NCBI GenBank assembly: GCA_004294005.1
Contig: RDZP01000006.1
Coordinates: 1-54,459, forward strand
DNA from: Cytophagia bacterium
GTDB taxonomy: Bacteria > Bacteroidota > Bacteroidia > Cytophagales > Microscillaceae
Reading direction: 5' to 3'
Length of the DNA stretch: 54,459 nucleotides
Each line of letters begins with the position of its first letter. The stretch's first letter is position 1. Below, in pieces: positions 1-54,459 of this stretch. The position numbers and the translations under genes are program-made. The notes under the pieces were generated by a model, which did no database searches, was not told the origin of the DNA, and worked only from the letters and a program-made list of their open reading frames with translations.

Positions 1-2
1 TT

Positions 3-92
3 GATGCGTATAAAAATTTTGAAAATCTAAAAAAATATGTGCAAAAAATAAAACAAAATTTTGGAAAATTATATACAATTAATTTTGCATAG
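3..92 (+). mobile_element. Possible 3' end of an IS transposase gene entering from the left edge
   Basis: Plus-strand frame 3 is open from the edge to TAG at 90-92 (DAYKNFENLKKYVQKIKQNFGKLYTINFA*), directly abutting the point where the minus-strand SusC ORF degenerates. Family not assignable from 29 codons. Confidence 0.35.
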
Positions 93-1469
93 GTGCTTAC
101 CTGCATAATATTGACGGTTTTCAAAACTAAACAAAGGATTAACAGAATTATCTCCTGCTACCAAACCAGCTCTGTTGCCATCTGCTAAACGAACATCATA
201 ATTTACAAATGGATATACATTTATCGCATTACTTAATGGACTATTTACATCATCTGTACCTGTGATACCACTTGTGGTATTTGTACTTAATATCAATGTA
301 CTTCCTGTTGATACCTTAAAGTTCTTAAATACTTCAAAATCTAAATTTAAACGTACATTTGTACGGTTGAGGCTACCATATATTGTACTTTGTTGCTCAA
401 GGTTGCTTACTGATACAGCATATTGACTTTTTTCTCCGCCACCTGATACATTCAAAGAGTTGTTCCAACTCAAAGCATTTGATTTGAATATTTGGTCTAA
501 TTGATCATAAGTTTGATTTACATAAGGTTTATCAGAAACTGCTGTTCCATTGATAGTACCTGATGGACTAGCCCATCTTCCTGTAAGAGGATTGGGAGTC
601 AAACGTGTTCCACCAGCATTTAAAATAAATCCTGCAGCATCAGTATTGTAAAAATGTCTATCTGATTTTCTGAGATTGCCTCTCAAAATATTATTTACCC
701 CTACTGTAGTACTAAAATCAACGCGAGTTTTACCTGATTTACCACGTTTGGTAAATATTTGAATTACTCCATTTGCACCTTGAGCACCAAATAAAGTAGC
801 AGCAGCTGCACCTTGAACAACCTCTACTCTCTCTATATTTGATAAATCCAAATCAGCCAAACGACTACTCAAGTTAGTGTTAGAACCATTGCCATTGTTA
901 TCTGTATTCACCTGAACACCATCAATCATTACTAAAGGTTGCGTAGTTCCTAAACTGTTAATCGCTCTTAAAATAATGTTTTGTTGTTGTCCTGGTTGCC
1001 CTGAAACAGATTGAATTAAAGCACCTGGTACTTTACCTTGTAATGCTTGGTCAAGTGAGGCTGTAGGCAAATTAGTAAATTCTTTTGCATCTACACTCTC
1101 TACAGAAATAGCTACTTTACGTTTGTCAGTTGCTTCTCCTAAACCTGTAACAACCATTTCTGTTAGCTGTTTTGTATCAGAAACCAAAGCAACATCAATT
1201 GTGCTTTGTGTCCCAACAACTACTTCTTGTGTAATCATTCCTACAGATTCAAATACAAGAGTAGAATTTTGTGGGACTTCAATCGTGTAAGCCCCTTCTG
1301 TATCAGTAGTTGTTCCACTCGTCGTTCCTTTGACGATAACAGACACTCCTGGTATTCCTTCACCTGTCGAGCTGTCTTTGATTTTACCACTGACTTTTTG
1401 ATTTTGTGCTAAAGATATCCCTATCCCAAAACACATCAAAATTAAAGTTAGATAAACTTTTTTCAACAT
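69..1469 (-). pseudogene. SusC/RagA-family TonB-dependent outer membrane receptor, N-terminal part only (signal peptide, CarboxypepD_reg-like domain, plug, first barrel strands)
   Basis: SGKIKDSSTGEGIPGVSVIVKGTTSGTTTDTEGAYTI (CarboxypepD_reg-like) followed by plug (VVTGLGEATDKRKV...NSLGTTQPLVMIDGVQV). Only 466 aa where roughly 1000 is normal; stops near the left edge with an unrelated tail. Confidence 0.8.
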
Positions 1470-2146
1470 AATTAAAAATAATTAAATGATTCTTGCTGCT
1501 ATTCAGCTTTGCAAATCTAAATTATTTTTATTTTAAAAAAAAAATAATTTCATAATTTTTTTTTATATAATTTTTTTTATATAATATTTTTATTATTTAT
1601 TGTACTTTTTAAAGTTTTTAATAGTAAATGTATTGTATTTAGTGTAAGTATTTAGTTTCCTAAACATAAACGATAAATAAGATAATTTATGTTAGTTTGT
1701 AGTATTATATTTTGTTATTTAACATTTTTTTCTAATTTAATTTGTTAAAATAACGAATAATTAGTGTGAAAATTAAATTTAATCAATTACTCTAAATGAA
1801 AATATGATTTCATTCAAAATAAGCCTTTTTTTATATTTTTTTTTTAAACAAACGTTTGCAGTCAAATATTCGCTATTATATTATAGTTTACATTGGTATG
1901 TAAAATTCATAAAAAATTAAGTATTTTTTAACATCAAATTAGTGCAATTTTTAGTGATGGGCACAAAAAAATCAATAAAAAAATGAATGTTTTTTGATAA
2001 TTAGTTGCTAATTAATTGCTAATTAATATTATTTTTTTTCTAATAAATTCAGCCTTTGCGTAGGAATAATACGATTTTTGCAGATTTGCTTGTAAAATAT
2101 TAATTTTTTTTATGAGCCTATAGTTTTTGTTTTGAAAATTTTATTG

Positions 2147-2809
2147 TTATTTCTTCTCCAAAAATAGAAAAAAATTTGTATGTTTTTTTAAAAATTGAAT
2201 CAAAATATTCAAAGATAAGCCTATTAAAATAAAGCAAAAAACATAAGAGAGATAAGAAAAATTTATCTTTTGATATGATAAAAACCAATAATTTACTAAA
2301 AAAACAAAGGTAATCATTCCTAAGAATGTCCCTAAAATGGTTCCTAATACATAAAAAATACTTATTTTTTTGTTTAATTTTTTAGATTGAATTAAAAAAA
2401 TATGCCAAGAAGACCAATATGGAATTTGAATAAAATTGAATAGATTTAAAATAAAGCCAATGAAAAATGGATGTATTTTCTCTAAATAAACGGGCAAAAA
2501 GTGAGGAGAATTATCAGAAAAATGATGATTCAAAAATGAAATTCCTAATAAAAATAAAAAAATAATTGTAAAAATATCTATCCAAAACAATAATTTTTGA
2601 TAAGATAATAACTGTTTGGCAAATGAAAAAGTAAAAATAATTACAACAATTTCAACGATAATTATCCCAGAAATAAAAAAAAATACACCTTCAAAACCAT
2701 ACAAACTCAAGAGTTGTAAAGCAATAAGATTTAGGTAGCCTAAAGGTAAAGAACCAATACAACTCACAAAAATACCTATTAAAAAGTCATTTATTTTTGA
2801 AATTCTCAT
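2147..2809 (-). CDS. LysE-type multipass membrane transporter
   Basis: 220 aa, hydrophobic, N-terminal SLPLGYLNLIALQ resembles LysE/RhtB family. Confidence 0.5.
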   Translation of the reverse strand: MRISKINDFLIGIFVSCIGSLPLGYLNLIALQLLSLYGFEGVFFFISGIIIVEIVVIIFTFSFAKQLLSYQKLLFWIDIFTIIFLFLLGISFLNHHFSDNSPHFLPVYLEKIHPFFIGFILNLFNFIQIPYWSSWHIFLIQSKKLNKKISIFYVLGTILGTFLGMITFVFLVNYWFLSYQKINFSYLSYVFCFILIGLSLNILIQFLKKHTNFFLFLEKK

Positions 2810-3853
2810 TTAAAATTGTTTTAATTTTTGTACTAAATTTTTATTGTCTTTTATCATTTTCATTCCTTCAGAGAAACTAAGATAAGGAAAGCCTTTTTTA
2901 TAATTATCTGTACTAATCCTAAAAAGCAAATGCCAATGTTTGATAATCTCTTTCCAAGCCCAAAAAATAGAATGTTTTGGGTCGTATATATGTGTTGGCT
3001 CACTACCTGCACCGTTCAGTTCGATGATAGAAAAATTTTCCCCACATTCTAATTCTTCTAATGTATTGTATTTTATATCTAATCTTCCATAATAAAAATG
3101 TGGGATTTCTTGACAAATTCTATCAATCATCTCATTTAATTTTTCATTTTTCCAATGTGTTGTGTCTATAAATTTTGCTCCTCTTGCGTGATTTCCATAC
3201 GGAACTAAATTGAAAATTTGATTGTTAGGCAAAATTTCAGATAAAATTTCGCCATATTTTTTTTGTAAAACAGATAATTGTAAATAAAATCTTGGATTTT
3301 TTTTGATTAAATTTATCATTGTATCTACGCCATTTCCTACCAAAGTTAAAAGTTCTTTATGAACAATTCCAGAAATATGTCCTTTGTTTTGATTAGGAAT
3401 TCTATAATAAAAAACACCTATTTCGTTGGGTAAATCGATTAATTCTTGTATCAAAAAATCAACTTTTATTTTAGATAAATAGATTTTTAATTCATTTTCA
3501 TTATTTATTTTCTCTACTGCCAAGCCTTTCATACCAATATCGGGCTTTGCAATAAGAGGAAAAAAGATTTTCTTTTCATTAATTTTTTCAATAATTGATA
3601 AGAAATTGCTATTGGGAGTAAAAAAAAGTGTTTTTGGATAATATTTTTCAGGCATCATATCATAAATATCCTTTTTAGATTCCATCAAAAAACCACCATT
3701 TTTGATAGTCGGATTTGAAGCATTAAAAAAGAAAAAAGACTTTGCACGCAATGCGTAATAAACCCAAACCAAAGACAAAGGGATATAAATTGCCTCAAAA
3801 GACCAATATTCCCAATGAAATAATTTATGAAAATATAGTTTTAAATTCTTCAT
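2810..3853 (-). CDS. ATP-grasp-like protein
   Basis: 347 aa with FFPLIAKPDIGMKGLAVEKI and SIIELNGAGSEPTHIYDP, typical of ATP-grasp domains; directly abuts the LysE-like gene. Confidence 0.55.
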   Translation of the reverse strand: MKNLKLYFHKLFHWEYWSFEAIYIPLSLVWVYYALRAKSFFFFNASNPTIKNGGFLMESKKDIYDMMPEKYYPKTLFFTPNSNFLSIIEKINEKKIFFPLIAKPDIGMKGLAVEKINNENELKIYLSKIKVDFLIQELIDLPNEIGVFYYRIPNQNKGHISGIVHKELLTLVGNGVDTMINLIKKNPRFYLQLSVLQKKYGEILSEILPNNQIFNLVPYGNHARGAKFIDTTHWKNEKLNEMIDRICQEIPHFYYGRLDIKYNTLEELECGENFSIIELNGAGSEPTHIYDPKHSIFWAWKEIIKHWHLLFRISTDNYKKGFPYLSFSEGMKMIKDNKNLVQKLKQF

Positions 3854-4544
3854 AGTATTGTTTTTTTAATAATAAATCGTGATGTAACATTGATGTAATT
3901 GTTTCATTTACAATTACTTGTGTAACGCTATATGTTTTTACTTTTTCATCTCGATTGATAATTAAGCCATTTTCTTTGTCGTTTTTGTTTGTATATGTAT
4001 GAAAATTTCGTATCAAATCAGGCGTGAGGTTTTTGTTTTTTTGTATAAAACTTTCAAACCATTCTTTTCTCAACGTTCTTGCCTTTTCATCATATAAAGT
4101 AACCGAAGAATAAATATGTGCTTTTTCTTTTGATAATATTTGTATTAACTTTTTTAGTCCGTCCCAAATAAATTCATACAATTTTTGTGTATTTGTCCAA
4201 ATAATTATTGTGAAAGGAGCAATATTTTCTAAGTCAATTTCTTCTACAAATGCAATAGGGTTTTTATGACTGATAATTTCCATTACAATCAAACCTCTAC
4301 TTTTTCTGTATATTTTTTCTGGAATATATTGCTCAAAAGCACCATTTAATAACACAACTACATTGCCCGTTTCGTCAGTTGCAAACCAAGTTCCACCTCC
4401 TTTTTGGTCTTTTGGAAAGAGAATGTTTTTATTATTATAATTCTCTTTTTTGGGTGCTAATGCTAAAGGACGTGAGGCTTGTTCATCTCTATTAGAAGTG
4501 ATAATAACTTCATTATTTTTGATAAAAATGCTTACTGTACACAT
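3825..4544 (-). CDS. NRDE (TANGO2-like) family protein
   Basis: MCTVSIFIKNNEVIITSNRDEQASRPLA is the NRDE signature. Confidence 0.85.
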   Translation of the reverse strand: MCTVSIFIKNNEVIITSNRDEQASRPLALAPKKENYNNKNILFPKDQKGGGTWFATDETGNVVVLLNGAFEQYIPEKIYRKSRGLIVMEIISHKNPIAFVEEIDLENIAPFTIIIWTNTQKLYEFIWDGLKKLIQILSKEKAHIYSSVTLYDEKARTLRKEWFESFIQKNKNLTPDLIRNFHTYTNKNDKENGLIINRDEKVKTYSVTQVIVNETITSMLHHDLLLKKQYYEEFKTIFS

Positions 4545-5017
4545 AAATTTCGGTATCGGATAGTAGAAGGTGCAACTCCAAAGTTTGCGTCTACACTAAT
4601 TTTTTCATTATTGATTAATGCCACTTTTATCAATGCTTGATGGTGAATACAATGTTCTAAATTATAGATCAGTTCCCTATAATAATTAGAAATAATGATA
4701 TATTTTCTATCATTAAAACTACAAATCATATCAATGTTTTTATCAGGTTTTTCGATATTATTTTGAATCCAAATTAATTTTTCTATGGCAATATTTTTCT
4801 CATTCTCGATAGATTTTTCTCGTTTTCTATCTTCATAATTGACTTTATTTTGTTCATATTGAAGTAATAAGCACTCAAAAAGTTCGATAATATGTCTGGT
4901 ATGTTGCCCAATTGTTGCATCACTCAAGGTGTGATTTTTTTGTGTATAAACAATGTCATCAATTTGAAGTAATAAATCAATTACTTCTTGCAAAGTATTT
5001 TGAATGTTCTGAAGCAT
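4532..5017 (-). CDS. DinB-like four-helix bundle protein
   Basis: 161 aa; IGQHTRHIIELFECLL and HCIHHQALIKVAL match DinB metal-site style motifs. Confidence 0.65.
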   Translation of the reverse strand: MLQNIQNTLQEVIDLLLQIDDIVYTQKNHTLSDATIGQHTRHIIELFECLLLQYEQNKVNYEDRKREKSIENEKNIAIEKLIWIQNNIEKPDKNIDMICSFNDRKYIIISNYYRELIYNLEHCIHHQALIKVALINNEKISVDANFGVAPSTIRYRNLCVQ

Positions 5018-5021
5018 TTGC

Positions 5022-5426
5022 TTAAATTTTTAATTTTAATAGGTTAGAAAATTGTGATTTATTCAAAAAAGCTATATAAATTGAAATAAAAAAAACAATC
5101 AAGGCAAATAAAAATAATTGTCCATTGTCATTTTTTACTTCAATTCCTAAGAATAAGAGGTGTGAAAGGATTGCTCCTGACATTAATCCAACGCTTATAA
5201 ATGCTCCTAAAAATGTTGTTCTTGGAATTATCAGTAATAAACTTGCTATTAACTCTATTACTCCTGTACCAATTCGTCCCCAAGGTTCTATACCCAATGT
5301 AGAAAATATAAATACAGATTCTTCGGAGGCTGAAAATTTAAAAAAAAGTGTCTGTAACATAATAAATACGGCAATTCCTTTGATTATCCAAACAAAAATT
5401 TTGAACTTATAATTTGTATCTTTCAT
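5022..5426 (-). CDS. DoxX family membrane protein
   Basis: 134 aa, four TM segments, LFFKFSASEESVFIF and GVIELIASLLLIIPRTTFLGAF typical of DoxX. Confidence 0.7.
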   Translation of the reverse strand: MKDTNYKFKIFVWIIKGIAVFIMLQTLFFKFSASEESVFIFSTLGIEPWGRIGTGVIELIASLLLIIPRTTFLGAFISVGLMSGAILSHLLFLGIEVKNDNGQLFLFALIVFFISIYIAFLNKSQFSNLLKLKI

Positions 5427-5428
5427 AA

Positions 5429-5881
5429 TTATTTAAAAATATTAGTCCAATTTTTATCTGCTTTTATTTTTAAATTTTTCTCATCTTTGTTCCAACTTGT
5501 GAGTGTATTTGTAAAATAAGCATTGTAAAACAAATATAATTTACCATCTATAACTTTAAAAGTACTTGGGTCAATCTCTACTTTTTCGGCTGATTTTCCC
5601 ATTGCATACGCACACCAGCCTCCATATTGAGGCTCATATTTTTTATAATTTTTAATCAATAATGATTGATTTTTAGCACTCGAGCAATGATAAATCACAT
5701 CATTGGCATTGACAGCAAATTCTTTTTTACCTTTTATCGCTTTATTTTCGGTAAAATAAGCCACAGGGTCATAACCATAAATGGCTATTTTTTTAGAAAT
5801 ATTAAAATGATTGGCACGACTTTGTGCGGAAACTAAATCAGTAAGAAATAAAAAAAACGGAATCAAAAAAAACTTTTCCAT
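5429..5881 (-). CDS. YHS domain-containing secreted protein
   Basis: Signal peptide then IYGYDPVAYFTENKAIKGKKEF...YEPQYGGWCAYAMGKSAEKVEIDPSTFKVIDGKLYLFYN. Confidence 0.8.
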   Translation of the reverse strand: MEKFFLIPFFLFLTDLVSAQSRANHFNISKKIAIYGYDPVAYFTENKAIKGKKEFAVNANDVIYHCSSAKNQSLLIKNYKKYEPQYGGWCAYAMGKSAEKVEIDPSTFKVIDGKLYLFYNAYFTNTLTSWNKDEKNLKIKADKNWTNIFK

Positions 5882-5908
5882 AGACAGAATATATTAAAGT
5901 TAAAAAAA

Positions 5909-6439
5909 TTATTGAACAACTTGAATATTTATTTTAATTGTAACATTATTACCTAAAACCCAACTACTTTCTCCTACACCATAATCCAAACGATTGATAA
6001 CAAAAGAGCCTTCAAAACTACCATTTTTTCCATTTTTTTTGAAAGTAAAAGGCATTTCTATTGTTTTTGTAACATTTTTAATTGTCAATTTAAAAAAACC
6101 ATTAAACTTTTCATTACTAATTTTTGAAAAGCTTGTAGATTTTAATTGAATAGTCGGATATTTTTCAGCATCAAAATAATCTGCCCTTTTTAAATGCCTG
6201 TCTCTTGCATTATTATTAGTGTTGATTGTTGCAGTTTTTACAGAGGCTTCAATTACGTCATTTTTATCACCATCATTAAAGTTTATTTTTGCTTCCAAGC
6301 CTTTAAGCGTTCCTGTAACATTGAATCCTGCATTTTTGATTTTAAATTCAATGTTTGAAGTTTTCCAATCCCAACTGTTTTGAGCAAAAATAAAAGGAAT
6401 TGAAAAATAAATTGATAAGAAGAAAAGAATCTTTTTCAT
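5909..6439 (-). CDS. YceI family protein (secreted paralog)
   Basis: Signal peptide; IEFKIKNAGFNVTGTLKGLEAKINF...RADYFDAEKYPTIQLKSTSF. Confidence 0.85.
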   Translation of the reverse strand: MKKILFFLSIYFSIPFIFAQNSWDWKTSNIEFKIKNAGFNVTGTLKGLEAKINFNDGDKNDVIEASVKTATINTNNNARDRHLKRADYFDAEKYPTIQLKSTSFSKISNEKFNGFFKLTIKNVTKTIEMPFTFKKNGKNGSFEGSFVINRLDYGVGESSWVLGNNVTIKINIQVVQ

Positions 6440-6467
6440 GTTTTTATTATTAGTTATATACTTTTAA

Positions 6468-7199
6468 TTATTTTTTGAGTAATTTATAGGTAATACCCAC
6501 CATAAACTGTAATGATTTGTAACGAAATCTATCATTATTTAACGATAACTTTTTGTCTGTGGTATATTCCGAAAAAATAAAAGTCCCACCTGTTTTTATA
6601 CCCCAATTATCATTTAACCAATATCTTGCATATATTTCAGAGTTAAGTGAGCCTATATCATTGTCACTTATCAATAACAAATTAAAAGGAGTTGGTTTTG
6701 CATTTTGAGATGTTAATTGTCCTTGTGAATAAATACTTGATTGAAAAATTCCTGTTTGAGATTTTCCAAAACTGAAACCTATTGCGTCAATATTAAATCC
6801 CACTTCGAATCGTTTAGTGAAATTATATTGTAGATGAATACTTAAATTAAGGCTATTTACTTGTCCATTTTTGAGGGTTAATGTATCAAAATTTGCTAAA
6901 ATATTGTCTGCAAACAAAGCTGAAGGATTATTGACACCACTTGTGAGTGATGCTGGCGCTGTTACAAAATCTTTTTGATTCATAAACGCAAAATTCAATC
7001 TTGCACCATAACCAATTCTAAATTTCTGTTTTTTATCAACAGTATATAAACTCGCCCAAGACAATGCAGTTGTAAAATTATTATGGCTTGCACTCAAAGC
7101 AGCATCAAAAATATGACGATATTGTAATTTTTCGTCTTGTGCCTGCACTTTAAGAGTGTAAATAAAGATAACAAAAAGAATAACAATGATTTTTTTCAT
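6468..7199 (-). CDS. Predicted outer membrane beta-barrel protein
   Basis: Signal peptide, alternating aromatic/polar strands, C-terminal FMVGITYKLLKK. Confidence 0.5.
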   Translation of the reverse strand: MKKIIVILFVIFIYTLKVQAQDEKLQYRHIFDAALSASHNNFTTALSWASLYTVDKKQKFRIGYGARLNFAFMNQKDFVTAPASLTSGVNNPSALFADNILANFDTLTLKNGQVNSLNLSIHLQYNFTKRFEVGFNIDAIGFSFGKSQTGIFQSSIYSQGQLTSQNAKPTPFNLLLISDNDIGSLNSEIYARYWLNDNWGIKTGGTFIFSEYTTDKKLSLNNDRFRYKSLQFMVGITYKLLKK

Positions 7200-7367
7200 T
7201 TTATTTTGAAGGTTTTGTGTTAGTGTGTGTGAAGCTTATTCACTTAAAAAGTTATTTTTATAATGCAAAGGTACACACTATTTTACAAATAAAATTACAC
7301 ATTAGTCCCAAAAAAATGTATATTTTTCCCTTTTTATTATTTTTAAATAAAGTTTCATAAAATAAAA

Positions 7368-7390
7368 AAGGCAAAATTTAATTCTGCCTT
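7368..7390 (-). terminator. Rho-independent-like hairpin downstream of lpdA
   Basis: AAGGCAaaatttaattcTGCCTT hairpin with A/T tracts. Confidence 0.6.
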
Positions 7391-7423
7391 TCTTGTTTCT
7401 TATTATATTTTTTTAGAAATTGG

Positions 7424-8827
7424 CTAAATATGTAATGCTCTATTGGCTGTTGCTGCCAAACAAGCTTCTTTAAATGCTTCCATATACGTTGGGTGTGCAT
7501 GGGACATACGTGCTACATCTTCAGCCGAAGCCCTAAATTCCATCGCCGTAACCGCCGCCGCAATCATATCAGCCGCTCTTGCACCAATAATATGCACGCC
7601 TAAAATCTCATCAGTTTTTTCATCAGCAATTACTTTTACCAATCCATCAACATCCATACTTGCTCTTGCGCGTCCTAATGCTCTGAATGGAAATGAACCT
7701 ACTTTATAAGCACTTCCTTTTTCTTTTAATTGTTCTTCTGTATAACCTACGCTTGCTACTTCAGGCCAAGTATAAACTACACCTGGAATAAGATGGTAAT
7801 GAATATGTGGTTTTTGTCCTACAATTGTTTCAGCAACAAAAACGCCTTCTTCTTCGGCTTTGTGTGCTAACATTGCCCCGTCTATCACATCACCAATGGC
7901 ATAAATTCCTTGAATTTTGGTTTGTAAATGAGCATCTACAGGTATTTTTCCACCTTTTGCAAGTTCGATACCTATATTTTCTAATCCTAATTTATCAGTG
8001 TAAGCTTTTCTACCAATGGCCACCAAACAATATTCTGCGGAAAATATTTTTTCTGTATTTGTTTTTCGGTCTGTTGCTTTTACTTCTACTGATTTTCCAT
8101 CACTTGTAACACTTGTAACTTGGTGATTGAAAGAAAATTCCATTCCAATTTTTTTCAAAGATTTATGTAATTCCTTGCCCATAGTTTTGTCCATTGTCGG
8201 AATTAAACTATCCAAATATTCAATCATTGTAACTTTTGTACCTAATCGAGCATACACAGAACCTAATTCGGAAGCAATTACTCCTGCACCAATCACAATC
8301 ATTGTTTTTGGAATTTCAGGTAATTTTAATGCTTCTGTTGATGTGATAATTCTGTTTTTATCTATTGTAACATTAGGTAATGGTGTAGGTTTTGAGCCTG
8401 TGGCAATGATAGTATTTTTGGTAGTAAGTTCTTGTTTTGAACCATCTTTGGCAGTTACAATAATGGTATTTTTATCTTTAAAACTTCCCATTCCTGTAAA
8501 AGTTTCAATTTTATTTTTTTTCATCAAAAAACTTACTCCATCACAAGTTTGCTTCACAACATCATCTTTTCTTTTTACCATTTGCCCAAAATCTACCTCA
8601 TTATTACCCACATTAATACCATGTGTTTTGAAGGTGTGTGTTAAGTTATGATAATGTTCAGAGGAATCTAACAATGCTTTTGAGGGAATACAGCCTACAT
8701 TCAAGCAAGTTCCTCCCATTGTGTCATATTTTTCGATAATGGCAGTTTTTAAGCCTAATTGTGCAGTACGAATCGCTGCTACATATCCGCCAGGTCCAGA
8801 GCCAATAACAATTACGTCGAAGTTCAT
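7424..8827 (-). CDS. lpdA: Dihydrolipoyl dehydrogenase
   Basis: 467 aa; GGTCLNVGCIPSKALL redox motif, FAD/NAD domains, C-terminal HAHPTYMEAFKEA. Confidence 0.97.
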   Translation of the reverse strand: MNFDVIVIGSGPGGYVAAIRTAQLGLKTAIIEKYDTMGGTCLNVGCIPSKALLDSSEHYHNLTHTFKTHGINVGNNEVDFGQMVKRKDDVVKQTCDGVSFLMKKNKIETFTGMGSFKDKNTIIVTAKDGSKQELTTKNTIIATGSKPTPLPNVTIDKNRIITSTEALKLPEIPKTMIVIGAGVIASELGSVYARLGTKVTMIEYLDSLIPTMDKTMGKELHKSLKKIGMEFSFNHQVTSVTSDGKSVEVKATDRKTNTEKIFSAEYCLVAIGRKAYTDKLGLENIGIELAKGGKIPVDAHLQTKIQGIYAIGDVIDGAMLAHKAEEEGVFVAETIVGQKPHIHYHLIPGVVYTWPEVASVGYTEEQLKEKGSAYKVGSFPFRALGRARASMDVDGLVKVIADEKTDEILGVHIIGARAADMIAAAVTAMEFRASAEDVARMSHAHPTYMEAFKEACLAATANRALHI

Positions 8828-8993
8828 AGTTTTATGTTTGAATAAATAATTAAAAGTTTATTTTTAATCTATCAATAAACTTTTTGGATATATAAAATAA
8901 ATTGAATAAATGAAAAATTGTATAATATATTTTTATAATCACTTATTCTCTTTACAAAAATAAAAGATAACAATGATAAAAACAAATTTTTGA

Positions 8994-9707
8994 TTAAAAA
9001 TTATAAAAAATACCTAAATTAAAAGTAAATACAGTAGCATAACTTTTCTTTTCAGGCACTGCAATACCATTTGCTTTGATATTTAAGTCAATATTAAAAC
9101 TATCATTAATAAAATAAGCACAACCTATTACAGGTGCCACTCCAAAATTAGTAGCATTGCCATTGATTTCGATAGCACCTAAAGATGAAAAATTAGGTTG
9201 CCCTGCCAATGCTGCAAATTTTCCTAAATCAAATTTGATATTTTCTGTATCTCTGATATATAAACCAATATCAAAACCAACATAAGGACGTATTTTTTCG
9301 GTCAGAATATTGTATTCGAAACCAAAATTAATCAAGTAAAAATTAACTTTTGGTACTTTTATTCTTTCGTTTGTTGGACTTTGGTCATTAAAAAGGGTAA
9401 TTAAATCTGCCGTATTTTTACTTAATCCGATGGCTTGAGAAAATTTGCCTAAGTCATCGCCTGCACGCCCAAAAGCCAAAAAACTAATATTTTGTGTAAA
9501 TGCCCATCTTTTATTGATTTGATATTTGCTTGTCAGGCTCACACCATAGCCATTTTTATTGATAGTACCAAAATCACCTGCGGGAATGCCATAATTAAAA
9601 CTTGTTCCAATTCTAAATTTTTTAGGTAATGATGTATTTTCTTGTGCTGATAATAAACAAGGAAAAATAAATAAAAAGACGAATAAGAATTGTATATTTT
9701 TTTTCAT
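8994..9707 (-). CDS. Outer membrane beta-barrel protein
   Basis: ORF called 8994..9839, but the signal peptide MKKNIQFLFVFLFIFPCLLSAQE starts at 9707, removing overlap with the next gene; C-terminal FNLGIFYNF. Confidence 0.6.
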   Translation of the reverse strand: MKKNIQFLFVFLFIFPCLLSAQENTSLPKKFRIGTSFNYGIPAGDFGTINKNGYGVSLTSKYQINKRWAFTQNISFLAFGRAGDDLGKFSQAIGLSKNTADLITLFNDQSPTNERIKVPKVNFYLINFGFEYNILTEKIRPYVGFDIGLYIRDTENIKFDLGKFAALAGQPNFSSLGAIEINGNATNFGVAPVIGCAYFINDSFNIDLNIKANGIAVPEKKSYATVFTFNLGIFYNF

Positions 9708-9762
9708 AAATGTATAAATTAAGAATTTTATTTTTTGTTTTATAAATAATGGAAACACGAAT

Positions 9763-9984
9763 TTATTTTCTTCTTGCAAAATACTCCTCATTATTATTGC
9801 GCACCTTATCAGAGAGAATTGCCAAATAATTATCACCATTTTTTAAAAATTCTGTTGTTTCCATCGCTGAAAGTTGAAAAGAAATATCATAGACAGCAGT
9901 TGTGCCACAGACGACAGAAAAATAATAGCCATTTTCGTTTTCATACAGCACATAGTCCCAACTTTTATTGATTAATTCTTTCAT
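9763..9984 (-). CDS. Small hypothetical protein (73 aa)
   Basis: Clean ORF MKELINKSWDYVLYENENGYYFSVVCGTTAVYDISFQLSAMETTEFL. Confidence 0.55.
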   Translation of the reverse strand: MKELINKSWDYVLYENENGYYFSVVCGTTAVYDISFQLSAMETTEFLKNGDNYLAILSDKVRNNNEEYFARRK

Positions 9985-10201
9985 AATGTTGATTTTAAGA
10001 CTTTATTTACAAGTTTTATGCAATAATAATTTTTTTTTTCTAATAAACCAAATATTTTTAAACATAATTTGAATGATTTATTATTTGATATTGCTTTAGA
10101 ACTCATTTTTTATTTTTTTGAAAGAAAAATTATGAAAAATATTCAAAAATAAACTTTGTTTATTTTTTTTGTGTTATTAGAGTTAAAAATAAAAAATCAT
10201 A

Positions 10202-10675
10202 ATGAATACACAAATATTAGAGGAAATTACTAAAATATTTATTGCTTATATTGAAAAAAAACAGCTCAGAAAAACGCCTGAAAGATTGGCAATTTTAGAA
10301 GAAATTTATTCAAGAACTGACCATTTTGACGCAGATGAACTTTGGATTAGTATGGATAATAAAAATTATCGTGTAAGTAAAGCAACAGTTTATAATACAT
10401 TGGAATTATTGGTGGAATGTAATTTAGTAGTAAAGCATCAATTTGGAAATGGAAAAAATTTAGCCCAATATGAAAAATCTTATGGCTACAAACAACACGA
10501 CCATTTAATTTGTATGACTTGTCATCAAGTCATTGAGTTTTGTGACCCACGTCTTCAGACCATTCAATCTAAAATCGGAGATATATTAGGTTTTAATATT
10601 TTACATCATTCTTTAATTTTTTATGGAGATTGTACCAAAGAAAATTGTGATAAAATAAAAAAAACAACAACTTAA
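10202..10675 (+). CDS. Fur family transcriptional regulator
   Basis: RKTPERLAILEEIYSRTDHFDADELW...VSKATVYNTLELLVECNLV...DHLICMTCHQVIEF. Confidence 0.9.
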   Translation: MNTQILEEITKIFIAYIEKKQLRKTPERLAILEEIYSRTDHFDADELWISMDNKNYRVSKATVYNTLELLVECNLVVKHQFGNGKNLAQYEKSYGYKQHDHLICMTCHQVIEFCDPRLQTIQSKIGDILGFNILHHSLIFYGDCTKENCDKIKKTTT

Positions 10676-10819
10676 TTCTTAATTAACTATATTTTTTAAA
10701 CTTAATTAAAAAAAAATATAAAAAAATACAAGAAATTCTTGTTTTTATTACAATTATGTATTTATTTAGTGCCTTCAAATTTTAGGATTAATAAAACAAT
10801 AAAAATAAAAACATAGATA

Positions 10820-12406
10820 ATGGCAACATTGACCGAAAAACCCAGCCTTTCTTTCTGGCAAATATGGAATATGAACTTTGGATTTTTGGGAATACAGTTT
10901 GGATTTGCACTACAAAATGCCAATGCAAGCCGAATTTTTCAAAATTTAGGAGCAGAAATTGACGAAATTGCAATTCTTTGGATTGCGGCACCCACCACAG
11001 GTTTATTAGTACAACCCATTATTGGTTATTTAAGTGATAATACTTGGAGTCCACGTTGGGGGCGTAGGCGACCATTTTTTGCCATTGGTGCATTATTGGC
11101 TTCTTTGGCTTTGTTTGTGATGCCTCATTCGCCTGCGTTGTGGATGGCTGCGGGCATGTTATGGATTTTAGATGCTTCTATTAATATTTCTATGGAGCCT
11201 TTCAGGGCTTTTGTGGGTGATATGTTACCCGAAAAACAAAGAACTTTAGGTTTTGCTACACAAACTTTTTTTATTGGCATAGGTTCTGTTATAGCCTCTG
11301 TTTTACCTTATGTTCTAAGTGAATGGTTTTATGTTTCTAATGATGCGGGAAATGGACAAATTCCTGATTCTGTCATTTTATCTTTTTATTTAGGTGGTTT
11401 TGCGTTTTTTAGTGCGGTAATGTGGACGGTTTTTACTACTAAAGAATATTCTCCCGAACAAATGGCTGCTTTTAATGGTGGTGATGCACACGAAGAAAAA
11501 GCAAGTTTTAGTGAAGTGTTCACTGATTTTTGGAATATGCCTGCTACTATGCGACAACTTACTTTTGTTCAGTTTTTTTCTTGGTTGGCTTTGTTTGCTA
11601 TGTGGATTTATACAACTCCTGCCGTTACAAGCACAATATATGATATGAAATTGGATAAATCTACTATTGAAGTATTAAAAATATCATTAGAAAAAATAAA
11701 AATTAATGATAAAATAGACCAAAAAAATACAGAAGAAGTTATTAAAAAAAACCAAAAAGAATTGAAACAAGTGAAAGAAACCATTAAGAAATATGAACAA
11801 AAAATGGAAGGGAAATCAACAAAAGAAGTAGTTTCTATTAGTTTTGTTACATTTTTTACAAAAAAAGAGATAGCTGAACAAGTCCAATTAAATAGTGAAA
11901 TAAAAAAAGATTTAAAAAGAGTACAAGACCAATTCAATAAAGGCTCTGATTGGGTAGGCATTATGTTTGGTGCTTACAATGGTTTTTCTGCTTTGTTTGC
12001 TTTTATGTTTGCCCCTTTTGTACGAATGACAAGCCGTAAAACTGTTCATACAGTTGCCTTATTATGTGGTGGATTGGGTTTAGGTTCTATCTATTTTGTA
12101 ACTAATCCTGAACTTTTGATACTCTCAATGGTGGGTGTGGGTTTTGCTTGGGCAAGTATTTTAACAATGCCTTATGCAATTTTAACAGGTGCTTTGCCAC
12201 CAAAGAAAATGGGTGTTTATATGGGTATTTTTAATTTCTTTATTGTAATTCCTCAAATTGTTGCAGCAGCATTATTGGGTTGGGTTTTAAAATCATTTTT
12301 TAATGAAGAAGCAGTATTTGCAATGGTTGTGGGTGCTATTTCTATGATTTTAGCAGCATCATTAGTATTTTTCGTGCAAGATAAAACCAACAGCAAAGCA
12401 ATGTAG
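10820..12406 (+). CDS. MFS transporter, SLC45/GPH-like, with long charged insertion
   Basis: PIIGYLSDNTWSPRWGRRRPFFAIGA; multipass; about 100-residue charged coiled-coil segment mid-protein. Confidence 0.8.
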   Translation: MATLTEKPSLSFWQIWNMNFGFLGIQFGFALQNANASRIFQNLGAEIDEIAILWIAAPTTGLLVQPIIGYLSDNTWSPRWGRRRPFFAIGALLASLALFVMPHSPALWMAAGMLWILDASINISMEPFRAFVGDMLPEKQRTLGFATQTFFIGIGSVIASVLPYVLSEWFYVSNDAGNGQIPDSVILSFYLGGFAFFSAVMWTVFTTKEYSPEQMAAFNGGDAHEEKASFSEVFTDFWNMPATMRQLTFVQFFSWLALFAMWIYTTPAVTSTIYDMKLDKSTIEVLKISLEKIKINDKIDQKNTEEVIKKNQKELKQVKETIKKYEQKMEGKSTKEVVSISFVTFFTKKEIAEQVQLNSEIKKDLKRVQDQFNKGSDWVGIMFGAYNGFSALFAFMFAPFVRMTSRKTVHTVALLCGGLGLGSIYFVTNPELLILSMVGVGFAWASILTMPYAILTGALPPKKMGVYMGIFNFFIVIPQIVAAALLGWVLKSFFNEEAVFAMVVGAISMILAASLVFFVQDKTNSKAM

Positions 12407-12424
12407 TTTACAAAGATATATTTG

Positions 12425-12456
12425 CACCATATGTTTGAGAACATATGGTGTTTTTT
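12425..12456 (+). terminator. Rho-independent terminator of MFS gene
   Basis: CACCATATGtttgagaaCATATGGTG followed by T-run. Confidence 0.8.
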
Positions 12457-12568
12457 ATTTTCATCAATGAAATAGACTATTATGGTATTTTATTGCTCAT
12501 TTTATTAATAATTAAAAAAAAATTATAAGTTTTTTAAAAAAAAATTATGAAAAATATTTTTTTTTATC

Positions 12569-12576
12569 TAACTTTG
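12569..12576 (+). promoter_or_regulatory. Candidate Bacteroidota -7 promoter element upstream of dnaN
   Basis: TAACTTTG matches TAnnTTTG, 50 bp upstream of the ATG. Confidence 0.45.
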
Positions 12577-12625
12577 TAAACTTATATGTTACAAAAGTAT
12601 TTAATTATTTAATTTTCAATATATT

Positions 12626-13816
12626 ATGAAATTTATTATATCTTCGGGGGTATTACAAAAAAGTTTATCTTCAATTAGTGGCGTTTTAATTAGTAATCCT
12701 GTTGTACCTATTTTAGAAAATTTTTTATTAGAATTAGACAAAGGAAAACTAACAGCAAGTGCATCAGATTTACAAATTTCAATGACTACATCTATCAATG
12801 TAGATACAGATGAACCAGGTAAAATTGCTATTCCTGCAAAAATTTTATTAGACACACTCAAAAATCTACCTGAACAACCTATTTCTTTTAGTGTCAATAC
12901 AGAAGATTCAATGACTGAAATTACTTCTTATAAAGGCACTTACAAATTGGGTGGTGAATTGGCTTCTGATTTTCCTCGCATTCCAGAAGCGTCAGGTGAT
13001 AATAAAATCACAGTTTCTTCTGACCTGCTCTTAGATGCTATTAGCAACACATTGTTTGCAGTAGGTAAAGATGAAATGCGTTTGGCGATGACAGGCGTTT
13101 ATCTCAAATTAGAAAAAGATAAACTTACATTTGTTGCTACTGATGCTAATCGTTTGGTAAAATATGTACGCAATGACATCAATAATGATGTCGAAGCAAC
13201 AATGATTATTCCTAAAAAAGCGATGCAACTACTGAAAGCAAGTTTGCCTTCAAATTCCACAGAAGTAGAAATTCAATTTAGTGACTCAAATGCATTTTTC
13301 TCATTCAATCATACTACAATGGCTTGTCGTTTGATTGATGAAAAATACCCTGATTATGATGCTGCTATTCCTTTGAATAATGATAAACGTCTTGCTGTAA
13401 GTCGTCCTGAGTTATTAAGCTCATTAAAACGTTTGATTATTTACGCCAATAAAAGCAATTATCAAATTCGTTATACAATGAAACAAGATGTCTTGACAAT
13501 TTCAGCGGAAGACACTGATTTTGCTAATGAAGCACAAGAATCAATCATTGCAGAATATGAAGGCAGAGATATGGAAGTTGGTTTTAATGCTACTTATATG
13601 ATTGATGCCCTTACAAATATGGTAGGTGATGAAATAGAACTCAATTTTTCAAGCCCAAATCGTGCTTGTATTTTAGTACCAAGAGAAAAAACTCCTGAAG
13701 AAAATATTTTGATGTTAGTAATGCCTGTTATGATTAATAGTGCTATCAACGATGAATATGATGCTGCTGACCAAGATGAAGAATTAGAAGAAGAAGAGGC
13801 AGAAGACGAAGAATAA
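12626..13816 (+). CDS. dnaN: DNA polymerase III beta sliding clamp
   Basis: 396 aa; MKFIISSGVLQKSLSSISGVL...; clamp C-terminus ILMLVMPVMIN followed by acidic tail. Confidence 0.95.
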   Translation: MKFIISSGVLQKSLSSISGVLISNPVVPILENFLLELDKGKLTASASDLQISMTTSINVDTDEPGKIAIPAKILLDTLKNLPEQPISFSVNTEDSMTEITSYKGTYKLGGELASDFPRIPEASGDNKITVSSDLLLDAISNTLFAVGKDEMRLAMTGVYLKLEKDKLTFVATDANRLVKYVRNDINNDVEATMIIPKKAMQLLKASLPSNSTEVEIQFSDSNAFFSFNHTTMACRLIDEKYPDYDAAIPLNNDKRLAVSRPELLSSLKRLIIYANKSNYQIRYTMKQDVLTISAEDTDFANEAQESIIAEYEGRDMEVGFNATYMIDALTNMVGDEIELNFSSPNRACILVPREKTPEENILMLVMPVMINSAINDEYDAADQDEELEEEEAEDEE

Positions 13817-13840
13817 AATTTAATTTATTCAAATAATAAA

Positions 13841-13877
13841 AACATTCCAAATCCTAAAAATTTGGAATGTTTTTTTA
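13841..13877 (+). terminator. Rho-independent terminator of dnaN
   Basis: AACATTCCAAATcctaaaaATTTGGAATGTT plus T-run. Confidence 0.85.
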
Positions 13878-13920
13878 AAATAATATTTTTATAAATACAA
13901 AAAACGTTTTTTAGATACAA

Positions 13921-15228
13921 ATGGGTAATTTTATAATGATAACTCAACTTATTTTGGGTTTATCTTTGATAGTTGGTTTACATGAATTAGGTCATTTATT
14001 GGCTGCTAAATGGTTTGGAATAAGAGTAGAAAAATTTTCTATCGGCTTTCCTCCAAAAATTTTTGGTGTAAAATGGGGTGATACTGAATATTCTTTTGGA
14101 TTAATTCCCTTAGGCGGATTTGTGAAAATTGCAGGAATGATGGACGAATCTTTCGACAAAGAACAACTCGAACAAGCACCAAAATCTGATGAATTTCGTT
14201 CAAAGCCTGCTTGGCAACGTCTTATTGTAATGATTGGAGGAGTTACAATCAATGTAATTACAGGAATTATGATGTTTATCGGTTTGTCTTATTTTGTAGG
14301 TGAAAGTTATTTGCCTAACAAACAAGTTAAAAATGGTATTGTTGCTCACGAATCTGCTCAAAGTATAGGTTTAGAAACAGGAGATAAAATTATTAAAATT
14401 AATGGTAAAACTTTTGAAAAATTTGATGATGTTTTAAGTCCTGAAGTTTTATTGGCTTCAAAAGGATATTATACTATAGATAGAAATGGAAAAGAAATGG
14501 AAATTACTATTCCAACCAATTTGATAGAAAAATTATCATCTAAAAATCCACAACCTTTTATTGAACCTCAAATGACTTTTAGCATAGATGTAGTCGCTCC
14601 AAAAAGCGGTGCAGAAAAAGCAGGTTTGCAACAAAATGATGAAATTATAGAAGCTAACGGAAAAAAAATTGAGTATTTTCATCAGTTTCAAAAATTAAAA
14701 GAAAATTTGAAAGAAAAAGAAATTAATATCAAAATAAAAAGAAAAGGAAAAGAAATTGATTTAAAAGTAATGACAGATAAAGATGGTAATTTAGGATTTA
14801 GACCAAAATTTAACATCAAATATGAACAAAATTATTTTACTTTTACCCAATCAATCGGTAGAGGAACAGAACAGGCTTTTGGCTCTGTTTGGTATAATAT
14901 TCAAGGAATGGGAAAATTATTCAGAGGTGAAGTATCAACTCGCTCCGTAAGTGGTCCTATTGGTATTGCACAAGTTTTTGGTACAAAATGGGATTGGGTG
15001 CGTTTTTGGCGTATTTTAGGTATTTTATCGATGTGGCTTGCTTTTATGAATATGTTGCCTATCCCTATTTTGGACGGCGGACACGTAGTTTTTTTAGGTT
15101 ATGAGATTATCTCAGGACGCAAACCTTCAGACAAATTTATGGAAATTGCACTCACAATTGGTTTTGTATTGATTATGGGTTTGATGGTTTTTGTGATTGC
15201 AAATGATTTATTTAATATATTTTTTTAA
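13921..15228 (+). CDS. rseP: RIP site-2 metalloprotease
   Basis: HELGHLLAAKWFGI zinc motif, two PDZ-like segments, NMLPIPILDGGH. Confidence 0.93.
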   Translation: MGNFIMITQLILGLSLIVGLHELGHLLAAKWFGIRVEKFSIGFPPKIFGVKWGDTEYSFGLIPLGGFVKIAGMMDESFDKEQLEQAPKSDEFRSKPAWQRLIVMIGGVTINVITGIMMFIGLSYFVGESYLPNKQVKNGIVAHESAQSIGLETGDKIIKINGKTFEKFDDVLSPEVLLASKGYYTIDRNGKEMEITIPTNLIEKLSSKNPQPFIEPQMTFSIDVVAPKSGAEKAGLQQNDEIIEANGKKIEYFHQFQKLKENLKEKEINIKIKRKGKEIDLKVMTDKDGNLGFRPKFNIKYEQNYFTFTQSIGRGTEQAFGSVWYNIQGMGKLFRGEVSTRSVSGPIGIAQVFGTKWDWVRFWRILGILSMWLAFMNMLPIPILDGGHVVFLGYEIISGRKPSDKFMEIALTIGFVLIMGLMVFVIANDLFNIFF

Positions 15229-15231
15229 ATT

Positions 15232-15759
15232 ATGACTATAAAAAATGAGTTCCCGTTTTGGAATTTTGTATTCAAACAGGGTGTTATTTATGGCTTAGTA
15301 ATGCTTATTATTTCTACCTCTTTTGATTTGTTAGGTATTGCACAAACAAATTGGAGTTGGTTGCCTTTGATTCCTGCCATAGTTATCTTATTTTATACAA
15401 TACAAGAGCGAAAAAAAACGCAAAATAATTTTATTACATTTTCAGAAGGAATGTCTGTAGGTATCGTAAGTGGTATTATTGGTGGTTTTATTTCTACTCT
15501 TTTTTCTATTTTGTATTTTAATTTGATTTTACCTGAACGCAAACAAGCACTTTTGAATGCATCACGAAGACAAATTGAAGAACGATATCCTGATATGTCA
15601 GAAGAGCAAATCAATCAAGCACTTTCTTATTCTGAATATGCTTTTCAACCTCATATATTTTTGGCTGTTGGAATGGTTGTTAATATTATTTTTGTTAGTC
15701 TTGTTGTATTGATTTTGGCAGCAATCCTTAAAAAAGAAAAAAATAATCCTTTTGAATAA
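15232..15759 (+). CDS. DUF4199-type membrane protein
   Basis: 175 aa with TM pairs; FITFSEGMSVGIVSGIIGGFISTLFSILYF typical of DUF4199. Confidence 0.65.
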   Translation: MTIKNEFPFWNFVFKQGVIYGLVMLIISTSFDLLGIAQTNWSWLPLIPAIVILFYTIQERKKTQNNFITFSEGMSVGIVSGIIGGFISTLFSILYFNLILPERKQALLNASRRQIEERYPDMSEEQINQALSYSEYAFQPHIFLAVGMVVNIIFVSLVVLILAAILKKEKNNPFE

Positions 15760-15800
15760 TTTTGAAATTATCAAAAAAATAAATTTATAATCGAAACGAA

Positions 15801-15923
15801 AGAAAATTTGGGTAATTACGGGTTATCATGCAAAGCACAAAACCAAAAAACTATGAAATTTGTCGTTTCTTCTCTTACTTTGCCTCTGTGCTTGCACGAT
15901 AGCCCGCAATCTCCCAAAATTTG
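15801..15923. repeat. Long imperfect palindrome (MITE/REP-like), about 123 bp
   Basis: Left arm GAAAATTTGGGTAATTACGGGTTATCATGCAAAGCACA is near-complementary to right arm TCTGTGCTTGCACGATAGCCCGCAATCTCCCAAAATTTG. Confidence 0.65.
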
Positions 15924-15949
15924 TACTTCATTATTAGCATATTAAAACT

Positions 15950-17182
15950 ATGAAAATTTTACACACAGCAGATTGGCATTTAGGAAAAAAATTAGGTAAT
16001 TTTTCTCGATTAGAAGAACAAAAAGAAGTTTTACAAGAGATTTGTGAAATTGCAGAACAAGAAAAAGTTGATGCAGTTTTGGTGATTGGTGATTTATATG
16101 ATACATTCAATCCACCTACCGAAGCCGTACAATTATTATATAAAACGCTAAAACAACTTACCAGAAATTTGACTTGTCCTGTGATAGCCATTGCGGGTAA
16201 TCACGATTCGCCTGACCGTATCGATGCGCCTGAACCTTTGGCTTTGGAATGTGGAATTTTTATGTTTGGCTATCCTATGTCCACTACCGAAAAAATAGAT
16301 TTAGGTACAAGTAATGTGCAGATTTTGACAACAGATAAAGGTTTTTTGGAGTTAAAACTCAATGATACTATTCCTCCTTTGCGTATTATTCACACGCCTT
16401 ATGCCAATGAATTGCGGTTGAAACAATATTTGGGTGTGGAAAATAGAGAAGATAATTTGAGGGAAATTTTATCAGCACATTGGAAAGAATTGGCTGAAAA
16501 ATATTGTGATAACAAAGGGGTAAATGTTTTATTGACGCATCTTTTTGTCATCAACAAAGGTGAACCTGAAAAAGATGAAAATTTATGGGAAGAAAAATCA
16601 ATTCTTCATATAGGCGGTGCGCAAGCAATTTATACAGAGCAAATTCCTCATCAAATTGATTATGTTGGTCTGGGGCATTTGCATCGTTGTCATTCTGTTG
16701 CTGATTCACCTTGCCCGATTGTTTATTCTGGAAGTCCTTTGATGTATAGTTTTGGGGATAAAGCTGAAGACAAATATGTTATTATTATCGAAACAACAGA
16801 AATTGAAGGAAAAACAACCTTGACATATACTAAAAAACCTTTGACAAAAGGAAAAAAATTGTTGCGAAAAAGTATCGAAGGCATAGAAAAATCGTTGGAA
16901 TGGTTGAAGGAAAATGAAAATGCGATTGTTGAACTCACTATTACTACCCCTGATTTTTTGACTGCTCAAGAAAAACAGATGCTTATTAATGCACATAAAA
17001 ATTTGCATACACTTTCTTCTTATATTACTTCAAAGGAAGAACAAGGTGTAAAATTAGAAGAAGGAAAAATGAACAAAGACATTGAAGATTTGTTCAAAGA
17101 ATATTATAAAGTCAAAAAACAATCAACTCCTTCAGATTCTCTGATGGATTTGTTTAGAGAATTGTTAGGAAAAGCAGATTAA
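15950..17182 (+). CDS. sbcD: Exonuclease SbcCD subunit D
   Basis: MKILHTADWHLGKKLGNFSRLEEQ...VIGDLYDTFNPP...IAGNHDSPDRI. Confidence 0.95.
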   Translation: MKILHTADWHLGKKLGNFSRLEEQKEVLQEICEIAEQEKVDAVLVIGDLYDTFNPPTEAVQLLYKTLKQLTRNLTCPVIAIAGNHDSPDRIDAPEPLALECGIFMFGYPMSTTEKIDLGTSNVQILTTDKGFLELKLNDTIPPLRIIHTPYANELRLKQYLGVENREDNLREILSAHWKELAEKYCDNKGVNVLLTHLFVINKGEPEKDENLWEEKSILHIGGAQAIYTEQIPHQIDYVGLGHLHRCHSVADSPCPIVYSGSPLMYSFGDKAEDKYVIIIETTEIEGKTTLTYTKKPLTKGKKLLRKSIEGIEKSLEWLKENENAIVELTITTPDFLTAQEKQMLINAHKNLHTLSSYITSKEEQGVKLEEGKMNKDIEDLFKEYYKVKKQSTPSDSLMDLFRELLGKAD

Positions 17183-17251
17183 AAACAAGAAAAAAATATT
17201 TTTTTTACCAAAAAAACGTTATTTTAATAAAAAAACTCAATTACTTAGGTT

Positions 17252-17623
17252 ATGAAAGAACTCACAAAAGCTGAAGAGCAAATTATGCTTATTCTTTGGC
17301 AAAAAGGCAGAGCATTTGTAAAAGATATTATTGCTGAAATGCCCGAACCAAAACCTGCTTATAATACAACTTCTACTTTGATTCGAATTTTGGAAGAAAA
17401 AGGATTTATTGGACACGAAGCAATAGATAAAAAAACTTATTCTTATTTTCCATTAATAGAACAAGAACAATATCAAAATTTTTTCCTCAAAAATTTTATG
17501 GGAAAATACTTTAGTGGCTCTTTTTCTAAATTGGCTTCTTTTTTTGTGAAAGAAAATAAAATGGAAGACAAAGAATTGGAAGATATGAAAAAATTTGTAG
17601 AAGAAGAACTAAAAGATAAATAA
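17252..17623 (+). CDS. BlaI/MecI/CopY family transcriptional regulator
   Basis: MKELTKAEEQIMLILWQKGRAFVKDIIAEMPEPKPAYNTTSTLIRILEEKGFIGHE. Confidence 0.9.
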   Translation: MKELTKAEEQIMLILWQKGRAFVKDIIAEMPEPKPAYNTTSTLIRILEEKGFIGHEAIDKKTYSYFPLIEQEQYQNFFLKNFMGKYFSGSFSKLASFFVKENKMEDKELEDMKKFVEEELKDK

Positions 17624-17626
17624 AAA

Positions 17627-18706
17627 ATGCAAAATATATATTTTACGCCTGGTCCTGCTGCCATTTTTCCAACGCTTTCAAAACATATTCAAGAAGCGTT
17701 TGAGTTGCAAATTCCGTCTATTTCTCATAGAAGTGAAACATTTAGAAAAATTTATCAAGAATGTTATCAAGGTTTAAAACAATTATTCAACTTACCTGAT
17801 AATACGGCAGTTGTGTTCGCAAGTTCTGCTACTGAAATTTGGGAGAGATTGATTTGGTCTTGTGTTGAAAATCATTCTTTGCATTTAATTAATGGTGCTT
17901 TTTCAAAAAAATTTTATGAAACTGCTCAACAATTACAAAAAAAACCTTCTTTTTATGAGGTAGAAGCAGGAAAAGGTTTTGATATTTCAACCATTCAAAT
18001 AGAAAAAAACATAGAACTTTTAGCACTTACGCACAACGAAACAAGTACGGGAGTAAGTATGCCTGTGGAAGATATACACCGATTGGCAGAACAAAATGAG
18101 CAAGGAATTACGGCTTTGGATATTGTTTCGTCTGCTCCTTATGCTGCGATAGATTTTCGAAAAGTAGATACTGCATTTTTTTCAGTACAAAAATCTTTTG
18201 GACTTCCTGCGGGCTTGGGTGTATGGATTGTCAATGAAAAATGTGTTAAAAAATCAGCCATTTTAGAAAAAAAAGGACTTTTGACAGGTACTTATCATCG
18301 ACTTACACAGTTTTGGAAATATTTTGAAAAATTTGAAACACCTTCTACGCCTAATGTTTTGGCTATTTATCTGCTCAATAAAGTAACGCAAGATATGTTA
18401 AAAATGGGAATTGAAAACATCAGAATACAAACGGAGCAAAAAGCAAAAAAGTTATATGATTTGTTAGAAAATCACGATTATTTGGAAGCATTTGTAAAAA
18501 ATAAAGCACATCAATCCAAAACTGTGGTAGTTGCTAATGTAAAAAATGGTGAATCAACTTCTATTCTCAAAAAATTAAAAGAAAAAAATATGGTAGTTGG
18601 AAGTGGTTATGGCGAATTTAAAAATGCACATTTGAGAATTGCTAATTTTATTGCTAATGAGGAAGTTTATATTGATGCTTTGATAAATGAATTGAAAAAT
18701 AATTAA
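17627..18706 (+). CDS. Class V aminotransferase (SerC/alanine-glyoxylate type)
   Basis: YFTPGPAAIFPTLSKHIQEAF...SISHRSETFRKIY; LALTHNETSTGVSMPVEDI; PLP Lys in FFSVQKSFGLPAGLGV. Confidence 0.85.
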   Translation: MQNIYFTPGPAAIFPTLSKHIQEAFELQIPSISHRSETFRKIYQECYQGLKQLFNLPDNTAVVFASSATEIWERLIWSCVENHSLHLINGAFSKKFYETAQQLQKKPSFYEVEAGKGFDISTIQIEKNIELLALTHNETSTGVSMPVEDIHRLAEQNEQGITALDIVSSAPYAAIDFRKVDTAFFSVQKSFGLPAGLGVWIVNEKCVKKSAILEKKGLLTGTYHRLTQFWKYFEKFETPSTPNVLAIYLLNKVTQDMLKMGIENIRIQTEQKAKKLYDLLENHDYLEAFVKNKAHQSKTVVVANVKNGESTSILKKLKEKNMVVGSGYGEFKNAHLRIANFIANEEVYIDALINELKNN

Positions 18707-18715
18707 GCAAAACTG

Positions 18716-20056
18716 ATGAAAAACAAACAAATTATCAACACACTCAAAAAAGGTTTTCCAAAAAGTGAGCATCTAAAAGAAGAAACAATTATCATCATAG
18801 GTGCAGGAATTGCAGGTTTGACTGCTGGTCAAATTTTACATCACTCAGGTGCAAAAGTTATTATTTTGGAGGCACAAAATCTTTTAGGTGGACGTATTAA
18901 AGCTTTAGAGAATTTTACTGATTCACCAATCGAATTAGGTGCTGAATTTGTGCATGGAGAAAATTCTGCTTGGTTTCAATTATTAAAAAAGAATAAAATC
19001 AAGTTAGAAAATATTGAAGATAAATTTTGGGAGTTTTATAGCATCAATGGTGAATTTTGGAGTGAAGAAGATTTATTAAAAACGGAAGAGTTTAAAGATT
19101 TAATTCGAATCAAAGATAATTTGTATAGTTATAGAGGCAAGGAAATGAGTATTAAAGCCTATTTGGAACAGACAGAAGAATTGGCAGATGAGGGAATTGC
19201 AGTGTTAGAAAATTGGCTCTCTGCTGAATATGGTGATAGTCTAAAAAATATTTCTTTGCCTGCTTTTGCACGCAGTGGAAGGGCTTGGCAAGCGGGACAG
19301 AAAAATTATACTTTACCAAAAAATACTTTTTTTGAAGTATTACATATTACTTTTGAGAATATTTTGTCTTTGATTCAATATGAAAAAATAGTGAATGAAA
19401 TAGATTATTCTGATACAATCATAAAAGTAAAAACGATTGATAATCAAGTGTTTGAAGCAAATAAAGTTATTTTAACTGTGCCAATTAGCATTCTTCAAAA
19501 AAATAAAATTATGTTCAAACCTGATTTGCCTTTGAGAAGAAAAGAAGCAATCAATCATCTAAAAATTGCACCTGTTATTAAAGTGATTTTACGATTTTCA
19601 CAAAATTTCTGGGGCAATGAATTAAGTGGTTTTTATAGTGCTTATCCACATATTATTAATTTCTATCCATCAGCAAAAACAGAAAAAGAACATATTTTGA
19701 CTGCATTTTTAGCAGGTAAAGAAGGTTATTATTTTCAGGAGTTAGAAAAAAATAAAAAAAATGAGGGTATTAATTTTTTATTAGAACTTTTGTGTGATAC
19801 TTTTCATAATAGAATACCTAATTTTAGCTTTGAAAAATCTTATTTGATAGATTGGAGTGAAATTCCATATATTGAAGGCGGGTATTCAGTGCCAGCATCA
19901 AATTCATATTTTTGGCGTAAAAAATTAGCTTTACCCTTAAAAAATCAACTTTTTTGGGCAGGTGAAGCCACTTCTGCCAGACATTCTGCAAGTGTGAATG
20001 GTGCTTTGGAAACGGGTTTTAGAGCAGCAAAACAAGTTTGGATAGGAGAGGAGTAA
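18716..20056 (+). CDS. Flavin-containing amine oxidase
   Basis: IIIGAGIAGLTAGQILHHSGAKVIILEAQNLLGGRI; C-terminal LFWAGEATSARHSASVNGALETGFRAA. Confidence 0.88.
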   Translation: MKNKQIINTLKKGFPKSEHLKEETIIIIGAGIAGLTAGQILHHSGAKVIILEAQNLLGGRIKALENFTDSPIELGAEFVHGENSAWFQLLKKNKIKLENIEDKFWEFYSINGEFWSEEDLLKTEEFKDLIRIKDNLYSYRGKEMSIKAYLEQTEELADEGIAVLENWLSAEYGDSLKNISLPAFARSGRAWQAGQKNYTLPKNTFFEVLHITFENILSLIQYEKIVNEIDYSDTIIKVKTIDNQVFEANKVILTVPISILQKNKIMFKPDLPLRRKEAINHLKIAPVIKVILRFSQNFWGNELSGFYSAYPHIINFYPSAKTEKEHILTAFLAGKEGYYFQELEKNKKNEGINFLLELLCDTFHNRIPNFSFEKSYLIDWSEIPYIEGGYSVPASNSYFWRKKLALPLKNQLFWAGEATSARHSASVNGALETGFRAAKQVWIGEE

Positions 20057-20196
20057 ATTTTTAATTACATAACTATCTTTGTATAGGTTTTTATTTATAC
20101 CTTATTTTTAGAAAAACTCATTCTTATAATTATTATTTTTTTTTTTTTTTTTATAAATATTTGGAAATTAAAAAAAATATTCTCACCTTTGCACTG

Positions 20197-20280
20197 CAAG
20201 TCAGTTAATCCAGCTCCTTTTGAATCCCCCAGGTCTTGACCGAAGCAAGGGTAGTTAGTTGAGCGGATTGTTCTGGCTTG
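20197..20280 (+). ncRNA. ffs: Bacterial small SRP RNA (4.5S-like)
   Basis: Core CCCCCAGGTCTTGACCGAAGCAAGGG (CAGGTC...GAAGCA helix 8), closed by CAAGTCAG/CTGGCTTG and AATCC-GCTC/GAGC-GGATT stems; T-run follows; CACCTTTG just upstream resembles the Bacteroidota -7 element. Confidence 0.8.
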
Positions 20281-20325
20281 TTTTTTTCGATTTATAGTAA
20301 ATATTTACATATAGAAATTTATATA

Positions 20326-20371
20326 AAAAGCACAAGAAACATACAAATAGAATGTTTTTTGTGCTTTTTTT
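20326..20371. terminator. Bidirectional terminator hairpin
   Basis: AAAAAGCACAAgAAACAT ... ATGTTTTTTGTGCTTTTTTT between SRP RNA (+) and thioredoxin-like gene (-). Confidence 0.75.
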
Positions 20372-20385
20372 ATAGAAAATTTTTT

Positions 20386-21549
20386 TTATTTTAATTCTTG
20401 AATATATTTTTCTGCTTGTTTTGTTTCTTGAGCATCTTTTGCAATAGATTTTGCTTCTTCTGCTTTTGCCAATGCTTCTTTTTTATATCCTAATCTTTTT
20501 AAAATATCTACTGTATTGAGCATATTAGCGGTATTTTTTTCCATACTTTCTACTCTTTCTGACCATACTTTTATTTTTTGTAGTATAAGTGCATTATCTT
20601 TTGGTGATTGTAAGAAATTACTAATAGATGCGTTTATTTCTTTGCTGTTTATACAATATTTTGAATAATAAATATCCATATATTTAAACATATTATCACT
20701 TTCAAAATTTTGGGCATATACCATATCTATTTTTGCATTGATAGCAGGAGCATCAATTGGATATTTTTTTTGTATTTTTGTTTTGATGTTTTCTACTTTT
20801 TTTGCAACTTCCTCTTTTATGGCAAAAGCTTCTTTTAAATCAGGAGTATAGACTTCCAAAATAAGTTGTTTCAAAATAATTTCCCCTGATTTAATTTGTA
20901 ATACTTTTTCTCTATTTTGATAGGCATAATCAAGATATTTAGTTTTTTTGAGTGCAGCAAAATATAAAAATTCAAGATTTTCTGCGGTAATATGTTGTTC
21001 TTGTGGAATATTATTGAGATATTTTTGTGCTACATTGCTTGCTTCTCCCATATCATTTGTTTTCAAAAATTCATACATATACGCTTTGGCAAATGCTGCA
21101 TCTTTGGAATCTTTTTTAAAGTTTGTTTTTGCAGTTTCTAATTCAGGACTTTTTTGGACGATTCGTCTTCCTAAATTTAAAAATTGTGAAACGCCCAAAC
21201 TACCCACATTTTTATTGACTACTTTAAGGTCAGCATCAAAATAAATCAAAGTGGGGTACGCATCTACAGAATATTTCGAAGCAAAAGCAGTTCCTTCTTT
21301 TTCCATATCAATTTTCACAGATATAAAATTAGTGTTATAAAATTCTCCTACTGTTACATCTGTAAATACTTCTTTTGCCATTTGTTTACAAGGACCACAC
21401 CAATCCGCATAAGCATCTACAAAAATATGCTTTTTTTCTTGTTTTGCTCTCGCTTGAGCAGATTCCCAACTTTTTTCAAACACGATTTGAGCATAAGATA
21501 AATTGCTCAAAATCATAAAAACACATAAAATAAAGACGTTAAATTTCAT
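20386..21549 (-). CDS. Thioredoxin-fold periplasmic protein
   Basis: Signal peptide; IFVDAYADWCGPCKQMAKEVFTD with CGPC motif. Confidence 0.88.
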   Translation of the reverse strand: MKFNVFILCVFMILSNLSYAQIVFEKSWESAQARAKQEKKHIFVDAYADWCGPCKQMAKEVFTDVTVGEFYNTNFISVKIDMEKEGTAFASKYSVDAYPTLIYFDADLKVVNKNVGSLGVSQFLNLGRRIVQKSPELETAKTNFKKDSKDAAFAKAYMYEFLKTNDMGEASNVAQKYLNNIPQEQHITAENLEFLYFAALKKTKYLDYAYQNREKVLQIKSGEIILKQLILEVYTPDLKEAFAIKEEVAKKVENIKTKIQKKYPIDAPAINAKIDMVYAQNFESDNMFKYMDIYYSKYCINSKEINASISNFLQSPKDNALILQKIKVWSERVESMEKNTANMLNTVDILKRLGYKKEALAKAEEAKSIAKDAQETKQAEKYIQELK

Positions 21550-21785
21550 TGTTAAAAATTATTTTGATGATTATTAGTTCTGCAAAGTTAAATAAAAAAA
21601 ATATTTTTTTTAACATTTTTTCTAACATTTTTTTATTATAATTATCATAATCAAATAAAAAAGCATAAAAAATAAGGAACTAATAAATTTTCCACAATAA
21701 AAATAAATAATTTTTTGTAATAAAATTATTTATTTCAACACTTATCAGTGAAATAAATTAAAATAAATTAAAAATAAATTTTCTC

Positions 21786-23141
21786 ATGGCATCTGCTACC
21801 TCAAAACGTAAAAAAAATAATTTTCTAAAATATTTATTGTTGTCTGGTGGTATTTTTATCTTTTCTATTGTTTTGGCTCGCTCTATGGGCTGGATTGGAC
21901 AGGAAAAATCGATAGAAGTATATACCGCCAAAGCACAATTCAATGAAATCACAGAAAAAGTAACTTCATCAGGAAAAATTCAACCTGAAACAGAAGTGAA
22001 AATCAGCCCTGAAGTATCAGGTGAAATTGTTGAAGTATTAATAAAAGAAGGTGATTCTGTACGTCAAGGTCAATTATTGTTGCGTATTCGTCCTGATATT
22101 TTGAGAGATGTAGTGGAAGGTGCAAGGGCAAATTTCAATGTAACACGTTCTAATTTGGCTCAAAATGAAACACAACTTGCACAAAGACAAGCTGAATTAT
22201 CACGCTCAAAAATAGAGTTTGAAAGAGCAAAAAAACTATTTGAAGAAAAAGTTACTTCTGAAATAGATTTTTTACAAGCAAAAACGAATTATGAGGTTTT
22301 ACAGCAACAAGTAACTGCTGCACAAAGAAGTATTGATGCTTCGCGTTACAATACTCAAAGTTCACAAGCAAACCTTAACCAGAATATTAACAATTTATCT
22401 CGTACTGAAATTTATGCACCTATCAATGGTACAATTTCAAAATTAGCAGTTGAAAAAGGTGAAAAAGTAGTAGGAACGGCACAAATGGCAGGTACAGAAA
22501 TGCTACGTTTGGCAAATTTGACGGTAATGGAAGTAGAAGTTGATGTGAATGAAAATGATATTATAAAAGTAAAACGTGGGCAAAGAGTAGTGATAGAAGT
22601 AGATTCTTATTCTTCAACGAATAGAAAATTTGAAGGAATTGTTACTGAAATTGCCAATAGTGCTAATGCAACTTTGACCGCTGATGCAGTTACAGAATTT
22701 AAGGTTAAGATAAGAATGTTAAATGAATCTTACCAAGATTTACAAGCAAAAAGTGCTAATTTATCACCTTTTAGACCTGGAATGACGGCTTCTGTAGAAA
22801 TTATTACGCAGAAAAAAGACAAAGTTTTGTCTGTTCCAATTGCCGCTGTTACGACAAGAAATGCTGAAGACAAAGACAAAAAAGATAAAAAAGACGAAAA
22901 CACAAACACAAATACCGAACAAAAGAAACGAATTGAAAAAATCAAACAATATGTGTTTATCTATAATGCAAAAGAAGAAAAAACAGAATTGCGTGAGGTA
23001 GAAACGGGTGCAAGTGATTTTGAAAATATCGAAATTACAAAAGGCTTAAAAGAAGGTGAGGAAGTACTTGTTGGTCCTTATAATGCTGTTACAAAAACAT
23101 TGAAAGATAAGCAAAAAGTTAAAAAAATAACGAAAAAATAG
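21786..23141 (+). CDS. HlyD/MacA-type efflux periplasmic adaptor subunit
   Basis: One TM, biotinyl-lipoyl-like SGEIVEVLIKEGDSVRQGQLLLRI, coiled coil, RPGMTASVEI. Confidence 0.88.
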   Translation: MASATSKRKKNNFLKYLLLSGGIFIFSIVLARSMGWIGQEKSIEVYTAKAQFNEITEKVTSSGKIQPETEVKISPEVSGEIVEVLIKEGDSVRQGQLLLRIRPDILRDVVEGARANFNVTRSNLAQNETQLAQRQAELSRSKIEFERAKKLFEEKVTSEIDFLQAKTNYEVLQQQVTAAQRSIDASRYNTQSSQANLNQNINNLSRTEIYAPINGTISKLAVEKGEKVVGTAQMAGTEMLRLANLTVMEVEVDVNENDIIKVKRGQRVVIEVDSYSSTNRKFEGIVTEIANSANATLTADAVTEFKVKIRMLNESYQDLQAKSANLSPFRPGMTASVEIITQKKDKVLSVPIAAVTTRNAEDKDKKDKKDENTNTNTEQKKRIEKIKQYVFIYNAKEEKTELREVETGASDFENIEITKGLKEGEEVLVGPYNAVTKTLKDKQKVKKITKK

Positions 23142-23163
23142 TCTAACTATTTAGATTTTTTTG

Positions 23164-23290
23164 GTGCAAGCGTGGACGCTTGCACCAGTTTTTATCTTGT
23201 GCAAGCGTCCACGCTTGCACCAGTTTTTATCTTGTGCAAGCGTCCACGCTTACACCAGTTTTTATCTTGTGCAAGCGTCCACGCTTGCAC
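23164..23290. repeat. Four tandem 35-bp units of a 22-bp palindromic REP (family A)
   Basis: GTGCAAGCGTGGACGCTTGCAC at 23164 then GTGCAAGCGTCCACGCTTGCAC-like copies at 23199, 23234, 23269, with CAGTTTTTATCTT spacers. Confidence 0.9.
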
Positions 23291-23303
23291 AAGTTGTTAA
23301 AAT

Positions 23304-23341
23304 AAAAAAAACGCATAATTTTTTAAGTTATGCGTTTTTTT
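23304..23341. terminator. Bidirectional terminator between adaptor gene and ileS
   Basis: AAAAAAACGCATAAttttttaagTTATGCGTTTTTTT. Confidence 0.8.
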
Positions 23342-23361
23342 ATTTTGATATTCTCAGAAAT

Positions 23362-26300
23362 CTATCCAACCACTTTGATTGCTACTTCAAAACTATGTTG
23401 CTCGATTTCAAATAAAGTAATATTTTCAATACTTTCTACCTTCTCGATTTGTAATGCCTGCGTTTCTGTTTTGATGTATTCTTCAAATTCATTAATCGCT
23501 TTTTCAATGTCGCTTGAAAGTGTTTTTTGCACAATTTTGATATTGATTTTATCCAATACTTCTAAACCTGAATCTTTACGTAAATTTTGTAAACGATTGA
23601 CTACATCTCTTGCAATACCTTCATTGATGAGAACAGAAGTAAGTTGTGTATCTAAAGCAACCGTTAAATTACCATCATTTGCGACTGAAAAACCTTGTAC
23701 TTCTTGCGAACTTATCAACAAATCCTCTAAATCGATGCGGAAATTATTTTTCTGAATAAATCCATTTTTTTCTGTCAAAGTAATTTCATCACTCGTCATT
23801 TCATTCACTAAGGCAGTAACTTCTTTCATTTGTGTTTTGTATTTTACACTTAATGTTTTGAAATTTGGTTTTACATTTTTAACCAAAATTCCTGCATCAT
23901 CATTGATAAATTCAATATTTTTGATGTTTGTTTCTGATTTAATAACCTCTTTGACCGCTTCAATTTGTTTTTGAATTTTTTTATCCAAAACAGGAATTAA
24001 AATTCTTGACAAAGGAAGACGTACACGCATAGATGCCTTTTTGCGCAAGGCGTGTGTCAGTGAAGAAATTTTTTGTGCATACTCCATTTTTTCCTCCAAA
24101 TCTTTGTCTATTCTATTTTCTTCTGCTTTTGTAAAATAAGTAAGATGAACAGAATCGTATTGCAAAGGTGTTTTATTGGCTTTTGCTGCTATTTTCAAAG
24201 GTTTTGTCAAATCTTGGTATAATCTTTCTGCAAAAAACGGAGCCACAGGCGACATCAACTGCCCAACTACCATCAAACATTCATACAAAGTTTCATAAGC
24301 GGCTTTTTTATCAGCATTCATTTCTCCTTGCCAAAAACGTTTACGACAAAGTCTGACATACCAATTAGAAAGTTGCTCATTTACAAAATAATCAATCAAT
24401 CTTGTGGCTTGTGTAGCATCATATTTATCATAAGACTCTGTAACATTTTTTATCAACGATTGTAAAACCGAAATAATCCATCTATCCAATTCAGTTCTAT
24501 TTTCGATAGGAATTATATTTTGTTCATCCAATGTAAAACTATCAATATTGGCATACAAAGCAAAAAATGAATAAGTGTTGTATAATGTACCAAAAAATCT
24601 TCTTTTTACTTCTGCAATTCCTTCTAAATTAAATTTTAAATTATCCCAAGGATTAGAATTATTGACAATGTACCAACGTGTTGCATCTGCACCATAATTT
24701 GTCATTGTTTCGAATGGGTCAACTATATTACCCAAGCGTTTAGACATCTTTACGCCATTTTTATCTAATACCAAACCTGTAGAAAGTACATTTTTGAAAG
24801 CTGGTTTATCAAAAATCATCACTGCAATAGCGTGTAAAGTAAAAAACCAACCTCTTGTTTGGTCAACACCTTCAGAAATAAAATCAGCAGGAAATTTTTT
24901 CTCTAACAATTCTTTACTTCCTTCTTTGTTAGGATAACCTAATTGTGCATAAGGCATTGAGCCTGAATCAAACCAAACATCAATTAAATCAGTTTCTCTC
25001 AACATTTTTTGACCTGTTGGAGATACCAAAATAATCGTATCGATATAAGGACGATGAAGGTCAAAATTTGTATTTTGATATGGATTTTCGGTCATTATAC
25101 CTGCTTTGATAGATTTTTCGATTTCTTTTGATAAATCTTCTATGCTTCCAATGCAAATTTCTTCCTTTCCATCTTCACTTCTCCAAATTGGTAATGGTAT
25201 TCCCCAATAACGTTGTCTTGATAAATTCCAATCCACTAAATTTTCTAACCAATTTCCAAATCTTCCTGTTCCTGTACTTTCAGGCTGCCAATTAATTTCT
25301 TTATTTTTTTCGACTAATTTATCTTTCATTGCTGTTGTACGTATAAACCAAGAATCCAAAGGATAATATAAAATTGGTTTATCTGTTCTCCAACAATGTG
25401 GATAAGGGTGTTCATATTTTTCTACTTTAAAGGCTTTATTTTCAGTCTTTAATTTGATAGCAATTCTTACATCAACCGATTTATACTCTTTATTTTGTGT
25501 GATTTTATCGTCCTCATATTCTGCTTTTACATATTCGCCTGCAAAATCTGTAACTTCTTTCACAAAACGTCCTTGTTTATCTACCAAAGGAACTTCTGTA
25601 TCATTTTCATCTTTGACCAAAATTGCAGGAATATTATTTTGTTGCGACACTCTAAAGTCATCAGCACCAAAAGTTGGGGCAGTATGTACGATGCCTGTTC
25701 CATCTTCTGTGGTTACAAAATCACCTAAAATTGTTCTAAAAGCAGGTTTTTTGGGTTTTACATAAGGTAATAATTGTTCATAATCAAGGTTTGATAAATT
25801 TTTTCCTTTGTATTCTGCCAAGATTTTGTAAGGCAAAACTTTATCGCCTTGTTTGTATTCTAAGACTATTTCTTTTCCTTTTTCGGTGAAATATTTAGCC
25901 ATCAAATCTTTTGCTAAAATAACAATTTGTGGCAAAAAAGTATAAATATTAAATGTTTGTACGATAACATAATCGATATTTCCTCCTAAAGTCAAAGCAG
26001 CGTTAGAGGGAAGTGTCCAAGGTGTGGTCGTCCAAGCCAAAAAATAAATTGGTAAATTATCTTTGTTTAATTCAAATAAAAATGCTGATTTTTCATTTTG
26101 AATTGCTTTAAATTGTGCCACTATTGTTGTATCAGTTACGTTTTTGTAGCAGCCCGGTTGATTCAATTCGTGAGAACTTAAACCTGTACCTGCTTTGGGC
26201 GAATAAGGTTGAATTGTATAGCCTTTGTACAATAGATTTTTTTTGTGTAATTCTCCTAACAAATACCAAACAGACTCGATGTATTGATTTTCATAGGTGA

Positions 26301-26748
26301 TATAAGGATTATCCATATCTACCCAATAACCCATTTTTTCAGTAAGATTTTTCCAAATATCAGTGAATTTCATCACTGTTTCTCTGCATTTTTGATTGTA
26401 TTCTTCGACAGATATTTTCTTACCAATATCATCTTTTGTGATAGATAATTCTTTTTCTACTTGTAATTCGACAGGCAATCCGTGTGTATCCCAACCTGCT
26501 TTTCTTTCTACTTGAAAGCCTTGTAATGTTTTATAACGACAAAATAAATCTTTGATAGTACGCGCCATTACATGATGTATGCCGGGCATTCCGTTAGCAG
26601 AAGGAGGTCCTTCATAAAACACAAAACTTTGTTTTCCTTCTCTTTCATTGATAGATTGTTGAAATGTTTTATTGCTTTCCCACAATGCTAATATATTTTT
26701 TTCTACTTCGTTATGGTCATAGCCACGATATTCAGGGTAATTTTTCAT
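23362..26748 (-). CDS. ileS: Isoleucyl-tRNA synthetase
   Basis: 1128 aa; FYEGPPSANGMPGIHHVMARTIKDLFCRYKTLQGFQVERKAGWDTHGLPVE; KMSKRLGN. Confidence 0.97.
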   Translation of the reverse strand: MKNYPEYRGYDHNEVEKNILALWESNKTFQQSINEREGKQSFVFYEGPPSANGMPGIHHVMARTIKDLFCRYKTLQGFQVERKAGWDTHGLPVELQVEKELSITKDDIGKKISVEEYNQKCRETVMKFTDIWKNLTEKMGYWVDMDNPYITYENQYIESVWYLLGELHKKNLLYKGYTIQPYSPKAGTGLSSHELNQPGCYKNVTDTTIVAQFKAIQNEKSAFLFELNKDNLPIYFLAWTTTPWTLPSNAALTLGGNIDYVIVQTFNIYTFLPQIVILAKDLMAKYFTEKGKEIVLEYKQGDKVLPYKILAEYKGKNLSNLDYEQLLPYVKPKKPAFRTILGDFVTTEDGTGIVHTAPTFGADDFRVSQQNNIPAILVKDENDTEVPLVDKQGRFVKEVTDFAGEYVKAEYEDDKITQNKEYKSVDVRIAIKLKTENKAFKVEKYEHPYPHCWRTDKPILYYPLDSWFIRTTAMKDKLVEKNKEINWQPESTGTGRFGNWLENLVDWNLSRQRYWGIPLPIWRSEDGKEEICIGSIEDLSKEIEKSIKAGIMTENPYQNTNFDLHRPYIDTIILVSPTGQKMLRETDLIDVWFDSGSMPYAQLGYPNKEGSKELLEKKFPADFISEGVDQTRGWFFTLHAIAVMIFDKPAFKNVLSTGLVLDKNGVKMSKRLGNIVDPFETMTNYGADATRWYIVNNSNPWDNLKFNLEGIAEVKRRFFGTLYNTYSFFALYANIDSFTLDEQNIIPIENRTELDRWIISVLQSLIKNVTESYDKYDATQATRLIDYFVNEQLSNWYVRLCRKRFWQGEMNADKKAAYETLYECLMVVGQLMSPVAPFFAERLYQDLTKPLKIAAKANKTPLQYDSVHLTYFTKAEENRIDKDLEEKMEYAQKISSLTHALRKKASMRVRLPLSRILIPVLDKKIQKQIEAVKEVIKSETNIKNIEFINDDAGILVKNVKPNFKTLSVKYKTQMKEVTALVNEMTSDEITLTEKNGFIQKNNFRIDLEDLLISSQEVQGFSVANDGNLTVALDTQLTSVLINEGIARDVVNRLQNLRKDSGLEVLDKINIKIVQKTLSSDIEKAINEFEEYIKTETQALQIEKVESIENITLFEIEQHSFEVAIKVVG

Positions 26749-26920
26749 TGATTAGTTTGTAATTTTTGTTACAAAATTTCATTTTTTTGCAAATATAAAT
26801 AATTAAAATAAAAAAATAAAAAAAAATTTAATAATTTTAGATAATATCATCAAAAACTAAATAATAAATAAATAAGATTAACGTTACAAAAATAAGTAAA
26901 AAAATTATAGATATAAAAAA

Positions 26921-28471
26921 ATGTCCAATTACTTCAAATATTCTCACCAATTATTCTTTCTAAGTGTAATTTTATTTCTTTCTTTGCCTTTATTAGCACA
27001 AAAAAATGATACTGAAAAAGTATTTTTACAACACGCTGATATCTTAAAAAAAGTTCCTTATCAACCCAATGTAAGAAAACTCATCAAAAATGTAATTGTT
27101 ACACACAAAGGAACTACTATTTATTGTGATTCAGCCTATTTATATGAAGATAAAAATGCAGTAGATACTTTTGGAAAAACAAGAGTAATTGGTGAAAATG
27201 GAGCAGTACTCACCGCCAAAAATACTTATTATGATGGTAATTCTCAAACTGCAAAAGCAAGAGGTGAGGTGGTTTTGGTAGATGATAAAATGCGTTTGGA
27301 AACGGAAATATTAGATTATCAAATTCAAACAGGCATTGCTAATTATGTAAATGGTGGAAAATTAGCGGACACTGAAAAAACGCTGACCAGCCAACAAGGA
27401 ACTTATGATACCAATAGTAAAATTTTTTATTTTACAAAAGATGTCGTTTTGATTGCAAAAAAAGAACAACAACAAATCAATACAGAAAATTTGACTTATC
27501 ACACCATCACAAAGATGACCTATTTTAAAGGAGATACAAAAATTACTTCAAAAGATGGTGTTGTCAATACAAAATTAGGCAATTATAACACAGAAACTCA
27601 AGTATCAGAACTGCAAGGAAGGTCAAAAATTGACAACCCAGAATACACTTTGGAAGGCGATTCGCTTTATTCTGATAATAAATTAGGTATTGGTTATGGT
27701 TTTGGAAATGTAGATATATATTCTAAAAAAGACAGTATGTTTGCGCAAGGAGACTTTGCGTGGGTGCGTAGAAATGAGAATGAAAGCAAAATTTATGGTG
27801 ATGTAATTGCTTATCAAATTTCCCAAAAAGATACACTTTGGATAAAAGCAGATACTTTGTATGTCATCAATCAAAAAGGAAAAGATGCAAAAAGAATGTT
27901 ATTGGCTTATCAAAATACACGTATTTATCGAAAAGATTTTCAAGCAAAATGTGATTCTTTAGCTTATAATCGTGCTGATTCTGTGATGAGAATGTTTCGA
28001 GACCCTGTTTTATGGGGAAAGAAAAATCAAATTACCGCTGATTCTATTAATATTTTTTTGGATAAAAATGAACCTTTGAAAGCTGAATTTAACCACGAAG
28101 CATTTATGTTATCCGAAGATACACTCAAAAATTATAATCAATTAAAAGGAAAAAGAATGACTGCTTTTTTCAAAAAACGTGAAATTAGAACCGTAGAAGT
28201 GAGAGGAAATGCTCAAAATATCTTTTTTCTTTTAAAAGAAAAAGAAAATAAATTGTTGGGTATGAATCGAGTAGATTGTAGCGATATGAATGTTCATTTT
28301 AATCCTCAAAATCAAATCAAAAAAGTAGCGTATTTGAATAAACCTGAAGGCTCACTTACACCCAAACACGAATTGCAAGAGCCTCAAAAGAAAATCAAAA
28401 ATTTCAAATGGCGAACAGATGAAATTCCTAAAAGAGAAGAATTTATTAGAAGATATAAAATTCCGAAATAA
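26921..28471 (+). CDS. OstA/LptA-like organic solvent tolerance protein
   Basis: Signal peptide, repeated DSAYLYEDKNAVDTFGKTRV...LTAKNTYYDGNSQTAKARGEV type repeats. Confidence 0.8.
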   Translation: MSNYFKYSHQLFFLSVILFLSLPLLAQKNDTEKVFLQHADILKKVPYQPNVRKLIKNVIVTHKGTTIYCDSAYLYEDKNAVDTFGKTRVIGENGAVLTAKNTYYDGNSQTAKARGEVVLVDDKMRLETEILDYQIQTGIANYVNGGKLADTEKTLTSQQGTYDTNSKIFYFTKDVVLIAKKEQQQINTENLTYHTITKMTYFKGDTKITSKDGVVNTKLGNYNTETQVSELQGRSKIDNPEYTLEGDSLYSDNKLGIGYGFGNVDIYSKKDSMFAQGDFAWVRRNENESKIYGDVIAYQISQKDTLWIKADTLYVINQKGKDAKRMLLAYQNTRIYRKDFQAKCDSLAYNRADSVMRMFRDPVLWGKKNQITADSINIFLDKNEPLKAEFNHEAFMLSEDTLKNYNQLKGKRMTAFFKKREIRTVEVRGNAQNIFFLLKEKENKLLGMNRVDCSDMNVHFNPQNQIKKVAYLNKPEGSLTPKHELQEPQKKIKNFKWRTDEIPKREEFIRRYKIPK

Positions 28472-28518
28472 GTTGTTTCAATATTTTTTTCTAATAGCGA
28501 AACTAAATATTGCATAAA

Positions 28519-28552
28519 ACAAAAAATCTACATTTTAGTGTAGATTTTTTGT
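28519..28552. terminator. Bidirectional terminator
   Basis: AAAAAATCTACAttttagTGTAGATTTTTT between convergent genes. Confidence 0.8.
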
Positions 28553-28576
28553 TTTTGATGAATAAATTTCAAAAAA

Positions 28577-29104
28577 TTATGCTTGTTTTACAAACTGAAC
28601 ACTCAAAGATAATTTAATATCATCACCTACTAAAAGCCCGCCTGTTTCTGTTAAAGCCGACCAAGTCAAACCAAATTCTTTTCTGTTGATTTTTCCTGAG
28701 ATTTCAAAACCTGCTTTTGTTTGTCCGTAAGGGTCTTTGGCTACGCCGCCAAATTCTACTGCTAATTCAACTTCTTTTGTAACATCACGAATGGTTAAAT
28801 GCCCTTTTAATACATAATCACTACCATTCTTTTTCACCAGTTGAGATGAAACGAAATTGATACGAGAAAATTTGTCAGCACCAAAAAAATCGTCTGATTT
28901 TAAATGTCCATCTCTTTGTGAATTATTGGTATTAATACTATTTACCTCTGCAAAAAAACTTGCTTTTACATCAGTAAAATCATCATTATTGGCTTCCAAT
29001 TCTCCACCAAATTCTGTGAATGAACCTGTAACGGTTGAAATAACTAAGTGTTTAACTTTGAACTGTACTTCTGAATGTGCAGTATCGATTGACCATTTTG
29101 CCAT
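28577..29104 (-). CDS. YceI family protein (cytoplasmic paralog, no signal peptide)
   Basis: MAKWSIDTAHSEVQFKVKHLVISTVTGSFTEFGGEL; C-terminal VGDDIKLSLSVQFVKQA. Confidence 0.9.
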   Translation of the reverse strand: MAKWSIDTAHSEVQFKVKHLVISTVTGSFTEFGGELEANNDDFTDVKASFFAEVNSINTNNSQRDGHLKSDDFFGADKFSRINFVSSQLVKKNGSDYVLKGHLTIRDVTKEVELAVEFGGVAKDPYGQTKAGFEISGKINRKEFGLTWSALTETGGLLVGDDIKLSLSVQFVKQA

Positions 29105-29214
29105 TTGAATATAAAAAATTTAAGGATAAAAAAATTAAATTGTAATAATTGATGTTATAACATTGATTGATATAAAATTGTTTCAAAAAATGTAAAAAAA
29201 AATATTTTTTTATT

Positions 29215-29222
29215 TATCTTTG
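29215..29222 (+). promoter_or_regulatory. Candidate Bacteroidota -7 promoter element
   Basis: TATCTTTG (TAnnTTTG), 18 bp upstream of the phosphatase ATG. Confidence 0.4.
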
Positions 29223-29239
29223 CATCAAAAAAATTTATT

Positions 29240-30568
29240 ATGAAAAAAAATATCTTCATTCTTCTGCTATTATTTTGTGTTTATTCATTAAGCAATGCAC
29301 AAGAAAAGTTTTTACAATCAGGTCCAATGGTTGGTTACTCATCTATGAGAGAAGTTTTACTTTGGGTACAAACTAAAGAAGAGGCAAAAGTGCATTTTGA
29401 ATATTTTGAAATAGGTAATCCTAAAACAAAACAAAAAAGTGAAATAATGACAACAACCAAAGAAAATTCGTTTGTTGCTAAAATTATTGTGCCTGTTTTA
29501 CCTGATAAAAAATACGAATATGAATTGTATATCAACCAAAAATTAGTCAAACGTCCTTATCCTTTGCAATTTCAAAGTCAAACATTATGGCAATGGCGAA
29601 CAGAACCTCCAACGATTCGAATTGCGTTAGGAGGTTGTAATTATGTAAATGAAGCAATTTATGATAGACCAGGAAAACCTTATGGTTCTGGGCATCAAAT
29701 TTTTAAATCAATCACAGAAAAAAAACCTGATTTTATGATTTGGTCAGGTGATAACACTTATCTAAAAGAAGTAGATTGGGATTCAAAAACAGGCATTAGG
29801 CACAGATATACTCATAGTAGAGCATTGCCTGAATTGCAAGCACTATTGGGTTCGGTGCATCATTACGCTACTTGGGACGACCATGATTATGGACCAAATG
29901 ATTCTGACCGCACTTATCAACTTAAAAATGAAACCAAAGAAACTTTTGAATTATTTTGGGGCAATCCAAAAGGTGAAAATGGAGGAGGAGTTAGCAATAA
30001 ATTTTCTTGGGCTGATGTTGATGTATTTTTATTAGATGATAGATGGTTTAGAACCCCTGATAATTATAAAGCAGGAAAATCTGAAATGTTAGGAAAACAG
30101 CAGTTAGAATGGCTTTTGGAAAGTTTAAAAAGCAGTACTGCCACATTTAAGTTGGTAGTGAATGGAAGTCAAATGCTTAATGATTTTGCTTCTGAATGGT
30201 TAGAAATGTTTAGCAAACACAAAGAAGAATATGATGAATTTCTTAAAAGATTAAAAATAGACAATGTACCAGGAGTGATGTTTTTGACAGGTGATAGACA
30301 CAGCACTGACCTTTCGATGATGAAAAGAGAAGGTACATATCCTTTGTATGATTTAACTGTTTCACCTTTGACAGCGGGAGCAGTAGGAGACAGAGCAAAA
30401 GATGAAAAAAATTCTTATCGCGTGCCTAATACTTATTTTGGTGAGAATAATTTTGCCATTTTAGAAATTACAGGAAAAAGAAAAGAAAGAGTTTTAAAAA
30501 TCATTGTTTTGAACGCAGAAGGAAAAGAAGTTTGGACAAGAGAAATTAAAGCAAGCGAGTTGAAATAA
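29240..30568 (+). CDS. PhoD-like alkaline phosphatase family protein
   Basis: Signal peptide; IRIALGGCNYVNE, MIWSGDNTYLKEVDW, YATWDDHDYGPNDSD, FLTGDRHSTDLS metal-site motifs. Confidence 0.9.
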   Translation: MKKNIFILLLLFCVYSLSNAQEKFLQSGPMVGYSSMREVLLWVQTKEEAKVHFEYFEIGNPKTKQKSEIMTTTKENSFVAKIIVPVLPDKKYEYELYINQKLVKRPYPLQFQSQTLWQWRTEPPTIRIALGGCNYVNEAIYDRPGKPYGSGHQIFKSITEKKPDFMIWSGDNTYLKEVDWDSKTGIRHRYTHSRALPELQALLGSVHHYATWDDHDYGPNDSDRTYQLKNETKETFELFWGNPKGENGGGVSNKFSWADVDVFLLDDRWFRTPDNYKAGKSEMLGKQQLEWLLESLKSSTATFKLVVNGSQMLNDFASEWLEMFSKHKEEYDEFLKRLKIDNVPGVMFLTGDRHSTDLSMMKREGTYPLYDLTVSPLTAGAVGDRAKDEKNSYRVPNTYFGENNFAILEITGKRKERVLKIIVLNAEGKEVWTREIKASELK

Positions 30569-30587
30569 TGAATTGATTATAATTTTG

Positions 30588-30644
30588 GTGCAAGCGTGGA
30601 CACTTGCACCAGTTTTTATTTTGTGCAAGCGTCCACGCTTGCAC
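30588..30644. repeat. Second locus of REP family A (two copies in inverted orientation, 35-bp period)
   Basis: GTGCAAGCGTGGACACTTGCAC CAGTTTTTATTTT GTGCAAGCGTCCACGCTTGCAC. Confidence 0.9.
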
Positions 30645-30650
30645 AAAATT

Positions 30651-30674
30651 AACTCGAATTAATTCGAGTTTTTT
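30651..30674. terminator. Terminator hairpin
   Basis: AACTCGAATTAATTCGAGTTTTTT. Confidence 0.7.
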
Positions 30675-30705
30675 GTTATCAATACAAAAGAGAAAAATTA
30701 TTTTA

Positions 30706-32304
30706 TTAATCGTTTTTTCTTTCTTGTTTTCTTATTTTTTCTTTCAAATCTTTGATTCTATCTTTAAGCAAATCTTTTTCTTTTGATAATGAATCTAATG
30801 CTTCGTTTTTAGAAAATTCTACAGGAGTAGCTGAGCGTAGTTTGCACGAATATTTAGAGGCATTGATAGTCTCTTTTACTTTAAAAGTTATCTTTTGCCC
30901 TTCGTTGATTTCAGCAATTTCTTTTTCAACTTTTTTGAGTTCTTTTTTGCTTTTATCTAAAAAAACAATATCGATAATAATATCCTTGAACTTAGCATCT
31001 GTTTTTTTGTTTGTAACTTCAATATTGATGATGTATTCGCCCATTTCATCGCTTTCGAGTTGGTCTGCTACAATCAAACTTTTATTGAGTTCTGATTTTA
31101 ATATTTTTTGATATTCTTTTTCTTTTTCTTCTAATTTTGTTTGTTGTCTTTCTAATGAATCTAATTCGAGTTCATCTTCAGATTTTTTTTCTTTTTTCTC
31201 TTCTTTTTTCTCTTCCTTTTTGTTCTCTTTTTTATTTAAAGTATCCACATTTTCAGCCAATTCATTGTTGGTTTCTTTGGGTGTTTTATTGATTTCTAAG
31301 ACAATCAAATAACCAACAATAGCAATCAAAAAGAAAAATAAAACATATAAAAATGTGTAAGAACGCTTGCGTGAGGCTTGAATTTGGTCAATTCGAGAGC
31401 GTGCAGGAGTAGTATTTGCTGTATTTATATTATTATTAGTATAAGTAGAACTCCCTTGTGTTGTTTTTTGTGTAATAGGTGTTACTTTTTCCATCAATGC
31501 TCGTTTTAGTTCTTCACAACTTTGATAACGGTCATTTGGATTTTTGGAGGAGGCTACTTCTATTATTTTTTGCAAATAATCAGGTACAGAAGGATAAAAA
31601 TCTTTTGCTTTTGGTAAATTTTCGTTTAAAATTTTATTATAAATTGTAAATTCTGTTTCAATATTTTCGTTATAAGGTGATTTTCCTGTGAGCATTTCCC
31701 AAAGCGTAACACCAAGAGAATAAATATCACTTCTTGCATCTAAATTTTCACCTTTTACTTGTTCTGGACTCATATACAAAACAGTTCCGACTCTTGCACC
31801 TGCTTTTGTCATAGCAGGTTTATCATTTTTAAGGATTTTTGCGATACCAAAGTCCAAAATCTTTGCTTGTCCGTCTAATCCAATTAAAATATTAGAAGGT
31901 TTGATATCACGATGCACAATTCCTCTTGCGTGAGCATAAGCAAATCCATCTAAAATTTGATAAAAAATATCTAAAGCACGTTTTTCGTTAAGTGGACCGG
32001 AAACTTTTTGTAAATATTCGTCAAGCGGGTGTCCTTCTACATATTCCATTATCAAAAAAAGTCCTTTTTCATTTTCCAAATAATCATACAAAGTTACAAT
32101 ATTAAGATGCTGTAAGCTTGATAATGTGGTTGCTTCTTGTCTAAATCTATCTTTCACTTCTTGGTAATTGACCAATGCAGGATTTAAAACTTTGATAGCA
32201 ACTTTTCGTCCTAATTGAATATGAGTAGCCAAATAGACTTGCCCAACGCCTCCTTCACCCAATAATTTTTCGACTTGATAATTTAAAATACGTTCTCCAA
32301 TCAT
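30706..32304 (-). CDS. PknB-type Ser/Thr protein kinase with TM and coiled-coil C-terminal domain
   Basis: ERILNYQVEKLLGEGGVGQVYLATH, ARGIVHRDIKPSNILIG, ILDFGIAKI; TM FLYVLFFFLIAIVGYLIV. Confidence 0.92.
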   Translation of the reverse strand: MIGERILNYQVEKLLGEGGVGQVYLATHIQLGRKVAIKVLNPALVNYQEVKDRFRQEATTLSSLQHLNIVTLYDYLENEKGLFLIMEYVEGHPLDEYLQKVSGPLNEKRALDIFYQILDGFAYAHARGIVHRDIKPSNILIGLDGQAKILDFGIAKILKNDKPAMTKAGARVGTVLYMSPEQVKGENLDARSDIYSLGVTLWEMLTGKSPYNENIETEFTIYNKILNENLPKAKDFYPSVPDYLQKIIEVASSKNPNDRYQSCEELKRALMEKVTPITQKTTQGSSTYTNNNINTANTTPARSRIDQIQASRKRSYTFLYVLFFFLIAIVGYLIVLEINKTPKETNNELAENVDTLNKKENKKEEKKEEKKEKKSEDELELDSLERQQTKLEEKEKEYQKILKSELNKSLIVADQLESDEMGEYIINIEVTNKKTDAKFKDIIIDIVFLDKSKKELKKVEKEIAEINEGQKITFKVKETINASKYSCKLRSATPVEFSKNEALDSLSKEKDLLKDRIKDLKEKIRKQERKND

Positions 32305-32856
32305 TTTTTTGCAGTAATTTTAGTATGATATTTTTATTTTAAGGATATAAATGCTATTTTGTATTTTCGTTTTTTAACCTTTGTTGATAATAAGTAAAAT
32401 ACATTTTTCTACAAAATTAAATGTTTTTTGAATAATTACCAAACAAAAATTATAAAAAATGAATGAGAATGAATAAAAAAACAGTAGAGGTTTAAAAATA
32501 TAAATTATTTTCTTTGTTTTTTTATTAATTTAAAAAGAAAAATAGAATTATTTTTTGCCTTTACACCAATCTTTTGCTATTGATTACTTTTATTTCAAAC
32601 GAGTTACACTTTTTTCTGAAATCATTTAACTTTAACTAACTTCATAAAAAGTATAAATTTATGGTATTATTACAAGTTTTATTAGTATTTAAACATGAAA
32701 CAAGATAATTTTTACTTTATTATGTAAAAAATAAATTATTTTTTCATTTTTCAAAAAAAAAACCTGAATTCGAAAACAAAAAAATAACTCAAATAGTAAT
32801 AATGGTGCGGAACCCGAAAAGCGTAGAGTAGGGAAAACTGATAAAAAATAAAAAAG

Positions 32857-33582
32857 ATGGATCACGTTAAAATTGCAAGCGACAATTATGTTGCATTTAC
32901 GTTCTTTATTGGAACGATGGCTATGATGGCCGCATCAGTGTTTTTCTTTTTTGAAGTAAATAATACTTCAAAGAAGTGGAGAACATCTGTTTTGGTTTCT
33001 GGTATAATCACATTCATTGCAGCAGTTCACTACTACTACATGAGAGGTTATAATTTGGCAACGGGTGATTCACCTACCTTTTTTAGGTATGTGGATTGGA
33101 TTCTTACTGTTCCCTTGATGTGTGTAGAGTTCTATTTAATCACAAAAAAAGCAGGAGCGAAAATTGCACTCTTATGGCAACTTATATTCGCATCATTAGT
33201 AATGCTGATAACAGGTTATGTTGGTGAAGTTTTGGATAGTGGTAATAGTGTGTTATGGGGAGTTATCTCAGGCTTAGCTTACTTCTACATTGTGTATTTG
33301 ATTTGGTTTGGCGAGGTTGCTAAATTAGCCCAAAAAGCGGGTCCTCAAGTAGAGCAAGCAACAAGAATATTAGCTTGGTTTGTATTGGTTGGTTGGGCTA
33401 TTTATCCATTAGGTTACATCTTAGGAACGCCTGGTGGTTTATTTGGGGTAAAATTAGTTTCAGACCCTGCCGCTGCAATTCGTGCTATGGATATTGTTTA
33501 TAACATTGCAGATGCAATTAACAAAATTGGGTTTGGCTTGGTTATTTATGCATTGAGCAGAAGCGCGGAAGACGAATCATAA
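32857..33582 (+). CDS. Microbial rhodopsin, proteorhodopsin-like proton pump
   Basis: Seven TM; helix C RYVDWILTVPLMCVEFYLI (D-T-E motif), helix B HYYYMRGY, helix G Lys in NIADAINKIGFG. Confidence 0.95.
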   Translation: MDHVKIASDNYVAFTFFIGTMAMMAASVFFFFEVNNTSKKWRTSVLVSGIITFIAAVHYYYMRGYNLATGDSPTFFRYVDWILTVPLMCVEFYLITKKAGAKIALLWQLIFASLVMLITGYVGEVLDSGNSVLWGVISGLAYFYIVYLIWFGEVAKLAQKAGPQVEQATRILAWFVLVGWAIYPLGYILGTPGGLFGVKLVSDPAAAIRAMDIVYNIADAINKIGFGLVIYALSRSAEDES

Positions 33583-33602
33583 GTTATTTACTAATTATTG
33601 AT

Positions 33603-33648
33603 AGATGTTATATCGAATATAGAATATCGATATAACATCTTTTTTTTA
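33603..33648 (+). terminator. Rhodopsin gene terminator
   Basis: AGATGTTATATCGAtatagaataTCGATATAACATCTTTTTTTT. Confidence 0.85.
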
Positions 33649-33715
33649 TTAATAGTGGTTTTTAAAATGAGAGACGAAGTTTTATAAAAAAAGTAAAAAT
33701 TGCTATAATTCATGT

Positions 33716-33809
33716 TATACACATCGGAAATTGGTTTTGGGATAAACCTTGTCATTCCGACTGAAAGGAGGAATAACAAATCTCCCAAAACTACTTTCCG
33801 ATGTGTATA
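33716..33809. repeat. MITE/REP-like 94-bp imperfect palindrome
   Basis: TATACACATCGGAAA..GGTTTTGGGA..TTGTCATTCCG / AGGAATAACAA..TCCCAAAAC..TTTCCGATGTGTATA. Confidence 0.75.
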
Positions 33810-33880
33810 TATATCTGTAAAATCTTTGTTTGTTTGAAATTCTAATCAATTTAAAAATATAATATCTTACCACAAAATTT

Positions 33881-35089
33881 TTATTCCAATTCAAAAATTG
33901 TAATTTCAGGTAAAATACCCAGACGTACAGGAAATACATTTGAAAAACCGAAGCCACGATTGACGTAAATTTGTTGTGTATCTTTTTGGTATAAACCTGC
34001 CCATTGATTATAGATGTATTGTGCAGGACTCCATTTAAAATTTTGAAAGTCTATGCCCATTTGCATTCCGTGTGTGTGTCCCGAAAAACTTACTGCAATA
34101 TCTTGAAAACCAATTACTTGCGAATCAAAATGAGTGGGGTCGTGTGTCAATAATAATTTTACACAATCTTTGTCTGTGATTTCGTATGTTTCAGGCAACC
34201 GTCCATATTTAGGAAAATAACCTCTTGCCCCCCAATTCCCTACGCCCATTATTGCAATTTTTTCATTTTCAATGGTAATATATCTTGTATTATCAACCAA
34301 TAAATTCCAGCCTAAATTTTTATGAACTGTATATAAATCTAATAAGTTTTGTGATTTTTCTTGTTTAGAATTCCATCTTCTATAATCGCCATAATCGTGA
34401 TTACCTAAAATAGAAAAAACACCTAATTTTGCCTGTATTTTTCCTAACCATTCTAAATGTGGTTTTACTTCGTCAGTTTGGATATTGACCATATCCCCCG
34501 TAAAAAAAATAACATCAGGTTTTTCTGCTAAAAGTAACTCAATGCCTCTTTTTGGTGCAATATTATCCCAAAAACTACCCACGTGCAAATCAGAAATTTG
34601 ACCAATTTTCATACCTTTGAATTTTGAAGATAAATTGGGTATTTTTAATTTTTGATGAATAACTCTATAGTCATAAGCACCCATACTTGCACCATAAGTC
34701 ATTATTCCAAAAGGTAAAGTACTTGTTAAGATAGCAGTTTTAGCCAAAAATTCTCTACGAGATTTGGCTTGTTCAGGTGTTACTGTTGGTTTTTTGATGA
34801 TTTTTCTGCCTATTTTTTTGACTAACTCAACCATATTTCCTACAAAGAAAGAAAACAAAATAAATGGTTTACAAAAATACAAAATAATTCCAAATGTTGC
34901 AAAAATAGATTTCAAATTAGTAGGAATAATAAACCATTTTTCTCGTAAAATAACAAAAAAAGCAATAAAAAAAAATGTATGTAACCAAAATAAAAGTCGA
35001 ATATTTCTTTTTTTAGTAATAATATTTACAACATAAAAAACACTTGTATCTAAGAGTAGTATCAAAAAAATAAGAATGAAAGTAACCAT
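33881..35089 (-). CDS. Membrane-anchored metallophosphoesterase
   Basis: MKIGQISDLHVGSFWD, VIFFTGDMVNIQTDE, FSILGNHDYGDY, FSGHTHGMQMG. Confidence 0.92.
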   Translation of the reverse strand: MVTFILIFLILLLDTSVFYVVNIITKKRNIRLLFWLHTFFFIAFFVILREKWFIIPTNLKSIFATFGIILYFCKPFILFSFFVGNMVELVKKIGRKIIKKPTVTPEQAKSRREFLAKTAILTSTLPFGIMTYGASMGAYDYRVIHQKLKIPNLSSKFKGMKIGQISDLHVGSFWDNIAPKRGIELLLAEKPDVIFFTGDMVNIQTDEVKPHLEWLGKIQAKLGVFSILGNHDYGDYRRWNSKQEKSQNLLDLYTVHKNLGWNLLVDNTRYITIENEKIAIMGVGNWGARGYFPKYGRLPETYEITDKDCVKLLLTHDPTHFDSQVIGFQDIAVSFSGHTHGMQMGIDFQNFKWSPAQYIYNQWAGLYQKDTQQIYVNRGFGFSNVFPVRLGILPEITIFELE

Positions 35090-35111
35090 AATAATAAAAA
35101 TCGTTTTTTTT

Positions 35112-36962
35112 TTAAATTTTAAAATAATATTTTTTTTGATTTCCTGCTATATCACTTACAAACACTTCTAAATTCCCTTTCAAAACATGTGAAGGTGAGT
35201 CTTTTTCAGCAGACAATATATTTGTTTTGCTATCAAAATCTAAAGGCAAATAAACGCCATTCAAATAGGCTTTAAAGTCATCTAAGCCTGTTTCATTTTC
35301 TATTGCTTTTAGAAATATTGTTTTTCCATCGTTTTTTATAAATTGAACGAGGGGAGGGGTAATATCGGGGCGAAAAAAAAAACGACCTAATTGACGGGTA
35401 TTAAATTTAACGCCACCTATCAAAGCAATACTTTTTAGTAATTGATTACCTGCAAAAGCTTGAGCATTTTTAGGAACATTTTTTGAAAAATAAGTTACTT
35501 CAATAGGCAAAAATAGAGGTACAAAATTTGTGTGCAAATCTAAATAATGCGATTGTGGACGTGCTTCTAAATACAAAGTATCAAATAGACAATTTTTAGG
35601 AAATTTAATCATTAAATCCTTGCTTTTGTACCAAAATTCTTGTTGTGGTGGAATCATTTTTCTAAAAAATAAAGGCAATCTTACGCCTCCCGCCTCAACA
35701 GCGTCAGGCAAACCATCTCTTAAATCCCATAAATACACTATTTTTTTGCCAATTTGATAACTTAATTTAACAGGATAATTAACGCCGCTGAACGAAAAAA
35801 ATGCTTCTTTTCCTTTCATTTTAAGATAATTTGCCTCAATCATCAATGTGTTTTCTATTACTTTGTATTGTAATGTAGCACGTGTAAGGCTTTTATCAGG
35901 GATAAATTGATTTGAAAAAGAAGTATTATTATCTTGTATTTTTAGGGATAACTTGCTGCTATTTCCCCAATTATCTATCATTTTGATAGTAAGATTATGT
36001 ACTTTTTTATCTTTCAAATGAATAATTCCTTTGTCAATATGCGAGTAATTTTTGAGCTTATTACCATCTGCTACATAACATTTTTGAAATGCTTGATTAT
36101 TTTTTTTTTGTATTTCATAATTGATATGTACCAACATACAACGATTTTGAGCGTGTTCGATAGAGCGTAAATTAGCACTATAAATTGTTTTTTGGTCTAA
36201 TTTCATTTCTATATAACTAATACCAAAAGTATGAATTGAATTTTGTAAAACGTCCCAAGCGAGCATTTCCAAACCTATTGCACCTTTTACATTGATTATA
36301 TTTGGAACACTATAAACACCATTTTGTCCTATCACATTGTATTCTTTTCGTGCTAATTCGTTATTAATTCTGCTATTGATATGCAAAGGATAAAAAGCAA
36401 TTTTTTTGACAACTGGAGGGGCTTTATCCAAAGGTAGTTCTTTGAATTGATACATAAAAGGGTCAATAGCCACATCATCAAGTGTTCTGATTTCATAATG
36501 CAAATGCGCACCTGCTGATGCACCTGTATTGCCCGAAAGTGCAATAATTTCACCCATATTAACAGGAATTACGTTAGGAGAAATTTCCAAATCAATTTCA
36601 GTTTTTTTCTTTTCTTTTTGTTTTTGTTTTAAATAATTTCCAATTTTTCCTTCAAATTTATGTAAATGGGCATACAAGGTTTTTTGTTTGAGATGTGGGT
36701 GAGTGATTACAAGGCATTTTCCATAACCACTTGTAGAATTAGTGATTTTTGACACATATCCCTTTGCTGATGCTTTTACTTTTGTGCCTGTCATTATTCC
36801 TACATCTATTCCTGCATGGAAATGGTTTTGTCTGATTTCACCTACGTTGCCTGCTAAGTAAGCTTTTCCTGCTGGAAAATCAACAGGAAAAATATATTGT
36901 CCAAAAATTTTAAAAGAAAATAAACAATATAAGATAGAAAATACAAATAAAAACTTTTTCAT
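35112..36962 (-). CDS. M23 family peptidase (LytM-like)
   Basis: ORF extends to 37010 but signal peptide MKKFLFVFSILYCLFSFKIFGQ starts at 36962; NHFHAGIDVG and GAHLHYEIR zinc motifs. Confidence 0.9.
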   Translation of the reverse strand: MKKFLFVFSILYCLFSFKIFGQYIFPVDFPAGKAYLAGNVGEIRQNHFHAGIDVGIMTGTKVKASAKGYVSKITNSTSGYGKCLVITHPHLKQKTLYAHLHKFEGKIGNYLKQKQKEKKKTEIDLEISPNVIPVNMGEIIALSGNTGASAGAHLHYEIRTLDDVAIDPFMYQFKELPLDKAPPVVKKIAFYPLHINSRINNELARKEYNVIGQNGVYSVPNIINVKGAIGLEMLAWDVLQNSIHTFGISYIEMKLDQKTIYSANLRSIEHAQNRCMLVHINYEIQKKNNQAFQKCYVADGNKLKNYSHIDKGIIHLKDKKVHNLTIKMIDNWGNSSKLSLKIQDNNTSFSNQFIPDKSLTRATLQYKVIENTLMIEANYLKMKGKEAFFSFSGVNYPVKLSYQIGKKIVYLWDLRDGLPDAVEAGGVRLPLFFRKMIPPQQEFWYKSKDLMIKFPKNCLFDTLYLEARPQSHYLDLHTNFVPLFLPIEVTYFSKNVPKNAQAFAGNQLLKSIALIGGVKFNTRQLGRFFFRPDITPPLVQFIKNDGKTIFLKAIENETGLDDFKAYLNGVYLPLDFDSKTNILSAEKDSPSHVLKGNLEVFVSDIAGNQKKYYFKI

Positions 36963-37060
36963 AGTGCAAAAGTACATAAATTTTAATATAAAATAAAAAA
37001 AAACGTTCATTCATTTTCATTTTTTAATTTTCTGCTTTAACTTGCAAAAAAATTAGAGCA

Positions 37061-40000
37061 ATGAGTGAACCTGTATTAAAATCTATTATTCAATTATTAG
37101 CAATTTCTGCTATTACAGACGGTAATTTAAGCATTTCAGAAGTGAGTCTGATAGATGATTTTATTGCCGACCAAGTAAGCGAGGAATCTACTCCTAAATA
37201 TTTATCTTTATTCCAAGAATATGCTGAAATTGCTTTGACAACCAAAATAGAGCCTAAAAATATTTTTAAACGTATCAATGGTGAATTAAATCAAAAACAA
37301 AAAGTAATTGTTTTATCACATCTTTTAGAAGTTGCTGCTGTTGAGTGTGATGATAAATCTTTGGTTTTTGTTGATAATGCTGCTGCCTCTTTTAATGTTG
37401 ATGAATTGGAATATGGATTATTAAAAAAGTTTATATTGCCTTCTGCTCATTTTTCGGGTGATTCTCAATACATCTTAATTATGAGTTCGAGAAGATATAC
37501 ACCACCTGTCAAATACATTCATAGAGAAGGTTTAGAAAGTATGATTAGTGTTTTGCGATTGCCCAATACTGAATTATATTTCGCAAGATTATTACAACAA
37601 GGAAATACCAATGTTTTTTTGAATAATGTAGTTTTAAGACCAAGACATTTGTATGCTGTGCCAACAGGTGCAGTTTTTAGATGTGAAACTTCTAATCCTA
37701 TTTATTTCAGTGATATTGTAGGTAGATTTAGACGTGAATATGTCGAAACGCCTATTTTATTAGAAGCAAAACATGTTTATTATACTTTTCAAAGTGGAAA
37801 ATTAGGTTTAAGAGATTTGAATATTAGCGAAGAAGGTGGAAGATTGGTTGGGATAATGGGTGGAAGTGGCTCAGGAAAATCTACTACTATCAATGTTTTG
37901 AATGGACAAGCAATTCCTATTGGTGGACAAGTTATTTTGAATGGTATTGATATTTATAATGAAGCAGAAAATCATAAAATAAAAGGTTTGATTGGTTATG
38001 TACCTCAAGACGACTTATTGATAGAAGAACTCACTGTTTTTCAAAATTTATATTATGCTTCCAAACTTTGTTATGGACATTTTTCAGAACACGCTATCAA
38101 ACATCTGGTTGAAAAAACTTTAATCAATTTAGGACTTTTTGAAATTGCTCATCTTAAAGTTGGAAATCCTTTACAGAAAACGATTAGTGGGGGACAAAGA
38201 AAAAGATTAAATATTGCCTTAGAGTTAATAAGAGAACCTGCAGTAATGTTTTTAGATGAACCTACTTCGGGGCTTTCCTCACGTGATTCTGAAAATATTA
38301 TGGATTTGTTAAAAGAATTGACTTCAAAAGGTAAATTGATTTTTGTGGTTATTCATCAACCATCTTCAGATATTTTTAAAATGTTTGATAGATTATTGAT
38401 TTTAGATGTCGGTGGATATCCAATTTATTATGGAAATCCATTGGCTTGTGTCAATTATTTTAGAAAACAAGCTGATTTATTGTATAGAAGTGGAAGTGTT
38501 TGTGGTAATTGTGGACACATAGAAGTAGAACAAATTTTTGAAATTATCGAAACAAAAATTGTTGATGAATATGGACATTATACGCCTGCACGCAAAGTTT
38601 CACCTGCACAATGGCACAAGAATTTTTTAGACTATAAAGAAAATCAGAAGAAAAATTCGGCTGCACCTACACAAATTCCTGCTGTGCCGCCACTTTCATT
38701 ACATATCCCTAACAAACTAAAACAGTTGCTTATTTTTATCAAAAGAGATGTTTTAGCAAAATTGAGCAATACACAATATATGTTTATTGCCTTGTTAGAA
38801 GCACCTTTTTTGGCTTTTGTGTTGGCAAGTATTGTCAAATTTAGCACTTCACAATCGAACAAAACTTATTTTTTTAGTGAAAACGTTAATTTGCCTGCTT
38901 ATATTTTTATGAGCATTATTGTTTGCCTATTTATTGGATTGACTGTGAGTGCAGAGGAGATTATCAAAGATGCAAAAATTCGAAAACGGGAAACTTTTTT
39001 GCACTTGAGTAGAGGGAGTTATTTGATGTCAAAAGTAATTATTTTATTTTCATTCTCATTTGTTCAAACTTTGAGTTTTGTTTTGATTGGGAATTGGATA
39101 TTAGAAATTGATGGTAAATTATGGAATTATTGGTTTGTATTGTTTACTGTTTCTTGTACGGCGAATATTTTAGGTTTGAATATTTCTTCTGCTTTTAGTT
39201 CAGTAGTAGCAGTTTATATTTTAATTCCAATATTGATTATTCCACAACTTATTTTGGGTGGAATTGTCATCAAATTTGATGAAATGAATCCACATATTGC
39301 AGGTAATAATCGCGTGCCTTGGGTGAGTGAATTTATGTTTTCTCGTTGGGCTTTTGAGGCATTGATTGTGAGTGAATTTAAAGACAATGCTTTTGAGAAA
39401 AATTTTTATCAATATGACAAAGAAATGGCAAAAGCAGAATATAAATCTATTTATTATATTCCAAAATTAGAAAGTATGTTGGAAGATGCTATTATTTTAC
39501 AAAAAGATTCAATACCTGAAAATCGAAATAATAATACAATTAAAATAGATGAAATTTGTAAAACATTACGATTGGAGATTTGGAGAGAAAGTAAATTACA
39601 TGCAAAGGCTAATTTTCCAACACTCAAAATTATTTATCCTGCTGTATTGAACGAAAAAAACATCAAAAAAATAAGAACCTATCTTACGCTGTGGAAAGAA
39701 GCTTATATCAAAATTTATAATGCTAATAATAAAATAAAGGATAAGATAATTGGTAATATTACAAAAACAAGAGAAGGAAGAGGTAAATTTATTGATGCAA
39801 AACATATACATCACAACGAAACAATTGAAAATTTGGTCAAAAATACTGATGAAACGCACCGAGTTGTTCTCGAAAAAACAGGTGTTTTAAGACAAAAAAT
39901 ATATCCTATTTTCTTAGATGCACCACAAAATCCATTAAAAGGAAGACCTCATTTTTATGCACCTGTCAAATGGTGGGGGATTGATACTTATTGGTTTAAC

Positions 40001-40120
40001 GTAATGGTTCTCTGGTTTTTTACACTTATTTTGTACGTTTCTCTTTATTTTAATGTTATTCACGAATCATTAAAAGTAGTGATAACCGTCTTTGGACGAA
40101 AAAAGTCTTTTATACGATAA
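37061..40120 (+). CDS. ABCG-like ABC transporter (ATPase fused to ABC-2 permease) with N-terminal TerB-like helical domain
   Basis: GIMGGSGSGKSTTINVLNG, TISGGQRKRLNIALELIREPAVMFLDEPTSGLSS; permease TMs; 1019 aa. Confidence 0.85.
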   Translation: MSEPVLKSIIQLLAISAITDGNLSISEVSLIDDFIADQVSEESTPKYLSLFQEYAEIALTTKIEPKNIFKRINGELNQKQKVIVLSHLLEVAAVECDDKSLVFVDNAAASFNVDELEYGLLKKFILPSAHFSGDSQYILIMSSRRYTPPVKYIHREGLESMISVLRLPNTELYFARLLQQGNTNVFLNNVVLRPRHLYAVPTGAVFRCETSNPIYFSDIVGRFRREYVETPILLEAKHVYYTFQSGKLGLRDLNISEEGGRLVGIMGGSGSGKSTTINVLNGQAIPIGGQVILNGIDIYNEAENHKIKGLIGYVPQDDLLIEELTVFQNLYYASKLCYGHFSEHAIKHLVEKTLINLGLFEIAHLKVGNPLQKTISGGQRKRLNIALELIREPAVMFLDEPTSGLSSRDSENIMDLLKELTSKGKLIFVVIHQPSSDIFKMFDRLLILDVGGYPIYYGNPLACVNYFRKQADLLYRSGSVCGNCGHIEVEQIFEIIETKIVDEYGHYTPARKVSPAQWHKNFLDYKENQKKNSAAPTQIPAVPPLSLHIPNKLKQLLIFIKRDVLAKLSNTQYMFIALLEAPFLAFVLASIVKFSTSQSNKTYFFSENVNLPAYIFMSIIVCLFIGLTVSAEEIIKDAKIRKRETFLHLSRGSYLMSKVIILFSFSFVQTLSFVLIGNWILEIDGKLWNYWFVLFTVSCTANILGLNISSAFSSVVAVYILIPILIIPQLILGGIVIKFDEMNPHIAGNNRVPWVSEFMFSRWAFEALIVSEFKDNAFEKNFYQYDKEMAKAEYKSIYYIPKLESMLEDAIILQKDSIPENRNNNTIKIDEICKTLRLEIWRESKLHAKANFPTLKIIYPAVLNEKNIKKIRTYLTLWKEAYIKIYNANNKIKDKIIGNITKTREGRGKFIDAKHIHHNETIENLVKNTDETHRVVLEKTGVLRQKIYPIFLDAPQNPLKGRPHFYAPVKWWGIDTYWFNVMVLWFFTLILYVSLYFNVIHESLKVVITVFGRKKSFIR

Positions 40121-40162
40121 GGTTTTTTAGGTGCTATTAAGATTTATACAGAAAATAAAATA

Positions 40163-40220
40163 AAAATTGTAGTACACACTTTTAGTGTGTCAACAAACTA
40201 AAAGTGTGTACTACAATTTT
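40163..40220. repeat. Palindromic repeat, REP family B
   Basis: AAAATTGTAGTACACACTTTTAG tgtgtcaacaaa CTAAAAGTGTGTACTACAATTTT; related to the palindrome at 54320. Confidence 0.85.
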
Positions 40221-40269
40221 TTTTTGTATAATATTGAGTAGAATCATATATTTTTAAGAACTGAAATCA

Positions 40270-40308
40270 AAAAAACACACTATTATTTTAAAAAATAGTG
40301 TGTTTTTT
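40270..40308. terminator. Terminator hairpin
   Basis: AAAAAACACACTATTattttaaaaAATAGTGTGTTTTTT. Confidence 0.75.
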
Positions 40309-40432
40309 CGCTTTATTACCTATTTAACAAAATTTAACAAAAAATTACATCTATATTACAAAACAAAAATAAGATAGTGCGTGTTATGTTTATAGGTTTT
40401 CATAATTGTAAGTTTTTGATTAGTTAGGTTCC

Positions 40433-40470
40433 ACAGACTCCAAAAATAATGTTTTTGGAGTCTGTTTTTT
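40433..40470. terminator. Terminator hairpin (convergent genes)
   Basis: ACAGACTCCAAAAAtaatgTTTTTGGAGTCTGTTTTTT. Confidence 0.8.
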
Positions 40471-40479
40471 TATTTGTTT

Positions 40480-41184
40480 TTAAGGTTTCAAACTGCCCAT
40501 TCCACCATCAATTCCAATTACTTGTCCTGTTATCCAATCCGATTTTGCTGATAATAATAAAGATACCATTGGTACAATGTCATCAACATTGCCAACTCTT
40601 CCTAATGGATGTCTTTTGTTAGAGGCTTCTTTTTTTTCATCTGTATTTAATAATTTGGAAGCCAAAGGCGTATCTGTAAGCGAAGGAGCAATGACATTGA
40701 CTCTGATTTTATTGATTGCCCATTCTGCTGCTAACGATTTTGCCAAGCCTTCTACACCAGATTTTGCTAAGGCAACAGAGGCGTGAAATCCCATTCCTAA
40801 ATGAGATGCAACTGTACTAAACAATAACACACTTGCACTTTGTGCTTTCTTTAAGGCAGGAAAAACTGCCTGTAAAACACGGACTGCACCCATTACATTG
40901 ACTTGAAAATCATATAAAATTTCTTCCTCTGATAATCTGTGAAATGGTTTTAGGTTGATTGTGCCGGGACAATATACTATACCATCTATTATTTCAGGTA
41001 AATGTTCTGTAAGATTTTCGAGAGGTTTTGATGTGTCTGCTAAAATTTGTTGAATATCCAAAGAAGTGAGTGTTTCATTTGTTCTGCGTGCAACTGTAAT
41101 TACTTTGTTTCCTTCTTGGTGTAATGTTTGGGCTAATGCTAAGCCTATTCCTGAGCTTGCTCCGACGATTAAAAAAGTTTTCAT
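40480..41184 (-). CDS. SDR family oxidoreductase
   Basis: TFLIVGASSGIGLALAQTL; GQVIGIDGGMGSLKP. Confidence 0.93.
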   Translation of the reverse strand: MKTFLIVGASSGIGLALAQTLHQEGNKVITVARRTNETLTSLDIQQILADTSKPLENLTEHLPEIIDGIVYCPGTINLKPFHRLSEEEILYDFQVNVMGAVRVLQAVFPALKKAQSASVLLFSTVASHLGMGFHASVALAKSGVEGLAKSLAAEWAINKIRVNVIAPSLTDTPLASKLLNTDEKKEASNKRHPLGRVGNVDDIVPMVSLLLSAKSDWITGQVIGIDGGMGSLKP

Positions 41185-41308
41185 TGTATCTTTATTTTTT
41201 TAGGAATAACTTTTGATTAGTTAAAAATGTTTAAAAAATGTAATCTTTTTGTGTTTTTATCAACTTATTGTATATCACATAAATCAATAAAAAATACTTA
41301 CTTTAACT

Positions 41309-43372
41309 ATGAAAAATCTACTATTTATTTTTTTTCTTGTATTCTCTGTTTTTTTTCAACTACCAGCACAAAATGAAAAAAAATTAGATAGTTTAGAAAA
41401 ACAAACTAAAATATACAATAAAGAAGATTCAATTCAACTCAAAATGTATCTTACGATTAGCAAAATTTCATTAGGACAAGGGCAAACTTCTAAATCATTA
41501 GAATATTCAGATAAATGTATTGCTTTATCAGAAAAATTAGACATTAAAAAATATATCTCTCTTGCTTATATAGATAGAAGTTATTTGTTATTTATTTTGG
41601 GTGAATATCCACAAGCCACGCAAGCCGCTAAAAAATCTATTGATATTGCGGAAGAAATCAAAAATGAAAATTTAATTGCCAATAATTATCAAGTATTAGG
41701 AAAAATATATGAAGGGCAAGGAAAATACAAAGAAGTATTAGATTTGTACGAAAAAACATTGGCTATTTATCAAAAAAAAGATAATCATCCTAATTTATCT
41801 TTTGCTTATAATAATTTAGGAAATATAAATGCAATGATGGGTAATTATCAAAAAGCACTTGATTATCAACAAAAAGCATTAGAAATCAGACAAAAAAATC
41901 CTGAGCAACTACCTAACCTTACTTATTCTTATAATGATATTGCTTATATTTATACTGCACAAGGTAAATACAAAGAAGCCCTCAACTATCAAATAAAAGC
42001 AATGGAAAATGCTATTAAATACAAAGATAAACTATATCTTAACTTTGGTTATGTAAATTTAGCAGAAGCATATTTCTCTGTGAATGATTTTTCAAAAGCA
42101 TTAGAATATGCTAAAAAAGGTTTAGAATATGCTAAAAAAGCAAATACAAAACAAAGTATTGCTTCTTCGTATAATTTATTGGCGAGAATCCAAAAAAATC
42201 TAAAAAATTATGAAAAAGCCTTAGAATATCAAGAGTTTTTTGTGGTGTACAGAGATAGTATTTTGAATGAAAATCAGCAAAAAGAACTCACAAAAATCGA
42301 AAATAATTTTAAATACGACAAACAAAAAAAGGAAAACGAATTACTTAAGAAAGAACAACTTATCAGAGATGCGAAAATTACACAATTACTTTATATTGTT
42401 TTATTTTCTTTTTTTGGTGCAATATTATTGGTTTTATTGATTTTATTTTTGTATAGAAATAATAGATTGAAACAAAAAAATAACAATATTTTAACTGAAA
42501 AGAATGAAGAAATCAATCAACAAAATGAAGAAATTAGACAAATTGCTGATAATTTACACGAAGTAAATGAGAAAGTAAAACAACAAAATCATTTGATTAC
42601 AGTTCAAAATGAAGATTTGTTGGGAAATATCACTTATGCACAACGTATTCAGGAAGCCATTTTGCCCACAAAAGAATATATCAAGCAATATTTAGAGGAA
42701 TATTTTATATTTTTCAAACCTAAAGATATTGTTTCAGGTGATTTTTATTTCTTTCAAGAGATTGATAATCAATGTATTTTCGCAGCAATAGACTGTACAG
42801 GACATGGCGTTTCAGGTGCTTTTATGACTATTTTAGCCAACGATATTTTGAATAATATTATCAATAATCAAAAAATAATACAGGCAGACCAAATTCTCAA
42901 TCATTTGCACAAAGATATTCGAAAAGCACTAAAGCAAGCAGAGAGTACTAATCGTGATGGAATGGATATGGCTTTGGTGATTATTGACAAAAAAAATAAA
43001 AAAATACAGTTTGCAGGAGCAAAAAATTCATTGATTTATATTCAAAATCAAACACTTACACAAATAAAAGGAGATAGGCTACCAATTGGTGGCGAGCAAA
43101 AAGAAGCAGAAAGGTTATTCACACTTCATCATATTGATTGTAGTGTACCTACTTATTTTTATTTATTTTCTGACGGATTTCAAGACCAATTTGGTGGTGA
43201 AAACCGAGAGAAATTTATGATTAGCCGTTTTAAAAGTATTCTTTTAGAGAATCATGAAAAAGATTTTGTGGTGCAAAAACAAATTTTAGAAGATACTTTA
43301 CAACAATGGATTGCGTCATCAAAACAAGAAACGCAAATTGATGATATATTAGTAATTGGTGCAAAAATATAA
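41309..43372 (+). CDS. TPR-TM-SpoIIE (PP2C-like) phosphatase
   Basis: TPR repeats (NLGNINAMMGNYQKALDYQQKALEIRQK), one TM, PKDIVSGDFYFFQEIDNQCIFAAIDCTGHGVSGAFMT. Confidence 0.9.
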   Translation: MKNLLFIFFLVFSVFFQLPAQNEKKLDSLEKQTKIYNKEDSIQLKMYLTISKISLGQGQTSKSLEYSDKCIALSEKLDIKKYISLAYIDRSYLLFILGEYPQATQAAKKSIDIAEEIKNENLIANNYQVLGKIYEGQGKYKEVLDLYEKTLAIYQKKDNHPNLSFAYNNLGNINAMMGNYQKALDYQQKALEIRQKNPEQLPNLTYSYNDIAYIYTAQGKYKEALNYQIKAMENAIKYKDKLYLNFGYVNLAEAYFSVNDFSKALEYAKKGLEYAKKANTKQSIASSYNLLARIQKNLKNYEKALEYQEFFVVYRDSILNENQQKELTKIENNFKYDKQKKENELLKKEQLIRDAKITQLLYIVLFSFFGAILLVLLILFLYRNNRLKQKNNNILTEKNEEINQQNEEIRQIADNLHEVNEKVKQQNHLITVQNEDLLGNITYAQRIQEAILPTKEYIKQYLEEYFIFFKPKDIVSGDFYFFQEIDNQCIFAAIDCTGHGVSGAFMTILANDILNNIINNQKIIQADQILNHLHKDIRKALKQAESTNRDGMDMALVIIDKKNKKIQFAGAKNSLIYIQNQTLTQIKGDRLPIGGEQKEAERLFTLHHIDCSVPTYFYLFSDGFQDQFGGENREKFMISRFKSILLENHEKDFVVQKQILEDTLQQWIASSKQETQIDDILVIGAKI

Positions 43373-43376
43373 ACTA

Positions 43377-43862
43377 CTAACTTTTGTTAGCAATATTATT
43401 ATTTTCGTCTATCGCATGGTTTATTTTTTGTATTACTTCAAAAAAAGTTTTCATTTTTTCAGGTTCAATGCTTTGATAAACAATTTGATTAAATTTTTTG
43501 ACAGATTTTCGGGCAACTTCTCTTGCTTTTTTACCATGGTCTGTCAAAAAAATACGAAAAAAGCGTCTATCATTTTCATCTTGTATTTTCTTAATAAATC
43601 CTTCTTCTTCCATATTTTTGAGTGTTCGAGTGATACTTCTTGCTTCTAAACCCAAAAGAGGGGCAATTTTGGTAGCAGGTGTTCCTTCATCAATATCAAT
43701 ATTCAATAAAATATAGCCTACAGAAACCGTTAAATTGTATTGATTTGCCTCTGCATTATACATACGAGCAATAGCGTGCCAAGTTGCTTTGATTTGATAA
43801 TCAATAGATTGTTCGCGTTTTAAATTTTTTGGTAAGGGATAAGCAATGATTTCTTCCTTCAT
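43377..43862 (-). CDS. MarR family transcriptional regulator
   Basis: EGTPATKIAPLLGLEARSITRTLKNMEEEGFIKKIQDENDRRFFRIFLTDHGKK. Confidence 0.9.
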   Translation of the reverse strand: MKEEIIAYPLPKNLKREQSIDYQIKATWHAIARMYNAEANQYNLTVSVGYILLNIDIDEGTPATKIAPLLGLEARSITRTLKNMEEEGFIKKIQDENDRRFFRIFLTDHGKKAREVARKSVKKFNQIVYQSIEPEKMKTFFEVIQKINHAIDENNNIANKS

Positions 43863-43884
43863 TTTTTTGTTAGGGTAAAATTAT

Positions 43885-44514
43885 TTATTGTTGACAATTT
43901 TTCTTATAATATGCCTCTCCTTTTTTATGGTTTAGTTCTTTTGATAATTTCCAATCATCACAAGCACCATTCGAATCTACCAAATGAAATCTTGCAACTC
44001 CTCTCAAATAATAAGCTTCCCCATTTTTTCTATCGCTTTGTATTCCTACATTAAGGTTTGAAACAGCATTATTATAGTCTTTTTGAAGTAAAAAAGAATT
44101 ACCTCTGCTGATGTATAACTGTGGATTTTTATTATTACCTGATAATTTAATTGCTTTTACATATTCACGTCTCGATAAATCAAAATTTCTAAGACTATCT
44201 AACGCTACTGCTTTGAGATGAAATGCCTCTGCACTGGTTTTATCTAATTTTTCGACTTCCTTAAAATCGCTCAAAGCCTTTCTTGGTCGGTCTGTTTTTA
44301 AAAACATTAAACCTCTTTTGAGAAGGTATTGTGTATTTTTGGTTTCGAAGCCAACAGCACGTGAATAGTTATAAAGTGCATTTTCCCAATCTTCTGCTTT
44401 TTCTTTTTCTTCCGCTATTTTTGCAAATTCTGCTCCTGAACTTTGTGCTCTGAGCGTTATATTCACAAAAAAATAGAGACTTAAAAAAAATATATAACTT
44501 AATTTATTTTTCAT
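43885..44514 (-). CDS. TPR repeat protein
   Basis: Signal peptide; WENALYNYSRAVGFETKNTQYLLKRGL; ends GEAYYKKNCQQ. Confidence 0.8.
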   Translation of the reverse strand: MKNKLSYIFFLSLYFFVNITLRAQSSGAEFAKIAEEKEKAEDWENALYNYSRAVGFETKNTQYLLKRGLMFLKTDRPRKALSDFKEVEKLDKTSAEAFHLKAVALDSLRNFDLSRREYVKAIKLSGNNKNPQLYISRGNSFLLQKDYNNAVSNLNVGIQSDRKNGEAYYLRGVARFHLVDSNGACDDWKLSKELNHKKGEAYYKKNCQQ

Positions 44515-44791
44515 TTTTAATACTTTACTTAACTAATTTAGAATTTATATGCAAAAATATATCAAATTATCATAGAAAAAAAATATTTTAATAGAAGTTT
44601 TTGAAATCAATATTTTTTATCCTTAAAACAGTATTATTTTGATTGAAATACATCAAAATCAAAAATAAAATAAAAAAATGTATAAAAAAAATTAAAATAC
44701 AACAAATTAGCAATAATTTTGTATATGATTATAATCAATATCAAAAATCAATTTTTGACTAATCAATTATTTACCAAAGTAATATAAAAAA

Positions 44792-45925
44792 ATGAATTTT
44801 CAACCAACAAAAAATATGCAAAATAATAATTCATTCACATTACTTACCAATCAAATGCAGGCGTGGTTTGATGCTGCTCCACAAGCATCTTATTTGATTG
44901 ATATGAATGGAATGATTTTTAGAGTGAATAATTTAGGAAAGGAATATGCTCAAAACTATGGCTTTCGTACACCCATTTGGGAAAATATACCACATCTTGC
45001 AATGACTGAATTTTTTAAAATCAGCAATGCAAAAGAATATTTTGAAGAAGCTTCTAATGGAAAAAAAATATCTTTCGAACACAAAATTCAACAAAAATAT
45101 GTAGGTGAAGTTTGGCTTGAAATCGAATATATACCATTGATTGATACAACTCAAAAAATTACAGGCATTACACTCACTGTGCAAGATATTACGATAAGAA
45201 AAAAAGCAAAGGCAAAAATATTGGCACAAAAAAATGAATTACAAGAACTTAATAAAGTAAAAGATAGACTTTTTTCAGTCATTAGTCATGATTTTAGGAG
45301 TCCTTTAGCGGCTTTGAGAAGCTTTTTTAATTTATTAAAAATTCAAGATATTGACCCAAAACAAATTCAATATATTTTACAAAAAATAGACATACAGTTG
45401 GCTACTACGACTGATTTTTTGGATAATATTTTATTTTGGACAAAAAGCCAAATGAATGGACTTCAATTAGAAAGAAAAGAATTATCTTTGAAAGATATCG
45501 TTAATAATGTAGCCAATTTATTGCTCTACAATTCTCAAGAAAAAAATATAGAAATTCAAAATCTAATACAAGAAGATAATGTTGTTTTGGCTGATTTGAA
45601 TACATTGCATTTGGTTTTACGTAATCTGATAGGTAATTCTGTTAAGTTCACACCACAAAATGGGACTATTAAAGTATATTCAAAAATAGAAAACGATATG
45701 GTACATATTGCTGTACAAGACAATGGAGTTGGTATTAGAGAAGAGGAAAAAGAAAAACTATTTTTGATGGGAAAATACTCAAAAAAAGGAACTGAACAAG
45801 AAACTGGACACGGTTTTGGATTGTGGATTTGTAAAGATTTTATCGAAAAAAACAATGGTACAATTTGGATAGAAAGCCAAGTAAATCAAGGGACAATTTT
45901 TTGGTTTACTTTGCCTTTGAAATAA
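44792..45925 (+). CDS. PAS-domain sensor histidine kinase
   Basis: PAS region; FSVISHDFRSPLAALRSFF (H-box), NLIGNSVKFTPQNG, GHGFGLWICKDFIEKNNGTIWIES. Confidence 0.92.
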   Translation: MNFQPTKNMQNNNSFTLLTNQMQAWFDAAPQASYLIDMNGMIFRVNNLGKEYAQNYGFRTPIWENIPHLAMTEFFKISNAKEYFEEASNGKKISFEHKIQQKYVGEVWLEIEYIPLIDTTQKITGITLTVQDITIRKKAKAKILAQKNELQELNKVKDRLFSVISHDFRSPLAALRSFFNLLKIQDIDPKQIQYILQKIDIQLATTTDFLDNILFWTKSQMNGLQLERKELSLKDIVNNVANLLLYNSQEKNIEIQNLIQEDNVVLADLNTLHLVLRNLIGNSVKFTPQNGTIKVYSKIENDMVHIAVQDNGVGIREEEKEKLFLMGKYSKKGTEQETGHGFGLWICKDFIEKNNGTIWIESQVNQGTIFWFTLPLK

Positions 45926-46002
45926 ATTATAATTATCAAAAATAAACTAAATACAAAATATTTTCGTTTTTATTTATATTGTTTACTATTCTTTTGCTTA
46001 CA

Positions 46003-47892
46003 ATGAAATTTTTTGTCTTAATTTTATCTTCTTTTTTTTATTTACATACATATATATACGCACAAGCTTGTTTTACTGCAGACAAAGTGCGAGGTTGCGC
46101 TCCCTTGACTATCAACGTTGCTAATTGTAGTCCAACACCCAATCCAACATTAGTTGCTTATAAATACACAGAAGCAGAAGGTTTTGTAACTCGAACTACC
46201 AATACTTATACAAATCCTGGTTTGTACTCTATCACTCAAATTGTTCAAATTCTTACCTCAGGAGATAGCATACGAAGAACGAATTATATACAAGTTTTAC
46301 CTTCTCCACCACCTATTTTCCAAATAAAATATTGTTCTGCAAGACAAATATCAGTTTTTATTCCTGATAATACTTATGAACAATATCAAATCAATTGGGG
46401 AGATGGTTCTGCTATCCAAACAACTTTGAGAGGCTCTCTTTCAGTTTTACATACTTATTTGACAAATGCACCTGTTTCTATTAGCGTAACGGGGCAGTAT
46501 ATTCCCGGAAATTGTGGTGGTACGAATGCTCAAATTGTGAATCCAATCAATGATTTACCTTTACCTTATATTAAAAGTCTTGTTACGAATGTAAGAGGGG
46601 TAGCCAATGGAAAAATTGATATGATTTTGGATACAGATGCAAGTTTTCAATATGAATTTTTGGTAAATGGTGCATCAGAAAGCACTATCAATGGTACAGG
46701 AACAACTATTACAAAGACTTTCGAAAATCTTAATACAACTAATCTTACTTATTGTTTTGCGGTAAAAGTAAAAGATAATTGTGGCAACGAACTCACAAGT
46801 GGTAATTATTTTTGTAATCTTAATCTGAGAGTAAGTGTTTTGGATAATATTAATAAGTTAGAATGGAATATTTACCCAACAGCCAATATTCCTGCCAATA
46901 CTTTTCAACAATATGTTATTTATAGAAATGGGCAGGCTTTCAAACTCATTAATGATATTAATACACAAATTTTTGATGATGATAATGTAATTTGTTTAGC
47001 AAATTATTGCTATTCAGTTGGTATCGAATTTTTATCGCCATTAGGTACGTTTGTGAGTCAAAGCAACCAAGTATGTGTGCAGGCTTTTTCTACGATTGCA
47101 CCACCTTCACCTGCTAATTTTAATTCTACCGTTTTTACAGATAGAAGCATAAAAATAGATTGGAATGTACCTACACAACCACCAATTACTTCTTTTGAAA
47201 TTATTAAAAATGGGCAATCTATCATTTATAACAATATTTCTCAAAATATATTAGACAGTGATTTGAGCATTACAAAGCAATTTTGTTATGATGTTCGATA
47301 TACAAATGCCTGCAATCAAACCTCTGCTTTTTCTGGTTTGACTTGTCCCGTTTATCTATCTTCGAATGGTTACCAAGAAGGGAAAATTCAGTTGAATTGG
47401 ACAGATTATGTGCATCCTGCTAATAATTTTCAAGGATATATCATAGAAAAATTAGACGAAAATGGTACGCCTTATGACGCAATTCCTATCAATTTGGGTA
47501 CAAATACTTATTTAGATGAAGATGCTTTGATAGATAGACAAGGAATGAGGTACAGAATAAAAGTAATTATAGATATAGCTAATAATATTTTTAGTTATTC
47601 TAATAGTCTTACAATAAAACAAAAATTTAGACTTTTTTTTCCTAATGCCTTTGTGCCTAATGGTGTTAATAATACTTTTGCACCAAAAGGTTTATTTATT
47701 AAAAAATTCAAAATGGTGGTTTATGATAGATTAGGCGAAATCTTATTTACTTCACAAGATATTGAACAAGGTTGGGACGGCAAGCACAAAGGAGCAGACG
47801 CTAATAATGGTACGTATGTTTATGTAGTGGAAGCAGAAAGTACGTTGGGAGAAAAATTTGAAAAACAAGGCACTTTTGTATTGATTAGATAA
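46003..47892 (+). CDS. Secreted protein with PKD/FN3-like domains and CHU_C/T9SS type B-like C-terminal sorting domain
   Basis: Signal peptide MKFFVLILSSFFYLHTYIYAQA; C-terminal FFPNAFVPNGVNNTFAPKGLFIKKFKMVVYDRLGEILFTSQDIEQGWDGKHKGADANNGTYVYVVEAES. Confidence 0.85.
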   Translation: MKFFVLILSSFFYLHTYIYAQACFTADKVRGCAPLTINVANCSPTPNPTLVAYKYTEAEGFVTRTTNTYTNPGLYSITQIVQILTSGDSIRRTNYIQVLPSPPPIFQIKYCSARQISVFIPDNTYEQYQINWGDGSAIQTTLRGSLSVLHTYLTNAPVSISVTGQYIPGNCGGTNAQIVNPINDLPLPYIKSLVTNVRGVANGKIDMILDTDASFQYEFLVNGASESTINGTGTTITKTFENLNTTNLTYCFAVKVKDNCGNELTSGNYFCNLNLRVSVLDNINKLEWNIYPTANIPANTFQQYVIYRNGQAFKLINDINTQIFDDDNVICLANYCYSVGIEFLSPLGTFVSQSNQVCVQAFSTIAPPSPANFNSTVFTDRSIKIDWNVPTQPPITSFEIIKNGQSIIYNNISQNILDSDLSITKQFCYDVRYTNACNQTSAFSGLTCPVYLSSNGYQEGKIQLNWTDYVHPANNFQGYIIEKLDENGTPYDAIPINLGTNTYLDEDALIDRQGMRYRIKVIIDIANNIFSYSNSLTIKQKFRLFFPNAFVPNGVNNTFAPKGLFIKKFKMVVYDRLGEILFTSQDIEQGWDGKHKGADANNGTYVYVVEAESTLGEKFEKQGTFVLIR

Positions 47893-47896
47893 AAAT

Positions 47897-48235
47897 ATGA
47901 ATCGACAAAATATTGAAAATCAATTATTTAATATTAAAAAAAATATTAATGACCTCATTGCACAAGAAATAACACTTTGGACTTGGGCAGAAATGATTGT
48001 ATTAAATCCTGAATTAGAACAACGAACTGAGAAGATATGGCAAAAAATATATCAAAATATTACTATTAATATCGAATCTATTTTGGTTGATTTACAAAAA
48101 AAACAAATAGAATTTTGGAAAGATATGCAAGAAATTGAAATCAAAAAAGCAGTACAGACTTTTATTTGGGAATTGATACAAGAAAAAAAAGAACAATTAG
48201 AAGAATACATTGATACTCTCAAAAGAATTAAATAG
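47897..48235 (+). CDS. Hypothetical helical protein (112 aa)
   Basis: Begins 5 nt after the preceding stop; all-alpha, charged composition. Confidence 0.5.
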   Translation: MNRQNIENQLFNIKKNINDLIAQEITLWTWAEMIVLNPELEQRTEKIWQKIYQNITINIESILVDLQKKQIEFWKDMQEIEIKKAVQTFIWELIQEKKEQLEEYIDTLKRIK

Positions 48236-48310
48236 CAATACTAAATTATTGTTATTTTTTTTATTTATCTAACGTGATTTCGGGATAATAATTGTTCAAA
48301 AAAGTGTGTA

Positions 48311-48373
48311 ATTTTTCATAAAATGCGGTCAGACCTCCGTAAACTACGGTACAGACCGCGTTTTATGAAAAAT
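48311..48373. repeat. Palindrome with shared core, copy 1
   Basis: ATTTTTCATAAAATGCGGTC-[AGACCTCCGTAAACTACGGTACA]-GACCGCGTTTTATGAAAAAT. Confidence 0.85.
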
Positions 48374-48391
48374 GTTTAAAATAATTTTTTA

Positions 48392-48448
48392 AATTTGAAA
48401 TAATAGTCTGTACCGTAGTTTACGAAGGTCTCACTATTATTTCAAATT
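48392..48448. repeat. Palindrome with shared core in inverted orientation, copy 2
   Basis: AATTTGAAATAATAGT-[CTGTACCGTAGTTTACGAAGGTCTC]-ACTATTATTTCAAATT; core is the reverse complement of copy 1 with one change. Confidence 0.85.
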
Positions 48449-48681
48449 ACCAGCAAAAATATCTTAATTCATGAAAATTTTATTTATAAGTAATTGAAAA
48501 TAAATTGTTTATAAATAAAAATTATCCTGAACTCACGTTTTGATAATATATTCGCTTGTGAGACGCAGGCGATAGCATAAGACGTTTTTTGCCCTTGTTT
48601 GTGTCTCACAAACAATTATTTTATAAAATTATTATAAAAAAATCATTTATACGAACAAATATGACTTTTTTATCCAAATTA

Positions 48682-49887
48682 TTATTCAATTAAAGAAAAA
48701 AAACTGATGTATTTTTCTATTTTATCAATTATTTCATCATTTGTCATTGTGTTTTTAACTTTAATTATTCTTTGAGCAAAAGTTTTGTTTTTGATGAAAT
48801 GTGTCCAAAAAAAATCGGGAACATTCTCTATCACAATTTCGTCATCAATGATAATTTTATTTTCTAATGGTAGAAAATTTAAAGTTCTTTTTATAAATTC
48901 ATTTGTACGAACAATATTTTTTACTTTAATGACTTTTTTATTCGGAATAGTTTGAAAATTGTTGCAAGCATCAAAGAGAATCTTCCCCTTTTCTACACAG
49001 TCAAAAAAATCTTTCACCAAAGGAATTTCTATGTTTTCAAAAAAAGTAGGAGAGGAGAGAGTATCTTCTTTGGTCTTATCGAACAAAATTTTGATAGCAT
49101 AATAAAAAATATCTTCATTTTTGATTTCTTTTTCGTAGATGATTTCATTACTTTCCCAAAAATTTTCTAATATTGAAAGACTATTTTCTGTTTTCTCAAA
49201 ATAATTGTCTAATATTTCTCTGCTTTCTTCGTCTTTACATTCTTTTTCTTTTGTTTTCTCAAATTTACGTTGTGTATCTTCTAATTTTCTTTTTAGTTTA
49301 TCAAATAATTTTTCAGACTCAGGCATAGGAGCGAGGAGATTTTCTTGGATAAGTTGATAATTATTTTCGTTTTCTATCCAAAAAATCCATTCTTTGAGTG
49401 TATATGCAAGATTTTCTTTTATTTTTAGTTGCTCCCAATTGTCTGTATCAAAAAAACAATTCCAAGATTTTTGTAATAATTTGCTTTGATTTTGCCAATG
49501 TGTTTGATAATGTTTTCTAAAAAATTTGGTAGCTTTTTCATTGATATTTTTCTTTTGTGAAGCTTGAAAAAGAGGAATTATCTTTAGATTTTTGAAAAAA
49601 GATTTTTCAACATTGCTATTACTTACCCAACAATCTTTTGAATTATCACCTATTAAAATACAAGGATTTTCAGCACTAATACGCAAGTCATCAACGTGAA
49701 ACAAAGCAAGTTTTTCTTCTTTGATAGTATTTGAAGTAGGATTTGGTTTTTGTGTCCAAATATCTGTCAATATAGATTGATTATCAATAGAAAAAAAATT
49801 TTCTACACGAAAAAATCTTTTAAAAATACCTATTTTTTCATTTTGTTCGAGTAGATTTTTGGGTTTGAAAAGCAATATGCTTGACAT
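48682..49887 (-). CDS. Hypothetical protein (401 aa) downstream of the Roco gene
   Basis: Clean ORF, same strand and 98 bp from the Roco stop; no family recognised. Confidence 0.6.
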   Translation of the reverse strand: MSSILLFKPKNLLEQNEKIGIFKRFFRVENFFSIDNQSILTDIWTQKPNPTSNTIKEEKLALFHVDDLRISAENPCILIGDNSKDCWVSNSNVEKSFFKNLKIIPLFQASQKKNINEKATKFFRKHYQTHWQNQSKLLQKSWNCFFDTDNWEQLKIKENLAYTLKEWIFWIENENNYQLIQENLLAPMPESEKLFDKLKRKLEDTQRKFEKTKEKECKDEESREILDNYFEKTENSLSILENFWESNEIIYEKEIKNEDIFYYAIKILFDKTKEDTLSSPTFFENIEIPLVKDFFDCVEKGKILFDACNNFQTIPNKKVIKVKNIVRTNEFIKRTLNFLPLENKIIIDDEIVIENVPDFFWTHFIKNKTFAQRIIKVKNTMTNDEIIDKIEKYISFFSLIE

Positions 49888-49913
49888 ATTTTATTTTTAT
49901 TTTTTTGATATTA

Positions 49914-49974
49914 TACCAACGGGCTTTAGCCTGTTGTGGTTTTTTTGGAAACAACAGACTAAAGTCCGTTGGTA
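49914..49974. repeat. Palindromic repeat, REP family C
   Basis: TACCAACGGGCTTTAGCCTGTTGT ... ACAACAGACTAAAGTCCGTTGGTA, arms with 2 mismatches. Confidence 0.85.
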
Positions 49975-49985
49975 CGTTTATTTTT

Positions 49986-52874
49986 TTATTTGGTTTGTAC
50001 TTCGTAAGCGTTTATTTTTACTTCGTGTTTTACTTCTAAATCTTTTTTGAAGATGAAATCATAATCTTCTAAATAAGAATTTTCGTTTTTATGGATAGTA
50101 TCTTTGTAGTATTCTTCACTCAAAAATACTTTTAAATCCTCTGTTTTACCCAATAATCTAAAAAACATATTTACTTTATCCCCAATAAGTTGTGGCAAGC
50201 CTCTGTCAAAACTTATCCAATCCATTTTTCCAGTACTAATAGCGAAACGTAATTCAAAATCTTCAAATTGACTTTGTTTTTCATTCAAATTATTGGCTAT
50301 TTTCAACGGAATTAGTCTTTTATCTGATGTCAAATTACTGAAAGCAACTGCAAAACCGTCACCTGCAAACAAAACAGTTGCCTCGTCTGCCATAATTTTA
50401 TACTTTTCTAATTGCGTGTTAAACAAATTGATAAGTTTTTTAAAAATTCGTAATTGTGTTTGTGTTTTCTTGCCACTAAAACCAACTACATCAACGCCCA
50501 AAATATAAGTATCTTTTTCTTCTACTTTTTCTGGTACAGGGATTACTTTTTCATTTTTATTTTCCATTTCTTTTGTGGGTTCAGGTATTATAAATGTTTT
50601 CTCACTCGAAGGTTTTTTTACTTCTTGACTGAGAGAAATTTCTATTTCTTTGTATTCTAATTTTTCTTTAATTTTGTGTTCTTCATTCAGTCTATACATC
50701 AAATTATCTAAAAATGTAATGACTTTTACTTTCCATTTTTCAAAATTAAAATTATCATTTCGACTTATAAATTCATTCACATATCCATTAAATACGCCTT
50801 TATCTGCGTTATTCATTGGGTAGTTTTTTCTAATTTCTTGTATTAAATCGTTGGTTTGCGTCTCAACAGATACTTGAAATGTATCTCTAAAAGTTTCATA
50901 TTTTTGTAACATATCTTCTACTTGTTTTTTTGTAGGGTTATTATTGTTTCCTAAATTCTTTTCTACTTCCTCAAACCTCTCTTGAGAAACTTCTTTATTA
51001 TCTTTCATTTTTACTTCATTGTCAGAAAAACTTTTTGTAAATTCTAAACCAAAATCTAATAAAGTATTATCAAATTTTGCTAATAATTGTTTTGAATTTT
51101 CATAGTCCCGATAATGCACATCTATATAATTAGTACCTTTGGCAGTAAAACCTTCTATCAACACAAAACCACCATTATCATCTACGAGTTGTGTGCCAAA
51201 ACGCCACATATTTCCTGTTTCTCCATAATTGCGACTGCGAATAATCAAACTTTGTAAAGTACCATATTTTAAAAAATTAAATTGATAACGAATATAGTTT
51301 TTTTCATTTTTCCAAGTAAGTTCCATCGCTTTTGATTTTTGCATTGGAAGTAAAGCAGGAGCCAAAAATGTACGCTCTTTCAAAGGAAAAGTACGCCATT
51401 TATCTTCTTCTTTTCTATCATCTTCTATTTCAAAACACACTTCACATCGAAGCATAAAGTCAATAAACAATGCTCTTTCTGCTTCACTATACGCTTTCCA
51501 TATTGTATCTTCTAAAATTATGCCTTCGATAATACCATCTTTCTGCAAAAATTTTCGATAACTATCTGCCCTATCAAAAATCATATAAATTGCCTCGATT
51601 GCTTTCTTTTGATTGAGAATGATAACATCATTTAACACAAAAAACACACCTGTATCATGAAAATATTTTCTTAAAATAGCAATATCTTTTGAATCTGATA
51701 AATGATTATTATGACAAATTGATGTAAATTTATCAAAAGAAATGGTATCTACTTGTTTGTCTTGTTCAGTTTGTATTGCCAACTGCACACTCCACCACGA
51801 AGTAGGTATTTCAGTTGTTTCACCTTGATTGTTAAGGGCTTTTCTGATGTAATTATCTATTTCTAATTGCAAGTCTTCAAAACCACTTTCTTCGTTTTCT
51901 TTTTTAAGCGATGAATCAATGTGTAATTCTTTGAATACACCATATTTATTCAACAATTTATCTATATTGTCTTGTCTTTTGATAGTATGTTTTTCTTTTT
52001 TTACTTTGGTTTGTACCAATAACACAGGATTTTTTTTATTCTCGTGGCGGGCATATTCCAACCAATATTCAATCGGATAGTTTTGATGTTCGATATCATC
52101 TTCTTTGCAAGTAGGTAATGATTCTGTTTCCATATCCCAAACCAACAAAAACAATGCTTTGGTTTTCATAAAAATACGGTGTGTGGCATGGTACATATCT
52201 TGCCCACCAAAATCCCAAATATTCATTTGTATAAAGTCAAAGTCTTCACCTTTTGCCAATTTTTCTAATGCCTTATGGTAGATTTGTATGGCGTGTGTAG
52301 ATTTTTCTTCTTTATCAAATTTATCAAAAAGCCAACGCTTGACCAAACAAGTTTTTCCTACTCGTCCATTGCCTACTATCACAATTTTAGATTGATATAC
52401 TTTTACTTTTCCGTCTTTAAGTTTTCTGATAAAACTTTCTAATTCTTCATAACCATTCTTATTTTCAAACAATGATTGTGGCGGATTGCCTAATTCATTC
52501 TTGCTCAAAACCAAATGTTTTAGTTTTGGACATTGTTCTAAAAGTGTCAGTGATATGGTTTTTATTTGATTCTCCCCCAAATTAATCTCCTTCAACTTCG
52601 ATAAATTCCCTTTGATTTCAAAACTTTTGATTTTACTTTGATAAGCAAAAATATATTCTACATTTGGGAAAATAGCCGCATCAATGACTAATTTTTCTAT
52701 TTCAGTTTCATTATAACTCAATTCTAATATTTGCACATCAGGCATCTCAAAAGTAGGAAAATCAATGGCTGTAAATTGATTTTTACTTAAATTGACGTAT
52801 TCCACTTTGTTCGCTTTGGCTTTCTGCCAAGTATTCAAAAAACTTTGCTCAAAATAAAGTGTTCTTGTTATCAT
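49986..52874 (-). CDS. LRR-Roc-COR (Roco) GTPase with C-terminal class III nucleotide cyclase-like domain
   Basis: LRRs (NLSKNQFTAI, INLGENQIKTI); Roc P-loop VGNGRVGKTCLVKRW and NIWDFGGQDMYHATH; COR segment GVFFVLNDVIILNQKKAIEAIY; cyclase-like ILGVDVVGFSG...FAGDGFAVAF...FAISTG...LIGDKVNMFFRLLG. Confidence 0.85.
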   Translation of the reverse strand: MITRTLYFEQSFLNTWQKAKANKVEYVNLSKNQFTAIDFPTFEMPDVQILELSYNETEIEKLVIDAAIFPNVEYIFAYQSKIKSFEIKGNLSKLKEINLGENQIKTISLTLLEQCPKLKHLVLSKNELGNPPQSLFENKNGYEELESFIRKLKDGKVKVYQSKIVIVGNGRVGKTCLVKRWLFDKFDKEEKSTHAIQIYHKALEKLAKGEDFDFIQMNIWDFGGQDMYHATHRIFMKTKALFLLVWDMETESLPTCKEDDIEHQNYPIEYWLEYARHENKKNPVLLVQTKVKKEKHTIKRQDNIDKLLNKYGVFKELHIDSSLKKENEESGFEDLQLEIDNYIRKALNNQGETTEIPTSWWSVQLAIQTEQDKQVDTISFDKFTSICHNNHLSDSKDIAILRKYFHDTGVFFVLNDVIILNQKKAIEAIYMIFDRADSYRKFLQKDGIIEGIILEDTIWKAYSEAERALFIDFMLRCEVCFEIEDDRKEEDKWRTFPLKERTFLAPALLPMQKSKAMELTWKNEKNYIRYQFNFLKYGTLQSLIIRSRNYGETGNMWRFGTQLVDDNGGFVLIEGFTAKGTNYIDVHYRDYENSKQLLAKFDNTLLDFGLEFTKSFSDNEVKMKDNKEVSQERFEEVEKNLGNNNNPTKKQVEDMLQKYETFRDTFQVSVETQTNDLIQEIRKNYPMNNADKGVFNGYVNEFISRNDNFNFEKWKVKVITFLDNLMYRLNEEHKIKEKLEYKEIEISLSQEVKKPSSEKTFIIPEPTKEMENKNEKVIPVPEKVEEKDTYILGVDVVGFSGKKTQTQLRIFKKLINLFNTQLEKYKIMADEATVLFAGDGFAVAFSNLTSDKRLIPLKIANNLNEKQSQFEDFELRFAISTGKMDWISFDRGLPQLIGDKVNMFFRLLGKTEDLKVFLSEEYYKDTIHKNENSYLEDYDFIFKKDLEVKHEVKINAYEVQTK

Positions 52875-52927
52875 TTGATTAAAAATAAATTAGACTATAA
52901 TTTGTTTGAAATACATACACATAAATA

Positions 52928-52947
52928 GATAGGCATAAATGCCTATC
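52928..52947. repeat. Short perfect palindrome upstream of Roco gene
   Basis: GATAGGCATaaATGCCTATC. Confidence 0.6.
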
Positions 52948-53135
52948 CTATACATACATAAAAAATATAAAATAATTTTTATAGATGTATATAAAATAAA
53001 TAGTAGAACTTTCATAAAAATTACTAATACTACTCTTTTGATGTAAAATAATTTTTAACTTTATTTTACTTTTTCGAATTTAAAAAAATTCAGGATAAAA
53101 ATTGGTTCATAAAGAGTCATCCGACTTATTTTGAG

Positions 53136-53300
53136 CTAAAAAACTAAAACACAACGAAATCCAATGTTGTTGTTCCTATTGTCTGCATCATTGTTGTTAC
53201 GATTACGAACAGCACAATTGTCTGTATTATTGAAATAAGCACCGCCACGATTGACAAATTGAGTAGTTTTATGGTAATTTTTACCCGTCTGCAAAAATAG
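53136..53300 (-). other. Candidate DGR template repeat (TR), immediately 3' of the RT gene
   Basis: Minus strand, in frame after RT TAG: LFLQTGKNYHKTTQFVNRGGAYFNNTDNCAVRNRNNNDADNRNNNIGFRCVLVF*; 11 of the last 37 codons are AAY; RGG...NNNIGFR matches the C-terminus of CLec/FGE-type DGR variable regions. True TR limits need a matching VR. Confidence 0.8.
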
Positions 53301-54302
53301 CTAATTAGTGTTTAAAAACAAAATTTTTTTACGCATTTTTTTTGTTTTTGCTTTTTGTATAAACACAAACAATGATGAAAGTCTATTTTGATATTGTTTT
53401 TCGGTATTTAATCCTTTTTTAAATGTAGCTTGAATGGCTTTGTATTTCTTTAAAAAACGTCTTTTACTTTTTTGTAATAATCTTAGATGTGTTCCTAAAA
53501 TTAAATAGCCTAAAAAGGGTACTCCTAATTTTGACTTTCTGAAAATAGAAAATTTCAAACTACATTCTAAATGTTTTTCTAAATAATAAGCGATTGATTT
53601 TTCACTCTTTTTGAGCGTTGATAACTCATTATCAAATAAAATCATATCATCCATATAACGCACATAACCTTTACAAACCAAATCTTCTTTGATATAATGA
53701 TCAAGTGATGCCAAATAACTATTGGCAAAATATTGACTTGTAAGATTGCCAATCGGAACTCCTTTTTTTATGCCTTTTTCACTTTCGTAACTATCAATGA
53801 TAAGTGTGAAAATACCCACTAATTTTTCCTCTTTGAACATATTACGTATTTGCTTTTTTAATACATTGTGGTCAATGCTATCAAAATATTTTTTTATATC
53901 CAATTTCAAAAAAAAAGCATATTTTTTTGTGTATTTTTTCGCTTGTTCGATAGCAAAAGAGGTTCCTTTGTCTTTTCTGCTCGCACAACTTGTATAAATC
54001 TGTTTCCTATCAAAATAAAAATGGCATACATTCATTAAGGCATGATGCAATACTTGTTCTGAAAAAGCACTTGCTGATATCAACCTTTCTTTTGGGTCAA
54101 ATATTTTGAATTGATAATAATTACCTACTTGAAGGTCATCTTCTAAAATCTGTGTCCTAAGCGTTAATAAATTTTTCTCTACATCTTTTTGGTAGTCTAA
54201 TACATTTTTATGCCACCGTTTTCCTTTGCTTGCCTTCCAAAATGCTAACCTCAAATTATCCATATCTACGATTTTTTCTATCAAATAATTTGCTCTTTTC
54301 AT
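53301..54302 (-). CDS. DGR-type reverse transcriptase
   Basis: 333 aa; FFLKLDIKKYFDSIDHNVL (catalytic D), KGVPIGNLTSQYFANSYLASLDHYIKE (DGR-type GxxxSQ in place of QGxxxSP), GYVRYMDDMILF (YMDD), GVPFLGYLI; no maturase or X domain. Confidence 0.88.
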   Translation of the reverse strand: MKRANYLIEKIVDMDNLRLAFWKASKGKRWHKNVLDYQKDVEKNLLTLRTQILEDDLQVGNYYQFKIFDPKERLISASAFSEQVLHHALMNVCHFYFDRKQIYTSCASRKDKGTSFAIEQAKKYTKKYAFFLKLDIKKYFDSIDHNVLKKQIRNMFKEEKLVGIFTLIIDSYESEKGIKKGVPIGNLTSQYFANSYLASLDHYIKEDLVCKGYVRYMDDMILFDNELSTLKKSEKSIAYYLEKHLECSLKFSIFRKSKLGVPFLGYLILGTHLRLLQKSKRRFLKKYKAIQATFKKGLNTEKQYQNRLSSLFVFIQKAKTKKMRKKILFLNTN

Positions 54303-54459
54303 ATTTTTTTAAATTAAGTAATTGTAGCACACACTTTTAGTGTGTGGACACACTAAAAGTGTGTGCTACGATTTTTTCTATCAAATAATTTGCTCTTTTC
54401 ATATTTTTTTAAATTAAGTAATTGTAGCACACACTTTTAGTGTGTGGACACACTAAAAG
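54266..54459. repeat. 100-bp tandem direct duplication spanning the RT start codon and a REP family B palindrome (second copy cut by the window edge)
   Basis: CTACGATTTTTTCTATCAAATAATTTGCTCTTTTCATATTTTTTTAAATTAAGTAATTGTAGCACACACTTTTAGTGTGTGGACACACTAAAAG occurs at 54266 and 54366. Confidence 0.95.

Follow-up and report, generated by a model that had tools for sequence, protein, structure and literature searches.

A diversity-generating retroelement (DGR) that lies at the end of one contig and has its target on another raises the question of how such an element finds the gene that it diversifies. How the cDNA of a DGR enters its variable region (VR) is incompletely understood (PMC12875486). In DGRs like that of Bordetella phage BPP-1, a stem rich in GC and closed by a 4-nt loop follows the VR, and it has been proposed that DGR retrohoming has a conserved need for a hairpin or cruciform at this place (PMC3240598). 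The window analyzed here is the whole of contig C129 (54,459 bp) from a 2.78-Mb genome in 217 contigs that is 79.8% complete. The features of the element, including those on the second contig C184, are summarized in Table 1.

Table 1. Features of the DGR and of its target locus. Positions without a prefix refer to the window; positions with the prefix C184 refer to that contig.
Feature	Position	Strand	Remarks
DGR-type RT, 333 aa	53301-54302	(-)	IGNLTSQ and YMDD motifs; right end of contig
TR, 135 bp	53136-53270	(-)	43 adenines on the TR strand
Sp, spacer directly 3' of TR (CTCAAAATAAGTCGGATGACTCTTTATGAACC..)	53102-53135	(-)	reverse complement directly 3' of the C184 VR
Small Sp hairpin AGTC[GGAT]GACT	53115-53126	(-)	same hairpin with changed stem in many relatives
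TGAACC in Sp	53104-53109	(-)	lineage consensus GAACAG; far end of the paired stretch
Palindromic interspersed repeat	54306-54459	.	present twice; 94-bp tandem copy includes the RT start
Target gene, 353 aa	C184:5614-6675		EAD7 N-terminal (E 9e-9) and FGE-sulfatase
VR	C184:6541-6675		3' end of the EAD7-FGE gene; 135-bp block shared with TR

The reverse transcriptase (RT) carries the DGR motif IGxxxSQ together with the catalytic YxDD and is closest to DGR RTs. It matches the Pfam family RVT_1 (5e-15), and its best match by sequence among solved structures is 8ub7 (a 328-aa RT, 4.8e-34), which we take to be the Bordetella DGR RT; the bRT of BPP-1 has the same length, 328 aa. The second-best match in the PDB is a group II intron RT (1.5e-10). 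The closest relatives of the RT belong to DGRs of Bernardetiaceae and Thermoflexibacter (55-58% identity). It groups with the RTs of HRDC-bearing DGRs, which is the outcome of the phylogenetic check that the initial annotation had proposed, and its template repeat (TR) lies 3' of the RT, as in the HRDC-type lineage. An Asn-rich segment after the RT stop (53136-53294, minus strand) matches FGE-sulfatase (E 4e-5), and the 3' end of the TR is the TAG that closes the conceptual frame "RGGAYFNNTDNCAVRNRNNND...". The initial annotation had read the IGNLTSQ and YMDD motifs as those of a DGR RT and the Asn-rich segment as its TR. Both readings hold: the first agrees with the motifs, the affinity of the RT and a VR that differs at adenines only, and the second with the position of every one of these differences at a TR adenine. 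The element belongs to the HRDC-type lineage of DGRs.

A genome-wide search with the region after the RT, also suggested by the initial annotation as a search for a second copy with mismatches only at TR adenines, found one second copy (C184:6541-6709, 83% identical). TR and VR differ at 15 positions over 135 bp, and in 15/15 of these the TR base is an adenine, which the VR replaces by G in 7 cases, by T in 6 and by C in 2. Since 43/135 TR bases are A, the bias has a hypergeometric P of 4.9e-9. The translations are KTTQFVNRGGAYFNNTDNCAVRNRNNNDADNRNNNIGFRCVLVF for the TR and NTTQFVDRGGAYFFNTGNCAVRYRRHNDAGNRDNFIGFRCVLVF for the VR, each followed by a stop. Mutagenic copying from TR to VR is established DGR logic: the RT would reverse-transcribe the TR RNA, inserting random bases wherever the template has an adenine, and the resulting cDNA would take the place of the VR that closes the EAD7-FGE gene elsewhere on the chromosome. 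The expectation of an FGE-type target outside the window was correct on both counts, as the VR is on another contig and closes a gene whose FGE-sulfatase domain (E 4e-37) covers residues 138-350 of 353; the VR ends at the stop codon. The preceding gene (C184:5091-5564) also bears EAD7, the effector-associated domain 7 found at the N-terminus of the target. EADs have been proposed as homotypic coupling adaptors of conflict systems, with EAD7 among the effector recruiters (PMC7159879), which makes the role of a variable sensor or effector plausible for the DGR target. A cluster of palindromes and repeats follows the VR (C184:6700-7070) and is different from the palindrome on the RT side.

The DGR adjoins a gene for an LRR-Roc-COR (ROCO) GTPase (49986-52874, minus strand). 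A 64-aa stretch of the ROCO protein resembles N-terminal sequence of the EAD7 gene that precedes the C184 target (28% identity, E 5e-7), and this resemblance suggests that the ROCO and C184 EAD7 loci could possibly be coupled. The C-terminal part of the ROCO protein (50000-50700, minus strand; "FAGDGFAVAFSN...LRFAISTGKM") resembles a class III nucleotide cyclase by eye, with no Pfam match at 0.1. Beside it, a 401-aa protein (48682-49887, minus strand) has a weak Type_ISP_C match (E 4.5e-4, below the family cut-off) and may be what is left of a type ISP restriction enzyme.

Upstream of the RT start, the contig breaks off after 157 bp, inside a repetitive palindrome. The genome carries 40 or more copies of this palindromic repeat (unit of ~72 bp), and many of them are at contig ends; one copy lies no more than 20 bp from the RT start, where the HRDC gene ends in relatives. 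These repeats break the assembly and hide the sequence upstream of the RT. The common order in relatives is target (VR) - HRDC gene - RT - TR, with a gap of ~600 bp between VR and RT, and an HRDC accessory (PF00570) is found in 64/64 related loci with a TR/VR pair. The initial annotation saw no Avd in the window; the accessory to be expected for this RT lineage is HRDC rather than Avd. The HRDC gene is not seen because the contig ends within the palindrome. Neither an HRDC gene nor the usual nearby (cis) VR was found elsewhere in the incomplete assembly, and both may be in missing sequence or have been lost. One weak HRDC match in the genome, in a 735-aa frame, was considered as the accessory and rejected as RecQ-like. 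The Avd profiles PF05635 and PF22296 gave no match in the genome, and they gave none in the controls either. Rfam matches were all below the gathering score and nearly all at the contig-end palindrome.

The spacer directly 3' of the TR, Sp, was passed over by the initial annotation. A genome-wide search finds the 32 nt after the TR as a reverse complement after the C184 VR (E 2e-4). In the full alignment, Sp -3..34 is matched with VR flank -3..34, or 37 positions counted from the TR/VR boundary, with a score of 49. This score was reached by 0/300 shuffles and is among the best matches of the set. The copy after the VR is referred to here as Sp'. The 3' ends of TR and VR are nearly identical at this locus.

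The inverted match is a trait of the HRDC-type RT lineage, in which it reaches p<0.01 in 69/76 TR/VR pairs, leaving 7/76 without a significant match. In the same windows it was found in 4/100 viral, mostly Avd-type pairs (2/41 BPP-1-like, 2/53 other viral and 0/6 named-phage pairs) and in 0/16 Avd-type plasmid pairs. These windows reach 30 nt into the repeats and were widened because BLAST overshoots the ends of TR and VR; widening raised the lineage count from a first 54/76 with narrow windows, also at p<0.01, and was applied to the controls too. Median scores in the narrow windows were 30 for the inverted match, 12.5 for the direct match and 12 for non-cognate partners, and the signal is found in the inverted orientation only. 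The shuffles preserve single-base content only; the controls with non-cognate partners, Avd-type pairs and sister pairs are independent of shuffling. In a second sample of 396 genomes of the phylum, which partly overlaps the first and from which one opposite-strand artefact was left out, 13/14 HRDC-only pairs match and 0/4 with Avd do, as sorted by the author; the raw script count is 13/16 HRDC pairs and 0/3 others. Extra VR copies within a locus were rejected as independent support, since they sit in duplicated segments. An RT tree places the HRDC rows apart from the viral rows (quick method, support 72), and the trait may have arisen once. A DGR on the Prosthecochloris aestuarii plasmid pPAES01 (3691-5514) has both HRDC and Avd genes before the RT and two VRs with insertions relative to the TR; no inverted Sp match was found there (L250) at either VR with ends set by hand.

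The pairing can be followed at the level of single positions. Sp positions 1-13 are Watson-Crick paired in 87-100% of loci (46 pairs), compared with shuffle means of 33-76% at most variable Sp positions (33-74% at positions 5-13), and up to four Watson-Crick pair types occur per position. The VR-flank anchor was set blind to the Sp of its own locus; it consists of positions 1-4, which hardly vary and therefore carry little information. Among 18 non-overlapping sister pairs with RTs 50-95% identical, 58 compensatory double changes were counted against 15 single changes (4 in Sp only, 11 in the flank only). With permuted partners, compensatory changes averaged 7.4 and never exceeded 28. Sp and the VR flank are kept in register either by compensatory selection or by repeated copying.

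The complementarity is also kept in other gene orders, with the TR before and the VR after the RT in L035, with the VR after the TR in L020 and L023, and with the remote VR of the present genome. The match therefore tracks the VR and not the cassette. This bears on two other explanations that start from the usual order. In one, Sp' and Sp would pair within a transcript of the target-HRDC-RT-TR operon, forming a long-range RNA stem by which the template RNA is stabilised, processed or regulated. The usual order does put Sp' and Sp on one strand ~1.7 kb apart, and the sequence data suit RNA:RNA pairing as well as RNA:DNA pairing; a stem of this kind is nevertheless unlikely given that the match persists with the VR on another contig and in the three reversed orders. 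In the other, HRDC-RT-TR would be a mobile cassette with Sp' and Sp as its terminal inverted repeats, and in the usual order inverted copies do bracket HRDC-RT-TR. Remote or extra VRs (that on C184 and those of L025, L026 and L029) carry Sp' without a cassette behind it, and the best-matched end is the inner one, beside the TR, which makes this explanation hardly credible.

The hairpin known from BPP-1 is not found in its usual place. A hairpin of the BPP-1 type was defined as a GC-rich stem of 7-10 bp that carries a GRNA loop of 4 nt and lies at a distance of 4-34 bp from the VR, on its 3' side. In the C184 VR flank no such hairpin was found, and the best perfect stem is 4 bp with the loop GCCAAG. 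No VR flank of the HRDC lineage has a perfect stem of at least 7 bp, and the flanks mostly fold no better than shuffled sequence, while the same kind of scan recovers GNNA-loop hairpins in most of the BPP-1-like set. With DNA parameters, the predicted duplex of Sp with the flank has a median of -23 kcal/mol versus a median of -3 for self-folding. The element could still be an ordinary DGR in which Sp' acts as a DNA hairpin or cruciform and its match to Sp is incidental. Homing of BPP-1 does need an element at the same place (PMC3240598), and part of the BPP-1 hairpin arm (CTTGGCGG..GGCCTTTC) is complementary to its own spacer, with Sp 23-41 matching VR flank +13..+28 (L096) better than all 500 shuffles. 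BPP-1 was nevertheless rejected as a member of the group with the match: only 2/41 close relatives, BPP-1 counted, have one at p<0.01, so its own match is probably a coincidence. The BPP-1 stem can moreover be changed in sequence without loss if hairpin pairing is restored (PMC3240598), and pairing with Sp is thus not needed there. In the HRDC lineage the flanks lack the stem and stay matched to the cognate Sp through compensatory changes, which a self-hairpin does not require, and the ordinary hairpin is very improbable as an explanation.

The complementarity points instead to pairing between Sp and Sp' as the target address, standing in for the self-hairpin of BPP-1-like DGRs. On the strength of these sequence comparisons, this reading is given a probability of roughly 0.6; we infer that the pairing occurs, that it is between RNA and DNA, and that it sets the target. 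Sp RNA would pair with its reverse complement 3' of the VR and so address the retrohoming complex to the VR. Sp' would mark the VR, and not the TR, as the recipient despite their nearly identical 3' ends. The inverted orientation fits this arrangement: for the cDNA and an attached Sp RNA to pair with one and the same target strand, the coding strand, Sp' has to be inverted, since Sp is sense and the cDNA antisense to the TR. The cDNA of BPP-1 has a covalent joint to a spacer adenosine, the site of priming (PMC12875486). If the joint here were like that of BPP-1, a single target strand would hold cDNA and Sp RNA in direct succession, with the conserved GAACAG near the junction, and by analogy with A56 of BPP-1 the TGAACC of the present Sp is a possible priming site. 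Two forms of the address can be envisaged: the branched Sp-cDNA molecule may dock at Sp', or a nicked VR strand may anneal to Sp as a primer.

Priming could also be the whole function of the match. After a nick behind Sp' in the coding strand of the VR, the 3' end would anneal to Sp and prime reverse transcription into the TR, a target-primed variant in which Sp' is a primer. The pairing usually starts where the TR ends, and the strictest part of it is Sp 1-13, which a primer would need to have matched; an open toehold on the 5' side of the Sp hairpin would also agree with this strictness. As the priming site of BPP-1 is a spacer adenosine (PMC12875486), and as the product of such priming would be joined to the coding strand inverted and need a further step, a pure primer role is distinctly unlikely, and the address remains the preferred reading.

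Base pairing that sets a target site has a precedent in a related RT family. Group II introns use EBS-IBS pairing, in which bases of the template RNA pair with the target DNA to set the site. Unlike EBS-IBS pairing, the pairing proposed here would be beyond the replaced segment and inverted. The DGR of BPP-1 (bRT, Avd, TR, VR, IMH and hairpin/cruciform) shares with the present one a DGR-type RT, adenine-specific change of the VR, a C-type-lectin-fold gene with the VR at its 3' end, an element directly 3' of the VR and a spacer 3' of the TR. It differs from the present DGR, which belongs to the HRDC lineage instead of having Avd, has the TR after the RT, nearly identical TR and VR 3' ends and an inverted Sp match, and lacks a self-hairpin after the VR. 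The TvpA DGR of Treponema denticola (PMC4891356) resembles the HRDC lineage in its HRDC accessory and C-type-lectin-fold target, and it is likewise cellular rather than phage-borne, with several VRs per genome; its accessory gene, however, lies between TR and RT. An FGE/FGS-type variable domain is also found in the DGR-diversified conflict-system proteins of multicellular bacteria (PMC10907252; FGS domains and EADs, PMC7159879). Beyond this plain likeness, the variable domain here is fused to EAD7 and has a second EAD7 gene next door. The proteins of PMC7159879 work through VMAP/MoxR-vWA systems, and the likeness here is in the FGE and EAD7 domains.

The DGR itself is of a known kind, and the co-evolving match between spacer and VR flank sets its lineage apart. 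No mention of the inverted match was found in the open literature searched, a scope outside which Wu et al. 2018 and the recent DGR structure papers lie. Extended to all HRDC-type DGRs, the proposal is that they find their targets by pairing of a template-linked spacer RNA with a DNA tag after the VR, a co-evolving, guide-like address that could be rewritten; in this general form it is tentative, with chances somewhat short of even. The comparisons describe a large cellular DGR lineage that lacks the known hairpin and whose VR flanks carry a sequence match that covaries with the template spacer. If the proposal is true, it would provide a direct, testable rule for the choice of target by DGRs. 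It would also offer a possible way to aim DGR mutagenesis and to redirect it to another gene for protein engineering.
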